A program made the position numbers and the translations under genes. The notes under the pieces were generated by a model. That model saw nothing but the letters and a program-made list of their open reading frames with translations. It was not told where the DNA came from and ran no database searches. 64,000 bases of DNA from Thiobacillus sp. 0-1251 (GTDB lineage: Bacteria > Pseudomonadota > Gammaproteobacteria > Burkholderiales > Thiobacillaceae), in NCBI GenBank assembly GCA_001899305.1, contig MKWL01000015.1, forward strand, positions 1 to 64,000. The letters are read 5' to 3'. Positions 1 through 64,000 of the stretch are shown here, in pieces (the stretch's first letter is position 1; the number at the start of each line of letters is the position of its first letter).

Positions 1-100
1 CGGACTCCTTTCGTTGAAGACATCTGATCCCCATCCCCATGAAGACCAGTGACGCCAACTATGGCAACAAAAAGCGGGGGGAGTCCATCCCATCATTCGA

Positions 101-124
101 GAGGGACGCCTATCGGCGCCCCTC
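101..124 (+). terminator. Weak terminator-like hairpin
   Basis: Ten-base arms (101-110 and 115-124) pair with one mismatch around a TATC loop and are followed by AATTT. No gene is visible upstream within the window, so it may end a gene to the left. The U-tract is poor, so this is a weak call. Confidence 0.25.
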
Positions 125-321
125 AATTTCACGTTGACCGGTAAGCGCCGAACACCGGACATTTGGACCAGTCAGCCTGAGAGGCCGCTACGGCCGACAA
201 CCCGACACGTGATGTGTTCTGCTTGGCCGTCCGGTACAGGTCGAAGGCGGACTTTCACACTCCGCCCCAGCTGTCGTAACTTACTTTGCGTATTCCTGGT
301 TACCGAAACCGAAATCGGCCC

Positions 322-560
322 ACCACCTTCCCCTCACCCTCGTCATCGGCAACAAAATCCTCCTTCTGGCCGCAGCGACCCTGTCTACTGCTGCGCCGCG
401 GGCATTTCTTTAGAACCAGTACGCATTCCGCTGTGTCGGGCCAAGTTGGCCGCGGCACTGGCGACATGATCGCCCTCGGGCAAGCTGCCGGGCGTGTGGG
501 TTTTGCTGACGATCTGCAAATGCCTCGACGAACGCCTTCCCGGGAAGTAGCGTAGCCACT
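322..560 (+). pseudogene. Decayed glutathione S-transferase 5' fragment
   Basis: This stretch resembles the first ~240 bases of the intact GST gene at 7625-8284. Bases 336-355 are identical to 7637-7656 (20 of 20), and similarity continues through the region encoding the thioredoxin-fold start, the LLLR motif and the stretch near the CEYLNERFP motif. Small insertions and deletions, a larger gap near 455 and in-frame stops destroy the reading frame. It is a relic of a GST gene, either a duplicate of the downstream gene or a diverged paralogue. The 3' part of the gene is absent. Bases 1-320 otherwise show no gene I can support. Confidence 0.65.
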
Positions 561-664
561 TGACGGGCCGCTTCAGCGTCTGATGAAAGTGATGACGCCA
601 AGTGGAAATTGTTGCAACAGGCTCTACCCTGAAGAAATGTTTCCGGAAGGAGGCGCATCATTAT

Positions 665-829
665 GCGGCCCATTGGCCGCTCGGACGCGCGCCCCACCTG
701 CTCGAAACCAGCGTGCCCGGGGTGTTTGCAGCCGGCGACATCCGCGCAGGCAATATCAAGCGGGTGGCATCCGCTGTCGGCGAGGGATCGATTTCGGTCT
801 CGTTCGTACATCAAGTCCTTCACGAGTAA
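665..829 (+). pseudogene. Truncated thioredoxin-reductase-like flavoprotein, C-terminal remnant
   Basis: About 54 codons ending in TAA at 829 carry the C-terminal signature of thioredoxin reductase-like FAD proteins: the VPGVFAAGDIR motif, which binds the FAD ribityl/phosphate, followed by the A-VGEGSISVSFVHQVL helix. The two nucleotide-binding GxGxxG regions and the CxxC site that should lie ~250-500 codons upstream are missing, and the sequence before 665 does not match the family. It is probably a deletion remnant. In related bacteria a full-length reductase of this kind often sits directly before a UBP zinc-finger gene, as here, so the position is ancestral and the gene has been lost. Confidence 0.7.
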
Positions 830-839
830 AGGAGAAACC

Positions 840-1112
840 ATGGCAGCACAATCCCCCTGCGACCATATCGGCGCGATCACGGCCGTCAAGCATGCGAAAA
901 ACCAGGTATGCGAGGAATGCATCAAGACCGGCGACAGCTGGGTCCACCTGCGGACCTGTCAGACGTGCGGCGCGACCTTGTGCTGCGACAGCTCACCCAA
1001 CCGCCATGCCACCCGGCATGCGCAGATGAGCGGTCATCCGGTGATTGCGTCGGCGGAGCCCGGGGAGCGCTGGCTGTACTGCTATCCGGACGACGCCTTC
1101 GCGGATTACTGA
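840..1112 (+). CDS. UBP-type zinc finger protein
   Basis: A 90-residue protein that is essentially one ZnF-UBP domain. Ordered Cys/His ligands are visible: CDH near residue 7, CxxC around 23-26, CxxC then CC around 39-49, and HxxxxH around 55-65. The tryptophan and arginine typical of the fold (WVHLRTCQTC) are present. In eukaryotes the domain binds free C-terminal GG of ubiquitin; the role of the stand-alone bacterial version is not established. A good ribosome-binding site (AAAGGAG, 829-835) precedes the ATG, 10 bases after the stop of the reductase remnant. The next gene starts 15 bases downstream, which suggests cotranscription. Confidence 0.85.
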   Translation: MAAQSPCDHIGAITAVKHAKNQVCEECIKTGDSWVHLRTCQTCGATLCCDSSPNRHATRHAQMSGHPVIASAEPGERWLYCYPDDAFADY

Positions 1113-1127
1113 GTCGCGCGCGGGCCG

Positions 1128-2981
1128 ATGACCGAAACCCCGGACTTCGCGGCAACGGGCGTACGCCTCGACCGCCCGGTCGACGACGATCTGGACCACA
1201 TCCTCGGCCCTGCGCAGGCGCCGATCACGCTGGTGGAATATGGCAGCTACGCATGCCCGCACTGCCGGGCGGCCAATGAACGCATTACCGAAGTCCGCAA
1301 CCAGCTGGGTGAGCGCCTGCGCTACGTGTTCCGCCATCGGCCGCTGATCGGCAGCGACATCGCGCGTCCTGCGGCCGAATTGGCGGAGTCGGCCGCGAGC
1401 CATGCGCAGTTCTGGGACGCGCACGTGAGCTTGATGACGCGATCGCCTGCCTTGACCGGGGAGGATTTGCAGGCGGTTGCGGACACGCTGGGCCTGACGC
1501 GGATGGATGCCGACATGGCGCACGCAGTGGCCGAGCGCGCACGACAGCGCGTGGCGCGCGACATCGACAGCGCTCAGGCCAGCGGCGTGCGCTACACGCC
1601 GACGTTTTTCATCAACGGGCGCCGTTACGATGGGCCCTGGGACGAGAGTTCCTTTACCGATGCGATGCTGGGCTCGCTCGGGCATCGCGTTCGCACGGCC
1701 GCACTGAGCTTCGCGAGCTGGGCGCCGTCGGCCGGCATCCTGCTGCTGCTGGCCTCCATCCTGGCCATGGTCCTCACCAATTCCCGGCTGGGTGCCGATT
1801 TCGAGGCCTTCTGGCACACCGGATTCGGGTTTGCATTCGGCGAAACCGGCTTCCGGATGTCCTTGCTGCACTGGGTCAACGATGCGCTCCTGACGATTTT
1901 CTTTCTCGTCGTAGGACTCGAAATCAAACGCGAATTCACCGTCGGCCACCTGGCCAGCCGCCGCGCGGCCGCCTTGCCGATTGCGGCCGCAATCGGCGGC
2001 ATGGCGGTGCCGGCGCTCATCTACCTGGCGTTCATCCCGGCGGGCTCGTGGTCGCTTGGCTGGGGCGTGCCGATGGCGACCGATACCGCCTTCGCCGTGG
2101 CCCTGGTCGCGATGCTGGGCGCCCGCGTGCCGGTGGAGCTGCGCATCTTTCTGACGGCGGCGGCCATCGTCGACGACATCGGCGCCATTCTCGTCGTGGC
2201 CATCTTCTATTCCGGCGATCTGCATGCCGGCTATCTCGCCGCCGCAGTCGCACTCACCGGCGTACTGGCCCTGTTGAACCGAGCGGGAATCTATCGTGTC
2301 CTGCCCTACATGCTGACCGGGGTTGCGCTATGGGCCTGCGTGCATGCCGGCGGCCTCCACGCCACCCTGGCCGGCGTCATCCTGGCCGCCTTCATCCCCA
2401 CGCGTCCGCCGCCCGACTACACGACCCTTGCGATGCAGGCCGAAGCGATCCTGACGACCGAGGCCCGACACCGGGGCGAACAGTTCCGCCGCGGGCCGTC
2501 CGTCCCCGCGCTGGAGGCGCTGGATGCGATCCACGATCGCCTGGAATCCCCGGCGGACCGCATGCTGCGCAATGCCGCGCCGCGATCCAGCTATCTGGTG
2601 CTGCCGATCTTTGCCCTGGCGAATGCCGGCGTCCCCATCAGCACGGACGTGTTCAGCCAGCACGGCATGCTCGTGCTCGCCATCGTGGCCGGCCTGTCCG
2701 TCGGCAAGCCGCTGGGTTTCATCCTGGCGTCCGCCCTGGCCGTTCGCATCGGGCTCGCACACAAGCCCGATGCGTATTCCTGGCGACAGCTCGCGGGCGC
2801 CGGAACACTGGCCGGCATCGGCTTCACCATGTCGCTTTTCATCGCCGGGCAGGCGTTCCCGCTTGCCGGCGATTTCGCCGTCGCCAAGATCGCGGTGTTC
2901 GCCGCCTCGGTGTTGTCGTCCGTGCTCGGCGTGGCGATGCTTTGGCGCACGCAGGCGCGTAAAACAGCGCAAGCGGCATAG
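1128..2981 (+). CDS. nhaA: Na+/H+ antiporter NhaA with N-terminal DsbA-like domain
   Basis: A 617-residue fusion. Residues ~20-185 form a DsbA/thioredoxin-like domain with an active-site CPHC ([15 protein letters not shown]) and the cis-proline region [11 protein letters not shown]. Residues ~195-610 are a complete NhaA antiporter with about 12 membrane segments. The conserved [10 protein letters not shown] stretch and the paired aspartates in AIVDDIGA, which match the ion-binding pair of E. coli NhaA, are present. NhaA alone is ~390 residues. NhaA extrudes Na+ in exchange for protons. The thiol domain has no signal peptide, so its topology depends on the first NhaA helix; it may act as a redox sensor or module, which is inference. 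Confidence 0.9.
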
Positions 2982-3015
2982 ACTGGCTTCCATCACATCC
3001 GCCTCCGCAGCCGAC

Positions 3016-4164
3016 ATGCACCCCAGCGACTTCAGCGATGAATTTCCGCTCGATCCCGGTCTGATCTATCTCAACCATGCAGCGGTGTCGCCCTGGCCGC
3101 GCCGTACGGCAGAAGCGGTGAAACGCTTTGCCGAGGAGAACCTGCACCAGGGCGGGCGCGATTATCCACGCTGGCTGGAGACGGAAACCCGTTTACGCGA
3201 ACAATGCCGGAGCCTGCTCAACGCCCCTTCCGCTGACGACATCGCGCTCCTGAAAAACACGTCCGAAGCACTGTCCGTCGTGGCGCATGGCCTGACCTGG
3301 CAGGCGGGCGACAACGTGGTCATCAGCGATCAGGAATTCCCCTCCAACCGTATCGTCTGGCAGTCGCTGCAGAACGAAGGCGTGGAAACCCGCTGCGTCG
3401 ACCTATCGCGCGGCGCAACGCCCGAACAGGCGCTCGACGCGTGCATGGACGGGCGCACCCGCCTATTGGCGATCAGTTCGGTGCAGTACGCCAGCGGACT
3501 GCGGCTGGATCTGGCGCAGCTGGGCGAATGCTGCCGCGCGCGCGGCGTGCTGTTCTGCATCGACGCCATCCAGAGCCTGGGCGCGCTACCGCTGGATGTC
3601 CAGGCCTGCGGCGCGGATTTCGCCATGGCCGACGGCCACAAATGGCTGCTCGGGCCGGAAGGCTGCGCGGTGTTCTACGCCCGGGCCGAGGCCCGGGATC
3701 GGCTACGGCTCAGGCAGTACGGCTGGCACATGGTGGAACACCATCTGGATTTCTCCCGCCATGACTGGCAAGCCGCGGCGAGCGCCCGCCGCTTCGAATG
3801 CGGCAGCCCGAACATGCTGGGCATTCATGCCCTGAGCGCGAGTCTTGCGCTGCTGGTCGAGGTGGGCATGGAGATGGTGGCAGGGCGCGTACTTGAAAAC
3901 AGCGCCTGGTTGATGGCGGCCTTGAGCGCACTGCCTGGCGTCGAGATTCTCACCCCGCGTCAGCCCGGACGTTATGCCGGGATCGTCAGCTTCCGCCATC
4001 GCCGCATCGACGCGGCAGACCTGCACCGGCACCTGCTTGCGCGAAACGTGATCTGCGCCCAGCGCGGCGGCGGCGTGCGTTTTTCGCCGCACTTTTACAC
4101 CACCGAGGCGCAATTGGAGGCTGCAGTCACCGCAGTGGCGGAGGCGATTTCCTGCCAGGGCTAA
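3016..4164 (+). CDS. Class V aminotransferase-fold PLP enzyme (EgtE candidate)
   Basis: A 382-residue fold-type I PLP enzyme of the aminotransferase class V / cysteine desulfurase group. Visible features are YLNHAAVSP at the N terminus, the aspartate region FCIDAIQSLGALPLD, and the PLP-binding lysine in the ADGHKWLLGPEG motif near residue 215. The family covers isopenicillin-N epimerases, cysteine lyases and the EgtE C-S lyase, which finishes ergothioneine synthesis by cleaving the hercynyl-cysteine sulfoxide. It ends 6 bases from the convergent egtD gene and no other lyase is nearby, so EgtE is a reasonable but unproven assignment. The open frame extends further upstream inside nhaA; I chose the ATG at 3016 because the domain begins there. 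Confidence 0.8.
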   Translation: MHPSDFSDEFPLDPGLIYLNHAAVSPWPRRTAEAVKRFAEENLHQGGRDYPRWLETETRLREQCRSLLNAPSADDIALLKNTSEALSVVAHGLTWQAGDNVVISDQEFPSNRIVWQSLQNEGVETRCVDLSRGATPEQALDACMDGRTRLLAISSVQYASGLRLDLAQLGECCRARGVLFCIDAIQSLGALPLDVQACGADFAMADGHKWLLGPEGCAVFYARAEARDRLRLRQYGWHMVEHHLDFSRHDWQAAASARRFECGSPNMLGIHALSASLALLVEVGMEMVAGRVLENSAWLMAALSALPGVEILTPRQPGRYAGIVSFRHRRIDAADLHRHLLARNVICAQRGGGVRFSPHFYTTEAQLEAAVTAVAEAISCQG

Positions 4165-4170
4165 CACGTT

Positions 4171-5139
4171 CTAGACGGGTTGCAGGCAATGGACGCTGAA
4201 TAGCGCGTCGTCGTCCTGCCATACGCGCAGGCTGGCCATTCCGGCTTGCGCCGCCAGCGCCTGGAATTCCTCGACGCTGAACTTGTAGGAGTTCTCGGTA
4301 TGGATGCTTTCGCCGGCCTGGAATTCGAAGCAGCAGCCGTCGATCCGGACGCGCTGCGGTGCGGTGGCGACCAGATGCATCTCGATCCTGCCCAGTTGCG
4401 CGTTGTAGAAGGCTTCATGGCGGAAGGCCGCGAGGTCGAAATCGGCATCCAGCTCACGGTTGATCCGCGTCAGCAGGTTCAGGTTGAACTGCGCGGTGAC
4501 GCCCTCGCTGTCGTTGTAGGCGGCATGCAGGCGTGACGGGGCTTTCTTGAGATCGACGCCGATCAGCAGCCGGCCTTCGGGGCCGATGATGTTGGCGATG
4601 CGCCGCAGCAGATCGCAGGCCTGGCCGGGATCGAAATTGCCGATGCTGGAACCGGGGAAGAAGGCTGACCGCCGCTTCGCGGCGACGACACCGGGAAGCG
4701 CGAGCGGCTTTGAATAATCGGTACAGATCGCATGTACCTCCAGTTCCGGATGGTCCCCGGCGATGGCCCCTGCGGACAATCGGAGCGGCTCGCGCGAAAT
4801 GTCGATCGGCGCATAGGTCTGGGGCTGCAGCGCATCGAGCAGCACGCGTATCTTGGTGTCGCTGCCGCTGCCGAGCTCGAACAGCAGGCCGTCGTTGCCC
4901 AGCATGTCGGCCATGTCTTCGCCATGCCGCTGCAGCAGATCGATTTCGGTACGCGTCGGGTAGTATTCCGGCAGCCGGGTGATGGCGTCGAACAGTTGCG
5001 ATCCGCGTTCGTCGTAGAAGAATTTGGGCGACAGCTGCCGAGGGGTCTGGCGCAGTCCGGCAATGACGTCCGAATGGAAGTCCTCCGGCTCGGGATGCAA
5101 ATCATGGAAGTGAAAATTCGGAAGCGCCGTTTCCATCAT
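4171..5139 (-). CDS. egtD: L-histidine N-alpha-methyltransferase EgtD
   Basis: A 322-residue SAM-dependent methyltransferase of the EgtD family. It trimethylates histidine to hercynine, the first committed step of ergothioneine synthesis. The SPKFFYDERGSQLFDAIT start, the YYPTRTE segment and the SAM-binding LLFELGSGSDTK loop are characteristic, as is the GVDLKK segment after the GSSIGNF motif. The start overlaps the stop of egtB by four bases (ATGA), so the two are translationally coupled with egtB first. Length is normal for the family. Confidence 0.92.
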   Translation of the reverse strand: MMETALPNFHFHDLHPEPEDFHSDVIAGLRQTPRQLSPKFFYDERGSQLFDAITRLPEYYPTRTEIDLLQRHGEDMADMLGNDGLLFELGSGSDTKIRVLLDALQPQTYAPIDISREPLRLSAGAIAGDHPELEVHAICTDYSKPLALPGVVAAKRRSAFFPGSSIGNFDPGQACDLLRRIANIIGPEGRLLIGVDLKKAPSRLHAAYNDSEGVTAQFNLNLLTRINRELDADFDLAAFRHEAFYNAQLGRIEMHLVATAPQRVRIDGCCFEFQAGESIHTENSYKFSVEEFQALAAQAGMASLRVWQDDDALFSVHCLQPV

Positions 5140-6422
5140 GCGTCCTCCGCCAGCCGGATTCCCTGGAACTGCCAGCGATCATGAGGATAGAAGAAGTTGC
5201 GGTAGCTGGCGCGGACATGGTCGGCGGCGGTGACGCAGGCGCCGCCGCGCAACACCGTCTGGTTGCACATGAACTTTCCGTTGTATTCGCCAAGCGCACC
5301 GTCGGCCAGGCGAAAGCCCGGATAGGCTTGATAAGGCGAGGCGGTATGCTCCCACACGTCGCCGTACATCTGCAGCAGCCCCTCCCCGGGCAGCGCGGGT
5401 GCCGGATGCAGCCTGCCGCTGTCGCGCAGGTTGCCGCCAACGGCCACTCCGCGCGCCGCGATTTCCCATTCGGCTTCCGTAGGCAGCCGTTTGCCTGCCC
5501 AGGCAGCATACGCGTCCGCTTCGTAGTAGCTGACATGACAGACCGGTTCCTCCAGGTTCAGCGGGCACATCCCGCCGAGCGTGAAGTGCCGCTCTGTCCC
5601 GTCTTGTGATTCCCAGTACAGCGGGCTCGACCAATGCAGGCGCCTTGACGTCGCCCAGCCGTCGGAGAGCCAGAATGCGGGATTGTCATAGCCGCCGTCC
5701 TGCATGAACGCGAGGAACTCGCCGTTGGTCACCGGGCGCGAAGCCAGGCGGAACGCGTTCAGATAGACCCGGTGGCGGGGCTTTTCGTTGTCGTAGGCGA
5801 AGCCGCTACCTTGGTGGCCGATCTCGTGGATGCCCCCGGGAAGTGCGATCCAGTGCAGGGGCGGCGCAGTGGCAGATGAGGTTTCGGGCAGGTCGTCGCG
5901 GTAGGCAGGACGCAACGGATTGGCGCTGAAGTTGAGCTTGATATCGGTCAACAGCAATTCCTGATGCTGCTGTTCGTGGTTGAGGCCGATCTCCAGCCGC
6001 TGCTGCAGGGCCGGCCATACGTCGTCGCCGGCACGCTGCAGCAGGGTCAGCATGTGTTCGTCCACATGCGCCCGGTAACGGATGATGTCGTCGACGTCCG
6101 GACGCGACAGAAATCCGCGTTCCTGACGAGGATGGAATTTTCCGATCTGCTCGTAATAGGAGTTGAATAGATAGCCGAATAGGGGATGGAATTCCGCATA
6201 GCCCGAAAGGTAGACCTTCAGCAGGAAGGTCTCGAAGAACCAGCTCACATGTGCCAGATGCCATTTGGCCGGACTGGCCTCGGGGGCGGTCTGAATCACA
6301 TGGTCCTCGCGCGTCAACGGTGCGCATAGCGCTTCGCTCTGCTGACGCACGTTCAGATAGGCATTCGACCAAACGCTGCGCTGTTCATCCGGCAATGCCG
6401 GCATTGAATCGGGAATGACCAT
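5136..6422 (-). CDS. egtB: Ergothioneine sulfoxide synthase EgtB
   Basis: A 428-residue non-haem iron enzyme that joins hercynine to a cysteine-type thiol and oxidises the sulfur. The N-terminal half is a DinB-like four-helix domain with the iron-binding set: WHLAHVSWFFETF supplies the first histidine and GLNHEQQHQELLLTD holds an HxxxHxE motif. The C-terminal half is a formylglycine-generating-enzyme fold (WEHTASPYQAYPGF, VLRGGACVTAADHVRASYRNF). Whether it uses cysteine or gamma-glutamylcysteine cannot be read directly. No egtA or egtC is present here, which would fit a cysteine-using version. It is the first gene of the egtBD operon. Confidence 0.92.
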   Translation of the reverse strand: MVIPDSMPALPDEQRSVWSNAYLNVRQQSEALCAPLTREDHVIQTAPEASPAKWHLAHVSWFFETFLLKVYLSGYAEFHPLFGYLFNSYYEQIGKFHPRQERGFLSRPDVDDIIRYRAHVDEHMLTLLQRAGDDVWPALQQRLEIGLNHEQQHQELLLTDIKLNFSANPLRPAYRDDLPETSSATAPPLHWIALPGGIHEIGHQGSGFAYDNEKPRHRVYLNAFRLASRPVTNGEFLAFMQDGGYDNPAFWLSDGWATSRRLHWSSPLYWESQDGTERHFTLGGMCPLNLEEPVCHVSYYEADAYAAWAGKRLPTEAEWEIAARGVAVGGNLRDSGRLHPAPALPGEGLLQMYGDVWEHTASPYQAYPGFRLADGALGEYNGKFMCNQTVLRGGACVTAADHVRASYRNFFYPHDRWQFQGIRLAEDA

Positions 6423-6579
6423 GGTTCCTTAATTTGTTTGCTTGAATGTCAGAACATCGCGTGGTCTTTGTCCCGTGCCGGCCTGCCTGGCGGAGGGCCT
6501 TCCGGTGCACACACTGCGACGCATAATCTACTAGGATCATAGTTTGCCGCTTACGCTTGTAAAGTTCGACGGGGGAACC

Positions 6580-7527
6580 ATGGACCGACAGACCACGTCT
6601 CGCACGGAACCCTGGCCCAGCCTGCCGCTTGAGGCCTGGCGCGATACCTATGCAACCTTGCACCTGTGGACCCAGATCGTCGGCAAGATCCGGCTGGTGC
6701 AAAGCCCCTGGGTCAATCATGCCTGGCATGTCACGCTGGTTGTGACGACACGCGGTCTCACCACCACGCCTATCCCGTATGGTACCCGCACGTTCCAGAT
6801 CGATTTCGACTTCATCGCGCATCGATTGACTATACAGTCGAGCGACGGCGGAATGGCGTCCTTCCCGCTCCAGGCGCAATCGGTGGCCGCGTTCTATGCG
6901 CGCCTGATGGCCGAACTGGATGCGCTCCAGCTGCATGTGGAACTTCACCTTCATCCTTGCGAAGTCGCCGACCCCCAACCCTTCGACCAGGACGAAACGC
7001 ACTGTGCCTACGATCCGGAGTTTGCCGCCCGGTTCTGGCAGGTCCTGGTTCAGGCGGACCGGGTATTCAAGCAGTTCCGCGCGCGCTTCATGGGCAAGTG
7101 CAGTCCGGTGCATTTCTTCTGGGGGGCGCCGGACCTGGCCGTGACGCGTTTTTCCGGGCGACCGGCCCCACGGCATCCCGGCGGCATTCCGAACCTGCCG
7201 GACTGGGTGACGAGGGAAGCGTATTCGCACGAAGTCAGCAGTTGCGGATTCTGGCCCGGCGGCGACCCGATTCCCTATGCGGCGTTCTATTCCTACGCCT
7301 ACCCGGAACCTGCAGGCTACGCCAAGGCGAAGGTCGAGCCCGCTGCCGCCTTCTACAGCACCGAGCTTCGCGAATTCATCCTGCCCTACGATGCCGTGCG
7401 ACAGGCGGCGGCACCGGACGAAGCACTGCTCGCCTTCCTGCAAACGACGTATGGCGCTGCGGCCGACCTGGGCGCCTGGGATCGCGCATCGCTCGAACGG
7501 GATGGCGATTCGATCGGCCCAGCCTGA
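6580..7527 (+). CDS. DUF5996 family protein
   Basis: A 315-residue soluble protein of the DUF5996 type. Its pattern is WPSLPLEAWRDTYATLHLWTQIVGKIRL at the start (only the first part is diagnostic), then VHFFWGAPDLAVTRFSGR in the middle and GFWPGGD...AFYSYAYPEP near the end. Function is unknown. The ATG at 6580 is preferred to a TTG at 6544 because a purine-rich GGGGGAA site precedes it by a few bases. It is divergent from egtB across ~155 bases and followed ~100 bases later by the GST gene. Confidence 0.8.
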   Translation: MDRQTTSRTEPWPSLPLEAWRDTYATLHLWTQIVGKIRLVQSPWVNHAWHVTLVVTTRGLTTTPIPYGTRTFQIDFDFIAHRLTIQSSDGGMASFPLQAQSVAAFYARLMAELDALQLHVELHLHPCEVADPQPFDQDETHCAYDPEFAARFWQVLVQADRVFKQFRARFMGKCSPVHFFWGAPDLAVTRFSGRPAPRHPGGIPNLPDWVTREAYSHEVSSCGFWPGGDPIPYAAFYSYAYPEPAGYAKAKVEPAAAFYSTELREFILPYDAVRQAAAPDEALLAFLQTTYGAAADLGAWDRASLERDGDSIGPA

Positions 7528-7624
7528 TAATGTCCAACCGAACAGCACCGCAAGGCTGGGTCGATCCCATGCCTCACCCGCATAGCCTTGCGTTCCATCC
7601 ACATTCATTCCGGATCGATCTGTC

Positions 7625-8284
7625 ATGCCATCGCTTACCCTCGTCATCGGCAACAAGAACTACTCGTCCTGGTCGCTACGGCCCTGGCTGCTGCTGCGCC
7701 AGGCGGGCATTCCCTTCGAGGAAGTGCGCATCCCGCTGTACGCACCCGGATCCACTGAAGAACTGGCGGCATGGTCGCCTTCTGGCAAGGTGCCGGCGCT
7801 GCATGACGGCGACCTCCGGGTATGGGATTCGCTGGCGATCTGCGAATACCTCAATGAGCGTTTTCCGGACAAGCAGTTGTGGCCGGCCGACGCAGCGGCG
7901 CGGGCGGTGGCGCGCGCGGTGAGCGCCGAGATGCACGCGGGCTTTTCCGCGCTGCGCGAGCACATGTCGATGAACATCCGGGCACGGCGCCCGGGCCAGG
8001 GACGCACACCGGAATGCCTGGCGGATGTCGCGCGCATCCTGGCGATCTGGACGGAGTGCCGCGCGCGCTTCGGTGCTGGCGGCGATTTCCTGTTCGGGCG
8101 TTTCGGCATTGCGGATGCGATGTATGCGCCTGTGGTGCTGCGCTTCCAGACCTATGGCGTGGCGCTGGAAGGCGCGGCGCGCGACTATGCGGCGGCGGTG
8201 CTGACGCTGCCGGCGCTGCAGGAATGGGTGGCGGACGGGGTGGCGGAAACCGAACGCATAGCGGCATTCGAACGCGACGAATGA
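7625..8284 (+). CDS. Glutathione S-transferase family protein
   Basis: A 219-residue GST with an N-terminal thioredoxin-fold domain. The NKNYSSWSLRPWLLLR start has the catalytic Ser/Tyr region, SGKVPALHDGD carries the cis-proline, and the glutathione-contacting WDSLAICEYLNE segment follows. The C-terminal domain is all-helical with GRFGIADAMYAPVVLRF. It probably conjugates or reduces electrophiles with glutathione, and the exact substrate is unknown. The 5' end of this gene is echoed by the relic at 322-560. The next small gene starts four bases after its stop. Confidence 0.9.
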   Translation: MPSLTLVIGNKNYSSWSLRPWLLLRQAGIPFEEVRIPLYAPGSTEELAAWSPSGKVPALHDGDLRVWDSLAICEYLNERFPDKQLWPADAAARAVARAVSAEMHAGFSALREHMSMNIRARRPGQGRTPECLADVARILAIWTECRARFGAGGDFLFGRFGIADAMYAPVVLRFQTYGVALEGAARDYAAAVLTLPALQEWVADGVAETERIAAFERDE

Positions 8285-8288
8285 GGCG

Positions 8289-8615
8289 ATGGGACGCCGG
8301 AACCACTATCACGTCTATGTGATCGAGCTGTCGAGCGATGTGCTTTACGAAGGCCGGTTCACGAAAGCCAACCCCGGTTATGTCATGGGCAAGCCCTGTC
8401 TCTATGTCGGGATGACGGGGCTGGATCCCGACGTGCGATTCGACAAGCACAAGGCCGGCATCCAGTCCAACCGATTCGTCAAGGAATACGGCCTGCGCCT
8501 GCTGCCTGAGCTTTATGAGCTCTACGGCCTACTATCGTATGAAAACGCCCGCACCCTGGAGGTTGAACTGGCGATCGATTTCCGCGAAGCCGGATACGGG
8601 GTTTGGCAGGCGTGA
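8289..8615 (+). CDS. Small GIY-YIG-like protein
   Basis: A 108-residue protein with the order HYHVYVIEL, then CLYVGMTG, then FDKHKAG, which fits the GIY-YIG fold: two beta-strand signatures followed by the helix. A conserved glutamate (ENARTLEVELA) lies near the C terminus. It is a single domain with no DNA-binding extension, so nuclease activity is only a family-level guess. It follows the GST gene by four bases and is likely cotranscribed. Confidence 0.6.
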   Translation: MGRRNHYHVYVIELSSDVLYEGRFTKANPGYVMGKPCLYVGMTGLDPDVRFDKHKAGIQSNRFVKEYGLRLLPELYELYGLLSYENARTLEVELAIDFREAGYGVWQA

Positions 8616-8645
8616 TCCGGATGCTGCACGAGACGAGCACCACGG

Positions 8646-9131
8646 TCACGCCTTGTCGGGAACGAACGTCAGCACCGCGCCATTGTTGCAGTAGCGCAGG
8701 CCAGTGGGCTTCGGCCCGTCCTTGAAGACGTGGCCATGATGGCCGCCGCAGCGTGCGCAGTGGTATTCGGTGCGCGGCAGCAGCAGTTTCAGGTCGGTCT
8801 TGGTTTCCACATGGCCGGGAAGCACATCGTAGAAGCTGGGCCAGCCGGTGCCGCTGTCGTATTTGAACCGGGAGGGGAAGAGCGGCAGTCGGCAGGCCGC
8901 GCACACGTACAGGCCACTGCGCGTTTCATGGTCGAGCGGACTGCTGAAAGGCCGCTCGGTCCCCTCCTCGCGCAGGATGTCGTACTGTTCCGGCGTAAGC
9001 CGCCGCTTCCACTCGGCGTTATCGAGAACCAGCCGGTCGATGCGCTCCGCCGCCCAGGACGACCCGGGTAGTACGAGCTGCATGAGCACCGGCGCGCTGG
9101 CCGTCAGTTTGATGAATGTGCGTCTGTCCAT
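8646..9131 (-). CDS. msrB: Peptide-methionine (R)-S-oxide reductase MsrB, Tat-exported
   Basis: A 161-residue MsrB that reduces the R epimer of methionine sulfoxide in proteins. The N terminus MDRRTFIKLTASAPVLM is a twin-arginine signal, so the enzyme should act in the periplasm. Zinc-site cysteines are CAAC and CARC. The catalytic cysteine is in LRYCNNGAVL, and the GTGWPSF motif is intact. The protein lies downstream of msrA on the same strand, 35 bases apart, and the two probably form one transcript. Confidence 0.93.
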   Translation of the reverse strand: MDRRTFIKLTASAPVLMQLVLPGSSWAAERIDRLVLDNAEWKRRLTPEQYDILREEGTERPFSSPLDHETRSGLYVCAACRLPLFPSRFKYDSGTGWPSFYDVLPGHVETKTDLKLLLPRTEYHCARCGGHHGHVFKDGPKPTGLRYCNNGAVLTFVPDKA

Positions 9132-9166
9132 GATGGTTCACCTCGTCCGAACCGGTTCGTATCGGC

Positions 9167-9832
9167 CTATCTGTCCACATACCAGGCCGGAAACTGTTGT
9201 CGCAGCGCAGCAATCTTCGGCAAGTCGTTGATGACGATATACGGCTGGTTGGGATGGCGGTCCAGATAGTCCTGATGGTAGGCCTCCGCATCGTAGAACC
9301 CCTTCAGCGGCACGACCTGGGTGACGACGGGGCGCCTGAACACGCCCGCTGCCTGGAGCTGGGCGATGTAGCCGTCGGCCACGCGCTTCTGGTCGGCGTT
9401 GGCATAGAAGATGGCCGAACGGTATTGCGTGCCGGTATCCGGCCCCTGCCGGTTCAGTTCCGTCGGGTCATGCGCGACGGAAAAGAACACCTTCAGGAGT
9501 TGCCCGTAGCTGATGCGCGCCGGGTCGTAGAAAATATGCACCGACTCGGCATGGCCGGTCCGGCCGCTGCTCACCTGGCCATACGTGGCCGTATCCGCAT
9601 TGCCGCCGGCGTAGCCCGACACCACCCGGGTGACGCCCTTGACATGCTCGAACACCCCCTCCATTCCCCAGAAGCATCCGCCGGCCAGCACAGCCGTCTG
9701 CATGCCGCTCACGCCGGCGAGCGGGATGTCGACGACCGGGTCGGGCAAAGGCGTGGCGGGCGACGCGTACGAACACCCTGCCAGTGCAATGCCCAGGATG
9801 GATGCGATGACTGCAGCAATAAGACGGTTCAT
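9167..9832 (-). CDS. msrA: Peptide-methionine (S)-S-oxide reductase MsrA, lipoprotein
   Basis: A 221-residue MsrA that repairs the S epimer of methionine sulfoxide. The catalytic GGCFWGMEGVFEHVKGV motif is present, with the typical YDPARISYGQLLKVFF and GTQYRSAIFY segments. Starting at the ATG at 9832, which has an AAAGGAG site just upstream, the N terminus is a lipoprotein signal with lipobox LAGC near residue 17. It should therefore be anchored in the envelope. A longer frame upstream lacks the signal and is unlikely. Paired with the Tat-exported MsrB, it forms an envelope protein-repair system. Confidence 0.92.
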   Translation of the reverse strand: MNRLIAAVIASILGIALAGCSYASPATPLPDPVVDIPLAGVSGMQTAVLAGGCFWGMEGVFEHVKGVTRVVSGYAGGNADTATYGQVSSGRTGHAESVHIFYDPARISYGQLLKVFFSVAHDPTELNRQGPDTGTQYRSAIFYANADQKRVADGYIAQLQAAGVFRRPVVTQVVPLKGFYDAEAYHQDYLDRHPNQPYIVINDLPKIAALRQQFPAWYVDR

Positions 9833-10140
9833 GATGCATCTCCTTTGCCTCGATTCGGAAGGCCTGCCGGGTGTGGGTGTCCGGGTGACGTGCGTACGCA
9901 TGTCCGGTCGATCCGGCGCTGCGCTGCTTCATCCTATCCTTGACCATGATCCTTGGGGATAGTCTTTTTTCGACTCCGCATCCAGGCACATGGTTTCCTC
10001 GGCCATTCCACGCAGGCATGCTTCGGTACGCACAAATACCTGTTGATCCGGCCTCACGGCCCGCTAGTATTCAGGCCGTTACCCGAGAACTTTCTGTAAC
10101 CTTGCTACCCCAATGGGCACCTCTGCCCGGATTGTCTTTC
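9833..10140. other. Gene-less interval between msrA and a diguanylate cyclase
   Basis: About 308 bases between two divergent genes. It should hold both promoters, but I see no clear sigma-70 pair, operator or small gene. The frame of the downstream gene stays open back to 9940, so a longer N terminus for that protein is possible. Confidence 0.4.
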
Positions 10141-11403
10141 ATGCGCCAAAACACGAATGCCCTGATGTCCCGTCTTGCCGCAGCACTGGGAATGAATTCG
10201 GGCACCCTGCCCGCGCTTGCCGATATCGATAGCTCCGTCTTCGCCGGTTTCAGACAGGTGCTCCAGAAGGGCCTGCTGATCTTCGCGCTCATTATCACGA
10301 TCCTGTTCGCCATGATGTTCTACCAATACCAGCGCTCGGCCGAGGCTGTTCACTCGGTGGAGCACACGCGCCAGGTCATCGCCTACATCAACGCGCTGCG
10401 CACCTACCTGCTCAACCTGGACAATGCGGTCCGCCAGTATGCCGATTCGCAGAACCGCACCGATCTCGATCCCAGCCTGATCTGCCGCCCATCATCGTGC
10501 CCCAGTGCCGAACAGCTGATTGCCTTGATCGGCAACGACGGTCCCCAGGCAGCTCGACTGGCTCCCCTGCCGGCCTTGCAGGCGGCCCTGGAAACCGGAT
10601 TCAGCGCGCTGCAACAGGGCACGACTGGGAGCGGCACCCAGCCGCCCGGACAGGAACTGGGCGGATTCGACAAATCCGCCATCGAACAAATCCATCGCAT
10701 CCTGATCGAAGCCGAGCGGGAAGAGCTGAATCAGCTGGAAACGCGCGAAGCGGCACGCGTCCATGGCGAAAGCCTGTCGTCGGCACTGCTGGGAATCGCT
10801 GGATTATGGACAGGCCTGGCATTGTTCGGGTTGTACCGGGAAACCGTCCGCCTGATCCGGGCAGGTATCCATGCCGAGCAGACGATCCGGCAACTCAGCC
10901 TGCGCGACCCGTTGACGGGGCTTGCCAACCGGCGTTTCCTGCAGGAAAACACGCGACATATGATCGCCGGCGCGCGCCGCGCGCGGACGCAGATGGCGGT
11001 GCTGGCTGTCGATCTGGACAATTTCAAGGCCGTCAACGATCAGCACGGGCATGCGGCGGGCGACACGGTGCTCGTGACAGCGGCCCAGCGGATGAAGCAG
11101 TTGCTCCGCGAAGCGGACGTGATCGCCCGCTTTGGCGGAGACGAATTCGTCATCGTGCTGGTCCAGGTCGACGATACGGAGGCCGCACGCGAGGTGGCAC
11201 GCCGCGTGGTGGATTCCCTGCGGCAGCCTATCCCGCTGGCGGATGGGGCCAGCGCCCACATCGGCGCTTCCGTGGGTATCGCCATGTGCTGCGAGGACGG
11301 CGATACGCTGGATGCCCTGCTGAAGAAAGCCGACGCCGCACTTTACACCGCGAAACGCGACGGCAAAGGTACGTTCCGCCAGGCCGATGTCCAGCCTGTA
11401 TAA
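10141..11403 (+). CDS. Membrane-bound diguanylate cyclase (GGDEF)
   Basis: A 420-residue protein with a membrane segment near residues 40-58 (LLIFALIITILFAMMF), a periplasmic helical sensor region, and a second membrane segment (SALLGIAGLWTGLALFGLY). A C-terminal GGDEF domain begins at LRDPLTGLANRRFLQ. The active-site motif is intact as RFGGDEFVIVL, so it should make cyclic-di-GMP. No RxxD inhibitory site is seen directly before the motif in the usual place. The start is uncertain: ATG at 10141 gives a compact N terminus, while the frame is open to 9940. Confidence 0.85.
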   Translation: MRQNTNALMSRLAAALGMNSGTLPALADIDSSVFAGFRQVLQKGLLIFALIITILFAMMFYQYQRSAEAVHSVEHTRQVIAYINALRTYLLNLDNAVRQYADSQNRTDLDPSLICRPSSCPSAEQLIALIGNDGPQAARLAPLPALQAALETGFSALQQGTTGSGTQPPGQELGGFDKSAIEQIHRILIEAEREELNQLETREAARVHGESLSSALLGIAGLWTGLALFGLYRETVRLIRAGIHAEQTIRQLSLRDPLTGLANRRFLQENTRHMIAGARRARTQMAVLAVDLDNFKAVNDQHGHAAGDTVLVTAAQRMKQLLREADVIARFGGDEFVIVLVQVDDTEAAREVARRVVDSLRQPIPLADGASAHIGASVGIAMCCEDGDTLDALLKKADAALYTAKRDGKGTFRQADVQPV

Positions 11404-11608
11404 AGCCGCTCGTGCATTGATACCCGGGCCACCTAGTGACGCTTACTTAAGACAACGATGAGTATCCAGCCCCAGCGATCCGGTCTGCAACCGCTGCTGA
11501 TCTATGCGAGTTCATGGCCCGCTCACATATGGCCTCGCGCGGAACCTACATGGTCCGGGCGACTGATTTCCATGAAGCACGGGTATGAGGTTGCCGGCGT
11601 GAGCGGGT
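11404..11608. other. Short convergent intergenic region
   Basis: About 200 bases between the diguanylate cyclase and the end of cbbO, which point toward each other. I see no gene and no convincing terminator hairpin. Confidence 0.35.
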
Positions 11609-13873
11609 TTATTTGGTGAGCGCCATGAACAACTGCGGCAGCCGTTCCGGCAGCCGCTCGATGTGATCGATCACGGTGAACTGGCGCCCGAAGATGTCGC
11701 CGACATATTCGTCGGCCTTGGGATCGAGGCTGATGCAGTAGGGGAAGATATTGTCGCGATCGAGCTCTTTCACCGCCTGACGTGCGTCCTCGATCAGCAG
11801 GCGCTCGTCATGAGTATCCACGTCGGACGGCCTACCGTCGGTGAGGACAAGCATGAGTTTCTTGTCCGCCTGGCGCGCGCCGAGGTAGTGGGCGGCGTGG
11901 CGTATGGCGGCGCCCATACGGGTGGAATAGCCCGCCTCCATCGCGGCCAGCCGTGCCTTGACGTCGTCGTTGAAATGCTCGCCGTAGCCCTTGATATGCA
12001 GGTAGCGCACATCGTGACGGGTGTTGGAATGGAAACCGGCAATGGCGAAGGGATCGCCCAGCTTTTCGATCGCCCAGGCCAGCAATGAGACGGCTTCCTG
12101 GGAGAGTTCAAGAATCGTCTGGGTGGAGCCTGCCGCCTTGTCGTTGAGCGATTCCGACAGGTCGAGCAGCAGCATGACGGCGATGTCGCGGCCGTCGGTG
12201 CGATGGCTCATGTTGATGCGCGGATCGGGGGTGGCGCCGCCCTTGAAGTCGATCAGCGAGCGGATGGCGACGTCGAGGTCGAGCTCGCTGCCCTCTTCCT
12301 GATAGCGGATGCGCACCTTGTCCTGCGGCTTCAACAGATCGAGCATCTTCTTCAGCCGCTTGGCGAGCGCGCCGTGCTTGGCGAGCAGGCGGTCGATGTC
12401 GGCGGGGTTGCCGCTGGGGTGCAATGCTTCGTAGACGCTGGCCCAGTCGGGCCGATAGGTCTGGCTGCTGTAGTCCCACTCGGGATAATGGCGCGGCGGC
12501 AAGCCGCGGATTTCCTCGCCCGGTTCGATCTTGCGCGGCTCGTCGAAGGCTTCTTCCTCGTCACCCGCCTCGATGAATTTCCACAGCTGGCGGTTGTCGT
12601 CGCGGTAGTCGACCACGGTGTCGTCGAAGTGAACCCTGGCGAACTGATCGCTCTGACGGCGGGTTTTGGCGACATAGGAAAGCGCCAGCGCGGCGATTTC
12701 CTTCGTGCTCGATTCACCCTGTGCCATGACCGTGTGGAAGCGATGTACGGTGTCATTGAGGTCGGCGTCGCTGTAGCCGTGAGCCGGATCGAGCAGCGCG
12801 CGCGACAGCATCGCCATGCGGTGGCGCAGGCAGGACGTGGTTTCCGGATCGCAGGCGGTCTCAAGGGGCTTTGGATGCAGCGCGAGGAACAGGCGGCGCA
12901 GGCCGGGGTATTCGCGGATCAGCAGCGTCTCGATGCGGCAGTCCTCGAAGAACTCCACCGCCATGCGCTGGAACGGACTCCAGTTGTCGGCGACCTGCGC
13001 CTCGGACCAGCGACGATGGCCGACCATGTGGGCGAGCGCGGCACGGTAGCGGTCGAGGCCGGAGATTTCGCCTGCGTCGTCGTACACGTCGGGCAGGCGC
13101 ATGCCGAGCTTGTCGTAGTAGGGAATGGGTTTGCGGATTTCGTCGAACGCGGTGGAATACGGCACCAGGTGGTCGTGGTCCCGCCACAGGCCGCGCAGGT
13201 ACAGATCGAGCTTGCGCTCGACGTCGACGAGCAGCGTGCCGTGACGCTCGCGCTGCAGCACGGCGCGCGCGTCGGCCGACTGCAGGCTGAAGTAGTCCGT
13301 CTGCCGCTCGGGGTGGGTGCGGTAGTTGCGGATGCCGTATTCGACCCAGTTCCTCAGGCCGGCCAGCGTCAGTTGGTTGAGCAGGGCCGGCGCCTGCGCG
13401 AAGAACGCCGGCAGTCCGGGGCTGGGGAAGGTGGTGTGGTGGCCGTGGATGGAGCCGGTGGTGCGCGCCTTCAGGTCCAGCGTGATGTCGAGGTAGTGCT
13501 GCAGTTGCTCTGGCGACTGCAGGCGCCGCGCCACCGGCGCCAGCGCCTGCAAAAACGGCGTGATGGCCTTGCCGTTGGGCGATTTCTGCAGACGCTGGAT
13601 CAGCGCCATCACCGCGGGCAGCGTGGATTCGCCGACGGCTTTTGCGGCGGACGGCCATTCCTCCATGAACGCCAGCATCGGCTCGACGCCGCGGCCCAAC
13701 TTGCCGATGAGGCGCGCGGCCTCAAGGTAGGCATCGATGCCTTCGCGCGTCAGCACCGCCAGCGCTTCGGCCATGACGTCGTCGAACACCTCTTCGACCT
13801 GCGGGAAGCGGGTGTCGAGCTGCTTCCAGTAGGCAGCCATCAACGGATGCTGGTATGCAGTCGTGTGGGGCAC
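11609..13873 (-). CDS. cbbO: RuBisCO activation protein CbbO (VWA domain)
   Basis: A 754-residue protein of the CbbO/NorD type. The large N-terminal helical region is followed by a C-terminal von Willebrand A domain whose metal-binding DLSES (DxSxS) MIDAS motif lies near residue 570, with the later LTDGRPSD supplying a further ligand. CbbO partners the CbbQ AAA+ hexamer and is thought to dock it on inhibited RuBisCO so that tight-binding sugar phosphates are released. It lies nine bases after cbbQ on the same strand. Length and order match other form II cbbM-cbbQ-cbbO loci. Confidence 0.92.
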   Translation of the reverse strand: MPHTTAYQHPLMAAYWKQLDTRFPQVEEVFDDVMAEALAVLTREGIDAYLEAARLIGKLGRGVEPMLAFMEEWPSAAKAVGESTLPAVMALIQRLQKSPNGKAITPFLQALAPVARRLQSPEQLQHYLDITLDLKARTTGSIHGHHTTFPSPGLPAFFAQAPALLNQLTLAGLRNWVEYGIRNYRTHPERQTDYFSLQSADARAVLQRERHGTLLVDVERKLDLYLRGLWRDHDHLVPYSTAFDEIRKPIPYYDKLGMRLPDVYDDAGEISGLDRYRAALAHMVGHRRWSEAQVADNWSPFQRMAVEFFEDCRIETLLIREYPGLRRLFLALHPKPLETACDPETTSCLRHRMAMLSRALLDPAHGYSDADLNDTVHRFHTVMAQGESSTKEIAALALSYVAKTRRQSDQFARVHFDDTVVDYRDDNRQLWKFIEAGDEEEAFDEPRKIEPGEEIRGLPPRHYPEWDYSSQTYRPDWASVYEALHPSGNPADIDRLLAKHGALAKRLKKMLDLLKPQDKVRIRYQEEGSELDLDVAIRSLIDFKGGATPDPRINMSHRTDGRDIAVMLLLDLSESLNDKAAGSTQTILELSQEAVSLLAWAIEKLGDPFAIAGFHSNTRHDVRYLHIKGYGEHFNDDVKARLAAMEAGYSTRMGAAIRHAAHYLGARQADKKLMLVLTDGRPSDVDTHDERLLIEDARQAVKELDRDNIFPYCISLDPKADEYVGDIFGRQFTVIDHIERLPERLPQLFMALTK

Positions 13874-13882
13874 GTTCAGGGC

Positions 13883-14695
13883 TTACGCAAACGTTGCGTC
13901 GATCGCGTGGTCGAGCGTTTCGCGGATGTCGGCGTCGTCGGTGATCGGGCGCACCAGCGCCATGCGGCAGGCGTCCGTCGGTTCCACGCCGTCCTTGATC
14001 AACGTCGCCGCGTAGACCAGCAGGCGCGTCGAAATGCCTTCATCGAGGCCGTGGCCTTTCAGGCTGCGGGCAACACCGCCGATCTTCACCAGCTTCGCGG
14101 CGACGGCCTCGTCCATGCCGGTTTCCTTCGCCACGATCTGCGCTTCCAGCGCGGCATCCGGGTAATCGAAGTCGAAGCCGGTGAAGCGCTGTTTGGTCGA
14201 CTGCTTCAGATCCTTCATCAGCGTCTGGTAGCCGGGGTTGTAGGAGATCACCAGCTGGAAATCGGGATGCGCGTGGATCAGCTCGCCCTTCTTGTCGAGC
14301 GGCAGGGTGCGGCGGTGGTCGGTCAGCGGATGGATGACCACGGTCGTATCCTGGCGCGCCTCGACGATCTCGTCCAGATAGCAGATCGCGCCGATGCGCG
14401 CGGCGGTGGTCAGCGGACCGTCGAGCCAGCGGGTGCCGTTGGCTTCGAGCAGGTAACGCCCGACCAGGTCGCTCGCGGTCATGTCCTCGTTGCAGGCCAC
14501 GGTGATCAAGGGCTTGCCAAGCTTCCACGCCATGTATTCGACGAAGCGCGACTTGCCGCAGCCGGTCGGGCCTTTGACCATCACCGGCAGGCGGTTGCGG
14601 TAGGCGGCCTCGTACAGGGCGACCTCGTTCTTCTGCGGCTGGTAGAAAGGCTCCTGCGAAACCTTGTATTGCTCTTTGTCAGTGCTCATTTTCAT
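13883..14695 (-). CDS. cbbQ: RuBisCO activase AAA+ ATPase CbbQ
   Basis: A 270-residue MoxR-type AAA+ ATPase. Walker A is [12 protein letters not shown] near residue 40, Walker B is [11 protein letters not shown] near 105, and the C-terminal CbbQ region follows. With CbbO it remodels inhibited RuBisCO. The ribosome-binding site GAGGAA sits just upstream of ATGAAAATG. A strong terminator ends only 15 bases before this start, so cbbQ is expressed from cbbM read-through or an internal promoter. Confidence 0.94.
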
Positions 14696-14710
14696 TCCTC
14701 GTTGCGGAAG

Positions 14711-14740
14711 AAAAAACGCCCCCGGGAAGCCGGGGGCGTG
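14711..14740 (-). terminator. Rho-independent terminator between cbbM and cbbQ
   Basis: On the minus strand a perfect 10-bp stem (14716-14725 with 14730-14739, loop of four) is followed by six Ts (14711-14716 complement). It lies between cbbM and cbbQ in the direction of transcription and should stop most cbbM transcripts. Confidence 0.85.
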
Positions 14741-14820
14741 TAGCGCGGGGATGGTTCTCTGCGGCTAGGAGATCGCGTCAAACCCGCCCCGCGTGGGGAT
14801 GCGCTTCCATCCCTGCTTGC

Positions 14821-16200
14821 TTATTTGTGCACGCCCAGCTTTTCGCGCCAGCCCGGGAACAGCTTGTCGGCGTCGCCCGGGAAGGACTCGAACGCACGGG
14901 CGAATTCCTTGTGCTCCTTGGCGAACTCGATCGGGTCGGCGCCCGACTTCCAGCACTCGTACGACTGGCGCAGCGAGATCGCGCCGGCCGCCGGGCTGTC
15001 GATGTGGCCGTAGGAGCCGCCGCCGGAGGTATTGATGACGTTGCCGTGACCCAGGTTCTCGAAGAAGCCGGGCAGGCGCAGCGCGTTCATGCCGCCGGAG
15101 ATGATCGGGGTGGTGGGCTTCATGCCGTACCACTTCTGGAAGTAGACCGGGCCCTGGCACTCGTCGCGCTCGATCATGTAAGCGATGCCCTTGTCGGTGG
15201 CGTCGCCTTCCATCTTGCCGTAGCCCATGGTGCCGACGTGGATGCCCGACGCACCCTGCAGACGGGAGATCTTGGCCAGCACGAACGCGGTGTAGCCGCG
15301 CTTGGCGGACGGCGAGGTGATCATGCCGTGGCCGGCGCGGTGGTAGTGCAGGTACTGGTTGGGGTACTGACGGCGGGCGGTGGTGATCATGCCGGGGCCG
15401 CCGACGAAACCGTCAACCAGGAAGGCCAGCTTGTCGGCGTCGGGGCCGAAGGTTTCCAGCGCGAAGTCGGCGCGAGCGCACATTTCGTAGTGGTCGTCGG
15501 CCGTGATGTTCATCGAGAACAGCTTGGCCTGGCCGGTTTCGTCCTGGGCGCGCTTCATCGCGTCATAGACGAGGGGGATGGTCTTCTTCAGCGGCGAGAA
15601 CACCTGGTTGCCCTGGGGTTCGTCGTTCTTGATGAAGTCGCCGCCCAGCCAGAACTGGTAGGCCGCATTGGCGAAGGGCTCGGGGCGCAGGCCCAGCTTC
15701 GGCTTGATGATGGTGCCGGCGATGTAGCCGCCATTCTGGATCGGACGACCCAGGATGCGCCACAGGTCGGAGATGTCCTTGGAGGGACCGTCGAACAGCT
15801 GGATGGCGCGCTCGGGGAAATAGATGTCGATCATCTTGGCGTGCTCGATGTCGCCCATGCCCTGGTTGTTGCCGATGGCCAGCGTCAGGAAGGAGACGAT
15901 CATCATGCGGCCGTCGGTGACGTTGCGGTCGAACAGGTCGAGCGGATAGGCGATCCGCATGTCTTCGGTGGCTTCGTCGATGAGATAGACCAACGCGTCG
16001 ACACCCTTGGTGAACTCGTCGGTGGTCGACACTTCGACGTTGGTGCCGGTCGAGGACTCGGCGGCGAAGTGGGCGGCGGCTTCGAGATAGCCGTGGCCGG
16101 ACTTCGGCTTCATCTTGTAGGCGACGAGGATGTGTTTGCCGCCCTTGATGAGGTCTTCTTCCTTGAGGGAAAGGTCGGCGTAACGTGCGGACTGATCCAT
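14821..16200 (-). CDS. cbbM: Form II ribulose-bisphosphate carboxylase CbbM
   Basis: A 459-residue form II RuBisCO that fixes CO2 onto ribulose-1,5-bisphosphate. Recognisable parts are [18 protein letters not shown] at the start, the [20 protein letters not shown] segment with the catalytic KPK lysine, the [13 protein letters not shown] motif with the carbamylated lysine, and loop 6 around [11 protein letters not shown]. There is no small-subunit gene, as expected for form II. The ATG at 16200 has an AGGAG site 8 bases upstream; the frame extends a little further upstream without homology. The gene is divergent from cbbR. Confidence 0.97.
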
Positions 16201-16339
16201 TGCTTGGCTCCTGCGGTAGATAAACAAGGTTTCAGAAGCCAATGCCCCTGAACACGACAGGGGTGGACTATACGCAGCCGCTTATATAATTAAAATTCAA
16301 TAGTTCTGATAAAAACTATATCTTTAGACTTATACATAT
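16201..16339. promoter_or_regulatory. cbbM/cbbR divergent control region with LysR-type operator
   Basis: This 139-base AT-rich interval separates the divergent cbbM and cbbR genes. An inverted repeat ATAGTT-N8-AACTAT (16300-16319) has the T-N11-A style symmetry of LysR operators, and the nearby TTATATAATTAAAA block is a likely core promoter for cbbM. CbbR is expected to bind here and respond to carbon and redox metabolites. Confidence 0.6.
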
Positions 16340-17239
16340 ATGCGCCGCCTGACACTACGCCAATTCAGGGTGTTTGAAGCAGTCGCCCGTCATCTGTCGT
16401 TCTCGCGGGCGGCCGAGGAGCTGCATCTGTCGCAACCCGCCGTCTCCATGCAGGTGAAGGGTATCGAGGCCATCCTGGGGGTCCCGCTCACCGAACAACT
16501 GGGAAAAAAGATTTTCCTCACCGACGCCGGCCTTGAGGTGCTGCACGCCAGCCAGGCGATCACCGCCCGCCTCGACGACCTGCAGCACAATCTTGCACAG
16601 CTGCGGAGCGTCGACACGGGTCGTCTCAACATGGCCGCGACCTCGACGGTGAATGCCGTCGCCACCGATATCCTCGCCCGCTTCCGCGGTCGCCATCCCG
16701 GGGTAGGGATCCATCTGGACGTCTCCAACCGGGCGGCCGTGCTGGAACAGCTCGTCAGCAACCACATTGATCTTGCCATCATGGGACAAGTACCGGACGG
16801 GCTCGGCCTGGAAGCCACCCGCTTCATGGACAACCCGCTGGTCGTCATCGCCCCACCCGACCACCCATTGGTCGGCAAAAAGAAAATTTCCGTACGCGAC
16901 CTGGCGTCCGAATCCTTCCTGGTGCGCGAAGCGGGTTCCGGCACCCGTGGCGCGATGGAGCGCTTCTTCGCCGCCCGCGGGCTGGAAATCCGAAGCAGCA
17001 TGGAAATGAGCAGCAACGAGGCCATCAAGCAGGCGGTGCAGGCCGGCCTCGGCCTCGGCATCCTGTCGCTGCAGACGCTGGAGATGGAACTGGCGCTCAG
17101 ACGGCTGGCGGTGCTCGCGGTCGAGGGCTTTCCCATCATGCGCCACTGGTACGTCGTGCATCGCACCGACAAGCGGCTGTCGCCTGTGGCGCAGGCATTC
17201 AAGACCTTCGTGCTGGGACCTGCGAATTCACCTGTCTAA
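16340..17239 (+). CDS. cbbR: LysR-type regulator CbbR
   Basis: A 299-residue LysR-type regulator. The N-terminal winged helix is clear (TLRQFRVFEAVARHLSFSRAAEELHLSQPAVSMQVK, of which only part is diagnostic), followed by the periplasmic-binding-like effector domain. Its divergent position next to cbbM and its close resemblance to CbbR proteins make it the activator of the form II RuBisCO operon. No strong ribosome-binding site precedes the ATG in the AT-rich leader. Confidence 0.92.
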   Translation: MRRLTLRQFRVFEAVARHLSFSRAAEELHLSQPAVSMQVKGIEAILGVPLTEQLGKKIFLTDAGLEVLHASQAITARLDDLQHNLAQLRSVDTGRLNMAATSTVNAVATDILARFRGRHPGVGIHLDVSNRAAVLEQLVSNHIDLAIMGQVPDGLGLEATRFMDNPLVVIAPPDHPLVGKKKISVRDLASESFLVREAGSGTRGAMERFFAARGLEIRSSMEMSSNEAIKQAVQAGLGLGILSLQTLEMELALRRLAVLAVEGFPIMRHWYVVHRTDKRLSPVAQAFKTFVLGPANSPV

Positions 17240-17359
17240 ACGACACTCGGCTAGAATCGCCTCTGTCGGGGCACCAGCCCCCGGCGTCAGGATGCTCGCA
17301 TCCGCAAGACGGTGTCCCGTCCAAGACTGGCTCTTATCCTTTAACCTGGAGCTAATTGC

Positions 17360-18697
17360 TTGGACACCGCACACCACACCCGACCCGCGCCCGTCACCCT
17401 GGGTAAATCCTTCAAATACTGGCTCAAACTCGGTTTCATCAGCTTCGGCGGTCCTGCCGGGCAGATCGCGATCATGCACCACGAGCTGGTGGACAAGCGC
17501 CGCTGGATTTCCGAGCAACGCTATCTCCACGCCCTCAACTACTGCATGCTGCTGCCCGGACCCGAGGCGACCCAGCTGGCGATCTACATCAGCTGGCTGA
17601 TGCACGGCATCCGCGGCGGTGTCATCGCGGGCGTGCTGTTCTTTTTGCCGTCCTTTCTGCTGCTGTCAGGGCTCGCCGGCCTGTATCTCGCCTACGGCAC
17701 GCTGCCACTGGTGCAGGGGGTGTTCTACGGCATCCGGCCCGCGGTAGTGGCGATCGTCCTCTTCGCCGCATGGCGCATCGGCAGCCGCGCCCTGAGGAAC
17801 GAACTACTGTGGGGCATGGCGGCACTGGCTTTCGTCGGCATTTTCGTTTTCCACGTCGCATTCCCGTGGATCGTACTGGCCGCCGGCCTGCTCGGCGCCT
17901 TGGGCGGCAAACTCGCACCACACAAGTTCAGGACAGGCGGCGGCCACGGCACCCGACACGCGCAGGCCGGCCCGGCAATCATCGACGACGACACCCCGCC
18001 GCCGGCGCACGCACGCTTCAGCTGGCGCAGGTTCGCGCTCACACTCGCTGCCTTCGTGCTGATCTGGCTGGGCGCGATGAGCACGCTTTTGGGCATGCCG
18101 GCTCTCCAGGCCATGGGGGCGTTCTTCACCAAGGCGGCCTTCCTCACCATCGGCGGCGCCTATGCGGTGCTGCCCTACGTCTACCAGGGCGGGGTCGAGC
18201 ATTTCCAGTGGCTCACCGGCCCGCAGATGATGGACGGCCTGGCGCTGGGCGAGACTACGCCCGGCCCGCTGATCATGATCGTCACCTGGATCGGTTATCT
18301 CGGCGGCGTCTCAGGGCACGTCGTCGACAACCCGGTCGCGGCCGGACTGGCAGGCGCGGCAGTCGCGACTTTCTTCACTTTCCTGCCGTCCTTCCTGTTC
18401 ATCCTGGTGGGCGGCCCGCTGGTCGAAGCCACCCGCGGCGAGCTTGCCTTCACTGCACCGCTCACCGGCATCACCGCAGCCGTAGTGGGCGTCATCCTCA
18501 ACCTCGCGGTATTCTTCGCCTGGCATGCCTTCTGGCCGCACGCCACAGCAGACGCCCCGTTCGGCGGCGGTTTCGACGGACTCCCCGTCATCGTCGCCGT
18601 GGCTGCGTTCATCGCGTTGTCGCGATACAAGGCCGACATCACGGCGGTGATCGGCGTGTGCGCCCTGCTCGGGCTGGCTTATTCATTTTTCATGTGA
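17360..18697 (+). CDS. chrA: Chromate transporter family protein ChrA
   Basis: A 445-residue long-form CHR family membrane protein made of two homologous halves. The first carries GFISFGGPAGQIAIMH and LLPGPEATQLAIY; the second repeats the theme with AFLTIGGAYAVLPYV and LGETTPGPLIMI. About ten to twelve membrane segments are visible, with a charged loop near residues 190-215. The family exports chromate in some members, but others serve other anions such as sulfate. The start appears to be TTG at 17360 behind CTGGAG. A rhodanese gene follows by seven bases. Confidence 0.85.
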   Translation: MDTAHHTRPAPVTLGKSFKYWLKLGFISFGGPAGQIAIMHHELVDKRRWISEQRYLHALNYCMLLPGPEATQLAIYISWLMHGIRGGVIAGVLFFLPSFLLLSGLAGLYLAYGTLPLVQGVFYGIRPAVVAIVLFAAWRIGSRALRNELLWGMAALAFVGIFVFHVAFPWIVLAAGLLGALGGKLAPHKFRTGGGHGTRHAQAGPAIIDDDTPPPAHARFSWRRFALTLAAFVLIWLGAMSTLLGMPALQAMGAFFTKAAFLTIGGAYAVLPYVYQGGVEHFQWLTGPQMMDGLALGETTPGPLIMIVTWIGYLGGVSGHVVDNPVAAGLAGAAVATFFTFLPSFLFILVGGPLVEATRGELAFTAPLTGITAAVVGVILNLAVFFAWHAFWPHATADAPFGGGFDGLPVIVAVAAFIALSRYKADITAVIGVCALLGLAYSFFM

Positions 18698-18704
18698 GGA
18701 TCGT

Positions 18705-19130
18705 ATGGAACCCGTTGCACAACCCCTAAAGGACTCCGATTCACTACGCACTGAAGTGCGTGTGGAGTCGTATGCCCTGAAACGCTGTGGATGCGGCAGT
18801 CCGACCGACAAATGCCCGGACCTGCCGCGCACGATCGAACCTGCCAAGGTTAATCCCGACAGCACGCTGGTGTTCGACGTACGGCGCGAGGCCGATTACG
18901 CCGCGTCAAACGAGGTCATCCCGGGTGCGCTGTGGAAAAATCCGGACAAGATCGACGCCTGGATCGGCGCCCTGCCGCTCACGCAGGACGTGGTGATCTA
19001 CTGTGTGCGCGGCGGCGCGGTATCGAACAGCGTGGTCGACCGGCTGCAGGCTGCGGGCGTCAAGGCGCGCTTCATCGAGGGCGGCCTCGAGGCATACAAG
19101 GCGGCCGGCGGGAAGATCGTCCGCAAATAA
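18705..19130 (+). CDS. Rhodanese-domain protein
   Basis: A 141-residue protein with one rhodanese domain. The active-site cysteine is in VVIYCVRGGAVSNS, and an earlier CGCGSPTDKCPD segment adds a cysteine cluster near residues 27-36. The FDVRREADYAASNEVIPGA segment is the family's first signature. It probably moves sulfane sulfur, or binds oxyanions, in partnership with the ChrA gene just upstream; both are on the same strand and seven bases apart. No signal peptide. Confidence 0.85.
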   Translation: MEPVAQPLKDSDSLRTEVRVESYALKRCGCGSPTDKCPDLPRTIEPAKVNPDSTLVFDVRREADYAASNEVIPGALWKNPDKIDAWIGALPLTQDVVIYCVRGGAVSNSVVDRLQAAGVKARFIEGGLEAYKAAGGKIVRK

Positions 19131-19151
19131 TCTCCTGCCCGGAGTGAGTAG

Positions 19152-19180
19152 TTGACTAATTTGCTCGGTTATTCTATTGT
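19152..19180 (+). promoter_or_regulatory. Sigma-70 type promoter for the DsrC-family gene
   Basis: TTGACT (19152-19157) and TATTGT (19175-19180) are separated by exactly 17 bases, a near-consensus pair, about 40 bases before the start codon at 19221. It suggests that the DsrC-like gene is transcribed independently of the rhodanese gene. Confidence 0.6.
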
Positions 19181-19220
19181 GCGTCATCGCAATTAATTAA
19201 TTTACTGCAAGGACTGCATC

Positions 19221-19553
19221 ATGGAACGCGAAATCAACGGCAAGATGGTCGAAACCGACCCCGAAGGCTATCTGGTCAACCTGGAAGACTGGTCCGAGGA
19301 ACTGGCGGTCGAGCTGGCCAAGGAAGACAAGCTGGAGTTGGGCGAGAACCACTGGAAGATCATCAACTACATGCGCGATTACTTCGCCCAGAACGGCACT
19401 GCGCCCAACCTGCGCTTCCTGCAGAAGGGCCTGAAGGAAGAATTCGGCGCGGAATGGGGCGAGAAGAAATTCCTGTTCGATCTCTTCCCGTTCGGCCCCG
19501 CCAAGCAGGCTGGTCGCTACGCCGGCACCCCGAAGCCGACCGGCTGCGTGTAA
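19221..19553 (+). CDS. DsrC/TusE-family sulfur-carrier protein lacking CysB
   Basis: A 110-residue DsrC/TusE/DsvC family protein. The family core (NHWKIINYMRDYF, then PNLRFLQKGLKEEFG) and the C-terminal arm ending PKPTGCV are clear. CysA is the penultimate residue. The second arm cysteine of true DsrC, expected at the KQA-C position eleven residues earlier, is glycine here (KQAGRYAG). It can therefore accept persulfide on one cysteine but cannot form the intramolecular disulfide or trisulfide used with DsrAB. A TusE-like or regulatory role is more likely. It has its own promoter and a strong terminator. Confidence 0.9.
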   Translation: MEREINGKMVETDPEGYLVNLEDWSEELAVELAKEDKLELGENHWKIINYMRDYFAQNGTAPNLRFLQKGLKEEFGAEWGEKKFLFDLFPFGPAKQAGRYAGTPKPTGCV

Positions 19554-19570
19554 GTTCTCGTCAGCTCGTC

Positions 19571-19597
19571 AAAAGCCCCGCTCTGCGGGGCTTTTTT
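19571..19597. terminator. Bidirectional rho-independent terminator
   Basis: An 11-bp stem AAAAGCCCCGC / GCGGGGCTTTT with a TCT loop and a run of six Ts on the plus strand; four As on the other side let it serve the converging minus-strand gene. It ends the DsrC-family transcript. Confidence 0.9.
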
Positions 19598-19605
19598 ACG
19601 GCTGC

Positions 19606-19953
19606 TCAGGGATGGCTGCGGAACATGAAGTACACCGCCCCCACCATGCACAGCGCCGCCCACAGGAAATCCCACTTCAGTTCCACTTTCATGTACAGCA
19701 CGGCAAACGGCATGAATACCGCCAGTGCGACCACCTCCTGCATGATCTTCAGCTGCGGCAGGCTCATCACGGTGTAGCCGATGCGATTGGCCGGCACCTG
19801 CAGCAGGTATTCGAACAGGGCGATGCCCCAGCTGGCGAACGCAGCGATCATCCAGGGCTTGTTGTTCATGTCCTTCAAGTGCGCATACCAGGCGAAGGTC
19901 ATGAAGACATTGGAAAAGGTGAGCAGGATCAGGGTTTGCAGGGAGGCGGGCAT
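19606..19953 (-). CDS. DUF486 (DMT-like) small membrane protein
   Basis: A 115-residue membrane protein with four predicted transmembrane helices and the DUF486 pattern: TFSNVFMTFAWYAHLK, then SWGIALFEYLLQVPANRIGY, then LKIMQEVVALAVFMPFA. The family is related to small drug/metabolite transporters and its substrate is unknown. The ATG at 19953, with a purine-rich leader, is preferred; the upstream in-frame extension overlaps the purE promoter region and has no homology. Confidence 0.85.
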   Translation of the reverse strand: MPASLQTLILLTFSNVFMTFAWYAHLKDMNNKPWMIAAFASWGIALFEYLLQVPANRIGYTVMSLPQLKIMQEVVALAVFMPFAVLYMKVELKWDFLWAALCMVGAVYFMFRSHP

Positions 19954-20044
19954 GATCGACGTCCGGAATCGCACGGCACCATTGTAGGGAATCCGTACGT
20001 CGCCAGGCTGGTAAAATGCGGCCTTTCGCATTGCAAGGGTCAGC

Positions 20045-20542
20045 ATGATGAACGCGCCTCAGGTGGGGGTGGTGATGGGGTCTTCCAGCGACTGGGAAGT
20101 CATGAAACATGCAGCGATGCTGCTGAAGCAATTGGGCATCCACTTCGAAGCCAAGGTGGTGTCCGCGCACCGCACACCGGACCTGCTGTTCGAGTATGCC
20201 GCCAGCGCCGAGGCGCGCGGGCTCAAGGCAATCATCGCCGGGGCGGGCGGAGCGGCCCATCTGCCCGGCATGATCGCGTCCAAGACCATCGTGCCGGTGC
20301 TGGGCGTGCCGGTGCCGTCGAAATACCTCAAGGGGATGGATTCGTTGCTGTCCATCGTGCAGATGCCGAAAGGCATTCCGGTCGCCACCTTCGCCATTGG
20401 CGAGGCGGGCGCGGCCAACGCGGCGCTGTTTGCCGCCTCGCTGATCGCCCGTTACGACGACGGCCTGGCAGCCAAGCTGAATGAATTCCGCCGCAGCCAA
20501 TCGGACATGGTGATGACGATGGACCTGCCCGATGTCGAGTAA
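20045..20542 (+). CDS. purE: N5-carboxyaminoimidazole ribonucleotide mutase PurE
   Basis: A 165-residue class I PurE that moves the carboxylate of N5-CAIR to C4 to give CAIR in purine synthesis. The GSSSDWEVM loop, the SAHRTPD motif and the [12 protein letters not shown] segment are intact. It overlaps purK by 11 bases, as is usual for this pair, which implies translational coupling. Confidence 0.96.
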
Positions 20543-21665
20543 ACCGCCCATCCTCCCCGGCGCGACACTGGGCATCCTCGGTGGCGGCCAGCTCGGTCGC
20601 ATGTTCACCATCGCCGCGCGCACCATGGGCTACAGGGTCATGGTGCTCGACCCCGATGCTGCCAGCCCCGCTGGACAGATGGCTGATACACATCTACAGG
20701 CGGACTATGCCGACCATGAGGCGTTGAAGCGGCTTGGCGAAGCCTGCGCCGCCGTCACCACTGAATTCGAGAATGTCCCCGCCGCGAGCCTGATCGAACT
20801 GGCGAATCATTGTCGGGTATCGCCCGGCGCCGCCGCCGTCGCCATCGTGCAGGACCGCAGCCACGAGAAATCCTGGCTCGCCCAGAACGGCTTCGCCACC
20901 GCGCCGTTCGCGCTGGTCTACAGCGAGGGGGACCTCGATGCTGGTATGGCCGACGTGGGGACGCCCGCACTGCTCAAGGTCGCGCGCTTCGGCTACGACG
21001 GCAAGGGCCAGGCCCGCGTCAACACGCGCGAGGAAGCGCGCGCCGCGTTCCGCGAATTCGACGGCCAGCCCTGCGTGCTGGAAGGCTTCGTCAAGTTGGA
21101 ATGCGAGGTGTCGGTGGTACTCGCCCGCAGCGATGCCGGCGAATGTGCACTGTTCCCGGTAGCCGAAAACCGCCACGAGAACGGCATTCTCGACGTCTCC
21201 ATCGTCCCCGCCCGCGTGCCGCAGAGTCTGGCGCATCAGGCGTGCGAGATGGCGCGCGACGTGGCCAACAAGCTCGGCTACGTCGGCGTGATGGCGGTCG
21301 AGTTCTTTGTCGCCGACGGCCGCCTGATGGTCAACGAAATCGCGCCGCGTCCGCACAATTCCGGCCACTACACCCTCGACGCCTGCGTCACCGACCAGTT
21401 CGAGCAGCAGGTGCGCGCGCTATGCGGCCTGCCGCTGGGCGACACCCGCCTACTGTCGCCGGTGGCGATGGTCAACATCCTCGGCGACCGCTGGCAGAAC
21501 GGCGGACCGCACTGGAACACGCTGTTGGCACACCCGAACATCAAGCTGCACCTGTACGGCAAGCAGACCGCACGGCCGGGCCGCAAGATGGGACATTTCA
21601 ACGTGCTGGATGCCGATCCGGACGCCGCGCTGCGGTTGGCCGAACAGCTGCGCCATGCGCTTTAG
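20532..21665 (+). CDS. purK: 5-(carboxyamino)imidazole ribonucleotide synthase PurK
   Basis: A 377-residue ATP-grasp ligase that makes N5-CAIR from AIR, bicarbonate and ATP. The [13 protein letters not shown] start, the [15 protein letters not shown]-binding segment and the [13 protein letters not shown] metal site are present. It follows purE with an 11-base overlap and in turn overlaps the next gene by 11 bases, so the three form one operon. Confidence 0.96.
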
Positions 21666-22122
21666 CGCATACATAAAGGGCAGCCGCTGTGGCGCGCTCA
21701 CCGATCCTCGTCTTCGCCTGGCACTTGCGCTGCTGCTCGCCAGCGGCGCACCCGCCGTGGAAGCGGCGCAGCCGACCCTGCACATCGGCCCGCACGCCTT
21801 CCAGGTCGAAATCGCGGATACGCCGCGCGAGCGCGCACAGGGTCTGACGGGGCGTTCCTATCTGCCTGCCGATAACGGCATGCTGTTCGTATTCGAGCGA
21901 CCAGGACGTTATTGCTTCTGGATGCGCGACACGCCGATGCCGCTGTCGATCGCCTTCATCGACGCGACGGGCCGCATCGCCAGCCTCGCCGACATGCAAC
22001 CGCGCACCGAGACCCGGCACTGCCCGAGCGTCGACGTGCGCTATGCGCTGGAAGTGTGGCAGGGCGAATTCCAGAAGCGCGGGATCACGCCGCGCATGCG
22101 GGTGGACGGCTTGCCGAAGTAG
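21655..22122 (+). CDS. DUF192 family exported protein
   Basis: A 155-residue protein with an N-terminal signal or anchor segment (LRLALALLLASGAPAVEAA) and a DUF192 domain containing RAQGLTGRSYLP, GMLFVF and YCFWMRDTPMPLSIAF. The family is a small beta-barrel of unknown function, usually periplasmic. The ATG at 21655 overlaps the purK end. Confidence 0.85.
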   Translation: MRFSAYIKGSRCGALTDPRLRLALALLLASGAPAVEAAQPTLHIGPHAFQVEIADTPRERAQGLTGRSYLPADNGMLFVFERPGRYCFWMRDTPMPLSIAFIDATGRIASLADMQPRTETRHCPSVDVRYALEVWQGEFQKRGITPRMRVDGLPK

Positions 22123-22127
22123 GCTTC

Positions 22128-23156
22128 TTAGGGTGCGATCGACCGCACCCGAAGCTCCATCTCGCGGCCCGCGTCGTCGCTGCGGAGCACGCGCACCGGC
22201 AGGTAGTGGCGATCGATCGCCAGCCAGGCCTCGAAACGGCCGTCGTCATCGGCCACCCGCGCAATATGCAGCGTACGTAACGTACCCAGCGCAGTATCCA
22301 GCCTATCCTCGCCGCGCACTTCGTAGGTGTAGTCACGCAACTTCTTGCCGTTGAACACCTGATAAGTCAGTCGTTGTCCGTCCGGCGGCGGCGCCGTCAG
22401 CGCAAACTGGAAGAACAGGCTCAAGACATCCTGTACGTCGCCCTGATAGGCGAAGTGGCGCGGCTCGCTTTTCTCCGGCATCAGCGTGAGCTGGCCCTGC
22501 GTGGAATCGAAACGCGCATTGCTGTATTTGTCGCCGCGTTGATCCCAGAACTCCTCTGGTTGCAAACCGTGCGGCGTGATACGGCCGCGGCTGGTCTGCA
22601 CGAAGCGTCCCCGGTAGAACAGACCGGTCAGGCCGGTCGCCCCCACCACGCTGGTCAGTGTGTAGTGCGTCCCGTCGTTCACCCACACCAGGGTCTGCTC
22701 GCCCGATGCCAGCCCGTAGCGCACCTCGAACCGCAGGTCGATGCGCGGCGGTAAGGGGTTCAGAGGAACAGGGGGCGCAACTACAGGTTCGACAGGTGGC
22801 GGAGCCGGGGCCGTGGGTTGCGCAGTGAATGCTGGCGCGGTATCGGCAACGACGGAAGCGGCGGGCGCTTCAGGTGCGGCCGCCTCGGCTGGCGGTTCGG
22901 GTGAGGGCGCTACGAGAAGCGGCGACGGTGCAGCCGGCCGGGGGGCTGCTGGTTTTTGCGCAGGCCGGGGGGGAGGGGAAGGCGAAACGGCTGCCGCGAC
23001 CGGCGCAGGGGCCGGAATCAGTTCCACCTCGATCGGCGCCGGCTCGGGAGGTACAGACTCGTGCGGAAGTCGCCATTCCAGGCCGCCCAACAAGCCACCA
23101 TGCAACAACAGCGAGATGGCCAGCGCCCACCACCACAGGCGAACGCGGCGCCCCAC
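22128..23156 (-). CDS. DUF3108 protein with proline-rich TonB-like N terminus
   Basis: About 342 residues. A membrane anchor (LWWWALAISLLLHGGLLGGL) is followed by a ~110-residue Pro/Ala-rich stretch that looks like a TonB-type periplasm-spanning arm, and then a C-terminal DUF3108 domain (LRFEVRYGLASGEQTLVW, FQFALTAPPPDGQRLTYQVF). The GTG at 23156 is chosen because an AAAGG site lies ~10 bases upstream and the frame further upstream is buried in the preceding gene. The tandem with a second DUF3108 gene, five bases away, is common in betaproteobacteria. Function is unknown, perhaps in the envelope. Confidence 0.75.
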   Translation of the reverse strand: MGRRVRLWWWALAISLLLHGGLLGGLEWRLPHESVPPEPAPIEVELIPAPAPVAAAVSPSPPPRPAQKPAAPRPAAPSPLLVAPSPEPPAEAAAPEAPAASVVADTAPAFTAQPTAPAPPPVEPVVAPPVPLNPLPPRIDLRFEVRYGLASGEQTLVWVNDGTHYTLTSVVGATGLTGLFYRGRFVQTSRGRITPHGLQPEEFWDQRGDKYSNARFDSTQGQLTLMPEKSEPRHFAYQGDVQDVLSLFFQFALTAPPPDGQRLTYQVFNGKKLRDYTYEVRGEDRLDTALGTLRTLHIARVADDDGRFEAWLAIDRHYLPVRVLRSDDAGREMELRVRSIAP

Positions 23157-23161
23157 CCGCT

Positions 23162-23866
23162 TCAGCCTTTGACGCTGGCGCGTACCAGGCGCTGTTCGAT
23201 CGTGACGCCGTCTTCGCTGACGCGGATTTGCACCGGCAGGTTGTTGCGTGCCGGTGCAACCCACACGGTGATGGCCTTGTCGTCCGGTTGCTGCGTAATG
23301 CGCTGGTATTGCTGGGTTGCCAGCGCGCCCAGCGGTGTCTGGATGGCGCCACCATCGCTGCGCACATAATGGTAGTCGTTGAGCTTGCGCCCGCTCGCTA
23401 CCTGCAGGTTGAAATCGGTGGGCAGGCTGCGGGAGAACATGAACTGGTACAACTGCGACAGCTGGTCCTGGGCGCCGTCCCGCAGCCCATCCACCCGCCG
23501 AGACTCACCCTTGTATTGAAAGACGATGCTGTGCTGCTTCCAGTCGAAGCGGGCAATCGCCAGCTTGGCGGGCGCATCGCTGCGGGCGTGCTGGAACTGC
23601 ATGGGGCGCAGGCCCTGGCGTGTCACCACCCCCGCGCTTTCAAGGTGGATATTGCCCGGCCACAACATTTTCAGCGGTCCGCTCGCGTGCGTTTCGCTGC
23701 TCAACACATAGCGGGTGCCGTTGCGGGTGAAGGTATCGGTCACTTGGCCGAGCTTGATGCCGTTGCGGTAGAGGTCGTACACCACGTTCATCTGGGACGG
23801 GCCTGCCGCCTGGGCAGATCCCGCAACCAGCGCGGCGGCGAGCAGAATGATCTTGAGCATGGTCAC
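23162..23866 (-). CDS. DUF3108 family exported protein
   Basis: About 234 residues with a cleavable signal peptide (MLKIILLAAALVAGSAQA) and one DUF3108 domain (MNVVYDLYRNGIKLGQVTDTF; only the pattern is noted). The start is GTG at 23866, which overlaps the purN stop as GTGA, or the ATG two codons later. It sits between purN and a larger DUF3108 paralogue and is probably cotranscribed with both. Confidence 0.82.
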   Translation of the reverse strand: MTMLKIILLAAALVAGSAQAAGPSQMNVVYDLYRNGIKLGQVTDTFTRNGTRYVLSSETHASGPLKMLWPGNIHLESAGVVTRQGLRPMQFQHARSDAPAKLAIARFDWKQHSIVFQYKGESRRVDGLRDGAQDQLSQLYQFMFSRSLPTDFNLQVASGRKLNDYHYVRSDGGAIQTPLGALATQQYQRITQQPDDKAITVWVAPARNNLPVQIRVSEDGVTIEQRLVRASVKG

Positions 23867-24495
23867 GTTCCGGGTGATAACACAGACTGTGACGCCAAAT
23901 CGTCCTTCAAGTTTATGTGGCCATGCACATTGATCAGCCGGCCTTCGGCAAACCAGCGGATGGCCTGGGGATAGATGCGATGCTCCTGCGCCAGCACCCG
24001 CGCCGCGAGCGTGTCCGGCGTGTCGTCCGCGCGCACCGGCACGGCCGCCTGGATGACGATGGGGCCATGATCCAGGTCGGCGGTGACGAAATGCACCGTG
24101 CAGCCGTGGATTTTCACGCCTTCGGCGAGCGCGCGCTCGTGCGTCTTCAGGCCCGGGAACATGGGCAGCAGCGAGGGATGGATGTTCAGCAGGCGGCCTT
24201 CGAAACGCGCGATGAAGGCCGGGCTGAGGATCCGCATGTAGCCGGCCAGCACCACCAGGTCAGGGCGATGGCGCTCGATTTCATCGGCCAGCAAGGCGTC
24301 GAAGGCCGCGCGGTCCGGGTACTGCGTATGATCGAGCGCGACGGTGGGGATGCCTTGCGAACGGGCATATGCCAGCCCTGCCGCCTGCGGCCGGTTGCTG
24401 ATGACGGCCGCGATGTCGATCGGTAGCTGCGCCTCGATCATTGCCTGAAAATTGCTGCCACGCCCGGACAGCAGCACGACGACGCGGCAGGTCAC
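23863..24495 (-). CDS. purN: Phosphoribosylglycinamide formyltransferase PurN
   Basis: A 210-residue GAR transformylase that adds a formyl group from 10-formyl-THF. The [15 protein letters not shown] start, the [10 protein letters not shown] segment, [20 protein letters not shown] and the [17 protein letters not shown] motif hold the substrate and catalytic residues. The start is GTG at 24495, overlapping the purM stop as GTGA; this gives the family's normal length. Confidence 0.95.
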
Positions 24496-25520
24496 AGATA
24501 AATGACCTGCTCGGCGCCATCCGGACGCGCGACGATTTCGCCGATCTGCCACACGGTTTCGCCGCTGGCCTGCAAATGCGCCATCGCAGGGGCTGCATCC
24601 GATGCGGCAACGACCACACACATGCCAATACCGCAGTTGAAGGTGCGCAGCATTTCGGCCGGCTCGACGTTACCGGCCTGCTGCAGCCAGTCGAACAGCG
24701 GGGGCCGCGTCCAACTTGACTGATCCAGCTTTGCCGCCACCCCCTCGGGCAGACAGCGCGGCAGGTTGCCGGTGATACCACCGCCGGTGATGTGGGCCAT
24801 GCCCTTGACGTCGAGCTTCGCCATCAGCGCCAACAACGGCTTGACGTAGATCCGGGTCGGCGCCATCACTGCATCGGCAAAAGGGCAGCCATGGAAGTCC
24901 GATTTCAACCCGATGTGGCTGATGTCGATCAGCTTGCGGATCAGCGAGTAGCCGTTGGAATGCGCGCCGCTGGACGCGAGTCCCAGGACGACGTCGCCCG
25001 GCGCGATGGACTGGCCGCCGATCACTTTCGATTTCTCGACCACGCCGACGGCGAAACCGGCGAGGTCGTATTCGCCTTCGGCGTACATGCCGGGCATCTC
25101 GGCCGTCTCGCCGCCGATCAGCGCGCAGCCGGCCTGCTCGCATCCTGTGGCGATGCCGGCGATCACGGCCTCGGCGGTGTCGAGTGTGAGCTTGCCGGTG
25201 GCGAAGTAGTCGAGGAAGAACAGCGGCTCGGCACCCTGCACCAGGATGTCATTGACGCTCATCGCGACGAGGTCGATGCCGACGGTATCGTGGCGGTTGA
25301 GCTCGAACGCCAACTTGAGTTTGGTGCCGACGCCATCGGTGCCGGACACCAGCACCGGCTCCTGGTATTTCTTGGAAATCTCGATCAGTGCGCCAAAACC
25401 GCCGATGCCGGCCAGCACTTCGGGACGCATGGTGCGCTTGGCCAATGGCTTGATGCGCTCGACCAGTGCATCGCCGGCGTCAATATCGACGCCGGCATCT
25501 TTATAGGAAATGGAAGACAC
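24492..25520 (-). CDS. purM: Phosphoribosylformylglycinamidine cyclo-ligase PurM
   Basis: A 342-residue AIR synthetase. The [20 protein letters not shown] start and the [30 protein letters not shown] and [17 protein letters not shown] motifs are intact. The GTG start at 25520 has a GGAG site 10 bases upstream; the longer open frame adds only non-homologous residues. It is divergent from the AI-2E permease across 40 bases and coupled to purN. Confidence 0.95.
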
Positions 25521-25560
25521 GCCCGGCTCCAGAATCAAAAAGTGCGCTATTTTACCGCCT

Positions 25561-27558
25561 ATGCACACGATCCGACGCCCAGGCTTCCCCGGCAACACTC
25601 CCTGGCTTGCCTTCGCGGTACTGCTCGTCGCGGGCGGACTGGTCTATCTGTTGGGACCCATCCTGACGCCGTTCCTTGCAGGCGCCTTGCTGGCCTACAT
25701 CTTCGACCCCCTGGTCGACCGGCTGGAAACACGCGGACTGTCGCGCACGGCCGGTACGGTGGTCGTCATCGTGCTGGCAGGGCTAGCGGTGTCGGCCCTG
25801 TTGCTGGTGGCACTACCGCTGTTCCAGGGACAGTTCGCCGAATTGAGCCAGCGCGTGCCAGCGGCCCTCGACCTGCTGCGGACCCGCTTCCTGCCCTGGC
25901 TGCAACAGACTTTCGGCATCGGCATCGACTTCAACCTGGCTGCGTTGAAGACCTGGCTCACCGAGAAGGCCACCCAGAACGGCACTGCCTGGCTACCCTC
26001 CCTGCAAACCGGCGCACTAGCCATCGTCGGTGTGCTGGCCAATCTGTTGCTGATCCCGGTCGTGATGTTCTATCTCCTGCGGGACTGGGACGTGATGGTG
26101 GCACGGATCGCGACCCTGGCGCCGCGTCGCTGGCTGGGGACCGTCACCCGCATTGCCCGCGACATGGACGCGGTCGTCGGCGAGTTCCTGCGCGGCCAAC
26201 TGGCGGTGATGGCGACCCTGTCGCTGTATTACGCCCTTGCGTTGTGGGCGGCGGGACTGGATTACGCATTGCCGATCGGCATCCTCACCGGCGTGCTGTC
26301 ATTCGTGCCCTTCCTCGGCTTCGGCCTCGGCGTGATCCTGGCGCTGCTGGTGGCCCTGCTGCAATTTACCGACTGGACCGGCGTGGCCTGGGTGGCAGGC
26401 ATCTATCTCGCCGGGCAGGTATTGGAAAGCTATGTCATCACGCCGCGTCTGGTCGGCGAGCGCGTCGGCCTGCACCCGGTGGCGGTCATCTTTGCGTTGG
26501 CGGCATTCGGCCAGTTGTTCGGCTTCGTCGGCGTGCTGCTGGCGGTGCCGCTGGCGGCGATCCTGCTGGTGGCGCTGCGCGAATTGCGCGGCGTATACGA
26601 AGCCAGCGACTTCTATGCCGGCAGCTATAATGCCGGCTCTTTCGATTCCGCTTCCTCCGCCATGTCCGCACCCCTACTCGGCCAGCCCTTACTTGAATCC
26701 CACATCGCGTCGCTACCGCTGGTCCACCGCGGCAAGGTGCGCGACATCTACGCCGTCGGCGACGACAAGCTGCTGATCGTCACCACCGACCGCCTGTCGG
26801 CCTTCGACGTGGTGATGCCGATCCCCATCCCCGGCAAGGGCGGGGTGCTGACCCGGGTGTCCGCCTTCTGGTTCGACAAGCTGAAAGCCATCGTGCCGAG
26901 CCAGGCACTCGACATCGCTCCGGAGTCGGTCGTGGCGGAATCCGAGCGCGATCAGGTCGCCGGGCGCGCCATCGTAGTGAAAAAGTTGAAGGCCTTGCCG
27001 GTCGAAGCGATCGTGCGCGGCTATCTGGCCGGCTCCGGCTGGAAGGAATACCAGGCCAGCCAATCGGTCTGCGGCATTCCGCTCCCCGCCGGACTTGTGC
27101 AGGCCGGTCGCCTGCCGGAACCCATCTTCACGCCCTCGACCAAGGCGGCGCTCGGCGCGCACGACGAGAACATCACGTTTGAGCAGATGGCCACCCTGAT
27201 CGGCCAGGATCTGGCCACCCAGGTGCGCGACGCCAGCCTTGCCCTGTATAAATCTGCCGCAGAGTATGCGCTCACACGCGGGATCATCATCGCCGACACC
27301 AAATTCGAATTCGGGCTGGACGAAGCCGGCAACCTGGTATGGATCGACGAGGCACTGACGCCCGATTCGTCGCGCTTCTGGCCGGCTGACCAATACCGGC
27401 CGGGAAGCAGCCCGCCCAGTTTCGACAAGCAGTTCGTGCGCGACTGGCTGGAAGGCAGCGGCTGGAACAAGCAGGCGCCGGGGCCGGTGCTGCCTGACGA
27501 GATCGTGGCCAAGACCAGCGAGAAATACCGCGAGGTGATGACGCGGCTGCTGGCTTGA
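25561..27558 (+). CDS. AI-2E/PerM-type permease fused in frame to PurC
   Basis: A single uninterrupted frame of 665 codons. Residues ~1-355 form an AI-2E family (PerM-type) permease with eight membrane segments and motifs such as [27 protein letters not shown] and [24 protein letters not shown] (parts only are diagnostic). After EASDFYAGS comes a ~15-residue linker rich in Ser, Ala and Gly, and then a complete SAICAR synthetase. No stop codon separates them. Either this is a true fusion or the permease stop has been lost and purC is still made from its own ATG. The pair is normally two adjacent genes. Confidence 0.7.
26662..27558 (+). CDS. purC: SAICAR synthetase PurC (also C-terminal part of the fused frame)
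   Basis: A 298-residue phosphoribosylaminoimidazole-succinocarboxamide synthase if started at ATG 26662. It joins aspartate to CAIR. The [19 protein letters not shown] start, [27 protein letters not shown] and [11 protein letters not shown] motifs are intact, and the length is normal. There is no ribosome-binding site before the ATG (the leader is pyrimidine-rich). A perfect TATAAT at 26626-26631 lies 31 bases upstream but has no good -35 element. Translation may therefore come as part of the longer fused protein. Confidence 0.9.
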
Positions 27559-27565
27559 ACGCCTG

Positions 27566-28315
27566 CTATTTCAGGGTATCGTTCAGGAACGACGCCACCG
27601 TCTCGACCATTTCTTCCTCGTGGCCCGTGTAAAAATGGTCGGCGTGCGGGATCACCACCTGCTTTGAATGACCGGCCGCCAGGCTGCCTTTGCGCTTCGC
27701 CGCGTCCGTCAGTACCGGCGGCAGGTCGTTGTCGCCATACATATCCAAGACCGGCAGTTTCAGCCCGGCATAGTCATCCTGCTGCAGTCCCAGGCTCGCC
27801 CACGCTTTCACCGCTGCATCAGGCTGGCCGCTGAAATAGGCGCGGCTCATGCGCGAGCCCATGCTGTGGGAAACGATGGCCAATTGCGTGTAGCCTTTCG
27901 CCTTGAGGAAATCGACGGCCTGGGCGATACGCTCGGCGGCCTCCGGGAAGGTCGGGGGATAGGCCGCGCCCTGGGCGTCCGCGGCGAGCACCGGCATCTG
28001 GATCGACAGGGTGGCAAAACCGCGATCGGCCAGTTCGGTGCGCAGCGTGCCGACCATGCCCCAGTCCGGATGGATTCCCATGCCATGGACGACGACGACC
28101 GCCTTGTCGCCTTCGACGGGCGTGAACAAGGCAAGAAACTTGTGATGGCCGCGCGGTGTCTGCAAATAGACCGGATCGCCCACCACCAGTCCGGGCACCA
28201 CCTCGTCCGCCCATTTTTTTTCGCGCGCATAATCGGCTGCCGGCTCGGCAAACGCAACGACCGAGAACAAGGCCACCAAACCGCCCATCAGACCCATCCA
28301 AATGTTTTGCTTCAT
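27566..28315 (-). CDS. DUF3530 / alpha-beta hydrolase-like exported protein
   Basis: A 249-residue protein with a signal peptide (MKQNIWMGLMGGLVALFSVVAFA) and an alpha/beta hydrolase fold. VVVVHGMGIHPDW supplies the oxyanion-hole region, SHSMGSRMS the nucleophile serine, YGDNDLPP the aspartate and PHADHFYTG the histidine. The family is a periplasmic hydrolase-like group of unknown substrate. Convergent with purC (8 bases between stops) and divergent from rpfG. Confidence 0.82.
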   Translation of the reverse strand: MKQNIWMGLMGGLVALFSVVAFAEPAADYAREKKWADEVVPGLVVGDPVYLQTPRGHHKFLALFTPVEGDKAVVVVHGMGIHPDWGMVGTLRTELADRGFATLSIQMPVLAADAQGAAYPPTFPEAAERIAQAVDFLKAKGYTQLAIVSHSMGSRMSRAYFSGQPDAAVKAWASLGLQQDDYAGLKLPVLDMYGDNDLPPVLTDAAKRKGSLAAGHSKQVVIPHADHFYTGHEEEMVETVASFLNDTLK

Positions 28316-28405
28316 CTCGTTACCCCGCAGAGTTAAAGTTAACGCTCCATTTGCCCGATAATTCTACGAATTCGTGGTTTTATCAACCATCCAGGTAAAT
28401 ATAAA

Positions 28406-29530
28406 GTGACCGCCAAGCCGTTGCGCATTGTGCCCTCTTCTGCACCCTCCACCCCGCAGCGCGACTCGCGGTCTCGCGGCGCCGCACGCGTCGTCATCGT
28501 TGATGACCGGAGCACAGCGCGCAGCCTGCTGGAAGGCCTGGCCCGTACGCTGGAGCCTGGCGTGATCGTGGAAAGCTACGCGGATCCGCTCGACGCCCTG
28601 ACGCACATGCAGAACAAGGGTACGCCCGATCTCATCATCACCGATTACCGCATGCCCGGCATGGACGGCATCGAGTTTACCCGCCGTATCCGCGCGGAAC
28701 GCCGTCTGGCCGACGTCCCCATCATCATTGTCACCGTGGTCGAGGACCGCCAGATTCGTTACCAGGCGTTGGAGAATGGCGCCACGGATTTCCTCACCCG
28801 CCCCATCGATCCGCAGGAATGTCGCGCCCGTTGCCTCAACCTGCTGGCGCTGCGGCGCAGCCAGAAGATGGTGTCGGATCGCGCACAATGGCTGGAGGAC
28901 CAGGTCCTGCAAGCCACCCGCGAGGTACGCACGCGCGAACGCGAAACCCTGATGAAACTCGCCAAGGCCGGCGAATACCGCGACCAGGAAACCGGCAACC
29001 ACATCATCCGCATGTCGAAATATGCGCGCCTGATCGCCGAGGAACTCAAGCTCACCGCAATGGAATGCGACGAGATCGAGGCCGCCGCACCCATGCACGA
29101 TATCGGCAAGATCGGCATCCCCGACGTGATCCTGCTCAAACCAGGGCGCCACACCCCGGAAGAACAGGAAATCATGCGTCGCCACCCGCTGATCGGCCAC
29201 GAGATCCTCGCTGACAGCCCGTCGCGCTATCTGCAGATGGGCGCGGTCATCGCGCTCGGCCACCACGAGAAATTCGATGGCAGCGGCTATCCGCAAGGCC
29301 TGGCGGGTGACGCCATTCCGCTCGCGGCACGCATTGTGGCCGTGGCCGACGTGTTTGACGCACTCACCTCCGATCGGCCCTACAAGCGCGCCTGGTCGTT
29401 CCAGGATGCCCTCAAGTATGTCCAGACGGAGAGCGGACACCATTTCGACCCCGACTGCGTTCGTGCGTTCGAACGGCGCATCGACTCCGTGGTTGCCATC
29501 ATGCGCGTGCTTGGCGACAAGCACGCGTAA
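28406..29530 (+). CDS. rpfG: HD-GYP response regulator RpfG
   Basis: A 374-residue two-domain regulator. The N-terminal receiver has VVIVDDRSTAR with the acidic pocket, the phosphorylated aspartate in LIITDYRMPGMDG, and a lysine-pocket region. The C-terminal HD-GYP domain has MHDIGKIGIPD and HHEKFDGSGYPQGL, the metal-binding and GYP motifs of an active cyclic-di-GMP phosphodiesterase. With RpfC next door and RpfF beyond, it is the output of a DSF sensing system. The start is GTG at 28406. The stop is three bases before rpfC. Confidence 0.9.
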   Translation: MTAKPLRIVPSSAPSTPQRDSRSRGAARVVIVDDRSTARSLLEGLARTLEPGVIVESYADPLDALTHMQNKGTPDLIITDYRMPGMDGIEFTRRIRAERRLADVPIIIVTVVEDRQIRYQALENGATDFLTRPIDPQECRARCLNLLALRRSQKMVSDRAQWLEDQVLQATREVRTRERETLMKLAKAGEYRDQETGNHIIRMSKYARLIAEELKLTAMECDEIEAAAPMHDIGKIGIPDVILLKPGRHTPEEQEIMRRHPLIGHEILADSPSRYLQMGAVIALGHHEKFDGSGYPQGLAGDAIPLAARIVAVADVFDALTSDRPYKRAWSFQDALKYVQTESGHHFDPDCVRAFERRIDSVVAIMRVLGDKHA

Positions 29531-29533
29531 CGC

Positions 29534-32065
29534 ATGAAGGCCATGTTCTCCACATCGACGCCTCGATTTCTGCACTATCTGATCAAGCGGATTCGTAGCC
29601 GGCCGGATACCGAATGCCAGCAGGCCCTGATCCGCGTCGTGATCGGATTCATCTTTCTGGCCTACTTCTCCAGCGATTATGCCGTTCTGGATGACGCCAT
29701 TCGCGGCCCGGCCCAATTCATCAGCATCCTGTTCACCGGAATCGCCATCCTGATCGTCGCGCTTTCGCTGATCCGACTGAATATTTCTCCGGCACGCCGC
29801 CTCGTCGCGATGGCACTGGATTATGCGACGTGTTCATTCCTGCTGACCTATACCGGGGAGGCCGGCAGCCCCCTGCTGGTGGTGTATCTGTGGGTCACGC
29901 TGGGCAATGGCTTCCGCTACGGCGCCAATTACCTGTATGCCGCCACCGCTATGGCGATCGCGGGGTTTGTACTGGTCCTCGCCCTTTCGCCCTACTGGAG
30001 CCAGCACATGTCCATCGGGGTGGCATTCCTGCTGTCCATGATTGCCGTACCGCTGTATTCGGCGTCGCTGCTGAAGCAGGTCCATTCCGCCATCCAGCGC
30101 GAACGCAAGGCCAACCAGGCCAAATCCAGTTTCCTCGCCAACATGAGCCACGAGCTCCGCACGCCGCTGAACGGCGTCATCGGCGTCGCCGACCTGCTGG
30201 CGGAAACGCGGCTCGACAAGGAACAGAAGGAATTCGCTCAGATCATCCGTGCATCGGCCAATACGCTGCTGGACCTGATCGAAAACGTACTCGACATTTC
30301 ACGCATCGAAGCCGGCCGCATTGCCAAGAACGAAGAGGATTTCGACCTGCATCGCCTGGTGAACGGCACGATCGCGATGATGACCACCCAGGCCCAGAGC
30401 AAGGGTCTGGTGCTGGCGTCGCACATTGCGCCGCAGACACCGTTCCAGTTGCACGGCGATGTACGCCACCTGCGCCACATCCTCATCAACCTGATCGGCA
30501 ACGCCATCAAGTTTACCGAGCACGGACGCGTGGATATCTACGTCCGGCCGATCGGACAGGCCAATCCGCAACGCCTGCGCTTCGAGGTCGTCGATACCGG
30601 CATCGGCATTTCGGAAGCCGCCCTGCCCCGCGTTTTCGACACCTTCACCCAGGCGGACCCGAGCATCACGCGCCGCTTTGGCGGCAGCGGCCTGGGCACC
30701 ACCATCGCCAAGCAGCTGGTGGAAGCGCTCGGCGGCCAGATCGGCGTGCATAGCCGCGAAGGGGAGGGCACGACCTTCTGGTTCGAATTGCCGTTCGTCC
30801 TGCAGGCAAGCCAGGCCGGCTCCGTGCCCGAACAGTTCGACGCGCCGATGCGCGTGGCGATCCTGGCAAGCGGCGAACTCACGACGCGCATCCAGAGCGT
30901 GATCCGCAACTGGGGGGCCGATACGGTGGCGGTCGACAACACCACCCGGCTTGCCGCCGAGTTGTCGGCCTACCTGTCGGGCGGCACGCCGCTGGGGGCA
31001 GTGGTGGTGGAACGCAGCACCTTGCCGGGCGATCCGGTCGCCTTCCTGCACCTTCTGCGCGACGATCCCAGTCTGGCGGCCCTGCCGGTCATCCTGATCG
31101 AATCCGATGCCCGCGTCACCCTGTCGCGCGATACGCAGCTGCTCCGCGAAGGCTACGCCTCGGTGCTGCGTACCCCGGTCAACACGACCTTGCTGTTCAA
31201 CGCCATCCACGCCGTCACCAGCCACGACACGCCGTCCAACGTAGTCTCGCTGGCCAACCACCTGCAGGCGCAGGCGGGGCACACGCCGGGGTTGAACATC
31301 CTGGTGGCAGAGGACAATCCGGTCAACCAGCGGGTGATCCGCGGCCTGCTGGAACATGCCGGACACACGACCTATCTGGCGCATGACGGCGAAGAAGCGC
31401 TGACCATGCTCGAATCCGGCGAGCAGCCATTCGACCTGGCCATCATCGACATGCACATGCCGCAACTGTCGGGACCCGAGGTGGTGCAACGCTGGCGTTT
31501 CATGGAAACCGGCCATTTGCCCATCATCATGCTGACTGCGGATGCGCGGAGCGAAGCGCAGGTGGCTTGCGAAGAAGCTGGTGCAGACACCTTCCTCACC
31601 AAGCCGGTCAACAGCCGCGAGCTGATCGAGGTGATCGCCCGGTTGGCGGGGCAGTCGGCGCAAACAGCGACGAATGCCCCTGCCCGCGCGCAGCCGGCGG
31701 TGGATGAACTGGACGAATCGATTCTCGACAATCTCGCCCAGCTTGGCGGACCGGGTTTCGTGGAAGACCTGCTGACGAGCTTCGAAGAAGACAGCGCACG
31801 CGCCTTGCGCAACATCGAACGCGCGCTGACCGTCCAGGATTATGGCCAGTGGCACGACCAGCTGCACATGCTCAAGGGCGGCGCCCGCGATGTCGGTGCC
31901 AACCAGTTGGCCCAGTTCTGCTCGGAAGCCGAACGCATCAAGCCGTTCGAACTCGCGACGCCCGTGGCCCGCGCCAGGCTCGATTCAGTACGGGACGCCC
32001 TGGCGGCCGCACAGGCCACGCTCGCCGCTTATCAAACCAGCAAATTACGCGCTGAGCACAACTGA
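29534..32065 (+). CDS. rpfC: Hybrid sensor kinase RpfC (DSF receptor)
   Basis: An 843-residue hybrid kinase. Order: about five membrane segments (residues ~35-180), HisKA with the phospho-histidine in [12 protein letters not shown], a HATPase domain with DTGIGI and [11 protein letters not shown], a degenerate receiver in which the phospho-aspartate position reads VVVERS, a second receiver with an intact aspartate ([12 protein letters not shown]), and a C-terminal Hpt domain with [12 protein letters not shown]. This matches RpfC with an extra pseudo-receiver. It should sense DSF and control phosphorylation of RpfG. Its 3' end overlaps that of rpfF by 21 bases. Confidence 0.88.
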
Positions 32066-32947
32066 ATCGCCGGTATGTGCGGTCTCGACCTTGCCGGTCT
32101 GCCGCATCACCAGGCGTTCCATCATGCGCAGATCCTTGCTCTCCAGCCGCAACGCCGCATCCACCCAGATTTCGGCGATCCGCATCAGCTCGTCATGTGC
32201 GATCGGCTGGGACAGTTCGCGTGCCGCCCGCAATGCCAGGGCGCCGTTGCGCTGGCGCGCCTCCTTGCGAATGAAGTCGTAGACCGCCTGTTCGCCGCTG
32301 CCCGGGTCGACCAGCACATCCACGGCGCCCAGTTCGTACATTTCCTCGGCCGTATAAAGCTTGCCGCTGAGAATGACTTTCTCGGCCTTGGTGTAACCGA
32401 TCTTCCTGCCGAGCAGGGTCATGGCGCCCATGCCGGGGAACAGATTGAACAGTATTTCCGGAAAGCCCATTTTCGTCCCGCGCTCCGCGATCAGGATGTT
32501 TCCCGAAAGCGCGCACTCGAAGCCGCCCCCCAGTGCGTCTCCCTGCACCAGGGTGATGGTTTTCAGATTGGGGCGGTTCAAATGCAAGGCATTCAAAAAC
32601 AAGGGGCGGATGCAGGCTTGCGCATATTTGCACAGGTTTTCGCGGTCACGCGCCTCGATCAACTGGCGAAACAGACTGAGGTCACCACCCAGGTTGTAGA
32701 TCCCGGGATGGCCGGAGGCCACCACCACATAATTCACGTCGGCGCACTCCGGATCGTCCACGCGTCGGGCCACGTCACCAAACCAATCAACGATCTCCCG
32801 CAGCAACGTCCCCGTGAAACAGGGGCGCGGCGCCGCGTTCATGTAGCCCCAGGCAACCTGATTGTGCTCGTCGTAGTACGTCGTAAGTTGACTGTAATCG
32901 TTCTGCTGTGGTTGCAGAGTGGTCCGTACAGCTTGCAGGTGCGCCAT
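32045..32947 (-). CDS. rpfF: DSF synthase RpfF (crotonase family)
   Basis: A 300-residue enoyl-CoA hydratase-fold enzyme. The two glutamates that RpfF needs for combined thioesterase and dehydratase action are present in ALGGGFECALSG and GFPEILFNLFPGMGA. These motifs and the C-terminal MRIAEIWVDAALRL set it apart from general crotonases. It makes cis-2-unsaturated fatty acid signals (DSF). The ATG at 32947 has a GGAG site. It is convergent with rpfC, as in Xanthomonas. Confidence 0.92.
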   Translation of the reverse strand: MAHLQAVRTTLQPQQNDYSQLTTYYDEHNQVAWGYMNAAPRPCFTGTLLREIVDWFGDVARRVDDPECADVNYVVVASGHPGIYNLGGDLSLFRQLIEARDRENLCKYAQACIRPLFLNALHLNRPNLKTITLVQGDALGGGFECALSGNILIAERGTKMGFPEILFNLFPGMGAMTLLGRKIGYTKAEKVILSGKLYTAEEMYELGAVDVLVDPGSGEQAVYDFIRKEARQRNGALALRAARELSQPIAHDELMRIAEIWVDAALRLESKDLRMMERLVMRQTGKVETAHTGDSVVLSA

Positions 32948-33122
32948 GATGCTTTCTCCACGAGGACATTGATCGGTCATGCGACGAATTTTCGGCATGT
33001 GTCCAGAGACTAACGCGCGGCTGGCGCCCGCTCAAGCACGAAATTGAACCTCGCGTCACCACCCCATATCTAGTGGGAATCCGCGCCTCGGAACGCTAGA
33101 TCAAGGCTACGGGCGGGCATCC

Positions 33123-33950
33123 CTAGAATGTCCATACCATGCGCAGCGCGAGCGTAAACAGCAACAGCGCAAAAACCCGTTTCAAGGGACGCACCGGCAG
33201 CCGGTGGGCGGTGCGCGCACCCAGCGGGGCGGTCAGCACGCTGCCCAGCACGATGCCGGCAAGCGCTGGCAGATAGACGAATCCCAAGCTGCCTGCAGGC
33301 AGGCCGCTCACCGTCCAGCCGCCCAGCACGTAGCCCACCGCACCGGCAAACGCGATCGGAAAGCCGATCGCCGCCGACGTGGCGATCGCCCGGTGCAGCG
33401 GGACGTTGTGCCAGAGCATGAACGGTACCGACAAGGTGCCGCCACCGATACCGACCCAGCTCGACACGACGCCGATCACGCCGCCTGCCAGCGAGGTCCC
33501 GGCACGTCCAGGCAGGCCGCGATGCGGCGCCGGCTTGAAATCCAGCCACATCTGGATGGCCGCGTAGAACAAGAAAATCACAAAAAATATTTTCAACACC
33601 GTGGCCGGCATCCGCGCTGCCAAGGCCGCCCCCGCCAGCGTGCCGAGCACGATGCCAGGCGCGATGCGCCGTACCAGCGGCCATTCGACGGCCCCGCGGC
33701 GATGGTGTGCGCGAACGCTGGACAGGGACGTGAACAGGATGGTCGCGAGCGAGGTTCCCAATGCCAGTTGCGGTTCCATTCCGACCGCCTGGCCATGCGT
33801 GTGCAGCAGCATGATCAGCACCGGCACGATGATGAGGCCGCCGCCGACGCCAAGCAGGCCAGCCACGAAACCGACCACCAGCCCCAGCCCGCCGTAGGCG
33901 GCGAACAGCGACAGGTCGCCATAAGGCGCCAATGCGGCCAGTTCGATCAT
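33123..33950 (-). CDS. TauE/SafE family sulfite exporter-like permease
   Basis: A 275-residue membrane protein with eight segments. GLLGVGGGLIIVPVLIML and SSWVGIGGGTLSVPFML are the paired repeats of the TauE/SafE family, which moves sulfite, sulfoacetate or other organosulfur anions. The ATG at 33950 overlaps the stop of the upstream EVE gene by one base, so it is part of an argB-EVE-tauE run. The longer frame upstream lies inside the EVE gene and is not coding. In a sulfur oxidiser, sulfite export is plausible but unproven. Confidence 0.87.
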   Translation of the reverse strand: MIELAALAPYGDLSLFAAYGGLGLVVGFVAGLLGVGGGLIIVPVLIMLLHTHGQAVGMEPQLALGTSLATILFTSLSSVRAHHRRGAVEWPLVRRIAPGIVLGTLAGAALAARMPATVLKIFFVIFLFYAAIQMWLDFKPAPHRGLPGRAGTSLAGGVIGVVSSWVGIGGGTLSVPFMLWHNVPLHRAIATSAAIGFPIAFAGAVGYVLGGWTVSGLPAGSLGFVYLPALAGIVLGSVLTAPLGARTAHRLPVRPLKRVFALLLFTLALRMVWTF

Positions 33951-34405
33951 CAAAGATGCTTGACGATGAAAGCGTACTCGGCTGGGTCGACGGGGGTGAT
34001 GGACAGGCGATTGCCCTTCTGCAGGATGCGCATGTTGGCGAGTTCGGGATAGCCACGGATTTCCGCCAGCGGCATCAGCCGCGTCTTCTTCACCAGTTTC
34101 ACGTCGACATTGAACCAGCGCGGCGTTTCCGGCGTGGCCTTGGGGTCGAAGTACTTGTTCTTGGGATCGAACTGGGTGGCGTCGGGATAGGCCAGCACGC
34201 TGACTTCGGCCAGCCCGGCGATGCCGGGTTCGGCACACGAGGAATGATAGAACAGCACCTTGTCGCCGGGCTTCATCTGGTCGCGCATGAAATTGCGCGC
34301 CTGGTAGTTGCGCACACCATACCAGGCGACGCTCTGCTTGGGCATGGCGGCGAGGTCGTCGATGCTGACGTCGCTCGGTTCGGATTTCATCAGCCAGTAG
34401 CGCAT
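33950..34405 (-). CDS. EVE domain protein
   Basis: A 151-residue protein that is one EVE (PUA-like) domain: YWLMKSEPSDVSIDDL, VAWYGVRNYQARNFMRDQMKPGDKVLFYHS (parts only) and PRWFNVDVKLV. The fold binds modified bases in nucleic acids in characterised members. It is two bases from the argB stop and one base into tauE, so it lies in the same operon. Confidence 0.9.
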   Translation of the reverse strand: MRYWLMKSEPSDVSIDDLAAMPKQSVAWYGVRNYQARNFMRDQMKPGDKVLFYHSSCAEPGIAGLAEVSVLAYPDATQFDPKNKYFDPKATPETPRWFNVDVKLVKKTRLMPLAEIRGYPELANMRILQKGNRLSITPVDPAEYAFIVKHL

Positions 34406-34407
34406 GA

Positions 34408-35795
<1,388 letters not shown>

Positions 35796-35873
35796 CGTGC
35801 CCTCCTTCTGGTTGACAAACGTTGCGGATACGCATGATCTGGGGCAACCCGTCCGGCTTTTCAAGAGGCCAGC

Positions 35874-35902
35874 TTGTCCCTTTGGGCAGCAGCCTCTAAA
35901 GT
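35874..35902 (+). promoter_or_regulatory. Possible promoter of the sigma/anti-sigma/bufferin operon
   Basis: TTGTCC (35874-35879), 17 bases, then TAAAGT (35897-35902), about 38 bases before the sigma-factor ATG. It could be a housekeeping promoter, or the site of autoregulation by the ECF factor; the sequence alone cannot decide. Confidence 0.4.
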
Positions 35903-35939
35903 GCCTACGCCCCCACGATGTGGGAACAAGGATCATTCG

Positions 35940-36506
35940 ATGAGCACACTCGACGCGCAAACCTGGTTGGCCGACCATGGGGACTATCTGTTCCGGGTCG
36001 CACGACGCCAGTTGCACTCCGACGAACAAGCCGAGGACGCCGTGCAGGAAACCCTGCTCGCCGCGATCGTCGCCCAGGCCCGCTATGCGGGCGATGCCAG
36101 CCCGCGCACCTGGCTCACCGGCATCCTCAAACACAAGATCGTCGACCTGATCCGGAAACAGCTGCGCGAAGTCGCGCTTCCCTGCGACGAAGAAGGCGAG
36201 GAAGCCGTCGACCTCCTGTTCAAGCAGGATGGCCACTGGGCCGAACCACTGCGGCCCTGGGGCAATCCGCAGGCCGAGGCCGAACTCAGCCAGTTGCGGC
36301 ACGTGCTGGACGAGTGTGCCGACCGCTTGAAGCCCGCCATGGCCCAGGTGTTCAGCCTGCGCGAGGTCGCCGGCATGGAAACCGAAGAAATTTGTAAGGA
36401 ACTCGGTATCTCGCCGACCAACTGCTGGGTACTGCTGCATCGCGCACGCTTGTTCATGCGGCAATGCCTGGAATTGAATGGCTTTTCGAAGGCAGGTGCA
36501 GCATGA
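35940..36506 (+). CDS. ECF-type RNA polymerase sigma factor
   Basis: A 188-residue sigma-70 family factor with region 2 (DYLFRVARRQLHSDEQAEDAVQ; DEQAEDAVQETLL is diagnostic) and region 4 (VFSLREVAGMETEEICKELGIS, then NCWVLLHRAR). The ATG at 35940 has an AAGGAT site. Its stop overlaps the next gene's start (ATGA), and that gene encodes a zinc-binding anti-sigma factor. The pair leads an operon for an HvfA/bufferin-type peptide and its modifying enzymes, so it probably controls that pathway in response to metal stress. Confidence 0.9.
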   Translation: MSTLDAQTWLADHGDYLFRVARRQLHSDEQAEDAVQETLLAAIVAQARYAGDASPRTWLTGILKHKIVDLIRKQLREVALPCDEEGEEAVDLLFKQDGHWAEPLRPWGNPQAEAELSQLRHVLDECADRLKPAMAQVFSLREVAGMETEEICKELGISPTNCWVLLHRARLFMRQCLELNGFSKAGAA

Positions 36507-36760
36507 AGTGGATACCGACATGCAAGGAAACCACCGTGCTCGCCTCACGTGCGATGGACGCGCGACTGCCGTTTGCTGATCGGGTGGCCATGCAGCTGCA
36601 TTTGCTCATTTGCGAGAACTGCGCCCGCTTCGCCCGGCAGCTGCATGAAATGCGCCGACTGTTCAGCGTGGAAACGGATGCCTACGATGACGCAAAGGGG
36701 CTCACTGACACGGCCCGTCAGCGCATCGCAACCGAATTGCAGGACAAGCTCGATCGCTGA
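36503..36760 (+). CDS. Zinc-finger (zf-HC2) anti-sigma factor
   Basis: An 85-residue protein with the ZAS motif HLLICENC (HxxxCxxC), preceded by a helix with a further cysteine (IPTCKETT). It has no membrane segment, so it is a soluble anti-sigma factor, and the Cys/His set could respond to copper or oxidants. It overlaps the sigma gene by four bases. Confidence 0.87.
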   Translation: MKWIPTCKETTVLASRAMDARLPFADRVAMQLHLLICENCARFARQLHEMRRLFSVETDAYDDAKGLTDTARQRIATELQDKLDR

Positions 36761-36829
36761 GCGTGTTGCAAGAAGCCGGGATTTTCCGGTGTTGTCGTAA
36801 CTTTTTTAATTAATATCAGGAGACAAATC

Positions 36830-37141
36830 GTGTCGAAAAAATCCCTGTTCGTCGCTGCTGCCGGTTCCGCGTTCGTTGCCAGCATGGCGGCCGCCCCCCT
36901 CGCCTCCGCCGCAAGCAACCCCTTCGCCCTGTCCGCGCTCTCGAGCGGTTACCAGGTGGCCGACAACCAGGCCACCAAGCCCGCGGACGGAAAATGCGGC
37001 GCCACCAAGAAAAAAGCCGCAGAAGTCGAGATGCAGGCCACCGACAAGAAAATGCCGGAAGGCAAGTGTGGCGAGGGCAAGTGTGGCGCCCCCAAAAAGG
37101 CCCCCAAGGCTGACGGGATGAACAAAGGCGACATGAAGTAA
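36830..37141 (+). CDS. HvfA/bufferin-type precursor peptide
   Basis: A 103-residue secreted peptide. Residues 1-28 are a signal peptide ending ASA. The mature part is Lys/Ala-rich and has three GKCG motifs (Cys56, Cys80, Cys85), the last two as [10 protein letters not shown]. That motif is the substrate of MNIO enzymes, which in characterised HvfA/bufferin systems turn the cysteine into a copper-binding thio-oxazole or oxazolone-thioamide group. It starts with GTG behind AGGAG, and the MNIO gene follows three bases after the stop. The predicted product is a periplasmic copper-sequestering peptide. Confidence 0.85.
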
Positions 37142-37143
37142 AC

Positions 37144-37995
37144 ATGAAGCCCCTGCGCCCGTCCGGTGCGGGGCTGGGCTTTCGGCGCGAACTCATCCCT
37201 GCGCTGAAAGCCCGCGTCCCTGACGCCATCGATTTTTTTGAGCTTGCCCCGGAGAACTGGATCGACATGGGCGGCGCACGCGGCCGCGACCTGCGCAGTT
37301 TTACCGAGCGCTACCCGTTTGTCTGCCACGGCCTGTCGCTGTCGCTCGGCGGGCCGTCACCGCTTGACGACATGCTGCTGCACAAAACCCGGCAGTTCAT
37401 GGAGTTGCATCAGATCGCACTGTTTACCGAGCACCTGTCGTATTGCTCGGACGACGGCCATCTGTACGACCTGCTGCCGATCCCTTTCACGGAGGAGGCC
37501 GTCCACTACGTCGCGTCACGCATCCGGCGCACACAGGACATCCTGGAACGCCGCATCGCCATCGAGAATGCGTCGTTCTACGCGGCCGCACCGATCGCCG
37601 ACATGGACGAAGCCGGCTTTATTCGCGCCGTGCTGCAGGAAGCCGATTGCGACCTGCATCTCGACGTCAACAACGTCTACGTCAACAGCGTGAACCACCG
37701 CTACGACCCGGTCGAATTCATCCGCGCCATGCCGACCGAACGCATCGTGTACCTGCACATGGCGGGACATCACAACGAAGCACAGGATCTGATCATCGAC
37801 ACCCACGGCGCCGACGTGATCGATCCGGTATGGTCGCTGCTCGACGAAACCTACCGCATCCACGGCGTCGCCCCCACGCTGCTGGAACGCGATTTCAACA
37901 TTCCACCGCTGGCCGACCTGGCGCGCGAGGTCGAGCATATCGCGCGCATTCAGGCCACCCACCGTCCGCATGCCTCCGTCGCCCGTGCGTCCTGA
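37144..37995 (+). CDS. MNIO (DUF692) peptide-modifying enzyme
   Basis: A 283-residue multinuclear non-haem iron oxidative enzyme of the DUF692 (BufB/HvfB) family with a TIM-barrel fold. Visible iron-ligand motifs include [59 protein letters not shown] and LLERDFNIP. It is predicted to oxidise the Cys residues of the preceding precursor peptide. It overlaps the next gene by 26 bases. Confidence 0.93.
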
Positions 37996-38746
37996 ATTCC
38001 AGCGTTACCAATTCGCCTTCACGGCGCATATCCGCGACCCCAAGGCGAACCCGCGTCCGCACGGCGTGGAGGTGCGGCGCATGAAAATCTACAACACGCT
38101 GCTCTACGACAATATCGAGGGATTCCTGCTGGCGTGCTTTCCGGTGTTGCGGCAGGTGCTCGGCACGCGCAGGTGGACACGGCTGGTGCGCGCGTTCTTC
38201 AGTACGCATCGCTGCCGCACGCCCTACTTCCGGCAGATCCCCGACGAGTTCATCCAGTTCCTGCAGAACGAATGGAACACGCCGGAAACCTACCCGCCCT
38301 GGACGCTCGCGCTGGCGCACTACGAGTGGATCGAACTGGTGTTGTCCGTGTCGGACCGCGTCGCCGATCGCAACATCGACGACGTGGGCGACCTGGTCGA
38401 TGGTTTGCCCATCCTGAACCCGGTACTGGCCAATCTGCATTACGACTGGCCGGTCCATCGAATCGGCCCGCGCCGCAAGATACGGCCTGCGGACACCTGT
38501 CTGCTGGTGTTCCGCGATGCGGCCGATCAAGTGCAGTTCAGCGAGATCAACGCCTTCACCGCGCGCCTGCTGACGCTACTGGAATCCGGCACGCTGAGCG
38601 GCCGTGCCGCGCTGGAACGCATCGCCGCCGAAAGCCGCCATCCCGACCCTGCGCTGATCCTGCAGGCTGGCGGCGCGCTGCTGGAGGATATGCGGGCGCG
38701 CGGCGCGATACTCGGTACGGCGGTTTCACCCGCTCACGCCCGCTGA
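37970..38746 (+). CDS. DUF2063 (HvfC/BufC) partner protein
   Basis: A 258-residue protein of the DUF2063 family. The N-terminal domain has the [28 protein letters not shown] pattern (only part is diagnostic), with [15 protein letters not shown] and [13 protein letters not shown] following; the C-terminal domain is more variable. In characterised systems this partner binds the leader region of the precursor and delivers it to the MNIO enzyme. The 26-base overlap with the MNIO gene suggests equal amounts. No DoxX (BufD) gene follows. Confidence 0.9.
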
Positions 38747-38766
38747 AGAACGGGCGTGAGCGGGTG
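38727..38766. repeat. Perfect 16-bp inverted repeat at the bufC end
   Basis: Bases 38727-38742 and 38751-38766 are exact inverted repeats separated by eight bases that contain the bufC stop. There is no T-run on either side. It lies between two convergent genes and may act as a bidirectional transcript barrier or RNA stabiliser. Confidence 0.7.
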
Positions 38767-38773
38767 ACGCGGC

Positions 38774-39228
38774 TCAGTGAGGGTGCTGCATCTGCATGGC
38801 GCCGCCCATGGCACGCGCTTCGGCCTTCACCTCGACGGTCTGCTGTTTGCCGCCTGATTCGATCACCAGCGTGAGCGGGATGACATCACCTACCGCGATC
38901 GGTTTTTTCAGATTCATCAGCATGATGTGGAAACCGCCCGGTTCCAGCGAGACGGTCTTGCCCTTCGGCAGATCGACCGCCTTCACTTCACGCATCCGCA
39001 TCACGTCGCCATCCATTTTCATTTCGTGCACTTCCACCCGCGGCACGACGCTGCTGGAGACGCCGACCAGGCGCGCATCGGCATCCGACTGGATCTGCAT
39101 GTAGGCGCCGCCGACGGGCTGGCCCGGCATGGTGGCGCGTACCCATGCATCGGTCACGCTGATATTGGCGGCCCAGGCCGTCTGCGCTGCCAGGCTGAAG
39201 CTGCTGCAATCATCCATCCATGTTTCAT
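38774..39228 (-). CDS. PCu(A)C copper chaperone with apparent frameshift in signal peptide
   Basis: The mature domain (about 125 residues) is a PCu(A)C periplasmic copper(I) chaperone: the ligands appear as HEMKM, later MRM, and FHIMLMN (HxM), and a His/Met-rich tail ends the protein. These proteins feed copper to cytochrome oxidase. A well-placed GAGGAA site precedes an ATG at 39228 whose reading (MKHGWMIAA) is a normal signal start, but it shifts frame near 39200. The downstream frame would then read FSLAAQTAWA, the rest of a signal. The only in-frame ATG for the domain, at 39217, lacks a charged n-region. One base seems missing. Confidence 0.75.
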
Positions 39229-39245
39229 TCCGGTTTCCTCTTCTC

Positions 39246-40193
39246 TCAGAAATGCATTGTCAAACCCAGGGTCGCCGCCCAGTCCGCCGTCAGTTGCGTA
39301 CCGTTCACATTCTGATACAGCGGCAGCTGGACCAGCCCGTAGACCTGGGCATTATGGCCGACCGGCATCGCCAGGCCAGGGGAAAAATACGCATACTTTC
39401 CACCGCTGTCGGCCGGTTCGGCATTGCTGCCGGAATCGTGTCCCCGCCAGAGCAGATTGATTTGCGCGAGCGCGTGCACTGCCCCGAGCGGATAGGTCAC
39501 CCCCGCATCGAGACTGACATGGTCACCCGGCTGGTAATCCTGCCGCTCGCTGACCGCATGCTGCCAGTTCATCTGCGTGTGCCAGCCCGTTTGCGCCAGA
39601 TGGCCGGAGACGAACCCGCCCGCGATCACGTCGGTGGAACCCGATCCCGGCTGCAATGATCGTTCCGCCAGTTCGCCGTCGGCATTGCGTACCTTGGTCG
39701 AACCCGTCGGCAGCTTGACGCCGCCGATCAGGCCGTAGGCCTGGCCGTGCGCGGACTGTGCATCATCCAGCCGCAGATGCGCCAGCACACGCACGTCACC
39801 GAGCCGGGTGAAATTCCAGCTTTCCGGTTCGGGGCCGCCAACGCCGTTGAAGACGTGGGAATGGTCACGCGACACCAGCGGGGCCTGCAACGTCACGCCC
39901 AGGGAAGAACTGAAGGCATGGCTCACGCTGGCGACCATATTCCGGTTGAGCGTCTTGATCTCGTCGTGTTCACCCGTCACGCCTGCGGCCGTGGTCTTGT
40001 CCGTACCGGAACGCAGTTGATTCTGATGGATCATTTCCATGCGCAGGTCCAGGCGTGTGGCGTTTTCCTGCCAGGGTGTCTGGGTATCCCAGTCGGTGTT
40101 GATCGTGCAGAACGCCGAACCGCAACTGGCGGCTGCGGCCATCGGGAGAAGCAACAGCGGTAGCGCAAGGCCGGTCTGCCAGGTGGGGTTCAT
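39246..40193 (-). CDS. Outer-membrane beta-barrel (transporter-like) protein
   Basis: A 315-residue protein with a signal peptide (LALPLLLLPMAAAA) and a C-terminal aromatic residue (TMHF), as expected for an outer-membrane barrel. A cysteine pair sits at the mature N terminus (SCGSAFC). Alternating strand patterns such as YGLIGGVKLPTGSTKVRN and AQVYGLVQLPLYQNVNG fit the transporter-type family often seen beside copper genes. Substrate is unknown. It is 17 bases upstream of the PCu(A)C start, so the two probably form an operon. Confidence 0.7.
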   Translation of the reverse strand: MNPTWQTGLALPLLLLPMAAAASCGSAFCTINTDWDTQTPWQENATRLDLRMEMIHQNQLRSGTDKTTAAGVTGEHDEIKTLNRNMVASVSHAFSSSLGVTLQAPLVSRDHSHVFNGVGGPEPESWNFTRLGDVRVLAHLRLDDAQSAHGQAYGLIGGVKLPTGSTKVRNADGELAERSLQPGSGSTDVIAGGFVSGHLAQTGWHTQMNWQHAVSERQDYQPGDHVSLDAGVTYPLGAVHALAQINLLWRGHDSGSNAEPADSGGKYAYFSPGLAMPVGHNAQVYGLVQLPLYQNVNGTQLTADWAATLGLTMHF

Positions 40194-40486
40194 TCGTCAC
40201 GTCACGCAGGGGTTTCAGTTCGTGCACGATAACAAATTGTCCACCCCCGGCAGTGCGACATATCGTCGCATGTCGTGCGCATGCATCCATCCACCTTTCC
40301 TCGACATGCCGCAAACCGCCCGGGCCAGACGCCGTGCGGCATGCGCGAAAGAATGTACGACGGGTTGGCGCCCGGAACGGCATGCAATCGGGGCGTCAAC
40401 CGCGTGGGTTGCGGCGATTTGTCACATTCTCGGCGGCGCGTGGCTTTTTTAGACTCGGGCAAAATTTCAACAACGCCGAGAAGAAC
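40194..40486. promoter_or_regulatory. Divergent control region of the copper genes
   Basis: About 293 bases between the barrel/PCu(A)C operon and the OprC-type receptor. An inverted repeat CGACAT-N8-ATGTCG (40256-40275) is a possible operator. The frame of the receptor stays open through this region, but the residues look random, and a signal peptide begins only at 40487. Confidence 0.4.
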
Positions 40487-42715
40487 ATGCTGTTTCCCCG
40501 AAAGCCCCTCCCCTTCGCCCTCTCGCTTGCCCTGTCGGCAATCTGGAACAATGCCGCCGCCCAGAGCGACGCCTCGCCCGTTCTCCCGGAGACGCCGCTC
40601 ATGACCGTCGTCGTCGTGGGCGCGCCGGATTCCACCGATGCCGAGCTCAACGGCGTGACCCTGGATGCGGCAAGCCTGCAGCCCCTGCATGCCGCCACCA
40701 GCGACACGGCCAGCCTGCTCCGGGACGTTCCGGGCCTCAATCTCCAGAGTGCCGGCGGGGTGTCGAGCCTGCCGTCGATTCGGGGCCTGGGCGATGACCG
40801 CCTGCGCATCAAGGTCGATGGCATGGACCTGATCGCGTCCTGTCCCAACCACATGAACCCTGCCCTGTCCTACATCGATCCCACCCGCGTCGATGCCATC
40901 AAGGTATTCGCCGGCATCACGCCTGTCAGCGTCGGTGGCGACAGCATCGGCGGCACTCTCATCGTGGAATCGGCCAAACCGCAATTCGCCCGCGCCGGCG
41001 AAGGCGTCCTCACCCGGGGATCGGTCGGCACCTTCTACCGCAGCAACGGCAATGCCATGGGCGCCAACGCCGCCGTCACGGTGGCCGGCGAAAACCTCAG
41101 CGTGACCTATACCGGCTCGACCGCGCAGTCGGACAACTACAAGGCGGGTGACAATTTCAAGACGAGCACGCTCACGGGACGACCCGGACATACGCTGCCG
41201 CTCGACGAAGTCGGCTCGTCCGCCTACCGGTCGATCAACCAGGCTCTCGCGATCGCGCTGCGCAATGAGAATCACCTGTTCGATCTGAAGCTGGGCCGCC
41301 AGCACATTCCGTACGAGAATTTCCCGAACCAGCGCATGGACATGACCGACAACACGAGCGATCAGGTCAATCTGGGCTACACCGGGCAATATCAGTGGGG
41401 CGTTCTGAAGGCGCGCGTCTATCACGAGAAGACCCGGCACGAAATGAACTTCGGCGACGACAAGCAGTTCGTGTACGGCACCGCCCCGGGCATGCCGATG
41501 AACTCCGACGGGAAGACCACCGGCGTATCGGTCAACGCGGATATCCGGCTTTCTGAACGCGACACCGTGCGGGTCGGCAGCGAATACCAGGCCTATCGAC
41601 TGGACGACTGGTGGCCGCCGTCGGGGACGGGCGGCATGTCTCCGGGCACCTTCTGGAACATCAACGACGGCCAGCGCGACCGCTACGCCCTGTTCGGCGA
41701 ATGGGAGGCGCGCCTCACGCCGCAGTGGACCAGCCTGCTGGGGCTACGCCACGAAACGGTCAGGATGGATGCGGGCAATGCGGCGGGCTACTGCACCAGC
41801 GGCATGTGCATGGGCAACCAGCTTGCCGATAGCGCCAGCTTCAACAGCCAGGATCACAGCAGGACCGACCACAACTGGGACCTGACCGCGCTGGCGCGCT
41901 ACACCCCCGATGCCACGCAGACCTACGAGGCAGGCCTCGCGCAAAAGACCCGCTCGCCCAATCTGTACGAACGCTACACCTGGTCCACCTGGCCCATGGC
42001 AGCGATCATGAACAACTTCGTCGGCGACGGAAACGGCTATGTCGGCAACCTCGACCTCAAGCCGGAGGTGGCGCACACGCTGAGCCTTGCCGCCGACTGG
42101 CACGATGCCCGGCAGAAAGTCTGGGGCGTGCGCATCGCGCCCTACTACACGCATGTCCGGGACTACATCGACGCACGCTGCAGCAGCGCCAGCTGCCCCG
42201 ACGGACAATTCAACGTGCTCAAGTACGTCAACCAGTCGGCCCGGCTGGTTGGCGTCGACCTCTCCGGTCATCTCCTCGCCGCCAGCACGCCCGCGTATGG
42301 CGATTTCACCGTGAGCGGCATCGTGAATGTCACCCGTGGCGAAAACCGGGATACGGGTGACAACCTGTACAACATCATGCCGCTGAACGCGAAGCTGGCC
42401 CTGACGCAAAAACGGGGACGCCTGACCAACACGGTCGAAGCGCAGTTCGTCGCGGCCAAACACACCGTCTCGGATGTCCGGAACGAAGTGGAAACCAGCG
42501 GCTACAGCCTATTCAATCTGCGCAGCAGCTACGCATGGAAGCAAGTCCGCCTGGACGTGGGGATCGACAACCTGTTCGACAGGGGCTATGCGCTGCCCTT
42601 GGGCGGCGCCTATGTCGGCCAGGGCATGACGATGTCCATCAATGGCATCCCCTGGGGCATCGCCGTGCCCGGCCCGGGTCGCTCGGTCTATGCCGGCGTG
42701 AACTACCAGTTCTAG
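40487..42715 (+). CDS. OprC/NosA-type TonB-dependent copper receptor
   Basis: A 742-residue outer-membrane receptor: signal peptide (ALSLALSAIWNNAAAQ), plug domain (~40-165), 22-strand barrel and terminal phenylalanine. The OprC/NosA hallmark is present: Cys119 and Met123 in the plug (ASCPNHMNP, CxxxM) and His318 and Met320 in the barrel (RHEMNF, HxM), which match the CxxxM-HxM copper site of Pseudomonas OprC. Extra Met-rich loops (GTAPGMPMNS) fit copper capture. The predicted role is copper uptake, and it lies beside the PCu(A)C chaperone and the bufferin operon. Confidence 0.9.
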   Translation: MLFPRKPLPFALSLALSAIWNNAAAQSDASPVLPETPLMTVVVVGAPDSTDAELNGVTLDAASLQPLHAATSDTASLLRDVPGLNLQSAGGVSSLPSIRGLGDDRLRIKVDGMDLIASCPNHMNPALSYIDPTRVDAIKVFAGITPVSVGGDSIGGTLIVESAKPQFARAGEGVLTRGSVGTFYRSNGNAMGANAAVTVAGENLSVTYTGSTAQSDNYKAGDNFKTSTLTGRPGHTLPLDEVGSSAYRSINQALAIALRNENHLFDLKLGRQHIPYENFPNQRMDMTDNTSDQVNLGYTGQYQWGVLKARVYHEKTRHEMNFGDDKQFVYGTAPGMPMNSDGKTTGVSVNADIRLSERDTVRVGSEYQAYRLDDWWPPSGTGGMSPGTFWNINDGQRDRYALFGEWEARLTPQWTSLLGLRHETVRMDAGNAAGYCTSGMCMGNQLADSASFNSQDHSRTDHNWDLTALARYTPDATQTYEAGLAQKTRSPNLYERYTWSTWPMAAIMNNFVGDGNGYVGNLDLKPEVAHTLSLAADWHDARQKVWGVRIAPYYTHVRDYIDARCSSASCPDGQFNVLKYVNQSARLVGVDLSGHLLAASTPAYGDFTVSGIVNVTRGENRDTGDNLYNIMPLNAKLALTQKRGRLTNTVEAQFVAAKHTVSDVRNEVETSGYSLFNLRSSYAWKQVRLDVGIDNLFDRGYALPLGGAYVGQGMTMSINGIPWGIAVPGPGRSVYAGVNYQF

Positions 42716-42754
42716 GAATGCCGCAGCGGGCTTTAATCCCCGCCGCAAATCCGG

Positions 42755-42790
42755 GCCCCGCGCGCTGTGTGCACGGGGCTCGTTTCATTT
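42755..42790 (+). terminator. Probable terminator after the copper receptor
   Basis: GCCCCG (42755-42760) pairs with CGGGGC (42774-42779), with a partly paired interior, and is followed by a T-rich tail (CGTTTCATTT). It starts 40 bases after the receptor stop. Confidence 0.5.
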
Positions 42791-42821
42791 CAACGCCCCA
42801 TTCGACAACAGGCGACACGGC

Positions 42822-42847
42822 AAAAAAATCCCGCCGGGCAGGCGGGA
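42822..42847 (-). terminator. Orphan minus-strand terminator upstream of regB
   Basis: On the minus strand TCCCGCC / GGCGGGA (7-bp stem, 5-base loop) is followed by seven Ts. No annotated minus-strand gene ends here, so it may end a small RNA or antisense transcript starting in or near the regB 5' region. Confidence 0.5.
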
Positions 42848-42968
42848 CAGGTTTGGAGCAGAGCGCGGGTAAAACGCCTGCACACTTTAAAGACGGCGCA
42901 CGATGCGCACAATTGGACAAATTGCCGCAGCCCGCGGCACCCGGCGACACGGGTATTACAATGCCGCC

Positions 42969-44225
42969 ATGTCGTCAGCGACCGATTCCACCCTGTTGTC
43001 CACCCTGCCCGCGCGTGCCCTGCTGGGGCGTCTGCTGGCGGTGCGCCTCTCGTTGATCGGCGGCTGGGCGGCCGGCATCGTCTGGCTGCACTGGGGCCTG
43101 CGCATCCCGATGCCGCTGTTGCCGATGGGTGCGGTCCTGCTGCTCATGGGCATGTTCTCGCTCACCACGGCATGGCGGCTGCGGCTGGACTTGCCCGCTA
43201 CCCAGATGGAATTTCTGGCCCACCTGCTCGCCGACCTCACCGCATTCGCGGTGCTGGTTTTTTTCAGCGGCGGCGTGACCAACCCCTTCGTCTCGCTCAT
43301 GCTGGTGCCCGTCGTCATCGCGGCGATCAGCCTGCGCCCGCGCTGGGTGTGGCTGCTGGCAGCCGTGGCGGGCGGCTTCTACGGCCTGCTGCTGTTCTAT
43401 TTCCAGCCGCTCGCCGTGACCGATCCGATCGCCGCCTACGGCATGCATCTGGGCGGCATGTGGTTCAATTTCCTCATCAGCGCAGGGCTGATCGCCTTCT
43501 TCGTCACCCGCATGCATGCCGCCCTGCGCACGCGCGACCAGGAGCTGTCCGCGCTGCGCGAAAAACAGCTGCGCGACGAACGCATCGTCGCGCTGGGCAC
43601 GCAGGCCGCGCTGGCTGCGCACGAACTCGCCACCCCACTCGCCACCATCCAGACCACGGCACATGAGCTCGCGCGCGAATTCGCCAACGACCCCGACATC
43701 GGCGCCGATTGCCATCTGCTCGAAAAACAGGCCCAGGCCTGCAAGCAGATCCTCACCCAGCTTGCCGCACGCGCCCAGGACAGTGCGGCGGCCGCCCATC
43801 CGCTCGATGCCTGGCTCGCCACCCTGGTCGAGCGCTGGCAGGTGCTGCGCCCCGATGCCCATGTCCGCTTCACGCTACTGAACGACAGCCGCGACTTCAT
43901 CCCGCCCGAGGGCCTGGAGCAGGCGATCCTGAACGTGCTGAACAATGCAGCCGACGTGTCGCCCCACGCCGTCGAATTCGCAGCCACCGCCAGCCGCGAC
44001 GCGCTGGCGATCGATATCGCGGATCGCGGCCCCGGCTTTACGCCCGAACAGAAGGCGCAGGCGGGACGCGTGCTGTTCAGCGGCAAGCCAGGGCGCGGCT
44101 GGGGCATGGGCCTCGCGCTCACCCACGCCACCCTGGAACGGATCGGCGGCACGCTGACCCTGGCCGAACGCAACGGCGGCGGTACCCGCGTGCGCATCAC
44201 CTTGCCTTGGACACATCCCGTATGA
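42969..44225 (+). CDS. regB: Redox sensor histidine kinase RegB/PrrB type
   Basis: A 418-residue membrane kinase with six membrane segments (~20-180). The quinone-site heptapeptide GGVTNPF is at 101-107, the phospho-histidine is His218 in AAHELATPLATI, and the redox-box cysteine is Cys258 in QAQACKQIL; these are the three sensing and signalling marks of RegB. The ATP-binding domain has NVLNNAADVSP and DRGPGF. It should phosphorylate RegA under reducing or low-oxygen conditions and could tie CO2 fixation and respiration together. The start at 42969 is preferred over an upstream ATG in the same frame. Confidence 0.9.
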   Translation: MSSATDSTLLSTLPARALLGRLLAVRLSLIGGWAAGIVWLHWGLRIPMPLLPMGAVLLLMGMFSLTTAWRLRLDLPATQMEFLAHLLADLTAFAVLVFFSGGVTNPFVSLMLVPVVIAAISLRPRWVWLLAAVAGGFYGLLLFYFQPLAVTDPIAAYGMHLGGMWFNFLISAGLIAFFVTRMHAALRTRDQELSALREKQLRDERIVALGTQAALAAHELATPLATIQTTAHELAREFANDPDIGADCHLLEKQAQACKQILTQLAARAQDSAAAAHPLDAWLATLVERWQVLRPDAHVRFTLLNDSRDFIPPEGLEQAILNVLNNAADVSPHAVEFAATASRDALAIDIADRGPGFTPEQKAQAGRVLFSGKPGRGWGMGLALTHATLERIGGTLTLAERNGGGTRVRITLPWTHPV

Positions 44226-44755
44226 ACAAGAAATTGCTGATCGTCGAGGACGACGCCGATTTTGCGGCGGCCCTGTCGCGCGCCATGGGCAAGCGCGGCT
44301 TCGAGACTGCCGTGGCGCACGATGCGGTAGAAGCCCGGTCCGTGGCCACAGCCTTTTCCCCCAGTCATGCCGTCGTCGATCTGAAGCTGCCGGGCGAATC
44401 GGGGCTGGCTGTCGTGGCCGCGCTCGCCGCGCGCACACCCGCGCCTGCCATCGTGGTGCTCACCGGCTACGCCAGCATCGCCACCGCCGTCGAGGCGGTC
44501 CGCCTGGGCGCACGACACTACCTGGCGAAACCGGCGGATGCCGACGAGATCCTCGCCGCGCTCATGCGCGACCAGCCCGATGCCGCGCTGGAAGTCAGTC
44601 CCGAGCCGCTATCCGTGGCACGGCTGGAATGGGAACACATCCAGAAGGTGCTGAACGAACACGACGGCAACATCTCGGCCACCGCACGCGCATTGAAGAT
44701 GCACCGCCGGACCCTGCAGCGAAAACTCGACAAGAACCCGCCGAAGGCGGGTTGA
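44222..44755 (+). CDS. regA: Response regulator RegA/PrrA type
   Basis: A 177-residue regulator. The receiver domain has LLIVEDDADF and the phospho-aspartate in AVVDLKLPGESG. The C-terminal Fis-like HTH reads NISATARALKMHRRTLQRKL, the near-invariant DNA-binding helix of RegA, PrrA and ActR. It overlaps regB by four bases (ATGA). A stem AACCCGCC / GGCGGGTT covers its last codons and may help end the transcript. Confidence 0.93.
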   Translation: MNKKLLIVEDDADFAAALSRAMGKRGFETAVAHDAVEARSVATAFSPSHAVVDLKLPGESGLAVVAALAARTPAPAIVVLTGYASIATAVEAVRLGARHYLAKPADADEILAALMRDQPDAALEVSPEPLSVARLEWEHIQKVLNEHDGNISATARALKMHRRTLQRKLDKNPPKAG

Positions 44756-44778
44756 ACGCCGGGGTCCGTCAGCGCGGG

Positions 44779-45609
44779 CTAGCCGCCGCTGCCCCAGTCG
44801 ACCCATCCGGTATACGCCGTCAGCAGCACCAGCAGGCCGAACACGATGCGGTACCAGGCGAACACCGTGAAATCGTGGCGGCTGACGAAGCGGATCAGGC
44901 CGCGCACCGCCAGCAGCGCGCTGATGAACGAAGCCGCGCTGCCCACTGCAAACAGGCCGATGTCGTCCGTGCTGAAAAGATGCCGGTTCTTGAAGACGTC
45001 GTAGAACGTCGCGGCGAACATGGTCGGGATCGCGAGGAAAAACGAGAACTCCGTTGCCGTCTTGCGCGACAGGCCGAAAAACAGACCGCCGATGATCGTC
45101 GCCCCCGAACGCGAGGTGCCGGGAATCATCGCCAGTGCCTGCGCAAATCCGACCTTCAACGCATCGCGCCAGTTCATGTCGTCGACCGTTTCCGCACGGA
45201 TGACGTGCTTGCGCCGTTCCGCCCACAAAATCAGCACGCCGCCGATGATCAGCGCGGAGGCGACGACGATGGGGTTGAACAGGTAGTACTTGATCTGCTT
45301 GATGAACAGAAAGCCCAGTACCGCCGCAGGGAGAAAGGCCACGATCAGGTTGATCGCCAGCCGCTGCGAGGCCGGCTCGGTCGTGACGTTGACCAGCGCA
45401 TGTCCGAGGCGCGCCCGGTATTCCCACACCACTGCCAGGATCGCCGCGAACTGGATCGCGATCTCGAACACCTTGCCTTTGTCGTCGTTGAAGTTGAGCA
45501 GCTGTCCGACCAGGATCAGGTGGCCGGTGCTGGACACCGGCAGGAACTCGGTCAGGCCTTCGACGATGCCGAGGATGAGCGCGTGCAGGAGAATGGTGGG
45601 ATCGGTCAT
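44779..45609 (-). CDS. uppP: Undecaprenyl-diphosphatase UppP/BacA
   Basis: A 276-residue membrane enzyme that recycles the cell-wall lipid carrier by removing a phosphate from C55-PP. The [20 protein letters not shown] motif (catalytic Glu/Ser) and [16 protein letters not shown] are intact, with eight membrane segments. The ATG at 45609 gives the normal length. Convergent with regA. Confidence 0.95.
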
Positions 45610-45627
45610 GGCAAGGGTCTGGGCATG

Positions 45628-45654
45628 AAAAAAAAAACGCGTCGGGCTGACGCG
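45628..45654 (-). terminator. Terminator of the 7TM diguanylate cyclase gene
   Basis: On the minus strand CGCGTC / GACGCG with a five-base loop is followed by ten Ts (45628-45637 complement). It sits between the GGDEF gene and uppP and separates their transcripts. Confidence 0.85.
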
Positions 45655-45700
45655 CTGCGGATTATACGCGGCGCTCATGGCCGCTTCGTGATCGCGGCAT

Positions 45701-47428
45701 TCAGAGGGAAAGCGCTTGTTCAGACTCGCAGGCGGTCACCCGGTTCCGTCCCTGCTGCTTGGACTGGTAAAGGCATTCGTCGGCGGCCGCGATCAGGGCG
45801 TCCAGCGTGAGATGGGCGAGCGCACGCTGGGCAATGCCAAAGCTCGCCGTCACCGCGCTTGCGCCGGATTCGTGCGGCACGCGCATGCTCGCGATTGCGG
45901 TACGCAACCGCTCCGCCAGCTTTGTCGCCTCATCCCGATCGGTTTCGGGCAGGAACACGATGAATTCCTCGCCCCCCCAGCGGGCCAGCACATCGCCCAG
46001 GCGAATGGATTGCCTGAGAATGGCCGCGGTCGCCTTCAGCACGTCGTCGCCGTGTGCGTGGCCATAGGCATCGTTGACCTGCTTGAACAGATCGATGTCG
46101 AGCAGCATGACCGACGTGGGATGCCCGTGGCGAATGGCGTGGCTCCACAGTGCGCCGGTCTTGTCGTAAAAGGCGCGCCGGTTGTTCAATCCGGTCAGCG
46201 GGTCCATTTGCGCCAGCCGTTCGGCACGCAACCGTTCTTCCTGACCGACGCGCAGCTGGTAGGCCAGCGCCAGGGCAAGCAGCGTGGCGTCGAGCTGCAT
46301 GCCGATTTCCACGGCACGGAACGTCCAGCTGTTGTGCGGGATGAAGCCCCAGACCGACAAGGTCGTCAGCAGGGCGCCCACCATGGCCGAGAGGGCGGCA
46401 ATGAGGAAATATTGCGCCGGTTTCTGCCCGGTGCGGACCGAGATGATGCCCAGCAACAGCATGATGCTGCTGAACAGGAACGCGAAGACGAATGCATCCA
46501 GCAGCGCATATTTCTGGCTGTCCAGCAGGATGGCCGCCGCCAGCAGAATACCGAAGATGACGCAAAACCCGATGACCGCCTTGCGCACTCGCGGGAAATA
46601 CACCTGCAGATCGAGAAAGCGGATGGCAAACAGCAGGCCGGACACGCCATACAGGAACATCAGGACCGGGTTGGACCATTGCTGCCAGATGGTCGAATCG
46701 GGCCAGAACCAGGCGAAACCATGACCGGTATAGGCGACATTCATGGCGACGAACATCGCCAGGTAGAGCGCATAGTACAGATAGCGCGAGCTACGGAGGC
46801 TGGCGAAAAGAATGGCGTTATACGCCATCAGGGCGAGCAGGAAACCATAGACGATGCCATAGCTGAATTCCTGCTGCATTTGCCGGAGCCGCGAGGTTTC
46901 CGGGCTCAACAGATAGATCGGCGCGACCATGGGGTCGGGCGTCTCCAGGCGGATGAACACGTCGCTGGTCCCCGGCTCGAACGTATGGTCGAACACGAAG
47001 TAACGGCTGTCGACCGGGCGTTGCGCGAAGGGCAGCGTATCGCCGGCCCGGTACCGTTCGACCGTCTTGCCGCGATACTGGACGTAGACCTCGACCTGGT
47101 CGAGCCAGGCGATTTCGATGGACAGTCTTTTCTGCAGCGGCGCGGCGGTCGGGTTGTCCACCGCAAAATGGATCCACGCAGACTTCGAACCAATGCCGAA
47201 ATTCAGGACCGGGCTGTTCCCCGGAGAGAATTGTCCCGCCTGGTAGGCCGCAATCGCGGCCGGCAGGGTGAGCCGCCCATCCTGCTCTTTCAGAAATTCC
47301 GTCGACAGGCCAATGGCCGACTCATGATCGAGGACGGCTGACAGCGGCTGGGCAGCCACCGGTACGCTGCCCAGCCAAACCAGCATGGCGACAAGCCGAA
47401 AAAGCCATCTGAACAATCTGTTGTACAA
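45701..47428 (-). CDS. 7TMR-DISM diguanylate cyclase (GGDEF)
   Basis: A 575-residue receptor-type diguanylate cyclase. After a signal peptide comes a periplasmic 7TMR-DISMED2 domain (~30-170, with [12 protein letters not shown] and [11 protein letters not shown]), then a seven-helix membrane domain (~180-385), then GGDEF (~400-565) with [13 protein letters not shown] and an intact active site [10 protein letters not shown]. It should make cyclic-di-GMP in response to an unknown periplasmic ligand. Confidence 0.9.
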
Positions 47429-47455
47429 GTTCGGCGCCGGTCGTGTACTGGAATG

Positions 47456-49453
<1,998 letters not shown>

Positions 49454-49485
49454 TCAGCCTCGCTGTTTAGTCCACGGGAGGCCTG

Positions 49486-49575
49486 TCAGCCTCCCTACGG
49501 CGGTCTCAACCGCATCAGGTTCGAAGGGTATCTCTCACTCCATTCGGCGTGACGGCCGTCCGGAGACCCCTGGCG
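49486..49575 (-). promoter_or_regulatory. TPP riboswitch (THI element) of thiC
   Basis: Read on the minus strand, the leader holds the conserved parts in order: AGGGGTCTCCGG near 49560-49572, TGAGAGATACCC, CGAACCTGAT and, after GCGGTT, CCGCCGTAGGGA near 49494-49503. A following stem GGGAGGC / GCCTCCC (49477-49496) may be the expression platform. It represses thiC when thiamine pyrophosphate is plentiful. Confidence 0.93.
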
Positions 49576-49653
49576 AGCGGCTCAAGGTAGCGGAATTGTG
49601 GAATAATTGCAAGGCAATCCCCCATCTAACTTATTGATAATCAAGGGCACCGC

Positions 49654-50307
49654 ATGGACATGGAGCAGGCGCGCTACAACATGGTGGAACAGCAGATCCG
49701 CCCCTGGGATGTGCTGAATCAGGCGATACTCGACCTGCTGTTCAAGGTGCGGCGCGAAGACTTCGTGCCCGAAGCGCACCAGGCGCTGGCCTTCGTCGAC
49801 ATGGAAATCCCGCTCGGCCACGGCCAGACCATGTGGACGCCCAAACTGGAAGCGCGCGTCATCCAGGAACTCGTCATCCGCCCCACCGACCGCGTGCTGG
49901 AAGTCGGCACCGGCAGCGGTTACCTCACGGCCCTGCTGGCCTCCCAGGCGGCCGAAGTAGTGTCGGTGGACATCGTCCCCGAATTCACCGCGGCCGCCAC
50001 GCAGAAGCTGCGTGCGCACGGCTTCCACAATGTCGCGCTGCATCCCGGCGATGCGGCCCGCGACTGGCCCGACGAAGCCGGCTTTGACGTCATCGTGCTC
50101 ACCGGCTCGACGCCGCTGCTGTCGGACGCCTTCCGCCGCCGCCTCCATGTGGGCGGGCGCCTGTTCGCCATCGTCGGCGAGGCGCCGGTGATGCAGGCGC
50201 AACTCATCACCTGCACCGCTCCCGGCGCCGCACGCAGCGTGACACTGTTCGAGACCTGCGTGGCGCCGCTGCTGAACGCGCCGCATCCGGCCGCATTCGT
50301 ATTCTGA
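49654..50307 (+). CDS. pcm: Protein-L-isoaspartate O-methyltransferase family
   Basis: A 217-residue SAM-dependent methyltransferase of the Pcm family, which repairs isoaspartyl damage. The GHGQTMWTPKLEARVIQEL segment, the SAM loop VLEVGTGSGYLTALLA and the aspartate VDIVPE are present. Many proteobacteria carry this version just before tolC, and here a rhodanese gene and a tolC-like gene follow. It overlaps the rhodanese start by one base. Confidence 0.88.
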   Translation: MDMEQARYNMVEQQIRPWDVLNQAILDLLFKVRREDFVPEAHQALAFVDMEIPLGHGQTMWTPKLEARVIQELVIRPTDRVLEVGTGSGYLTALLASQAAEVVSVDIVPEFTAAATQKLRAHGFHNVALHPGDAARDWPDEAGFDVIVLTGSTPLLSDAFRRRLHVGGRLFAIVGEAPVMQAQLITCTAPGAARSVTLFETCVAPLLNAPHPAAFVF

Positions 50308-50624
50308 TGCGCCAGTTTCGCCCCCCCGAGCTCGCCGCCCACATCCAGTCCGGCCACACGCCCGTGCTGCTCGACGTGCGCGAACCCTGGGAGTGGAACC
50401 TCTGCCGCCTGCCCGGCGCGATCCTGATTCCGATGCGCGAGTTGCCGGCACGCCTGTCGGAGTTGAACAAGAATGCCGAAACAGTCGTCATCTGCCATCA
50501 TGGCGTACGCAGCTATCACGCGGCGCGCTATCTGGAGACCGCCGGGTTTGTCGACGTCGTCAACCTCGCGGGCGGTGTCGCCGCCTGGGCCGATGAAGTC
50601 GATCCGGCCATGCCGCGCTACTGA
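50307..50624 (+). CDS. Rhodanese-domain protein
   Basis: A 105-residue single-domain rhodanese (GlpE-like). The VLLDVREPWEWNLCRLPGAILIPM signature (first part diagnostic) and the active-site cysteine in VVICHHGVRSYHAAR are clear. It is cytoplasmic, with no signal peptide. The run pcm-rhodanese-tolC is conserved in betaproteobacteria. Confidence 0.9.
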   Translation: MRQFRPPELAAHIQSGHTPVLLDVREPWEWNLCRLPGAILIPMRELPARLSELNKNAETVVICHHGVRSYHAARYLETAGFVDVVNLAGGVAAWADEVDPAMPRY

Positions 50625-50650
50625 ATACCCTCTACCTAGGACTGGACCCC

Positions 50651-51961
50651 ATGCAATTCAAACCCCTGTCTCTCGCTCTCGCCCTTGCCCTGGCGCCAGC
50701 CGCCCACGCAGAAAACCTGTCCGCCGTCTTCCAGGACGCGCAGGCCTACGATGCCCAGTATGCTGCCGCCCGCGCCGCCTACCAGGCCGGCCAGGAGAAG
50801 GCGGTCCAGGGGCGTGCGGGACTGCTGCCCAGCGTCAATCTGGGCGGCAACGCCCAGTACAACAAGATCGACTCCAGCCTGCCCGGCGGCGACGCCGACT
50901 ACGCGTCCAACGGCCTGTCGCTGAACGCCACGCAGCCGCTGTTCCGTAAGCAGAATATGGTGCAGTACGAGCAATCCAAACAGCAGGTCAAGATCGCCGA
51001 AATGCAGTTGAAGGTGGCCGAGCAGGACCTGATCCTGCGCGTCGCCCAGGCGTACTTCGACGTACTGCAGTCGCAGGACAACATCGCCTTCATCAATGCG
51101 CAAAAATCAGCCATCTCCGAACAACTGGCATCCGCCAAGCGCAACTTCGAAGTCGGCACCGCCACCATCACCGACACCCACGAAGCGCAGGCGCGCTACG
51201 ACCTCGCCGTGGCGCAGGAAATCGCCGAGCAGAACAGCCTCGCCATCCGTCTGCGCGCGTTGGAAAAGCTCATCGGCAAGCCGCCCGGCGCACTCGACAT
51301 CTTCGTGGAACCGGGCGCGCTCAAGGTCGAAGCGGAGTCCATCGACACCTGGGCCGCACGCGCCACCGAAGGCAACCTGCAGGCCGAGATCCAGCGCATC
51401 GCCAAGACCATTGCCGACCAGGAAGTCGAACGCAACCGCGCCGGCCATTACCCCACGCTCGACGCCGTCGCCGGCTACACCATCAACAACAACCAGAATT
51501 TCGGCACGCTGCAGGTGGACACCCGCGCCGCCAGCATCGGCGTGCAGCTCAATCTGCCGATCTACCAGGGCGGCCTCGTCAATTCGCGCGTGCGCGAAGC
51601 CGTCGCCAACCAGGAAAAGGCACGCCAGGATCTCGAGGCCGCGACCCGCGACGCCAGCCTGCAAGCCCGCCAGGCCTGGCTCAACGTCAGCAGCGGCGCG
51701 GCCCGCGTGAAAGCGCTGGAACAGGCGCTCACCTCCACCCAGGCCCAGCTCGACTCCACCAAGCTCGGCCTGCAGGTCGGCGTGCGCACCAGCCTCGACG
51801 TACTGAACGCCGAGCAGCAGGTGCTGTCCGCCCGCCGCGACCTAGCCGGTGCGCGCTACGCCTACCTGTTGGCCGGCCTGTCGCTCAAGGCCGCCGTGGG
51901 CAGCCTCAATCCGGCCGACCTCGCCGAGATCGACCAGCACCTGAAACCCGCGATGCAATAA
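50651..51961 (+). CDS. tolC: TolC-family outer-membrane efflux protein
   Basis: A 436-residue TolC-type trimeric channel. After the signal peptide (LALALALAPAAHA) come two repeats of long helices; typical motifs are LSLNATQPLFRK, QDLILRVAQAYFDVLQSQ, GVQLNLPIYQGG and VGVRTSLDVLNAEQQ. It serves as the outer-membrane exit for type I secretion or RND/ABC pumps; no partner is encoded next to it. Confidence 0.92.
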   Translation: MQFKPLSLALALALAPAAHAENLSAVFQDAQAYDAQYAAARAAYQAGQEKAVQGRAGLLPSVNLGGNAQYNKIDSSLPGGDADYASNGLSLNATQPLFRKQNMVQYEQSKQQVKIAEMQLKVAEQDLILRVAQAYFDVLQSQDNIAFINAQKSAISEQLASAKRNFEVGTATITDTHEAQARYDLAVAQEIAEQNSLAIRLRALEKLIGKPPGALDIFVEPGALKVEAESIDTWAARATEGNLQAEIQRIAKTIADQEVERNRAGHYPTLDAVAGYTINNNQNFGTLQVDTRAASIGVQLNLPIYQGGLVNSRVREAVANQEKARQDLEAATRDASLQARQAWLNVSSGAARVKALEQALTSTQAQLDSTKLGLQVGVRTSLDVLNAEQQVLSARRDLAGARYAYLLAGLSLKAAVGSLNPADLAEIDQHLKPAMQ

Positions 51962-51973
51962 GCCACCGACAGC

Positions 51974-53242
51974 CTAGACAGGAACGAGCCTGGCCACCCG
52001 GGCCGCCGCGCCGCGATGGCGGGCGGCAAAGGCCTGTCCCGCCTCGCCCATCCGGGCACGCGCCGGGGCATCGCCCAGCAGCGCCAGCGCGTCGTGCATC
52101 AAGGCCGTCGCATCGTCGACCCGCCGCACCGCACCGGTCTCGATCGCGAGGCGCGTCGCCTCCTCGAAATTGAAGGTGTGCGGCCCCACCAGCACCGGCC
52201 GCCCCACGCTCGCCGCCTCGATCAGGTTCTGCCCGCCCAGCGGCACCAGGCTGCCGCCGACGAAGGCCACGTCGCAGGCTGCGTAATATGCGAACAGCTC
52301 GCCCAGGCTGTCGCCCAGCAGCACGCGCGTCCGGCTATCCAGCGGCGCCTCGCCCAGCGCGCTGCGGCGCCGGTACGCCAGGCCGGCCGCCTCGATCAGC
52401 GCCGCCACCGCGTCGAAGCGTTGCGGATGGCGCGGCACCAGCACCAACAGCACGTCGTCCGGCGCAGTCTCGGCAAACGCGCGCAGCAACGGCGCTTCCT
52501 CGCCCTCGCGCGTGCTTGCCGCAAGCAGTACCGGACGCGATCCCCATTGCGCTTTCCACGCCGCCCCACGTGCCAGCAACGCATCCGGCGGCGCGATATC
52601 GAACTTGAGATTGCCGGTGACGTGCACGGCCGGCGCACCGAGTGTCCGCAGGCGTTCGGCGTCGGCGTCGGACTGCGCGGCAACGACCGCGATCCGCTGC
52701 AGGCACGCCCGCGTCAGCGCCGGCAGCCGCGCGTAACCGCGCGCCGAGCGCTCGGACAGCCGCGCGTTCGCCAGCACGATCGGCACCTGCCCGCGCGCGG
52801 CGGCATGGATAAGATTGGGCCACAACTCGGTTTCCATCAGGATGCCGACGCGTGGCCGCACGCGGCGCATGAAGCGCCGCATCGACCCGGCATAGTCGTA
52901 GGGCAGGTAGACGATGCGCGCGAAGCTGCCGTACAGCGATTCGGCGGTGGCGCGCCCGGTCGGCGTCATGCAGGTGAGCAGCAGCGGCGCGTCCGGGTGT
53001 GCGTCGCGCAGCGCCTGGATGAGCGGCTGCGCCGCGCGCATCTCGCCAACCGACACCGCATGGATCCACAGCGCGCCCGTGACCGGCACCGGGCCGTGCG
53101 CCAGGCGTTCGCCCCAGTGCTGCAGATAACCGCGCTCGCGGCGTCCGCGCCACAACAGGCGCAACGGAATCAGTGGCGCCGCCAGCAGCAGGGCCAGCCG
53201 ATACAGGCTCCAGTCGAATAACAGGCGCAGGGTGGGCATCAC
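51974..53242 (-). CDS. waaA: 3-deoxy-D-manno-octulosonic acid (Kdo) transferase WaaA
   Basis: A 422-residue GT-B glycosyltransferase that attaches Kdo to lipid A. The N-terminal anchor, the LWIHAVSVGEMRAAQPLI segment, the catalytic ILMETELWPNLI glutamate and the later FVGGSLVPLGGQNLIEAASVG motif are intact (parts only shown). Convergent with tolC, with 12 bases between the stops. Confidence 0.95.
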   Translation of the reverse strand: MMPTLRLLFDWSLYRLALLLAAPLIPLRLLWRGRRERGYLQHWGERLAHGPVPVTGALWIHAVSVGEMRAAQPLIQALRDAHPDAPLLLTCMTPTGRATAESLYGSFARIVYLPYDYAGSMRRFMRRVRPRVGILMETELWPNLIHAAARGQVPIVLANARLSERSARGYARLPALTRACLQRIAVVAAQSDADAERLRTLGAPAVHVTGNLKFDIAPPDALLARGAAWKAQWGSRPVLLAASTREGEEAPLLRAFAETAPDDVLLVLVPRHPQRFDAVAALIEAAGLAYRRRSALGEAPLDSRTRVLLGDSLGELFAYYAACDVAFVGGSLVPLGGQNLIEAASVGRPVLVGPHTFNFEEATRLAIETGAVRRVDDATALMHDALALLGDAPARARMGEAGQAFAARHRGAAARVARLVPV

Positions 53243-53294
53243 CGGATTGTAAATGGGCGAGTGCTAGAATCGACGCCACTCTGGAGGCCCAACA

Positions 53295-54305
53295 ATGAAA
53301 ATCCTGCTCACCGGCGCGGCCGGGTTTATCGGCATGCACGTCGCGCAAATCCTGCTCAAGCGCGGCGACGAGGTCGTCGGCATCGACAGCCTCAACGACT
53401 ACTACGATCCGGCGCTCAAGCTCGCCCGGCTCGAACAGCTCAAGCCCTACCCCAACTTCCGCTTCGTCAAGGACGACATCTCCGACCGCATGGTGATGGA
53501 GGACCTGTTCGAGAAGGGCCACTTCGACGCCGTCATCAACCTCGCCGCGCAGGCCGGCGTACGCTACTCGCTGAAGAATCCGCATGCCTACGTGCAGTCC
53601 AACCTGGTCGGCTTCGCCAACCTGCTCGAAGGCTGCCGCCACCACGGCATCAAGCACTTCGTCTACGCCAGCTCGTCGAGCGTGTACGGCGCCAACACCA
53701 AGATCCCGTTCTCGGTGCACGACCCGGTCAACCATCCGGTGAGCCTCTACGCCGCGAGCAAGAAGGCGAACGAGCTGATGGCGCACACCTACTCGCACCT
53801 CTACGGCCTGCCCACCACCGGCCTGCGCTACTTCACCGTCTACGGCCCGTGGGGCCGGCCCGACATGTCGCCGTGGCTGTTCACCTCGGCCATCCTCGAA
53901 GGCCGTACCATCGATGTCTTCAACCACGGCGACATGATGCGCGACTTCACCTACATCGACGACATCGCCGACGGCACCGTCAAAGTGCTCGACCGCATCC
54001 CGCAGGGCAACCCGAACTTCGACCACAAGCATCCCGACCCGGCCACCAGCCACGCGCCCTACCGCATCTACAACATCGGCAACCACACGCCGGTGCAGCT
54101 GATGGACTTCATCGGCACGATCGAGAAGGCGCTGGGGCAGGAAGCGAAGAAGAATTTCCTGCCGATGCAGGACGGCGACGTGCAGGCGACCTACGCGGAT
54201 GTGGACGATCTGATCCGTGACACGGGATTCAAGCCGGCGACGACGCTGGAGTATGGGATCGGGAAATGGGTGGAGTGGTATCGGGGGTACAAACAGCTGG
54301 ACTGA
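53295..54305 (+). CDS. NAD-dependent nucleotide-sugar epimerase (UDP-glucuronate 4-epimerase type)
   Basis: A 336-residue short-chain dehydrogenase/epimerase. The NAD-binding GAAGFIGMH is at the start, [13 protein letters not shown] marks the UDP-glucuronate 4-epimerase (CapI/GAE) subgroup, and the YAASKKANE motif supplies the catalytic YxxxK with SSSSVYG before it. It likely makes UDP-galacturonate for surface polysaccharide or LPS, in line with its divergent neighbour waaA. Confidence 0.92.
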
Positions 54306-54351
54306 GCAGAATATATGGCAGTAGTTCTCTATCCCATAGACGGGGCAACAC

Positions 54352-55863
54352 ATGACCGAACAACAAGAACAGCGATTCGCAACTCTTAAGCTACCAAAAC
54401 GATACGAGGCATTAGAACGTGAAGCGACCCAAAGCGATGCTGATCTTGGCCGAATTGTCCAACGCGTCGACACTGCCGCTTCGAGAGTGGAAACTCTCCT
54501 ACGACAGGTCCGCGATGGCGGTCTCGGAAGGTTTGAAGTCTTTCTTGGTCCGTCTGGCTCCGGCAAAACAACTTTCTTTAAGACGCTGACACGGTTCTTT
54601 TCCGGGACTGAGGTGCACGAAATTCCAAACGGAATGCCTCTTGAGGATATTGCGAATCACATCCGAACCCACAACTACAAAAACAATGGTCGGCAATTAT
54701 GGGTTCTAGCCGATAGGGATAATCCAACACTAAGGCCTGAAGAAGCTTTCAGATTCTTTGAAACGCTTCGGGTCCTGTTTCGTGAAGACGCCGGAAAGGT
54801 TGTAATTTGTTGGCCAATTACAGACGTGCCACAAGCCGAACTCCTTTCAAAACAAGCTTGGGAGGTTGGTCGAGATAGTGTCGTCGATCTGAACAAGGGG
54901 CTATACCGCTTCACCGGGCCTAGCAAAAGCGACTTCCTGGACATCGCGGACTTAACCGTGCGGACGCTGATTGGTCAAAGTCTAGAGGTTTTTGGTATCT
55001 CGAAAGAGATCGCTGAACCGCTTGCCGCACAATCCGAAACAATTTCTGAATTCTATTCACGGCTTGAAGCAAAGTCTGCGGAAATCAACGGGCTGTATCG
55101 CGACCTTCTAAAGGAACGTCGGATACCGAACATTTGGATTCTTGTTGCTGGCGACGATAGTAAAGATCTGAATTTAACCATCGCCAATCTGACACAAGGC
55201 ACTCAGAATTACGTCGACATTGATCAAATCATTTCCTACTTAGACCACCCGGAATTAGATGCGGCATATTTAAAGGAATGGAAGAAACGCAGGAGTCAGG
55301 TTGCTTTTATCCTTCGTATGCTCGATGTACGTGTATTCGAACTTTCGCCTAACGCTTCTCTCTCAGCCGTTCGGGCATTCGGTGATGACGACCTACGAAA
55401 AACACTAAAGTTACAGAAGGCGTCGGAAGCCGTAGCAGCAGAAACACTGAGAAAGACCTCGTTCATACAGGCCATCATTGATCCTTCCTATTCACGCACC
55501 CCCTATTCGAAGGCAACAGACCAACAGGCATCTCACGAATACAGGCGTATCCAAGTTCGCGCAGGATCAGACGACAAAAGGCTCAATAAAGCGCTTGCTG
55601 CAGCCATCAGGGCAGCTCTTTCACAAGACGGAGTAGCCGTCGAAATCAAGGCAGAAAAGCAAGCTACGGATAGCAATCTAAAGCCTGACATTCACGTCAC
55701 GATGCCTTCAGGACGAATCTATTGTCTTGAACCTACATGGAGATCGACTGGAAAGGGCATCGACGGAGAATTAGCCGATCGACAAAATACCCTTACGGTT
55801 GGTCATATCCGAAAGTATCTGCTTGAAAAGGTTCTTGGATATGTCAACGACCTCAATCTCTGA
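54352..55863 (+). CDS. P-loop NTPase of unknown function, possible nuclease-like C terminus
   Basis: A 503-residue protein I do not recognise. A Walker A motif GPSGSGKT is at residues 66-73, and LWVLADRD (116-123) is a Walker B candidate. The middle is helical. Near the C terminus, KPDIHV (444-449) and YCLEPTWR (457-464) resemble the PD...ExK spacing of PD-(D/E)xK nucleases but with Thr in place of Lys, so activity is doubtful. Two 60-base lines inside count 56 of 120 G+C (47%), against 39 of 60 in the upstream epimerase, which suggests recent transfer. It stands alone before a toxin-antitoxin pair; a defence role is possible. Confidence 0.8.
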   Translation: MTEQQEQRFATLKLPKRYEALEREATQSDADLGRIVQRVDTAASRVETLLRQVRDGGLGRFEVFLGPSGSGKTTFFKTLTRFFSGTEVHEIPNGMPLEDIANHIRTHNYKNNGRQLWVLADRDNPTLRPEEAFRFFETLRVLFREDAGKVVICWPITDVPQAELLSKQAWEVGRDSVVDLNKGLYRFTGPSKSDFLDIADLTVRTLIGQSLEVFGISKEIAEPLAAQSETISEFYSRLEAKSAEINGLYRDLLKERRIPNIWILVAGDDSKDLNLTIANLTQGTQNYVDIDQIISYLDHPELDAAYLKEWKKRRSQVAFILRMLDVRVFELSPNASLSAVRAFGDDDLRKTLKLQKASEAVAAETLRKTSFIQAIIDPSYSRTPYSKATDQQASHEYRRIQVRAGSDDKRLNKALAAAIRAALSQDGVAVEIKAEKQATDSNLKPDIHVTMPSGRIYCLEPTWRSTGKGIDGELADRQNTLTVGHIRKYLLEKVLGYVNDLNL

Positions 55864-56028
55864 CACGAGCACTAAATTGGTCAGCCTCGTGTTGTTTTTT
55901 TAATCCGCACAGGCGTCAACCAAAGCCAAGTTTCCGGTCTGATCAACATATTCCCGGGTGCAATCCATACAAGGATGGTGTCAGATCTTGCTTTTTGCCA
56001 CCCCCGAATTACGCTGCCGACGCCAGCG

Positions 56029-56313
56029 CTACGCAGCCTTCAAATCCAGCAAAGCCTCCGGATGCGCAATCGCAACACGAAGCAGCGTTTGCGCCGCGCC
56101 GGTGGGTTTGCGGCGGCCTTGCTCCCAGTCTTGCAGCGTGCGGGTCGACACTCCCATCAGGCTTGCCAGTTCGGACTGAGACATTCCCAGTCGGCTACGT
56201 GCCTCGGCGATGGGCGACAGGGCAACCTGGGTTTTCCGGGCGCCCTTGCCCGCCTTCATCTGACGGACGGAATCCAGCAAATCCTTCTGGAACTGTTCCA
56301 TTTCCTTATCCAT
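56029..56313 (-). CDS. higA: HigA-type antitoxin (HTH XRE)
   Basis: A 94-residue antitoxin with a helix-turn-helix at residues ~45-85 (RSRLGMSQSELASLMGVSTRTLQDWEQGRRKP, parts diagnostic). It should bind and neutralise the upstream HigB-like toxin and repress the operon. The toxin gene comes first, the usual order for HigBA, and the two overlap by eight bases. Confidence 0.88.
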   Translation of the reverse strand: MDKEMEQFQKDLLDSVRQMKAGKGARKTQVALSPIAEARSRLGMSQSELASLMGVSTRTLQDWEQGRRKPTGAAQTLLRVAIAHPEALLDLKAA

Positions 56314-56620
56314 GCTCTATGGCCTCTCGCAGTTGTTTCAAAAATGACACGGGCAGGTTGTCGAACTTCGCTTTCACGTACACCATCAACAACCAGATTT
56401 CGCCGTGCTCCAGCTGGTTGAAATAAATGACCCGCGCACCGCCGCGTTTGCCCATGCCGGGGCGCGTCCACCGGACTTTACGGCAGCCGCCGGAACCCGG
56501 AATGACATCGCCCGCGTCCGGGTTGACGGCCACCCAGTCGATGAACGCGATACGCTCGGCATCCGTCCAGACCTGGGCTGCCGCACGCACGAAAACGTCC
56601 GTTTCGATGACGGTATACAT
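56306..56620 (-). CDS. higB: HigB/RelE-type toxin
   Basis: A 104-residue RelE-superfamily toxin. The GGCRKVRWTRPGMGKRGGARVIYF core and LLMVYVKAKFDNLP (parts only) match HigB2-like ribosome-dependent mRNA nucleases. It appears intact. The ATG at 56620 gives the family start MYTVIET; a further upstream ATG is less likely. Confidence 0.88.
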   Translation of the reverse strand: MYTVIETDVFVRAAAQVWTDAERIAFIDWVAVNPDAGDVIPGSGGCRKVRWTRPGMGKRGGARVIYFNQLEHGEIWLLMVYVKAKFDNLPVSFLKQLREAIEHG

Positions 56621-56739
56621 TGAACAATGATACGGCACTGCCGTATTGTAGGCAATATCGAAAAACCGTCGCTTTCGGGCAGCAATATCCGCCTGCCAGC
56701 CGCCACTTCGCCATCCACACAGATGAATAGCAAATCAAA

Positions 56740-56775
56740 GGGGCCTGGCTCGATCTATCCACCGAACCAAGCCCC
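56740..56775. terminator. Hairpin terminator after the ABM-like gene
   Basis: A 13-bp stem with two G-U or mismatched positions (56740-56752 with 56763-56775) around a ten-base loop. On the minus strand it is followed by TTTGATTT, so it should end the 56815-57270 gene. It marks the right edge of the accessory segment. Confidence 0.55.
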
Positions 56776-56814
56776 TAAATTTCCATTGATGTGAAGAATT
56801 GTTGTGTGCTGGAC

Positions 56815-57270
56815 CTAGACCTTGGCGGGATAGGCCTCCTTGGCGTGCCGCGCCGCTTCGAGTTCCACGGGATCGTAGGCCTTGCCGGACCACAGCATCT
56901 CGTAGGCGATTTCTTCGTTGCCGTTTTCGCATAGTTCGAGCGCCCGCCGGAACAGGGGTTGGAAGGTCTCCGACTTGTGCGAGCGCTCGTGGAGTTCGAA
57001 GGTCGTCCAGAACGTCACGATCAGCGCTTCGCGGCCTTTCATGGGGCTTTCGACCGCCTGCCCGATGGTCGAGCCTTCATTCGACACCTGGCCGGAGTTC
57101 AACGCGACGAAACCGCCGACGAAACCCGTGTCGGAATGATAGGTCTTGACGTTTTCGCAGAGGAAGGCCACGCGCTCCTGCAGGTCCTCGACGCTGTATT
57201 CGGGTTTGAGCACGACGCGGTTCACGGTCACAATGCCGTCGGGGGGGAAGTTCGCGATCAAGCCATTCAT
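56815..57270 (-). CDS. Putative dimeric alpha-beta barrel (ABM-like) protein
   Basis: A 151-residue protein. The central part (TGFVGGFVALNSG, then ALIVTFWTTFELHERSHKSETFQPLF) has the strand-helix pattern of antibiotic-biosynthesis-monooxygenase-like proteins, which form ferredoxin-like dimers. The assignment is tentative and no catalytic role can be named. The ATG at 57270 has an AGGAG site (from GGAGCAG upstream). It is divergent from the MFS exporter, with which it may share the operators at 57342-57385. Confidence 0.6.
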   Translation of the reverse strand: MNGLIANFPPDGIVTVNRVVLKPEYSVEDLQERVAFLCENVKTYHSDTGFVGGFVALNSGQVSNEGSTIGQAVESPMKGREALIVTFWTTFELHERSHKSETFQPLFRRALELCENGNEEIAYEMLWSGKAYDPVELEAARHAKEAYPAKV

Positions 57271-57341
57271 TTTCTGCTCCTGTGGTGATTGAAAAACATG
57301 CCAGTTGAGTGCGGCCACAGGATATGAAGCGAAGAACTATT

Positions 57342-57385
57342 TATCAAACGATATTTATCGGCACTTACTATCGTATTAATCGATA
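57342..57385. promoter_or_regulatory. Cluster of TATCG/CGATA operator-like repeats
   Basis: In an AT-rich gap between divergent genes, CGATA-TT-TATCG (57349-57360) and TATCG-N7-CGATA (57369-57385) are perfect inverted repeats of the same half-site, with a further TATC-N4-GATA just before. The arrangement suggests a regulator that controls the MFS exporter and/or the ABM-like gene. Confidence 0.5.
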
Positions 57386-57466
57386 TATTACGCGGCCGGC
57401 CGGCCGTGCGAAGAACCTTTATCGGCTCGATGACTCAGCCCATACTGACCGATTCGCCCTTGCCCG

Positions 57467-58921
57467 ATGTCGATTCAGCCATTTGAAACCGCCACCCCAC
57501 CTTCAACGATGAATCCCGCCACGGTTAAACGCTACCTGCCCTGGGTCGTGGCCGTGGCGCTGTTCATGGAGCAGCTGGACACCACCATCGTCAACACGGC
57601 GGTGCCGGCGATGGCGGAAAGCCTTCAGGTGACGCCGCTGAGCCTGAAGGCGGTGGTGGCGAGCTACATCCTGAGCCTGGCGGTGTGCATCCCGGTGAGC
57701 GGCTGGATGGCGGACCGCTACGGCACACGGCGCGTGTTCAGCATTGCAGCCGGCCTCTTCACCTTTTCCTCGGTTCTGTGCGGCCTGGCGCTGAACGCGC
57801 CGATGCTGGTCGCGGCGCGCATTCTGCAGGGCGTGGGCGCAGCGATGATGATGCCGGTGGGCCGGCTGACGATCATCCGCACGTTTCCCAAATCGGAACT
57901 GCTGCGGGCGATGAATTTCGTCATCATCCCGGCGCTGATCGGCCCGCTGCTCGGGCCCACGGTCGGCGGCCTGATCGTGCACTGGGTCTCCTGGCGCTAC
58001 ATCTTCTTCGTCAACGTGCCGATGGGCCTGCTGGCGCTGTGGCTGGCGCATCGCCACATGCCGGATTATCGCGGCGACGCGGCACGTCCACTGGATGTCG
58101 TCGGCCTGGTCCTGTTCGGCAGCGGCACGGCGCTCTTGTCCTGGCTGCTGGAAATCTTCGGCGAACACCGGATCGACGCCACCTCGGCGGCCGTGTTGCT
58201 GCTGCTCTGCGTGAGCCTGCTGGCCGCGTATGTATGGCACGCCCGCGAGACGCCCCATCCGTTGTTGCGCCTGAGGCTGTTCCGGGTACGCACGTTTCGC
58301 ATCTCGGTGATGGGCGGTTTCGTCACGCGGCTGGGGGTGGGCGGGATGCCGTTCCTGCTGCCGCTGCTCTACCAGCTCGGCCTGGGCCTGCCGGCATGGC
58401 AGTCGGGCCTGCTGATGATGCCGGCCGCGGCGGCGGCCATGGGCATGAAAATCATTGCCCCGCGCGTGCTGGCGCGCTTCGGCTACCGCCGCATCCTGAT
58501 CGTGAATACGGTGATGATCGGCTGCGTCATCAGCCTCTTCTCGCTGGTGAACCCGGCCACGCCGATCGCGCTGATCGTGCTGCTGGGCCTGTCCATGGGC
58601 TTCTTCAATTCGCTGCAGTTCACCAGCATGAATTCGATGGCCTACGCCGATATCGATACGCCCGATTCGAGCATGGCCAGCACGATCGCGAGTTCGCTGC
58701 AGCAGATGTCGATGAGCTTCGGGCTGGCGTGCGGTTCGCTGATCGCCGGCTGGTATCTGGGCGACCTGCCGCAAACCGACCGCGTGGCGGTGACGACCGC
58801 GCTGCACCATGCCTTTTTGACGCTGGCCGGGCTGACGATCCTCTCGTCGCTGTCGTTCTGGTCGCTTCGCCCCGGGGATGGCGAAAGCGTCAGCCGGGGA
58901 TCGGTGCGCGTGGTGGAATGA
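57467..58921 (+). CDS. DHA2-family MFS multidrug exporter
   Basis: A ~484-residue major-facilitator protein with 14 membrane segments (EmrB/QacA group). FMEQLDTTIVNTAVPAMAES is the motif D1 region, GWMADRYGTRRVF the loop 2-3 motif, and GAAMMMPVGRLTIIRTFPK the TM5 antiporter region. Likely a proton-driven drug or metabolite exporter. The start may instead be the ATG at 57509, where homology begins. No ribosome-binding site is clear for either. Confidence 0.88.
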   Translation: MSIQPFETATPPSTMNPATVKRYLPWVVAVALFMEQLDTTIVNTAVPAMAESLQVTPLSLKAVVASYILSLAVCIPVSGWMADRYGTRRVFSIAAGLFTFSSVLCGLALNAPMLVAARILQGVGAAMMMPVGRLTIIRTFPKSELLRAMNFVIIPALIGPLLGPTVGGLIVHWVSWRYIFFVNVPMGLLALWLAHRHMPDYRGDAARPLDVVGLVLFGSGTALLSWLLEIFGEHRIDATSAAVLLLLCVSLLAAYVWHARETPHPLLRLRLFRVRTFRISVMGGFVTRLGVGGMPFLLPLLYQLGLGLPAWQSGLLMMPAAAAAMGMKIIAPRVLARFGYRRILIVNTVMIGCVISLFSLVNPATPIALIVLLGLSMGFFNSLQFTSMNSMAYADIDTPDSSMASTIASSLQQMSMSFGLACGSLIAGWYLGDLPQTDRVAVTTALHHAFLTLAGLTILSSLSFWSLRPGDGESVSRGSVRVVE

Positions 58922-58960
58922 GCGCGGTAAAACGGGCCGCCTGCGCGATCCGCCGCCGAC

Positions 58961-59740
58961 CTATCGCTCCACTTCCTGCGCGCTGATCATGTTCTGGTAG
59001 AGCAGCGCCGAGATGACCAGCGTGTCCTGGCTGTTCACGTTGTCGAACGACACCCCGTGCAGGAGGGTGGGGTTTTCATCCACCGTCGGGCGCGACGCAT
59101 TCACCGAACGAATCGTGCAGTCCAATACGAGCACATGCTCGGCATCGCCGATCTTGACGCGGAATTTGAGCGTGAGCGGGCTGCCCACGTCGCCCATCTT
59201 TTCGCTGGCGGCGAGCAATGCGCCGCCGAGGCTGATGTCGCGCGCAACGCAGGCATGGCCACGGCCCCTTTCGGCGGTGGCATGACAGATGATATTGATC
59301 CGCCCGCGCGAACTGCCGCGCACGACCAGTCCGCGCACTTCCTTGGGATAGGCGAGATGGAGGTGCGGGTAGGGCGTATTGGTGACGCGCTTGGCCATCG
59401 AGGTGAAGGCGTAGGCCGTTTTCCCGCTGAACAGGCGCACGACGAAATCCTGCCCTTCACGCACCAGCATCAGGCTGCCATTGATGATGGGCGTGGTCAC
59501 GATGACGCTCTGGCCTTCCAGGTAACCGATCAGGGTGACGAAGCAGCGGGACGGTTCGACATCGGACTGGAACTGCAGCTGTATCGTATCGCCGATACCC
59601 AGCTTGATCTGGTCCAGCGACAGCACCCCGGATTCGCGCTGGGGCGAGGCCGGCTCGACTTTGCCGGCTTTGGCGGATGAATCCTCCGGGCCGCCGGATG
59701 TTGGCTTGTCTGGGGCGGTTGATTTGTGCTGTTCTGACAT
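58961..59740 (-). CDS. PilZ-domain cyclic-di-GMP receptor (YcgR-like)
   Basis: A 259-residue two-domain protein. After a low-complexity N terminus (~1-40) comes a YcgR_N-like barrel (~45-130, with LGIGDTIQLQF and GSLMLVREGQDFVVRLF) and then a PilZ domain with the cyclic-di-GMP ligands RGSSR (RxxxR) and DISLGG (DxSxxG). It probably tunes motility or surface properties. The ATG at 59740 is chosen; the frame further upstream has no homology. Confidence 0.88.
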   Translation of the reverse strand: MSEQHKSTAPDKPTSGGPEDSSAKAGKVEPASPQRESGVLSLDQIKLGIGDTIQLQFQSDVEPSRCFVTLIGYLEGQSVIVTTPIINGSLMLVREGQDFVVRLFSGKTAYAFTSMAKRVTNTPYPHLHLAYPKEVRGLVVRGSSRGRINIICHATAERGRGHACVARDISLGGALLAASEKMGDVGSPLTLKFRVKIGDAEHVLVLDCTIRSVNASRPTVDENPTLLHGVSFDNVNSQDTLVISALLYQNMISAQEVER

Positions 59741-60228
59741 GGCGCGTCCACGTGACAATTTTCTCGATACGGCATGACGGTACGTCAATTTGCCAAGGCC
59801 CGCATCGGGTTCCCGGGCGGACGCAATTCGACGTTTCGCCTGATGCCTCCTGGTCATCATAACGATACCGGCCATCGGCGATTCCTCTCCCCTTGCCGTG
59901 CCAGCCTTCCAAGTAAACCACACTCGCCGTGTCTCGTTCACATGCGGCATGCCAGCCTGTCGTCATATGACGACAGGCTCAATCCGTCCTATCTTTTTGT
60001 TTTGTAGGAATATTCCAAAAATAGGCTGATTCCGATGTCGTCATCAGGCGACGTTTTGGCCTGTTTTTCTTCTTGGCCGAGCCTGCTGAATTTCTTACAC
60101 GACTGTTTATCAACGGGTTTTCTGTGCTGGCCCATCTGTTGCTATTCCACCCGTGCGTCCAGTTCCGGCCGCAACCACACCAGAGCGTTTCACCCAGATT
60201 CACCCAGATACAGAGAGAGACCCTACCC
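59741..60228. other. Long intergenic region between pilZ and bactofilin genes
   Basis: About 490 bases with no supported gene. It holds the 26-bp palindrome at 59954-59979, a T-rich run (59989-60003), a palindrome GGAATATTCC (60008-60017), a partial copy of the first operator (60036-60053) and a tandem CACCCAGAT pair (60191-60209). Confidence 0.6.
59954..59979. promoter_or_regulatory. Perfect 26-bp palindrome, likely operator
   Basis: Thirteen bases (AGCCTGTCGTCAT) are followed directly by their exact reverse complement. There is no loop, so a protein-binding site is more likely than an RNA hairpin. A related site TGTCGTCAT-CAGGCGACG lies at 60036-60053. Confidence 0.65.
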
Positions 60229-60843
60229 ATGCTCAAATCCTTCATGCAACCCGGCACTGCCAGCAATTCACGAACTGATTCGACCCGGACGGGCCATTCG
60301 GGATATCCGAGCAAACCGGCCGAAGCCGCCAAGCCGGCCGAGCCCGCCAAAGTGGAAACGGCTCCGGAAGCCATCCCGTCCACGCGCAACGAAGAGGGCA
60401 GCAAACTCATCGTCGGGCCGAACATCAAGCTGAAGGGCGCCGAGATCACCGATTGCGAAATCCTGGTGGTGGAAGGCCGCGTGGAAGCGTCGATGAACAG
60501 CCGCGATATCCGCATCGCCGAAGGCGGCGTGTTTTCGGGCAAGGCCGAGATCGACGTGGCGGAAGTGCACGGCACCTTCGAGGGCGAGTTGACCGCCCGC
60601 AAGCGGCTGGTGGTCTATGCCACCGGCCGCGTCAACGGCACCATCCGCTACGGGGCCTTGATGGTCGAGGAAGGCGGCGTCATCACCGGCAACATGGCGA
60701 TGCATACGGCCGGCCCCAGCCTGGCCAAGCTGCCGGATGCCGCGGCGCCGGCCCCGGTGTCCGAAGCGGTTCAGGAGAAGGCGGCGGAGCTCGAAGAGAT
60801 TCGTTCCGCGTCCACGTTCGGCCGCAACCAGCGACGCAACTGA
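60229..60843 (+). CDS. Bactofilin family cytoskeletal protein
   Basis: A 204-residue bactofilin. A disordered Pro/Ala/Lys-rich N terminus (~1-55) is followed by the beta-helical DUF583 core (~60-170), where repeats such as VEGRVEASMNSRDIRIAEGGVFSGKAEIDVAEVHG show the ~17-residue period (parts only). Bactofilins polymerise without nucleotide and position cell-wall, stalk or motility factors. The ATG at 60229 follows a GAGAGAGA tract that can serve as ribosome-binding site. Confidence 0.9.
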   Translation: MLKSFMQPGTASNSRTDSTRTGHSGYPSKPAEAAKPAEPAKVETAPEAIPSTRNEEGSKLIVGPNIKLKGAEITDCEILVVEGRVEASMNSRDIRIAEGGVFSGKAEIDVAEVHGTFEGELTARKRLVVYATGRVNGTIRYGALMVEEGGVITGNMAMHTAGPSLAKLPDAAAPAPVSEAVQEKAAELEEIRSASTFGRNQRRN

Positions 60844-61195
60844 CGAACCTGAGGCAGGGCTGTCTGCGATAGGCGACAGCTCCGCCCGCATCTTCGGGGA
60901 CGCTCGACGCCCCACCCCATCCTTGCCCCATATCGGCTATCAGGCCTGCTGAACCAGTGCGGAAAACGAACCGCCGGACTGAACTCGGATCGGTCGGATT
61001 GCTCCAATCCCCGGCAGCCTGCTCACGTCATGCAGGTTCGATGCGCTGGGGCAGCCCCATGTAAACAGGGCTTCACGAAAACTTCATTTCCCCGGGCGCT
61101 CATTCATGCGAACGTTCCTGCGGGCTGGCTTGTCAAGAAATCGGCGCGGCCCCCGGCCGCGTTTTTGCCGCTTTGGCTGCCGTCATGGGTCCCGT
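60844..61195. other. Intergenic region after bactofilin
   Basis: About 350 bases. A GCTGTC / GACAGC stem (60860-60882 area) lacks a T-run, so it is a doubtful terminator. The frame of the downstream channel is open from 61106 but its first 30 residues look non-coding (Arg/Cys-rich). Confidence 0.4.
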
Positions 61196-61639
61196 ATGTT
61201 CATCGTTGCGCTCGCTTGTGTCCTGCTCCTGGCCTTGACCACCGTCACCCACTACGAGGCGCTTAGCAGCCTCAACACGCGGCTGGTGTCGCTCGCCATT
61301 CCCAACCGCAGCAAGCTGCTGGTCGTCATCTCGACGGCCTTCATGGCCCATGCGCTGGAAATGACGCTTTACGGTCTGACCATCTATCTCCTGACGAAAT
61401 ATTTCGGGGTAGGCGCCCTCAGCGGGCCGTCCGGCCATTCATTGGCAAGCTGTCTTTATTTTTCTGCGGAAACCTATACTTCGCTCGGCTTTGGCGATCT
61501 CACGCCCGTCGGTCAGATCCGGATGATTGCCGGGGTGGAAGCGCTGAACGGCCTGCTGCTGATCGGCTGGTCGGCGTCGTACACCTACATTGCCATGGAG
61601 CGTTTCTGGAACCTGGACGCGGCGCGGCGCCACCAGTGA
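61196..61639 (+). CDS. Two-TM potassium channel family protein
   Basis: A ~147-residue ion channel of the Ion_trans_2 type. Two or three membrane helices (MFIVALACVLLLALTTVTHY; LEMTLYGLTIYLLTKYF) flank a pore loop with the selectivity-filter motif TSLGFGDLTP. It likely forms a tetrameric K+ or nonselective cation channel without a regulatory domain. I chose the ATG at 61196 since the membrane domain begins there. Confidence 0.78.
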   Translation: MFIVALACVLLLALTTVTHYEALSSLNTRLVSLAIPNRSKLLVVISTAFMAHALEMTLYGLTIYLLTKYFGVGALSGPSGHSLASCLYFSAETYTSLGFGDLTPVGQIRMIAGVEALNGLLLIGWSASYTYIAMERFWNLDAARRHQ

Positions 61640-61688
61640 GCGTGAGCGCGCGGGCATCGGGAGGCCGGCTTTTCCACGGCGCGCCGGG

Positions 61689-62867
<1,179 letters not shown>

Positions 62868-62903
62868 GGTCGGTTTCCTGTACAGCGTGATGCGAAGAAG
62901 GAT

Positions 62904-64000
62904 TTAAGCCTCGCGTGCCGCGAGGCGCCACAGCGACGTGACCTCGGCGGCGCGGGCGGCGTGGAGCGGGTCGGTTTGATCGGCGGCGCGCGGGTGCGTA
63001 GGGTGGGTGTCCAGCCGCGCCACGACCTTCAATCCGGCGGCGTCGAACGCATCGAGCAGCCATGCGCGCGTGCGCAGGCCCAGATGCTCGGCCAGGTCCG
63101 ACAGGATCAGCCAGCCTTCGCCGCCCGGCTCCAGATGTGCCGCCAGCCCGTTCAGGAAGCCAAGCAGCATGCGGCTGTCCGGATCGTAGATCGCGTGTTC
63201 GAGCGGCGAATGCGCGCGTGCGGGCAACCAGGGCGGATTGCAGACGACGAGGGGCGCACGCCCCGGCGGGAACAGATCGGCCTCGACGACGTCCACCCGT
63301 CCCTTCAGCCCGAGCCGGGCGATATTCTGGCGCGCACACGCCAGGGCGCGCGGGTCCTGGTCAGTGGCGACGACGTGCTTGACCCCGCGGCGCGCCAGCA
63401 GCGCCGCCAGCACGCCCGTTCCCGTGCCGATGTCGAAGGCGAGCGCCGACGCAGGCAGCGGTGCCTCAGCCACCAGCTGCAGGTATTCGCCGCGCACCGG
63501 CGAAAACACGCCGTAGTGCGGGTGGATGCGTTCGCCGAGCGCCGGAATGTCGACGCCTTTCTTGCGCCACTCGTGGGCACCGATCACGCCGAGCAACTCG
63601 CGCAGCGAGACCACCGACGGCACGTCGCCCGCGCCATAGGCCTCGGTGCAGGCTTCCTTCACATTCGGCGCGCGCCGCAAGGGAATGCTGTAATCCGCTT
63701 CCAGAGGCAGCAACAGCATGCCGAGGGTGCGGGCGCGCTGGGACTGGGCCTGGCGATAAAAATTGAAGGCCTCGATCGGCGACGCGGCGGGCTTGCGCGG
63801 CTTGCGGTCGATGCGACGCGCCATGGCCTGCAGCAACTGGCGCGCATTCTGGAAATCGCCGCGCCACAGCAGCGCAGTGCCCTCGCTGGCCAGGCGATAC
63901 GCCGCATCCGCCGCGAGGCGGTCGTCCGCAAGCATCACGCGTTTGGGTGGCGGCGATCCGCTTTCCGAGCGCCAGCGGGCGGTCCGGCTCGCGTCGGCCT
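62904..64000 (-). CDS. SAM-dependent methyltransferase, 5' end beyond window
   Basis: At least 365 codons in view. The C-terminal half is a class I methyltransferase with FDIGTGTGVLAALLA (SAM loop), ATDQDPRAL (acidic residue) and the catalytic VVCNPPWLPA, which marks N-methylation of amides or bases (HemK/RsmC-like). The N-terminal region (WRGDFQNARQLLQAM) is specific to a small proteobacterial group. The frame is open past the first in-window start codon (63938) to the edge with plausible sequence (RWRSESGSPPPKRV), so the real start lies outside. Probably cotranscribed with metK. Confidence 0.82.
   Translation of the reverse strand, partial: ADASRTARWRSESGSPPPKRVMLADDRLAADAAYRLASEGTALLWRGDFQNARQLLQAMARRIDRKPRKPAASPIEAFNFYRQAQSQRARTLGMLLLPLEADYSIPLRRAPNVKEACTEAYGAGDVPSVVSLRELLGVIGAHEWRKKGVDIPALGERIHPHYGVFSPVRGEYLQLVAEAPLPASALAFDIGTGTGVLAALLARRGVKHVVATDQDPRALACARQNIARLGLKGRVDVVEADLFPPGRAPLVVCNPPWLPARAHSPLEHAIYDPDSRMLLGFLNGLAAHLEPGGEGWLILSDLAEHLGLRTRAWLLDAFDAAGLKVVARLDTHPTHPRAADQTDPLHAARAAEVTSLWRLAAREA

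Follow-up and report, generated by a model that had tools for sequence, protein, structure and literature searches.

What does an operon make when it carries its own ECF sigma factor and zinc-type anti-sigma ahead of a peptide-modification cassette, and what signal switches it on? This arrangement occupies 35940 to 38746 of the 64,000-nucleotide stretch of DNA analysed here (the window). The chemistry of the EGKCG peptides, to which the cassette points, has been solved in a few bacteria.

Gene content and peptide class

Five open reading frames on the plus strand make up the operon. The first (35940..36506) encodes an ECF sigma factor of the TIGR02943 family (187 bits against a cut-off of 162.2, E 3e-55) with Sigma70_r2 and r4_2 domains, and the second (36503..36760) a zinc-type (ZAS) anti-sigma of 85 residues, judged soluble by eye, that matches zf-HC2 (22.8 bits vs 22.2) and NF052368 (60.2 vs 50, E 1e-16). 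They are followed by an HvfA-type precursor of 103 residues with a GTG start (36830..37141), assigned from orthologues and NF050137 (32.7 bits vs 19.5, E 4e-8), an MNIO of the HvfB family (37144..37995; NF003818, 430.8 bits vs 360, E 2e-129; PF05114, E 1e-103) and a DUF2063 partner of the HvfC family (37970..38746; NF050145, 282.4 bits vs 142, E 3e-84; PF09836, 90.5 vs 27.2). In this profile search all five products passed curated NCBIfam cut-offs. The sigma and anti-sigma genes overlap in an ATGA, 69 bases separate the anti-sigma from the precursor gene and 2 bases the precursor from the MNIO gene, and the MNIO and DUF2063 genes overlap by 26 bases. An earlier note on this DNA had proposed the same five genes; its families and coordinates are borne out by the reading frames, the profile matches and the order in related genomes, and its spacings agree with ours except for the precursor-MNIO gap, which it put at 3 bases. 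With these profile matches and the same order in related genomes, the five-gene assembly is not a product of chance. As judged from sequence, the operon is well supported as a member of the captophorin/oxazolin clusters, with an ECF/ZAS switch like that of Neisseria and Haemophilus.

The precursor has cysteines at positions 56, 80 and 85 only, as had been read before, with 80 and 85 forming a paired motif and 56 a lone one. A putative N-terminal Sec signal peptide was recognised by eye, and an NPF..GY segment sits behind it. The strict HvfA equivalog model NF050188 was not reached (22.8 bits vs a cut-off of 95), and on these scores the precursor belongs to the HvfA family without being a strict HvfA equivalog. 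It had no match at E 0.1 to any Pfam family, DUF2282 among them, and identity with a Buf1 bufferin (DUF2282) was rejected on that basis. Since the KCG model was passed and no Pfam match was seen, we place the peptide with the EGKCG/oxazolin kind rather than with the DUF2282 bufferins. Of the label "HvfA/bufferin" used earlier, the first half holds and the second does not.

The cysteine chemistry of the EGKCG/oxazolin class is now assigned as a copper-binding 5-thiooxazole in the accessible text of PMC13097082. According to the available excerpt on the Fontimonas peptide, a version shortened to a single EGKCG repeat was unmodified, and a two-repeat version lost 8 Da. On the strength of this one- versus two-repeat result modification is expected at Cys80 and Cys85, and the lone Cys56 may stay as it is. 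We infer that the HvfC-like DUF2063 protein would hand over the precursor with its signal peptide to the HvfB-like MNIO, that this enzyme would oxidise Cys80 and Cys85, perhaps also Cys56, to 5-thiooxazoles with a loss of about 4 Da per cysteine, and that the modified peptide would be exported by Sec and bind copper in the envelope. The previous proposal of an MNIO-modified HvfA-type peptide under a sigma/anti-sigma pair thus stands by family membership, with copper binding read across from relatives.

By sequence, the nearest solved chain to the MNIO is 3bww (E 3.7e-78) and that to the DUF2063 protein is 3dee (E 9.2e-19), and the BufB model scored below its cut-off for the MNIO (261 vs 310 bits). 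The HLDVNN and DTHG segments of the MNIO are kept in the 3bww alignment. They look like the presumed counterparts of HvfB site-3 residues N175, D242 and H244, which are required for activity according to the accessible part of PMC13419390.

Distribution, precursor variation and decay in the genus

Conservation was followed in the best 80 sigma loci among the matches listed in a scan of genomes, divided into 20 close named loci (L070-L088 and L112; sigma identity at least 81%) and 60 distant ones (sigma identity at most 62%; two also titled Thiobacillus), and in a genus set of the 30 best loci, the window counted in. Among the matches listed, the nearest named sigma relatives are mostly Thiobacillus and Hydrogenophilales MAGs, consistent with the sulfur chemolithotroph host suggested earlier. 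A search of other genomes for the five-gene order had also been proposed; we observed this order in related genomes, with MNIO and DUF2063 genes downstream on the same strand at 44 of the best 80 sigma loci. A further 30 are without them, and six contigs are too short to tell, one of which shows an MNIO. All 44 cassette loci have a ZAS-type reading frame; they include Thiobacillus, Gallionellales, Methylobacillus, Methylovorus, Methylotenera and Methylophilus. The anti-sigma itself has matches in 74 of 117 family genomes at E 1e-4, many of them weak and likely paralogues, and an MNIO was found in 7 of 13 chosen genus genomes and in none of the other 6, several of the 13 having been picked for a missing or odd anti-sigma or cassette. 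One close locus, L070 (JAIBEL010000046.1), carries the operon at 97% sigma identity and is filed as a Rhizobium sp. MAG; it is probably mislabelled.

The precursor varies widely at this one position. The genus set yields 27 intact precursors from 26 of its 30 loci; the gene is absent at L013, L015 and L018 and frameshifted at L007. Intact precursors hold 2-8 [KR]CG motifs in 95-157 residues (length by the chosen start rule), with a paired motif in 23 of the 27, at least one lone motif in 22 and EF-hand-like segments in eight. Among 29 cassette loci inspected, 28 conserve the NPF..GY segment, the exception being L101. Such a core series at one locus, from few to many motifs, lone or paired, some with EF hands and some lacking them, offers a ready-made panel of substrates. 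The earlier note had singled out the short peptide, its lone first motif and the lack of a DoxX gene. All three are present, but they are ordinary within the genus, where lone motifs are common and a DoxX match was seen at none of the 20 close named loci. Although the operon lacks DoxX, its genome also carries a second cluster, which has an HvfX (DoxX-type) gene.

Two further variants were observed. At L030 a plain precursor and an EF-hand precursor lie in tandem behind a single sigma pair. At L116, L118, L120 and L121, and likewise at L136, L138, L143 and L148, the precursor at the same operon position carries EGSC/EGAC-type repeats and few GKCG; these eight loci, mostly Methylophilaceae by title, possibly present a different MNIO target.

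A decay series is also visible in the genus. L071 and L073 retain the sigma and anti-sigma genes without the cassette, with an MNIO elsewhere in the genome and the upstream box described below intact (as L013 and L015); L087 has the cassette without the precursor; and L075/L007 combines a broken MNIO with a frameshifted precursor.

The second cluster lies on another contig of the window's genome (L033, 6273-10568, minus strand). It comprises sigma2, ZAS2, a six-KCG precursor and HvfX, and then a decayed window-type copy, in which the last ~73 residues of a window-type sigma and a window-type anti-sigma cut short by an early stop are followed by a short precursor with one pair, and then by HvfB and HvfC. 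With a six-KCG precursor and HvfX available there, the window operon could itself be decaying, its short core a product of repeat loss and the second locus the active one, much as four of the 30 genus loci are without an intact precursor, one of them with its MNIO broken as well. However, the broken sigma and anti-sigma at the second locus belong to the window-type copy, all five reading frames in the window are intact, and the precursor, MNIO and DUF2063 protein are 93-97% identical to those of the three nearest relatives. We regard a window operon without functional product as most improbable.

Control of the operon

Upstream of the sigma gene, a candidate operon promoter at 35874..35903 (plus strand) reads TTG-N13-CTGCCTCTAAAGTG with one mismatch. 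At up to three mismatches this box was found in 27 of the 30 genus loci (window included), starting 57-66 bases before the sigma gene, against 0 of 600 sequences shuffled base by base. When whole genomes were searched at up to two mismatches, eight of ten, including that of the window, had one site, at the operon; G079 had two sites and G062 had none. With this strict pattern the ten genomes gave 10 sites in all, vs 4 for the reversed control, and a looser pattern gave 16 in four genomes vs 67 for the reversed control; of those 16, four are the operon sites without mismatch and two others recur in relatives. The box can also be read as TTGTCC-N17-TAAAGT, a weak match to what we take to be the sigma-70 consensus, and may serve as an ECF promoter or as a weak promoter for sigma-70. 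Upstream of the 60 distant sigma loci, the 15 commonest 6-mers included no TCTAAA-type word, and no box was seen by eye in nine distant loci. A promoter motif shared beyond the genus was set aside as evidence of autoregulation, the box being strong in the genus with no TCTAAA-type word among the commonest distant 6-mers. Between the box and the gene, a presumed leader could form a small hairpin (CCCAC-GAT-GTGGG, 35912..35924, plus strand) that folds in the window and its three nearest relatives; it shows one A-U to G-C change among these four and is not uniform across the 30 genus loci.

The upstream region is shared with a divergent Hsp20 gene (35376..35795, minus strand; PF00011, E 2e-19), whose predicted sigma-32-like promoter, CTTGAAA-N14-CCCC (35841..35865, minus strand), follows what is presumably the sigma-32 consensus. 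The word TTTCAAG, conserved within 200 bases upstream of sigma, was rejected as a sigma element; it represents the hsp20 promoter in reverse orientation. Among the best 80 loci listed, it occurs at 29 of 32 loci with hsp20 vs 1 of 48 without, three of these 48 (L121, L125, L139) having less than 400 bases upstream and L125 being the one with TTTCAAG. This count was used in place of the whole promoter pattern, whose first version fitted 2 loci and whose looser version fitted 23 of 30.

Divergent hsp20 genes accompany sigma at 32 of the best 80 loci, 16 with the cassette, 15 without it in cis and one on a contig too short to tell. These loci would suit an alternative in which the sigma pair forms an older, Hsp20-linked stress module whose targets lie elsewhere, the cassette being placed behind it by coincidence and expressed by sigma-70. 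The sigma-70 reading of the box, and L071 and L073, which keep both the sigma pair and the box while the MNIO of each genome lies elsewhere, are consistent with such a module. Against it, the genes are co-directional and coupled through the ATGA, the 44 cassette loci span several named groups, and the operon is co-transcribed in Neisseria and sigma-dependent in Neisseria and Haemophilus. We therefore consider the stress module unlikely. The reading that we favour, and hold to be likely, is that the product of the operon is a periplasmic, copper-binding peptide of the captophorin/oxazolin type and that the ZAS-held sigma transcribes its own operon, although 30 of the best 80 sigma loci are without the cassette in cis.

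How the sigma would be released is suggested by the anti-sigma. Its residues C7, H33, C37 and C40 have the spacing printed for MseR and RsrA and are invariant in 40 aligned anti-sigmas, 39 of which were selected by that motif; a reading frame with this ZAS motif, HxxxCxxC and an upstream Cys, directly follows sigma at 76 of the best 80 loci among the matches listed. Foldseek gave no match to the predicted anti-sigma model below E 0.001, and a sequence comparison with solved chains gave none at E 0.1. We infer a switch in which the soluble zinc anti-sigma would hold the sigma until oxidation of the Cys7, Cys37 and Cys40 thiols, or another thiol-reactive stress including copper, frees it to transcribe its own operon.

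Copper is nevertheless suggested by the neighbouring genes. The operon is followed by a convergent PCuAC copper chaperone (38774..39217, minus strand; PF04314, E 4.7e-39), a 315-residue protein (39246-40193), a TonB-dependent receptor (40253..42715, plus strand) and a RegB-like kinase. The 315-residue protein has a CGSAFC segment near its start and is 81-98% identical in four relatives; it had no Pfam match at E 1 and its structure model was unusable (pLDDT 28.7). The nearest solved relative of the receptor is OprC (E 2e-21, query from 40364). Its CPNHM aligns with CPNRM of OprC, a CxxxM motif that we take to be copper-binding, and there was no OprC alignment in the part that would hold the HxM partner. 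The receptor reached neither the cut-off of the copper model TIGR01778 (140.6 bits vs 472) nor that of the heme model TIGR01785 (173.2 vs 317). In nine genus regions, one of them (L047) without the cassette, PCuAC, argB and the RegB-like kinase are present in all nine and the receptor in eight, whereas PCuAC was found at 4 of the 60 distant loci, at two of them more than 6 kb off. A copper role read from these neighbours is a hint, drawn mostly from genus-level synteny. Elsewhere in the window (29534-32998), a hybrid histidine kinase (HisKA, HATPase, REC, Hpt) is convergent with an RpfF-related crotonase (236.5 bits against the RpfF model, below its cut-off of 550), perhaps an RpfC/RpfF-like signalling pair.

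Could the switch then sense copper, with Cu(I) displacing zinc from the ZAS site and inducing a copper-buffering peptide? The adjoining PCuAC and OprC-like genes fit this, as do copper or gold excess and oxidative stress, which the accessible text of PMC13097082 reports as inducers of related pathways. However, argB and the kinase are as constant in the genus as PCuAC, so that the linkage may be plain synteny; PCuAC is rare at distant sigma loci; and the receptor scores better with the heme than with the copper model. The counterpart in Haemophilus, RpoE2/HrsE, responds to HOCl and drives the doxX-hvf genes (PMC7907618, as far as its available text goes), and the Microbulbifer mmr proteins stayed undetected even with copper added. 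Meningococcal sigma-E gave no response to peroxide, diamide or singlet oxygen. We view copper sensing as doubtful, although possible, and somewhat favour thiol oxidation over copper as the inducing signal. The metal-sensing switch envisaged earlier is unsupported, given the RsrA/MseR-type Cys/His spacing and the HOCl response in Haemophilus. A more elaborate scheme, in which the ZAS thiols read Cu(I) directly, the sigma serves mainly this operon and the whole forms a dedicated copper-peptide rheostat, with Cys56 left as a free thiol beside two thiooxazoles, strikes us as decidedly unlikely. With a sigma/ZAS pair inside the operon, copper genes beside it and a non-pathogenic host group, the locus is convenient for separating copper from oxidant signalling.

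Comparison with known systems

A literature search, its widest query judged on the best matches only, returned no paper on the operon in Thiobacillus. The description "uncharacterised" may hold for the genus; in meningococci, however, a known autoregulated operon is built from the same parts. In N. meningitidis the rpoE operon NMB2140-2145 is co-transcribed and autoregulated, with NMB2145 as its ZAS anti-sigma; the available text of PMC7907618 identifies NMB2141-2143 as precursor, MNIO and DUF2063, which the meningococcal paper calls hypothetical. That operon (gonococcal ngo/gonophorin) resembles the window in joining sigma, ZAS and DoxX-cluster proteins, and differs in including DoxX and in having its sigma and anti-sigma genes numbered last, whereas they come first in the window. 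The Haemophilus hvfABC-hvfX (oxazolin) system shares the HvfB and HvfC families, the HvfA-family KCG domain, a small, probably soluble zinc-type anti-sigma and ECF control, but there the genes of the sigma pair lie outside the operon, the operon includes HvfX, and HvfA has three motifs where the window precursor has one pair and one lone motif. With RpoE2/HrsE and the doxX-hvf genes of H. influenzae, the parts list was already known from the accessible part of PMC7907618.

Fontiphorin (fon) and Microbulbifer mmr share the EGKCG precursor, MNIO and DUF2063 with the window. Unlike the window, fon consists of the three core genes only and the description of mmr gives mmrA-C and no sigma pair; their cysteines for modification number seven in fon and five to eight in mmr, against three cysteines in the window. 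Buf1 bufferin clusters have in common the MNIO, DUF2063, a signal peptide (putative in the window precursor) and, in some, sigma control, but use a DUF2282 precursor and an NrsF anti-sigma, neither of which is among the family matches of the window. According to the accessible text of PMC12452194, a precursor, MNIO, DUF2063 and DoxX make up the majority of EGKCG clusters, and sigma genes are reported with Buf1; the sigma/ZAS coupling is not spelled out in that portion of the survey, yet it is old in Neisseria. The parts list of the window operon is not new. What is new is the range of precursors within one genus, from two to eight motifs and with EF hands, and the hybrid second locus.
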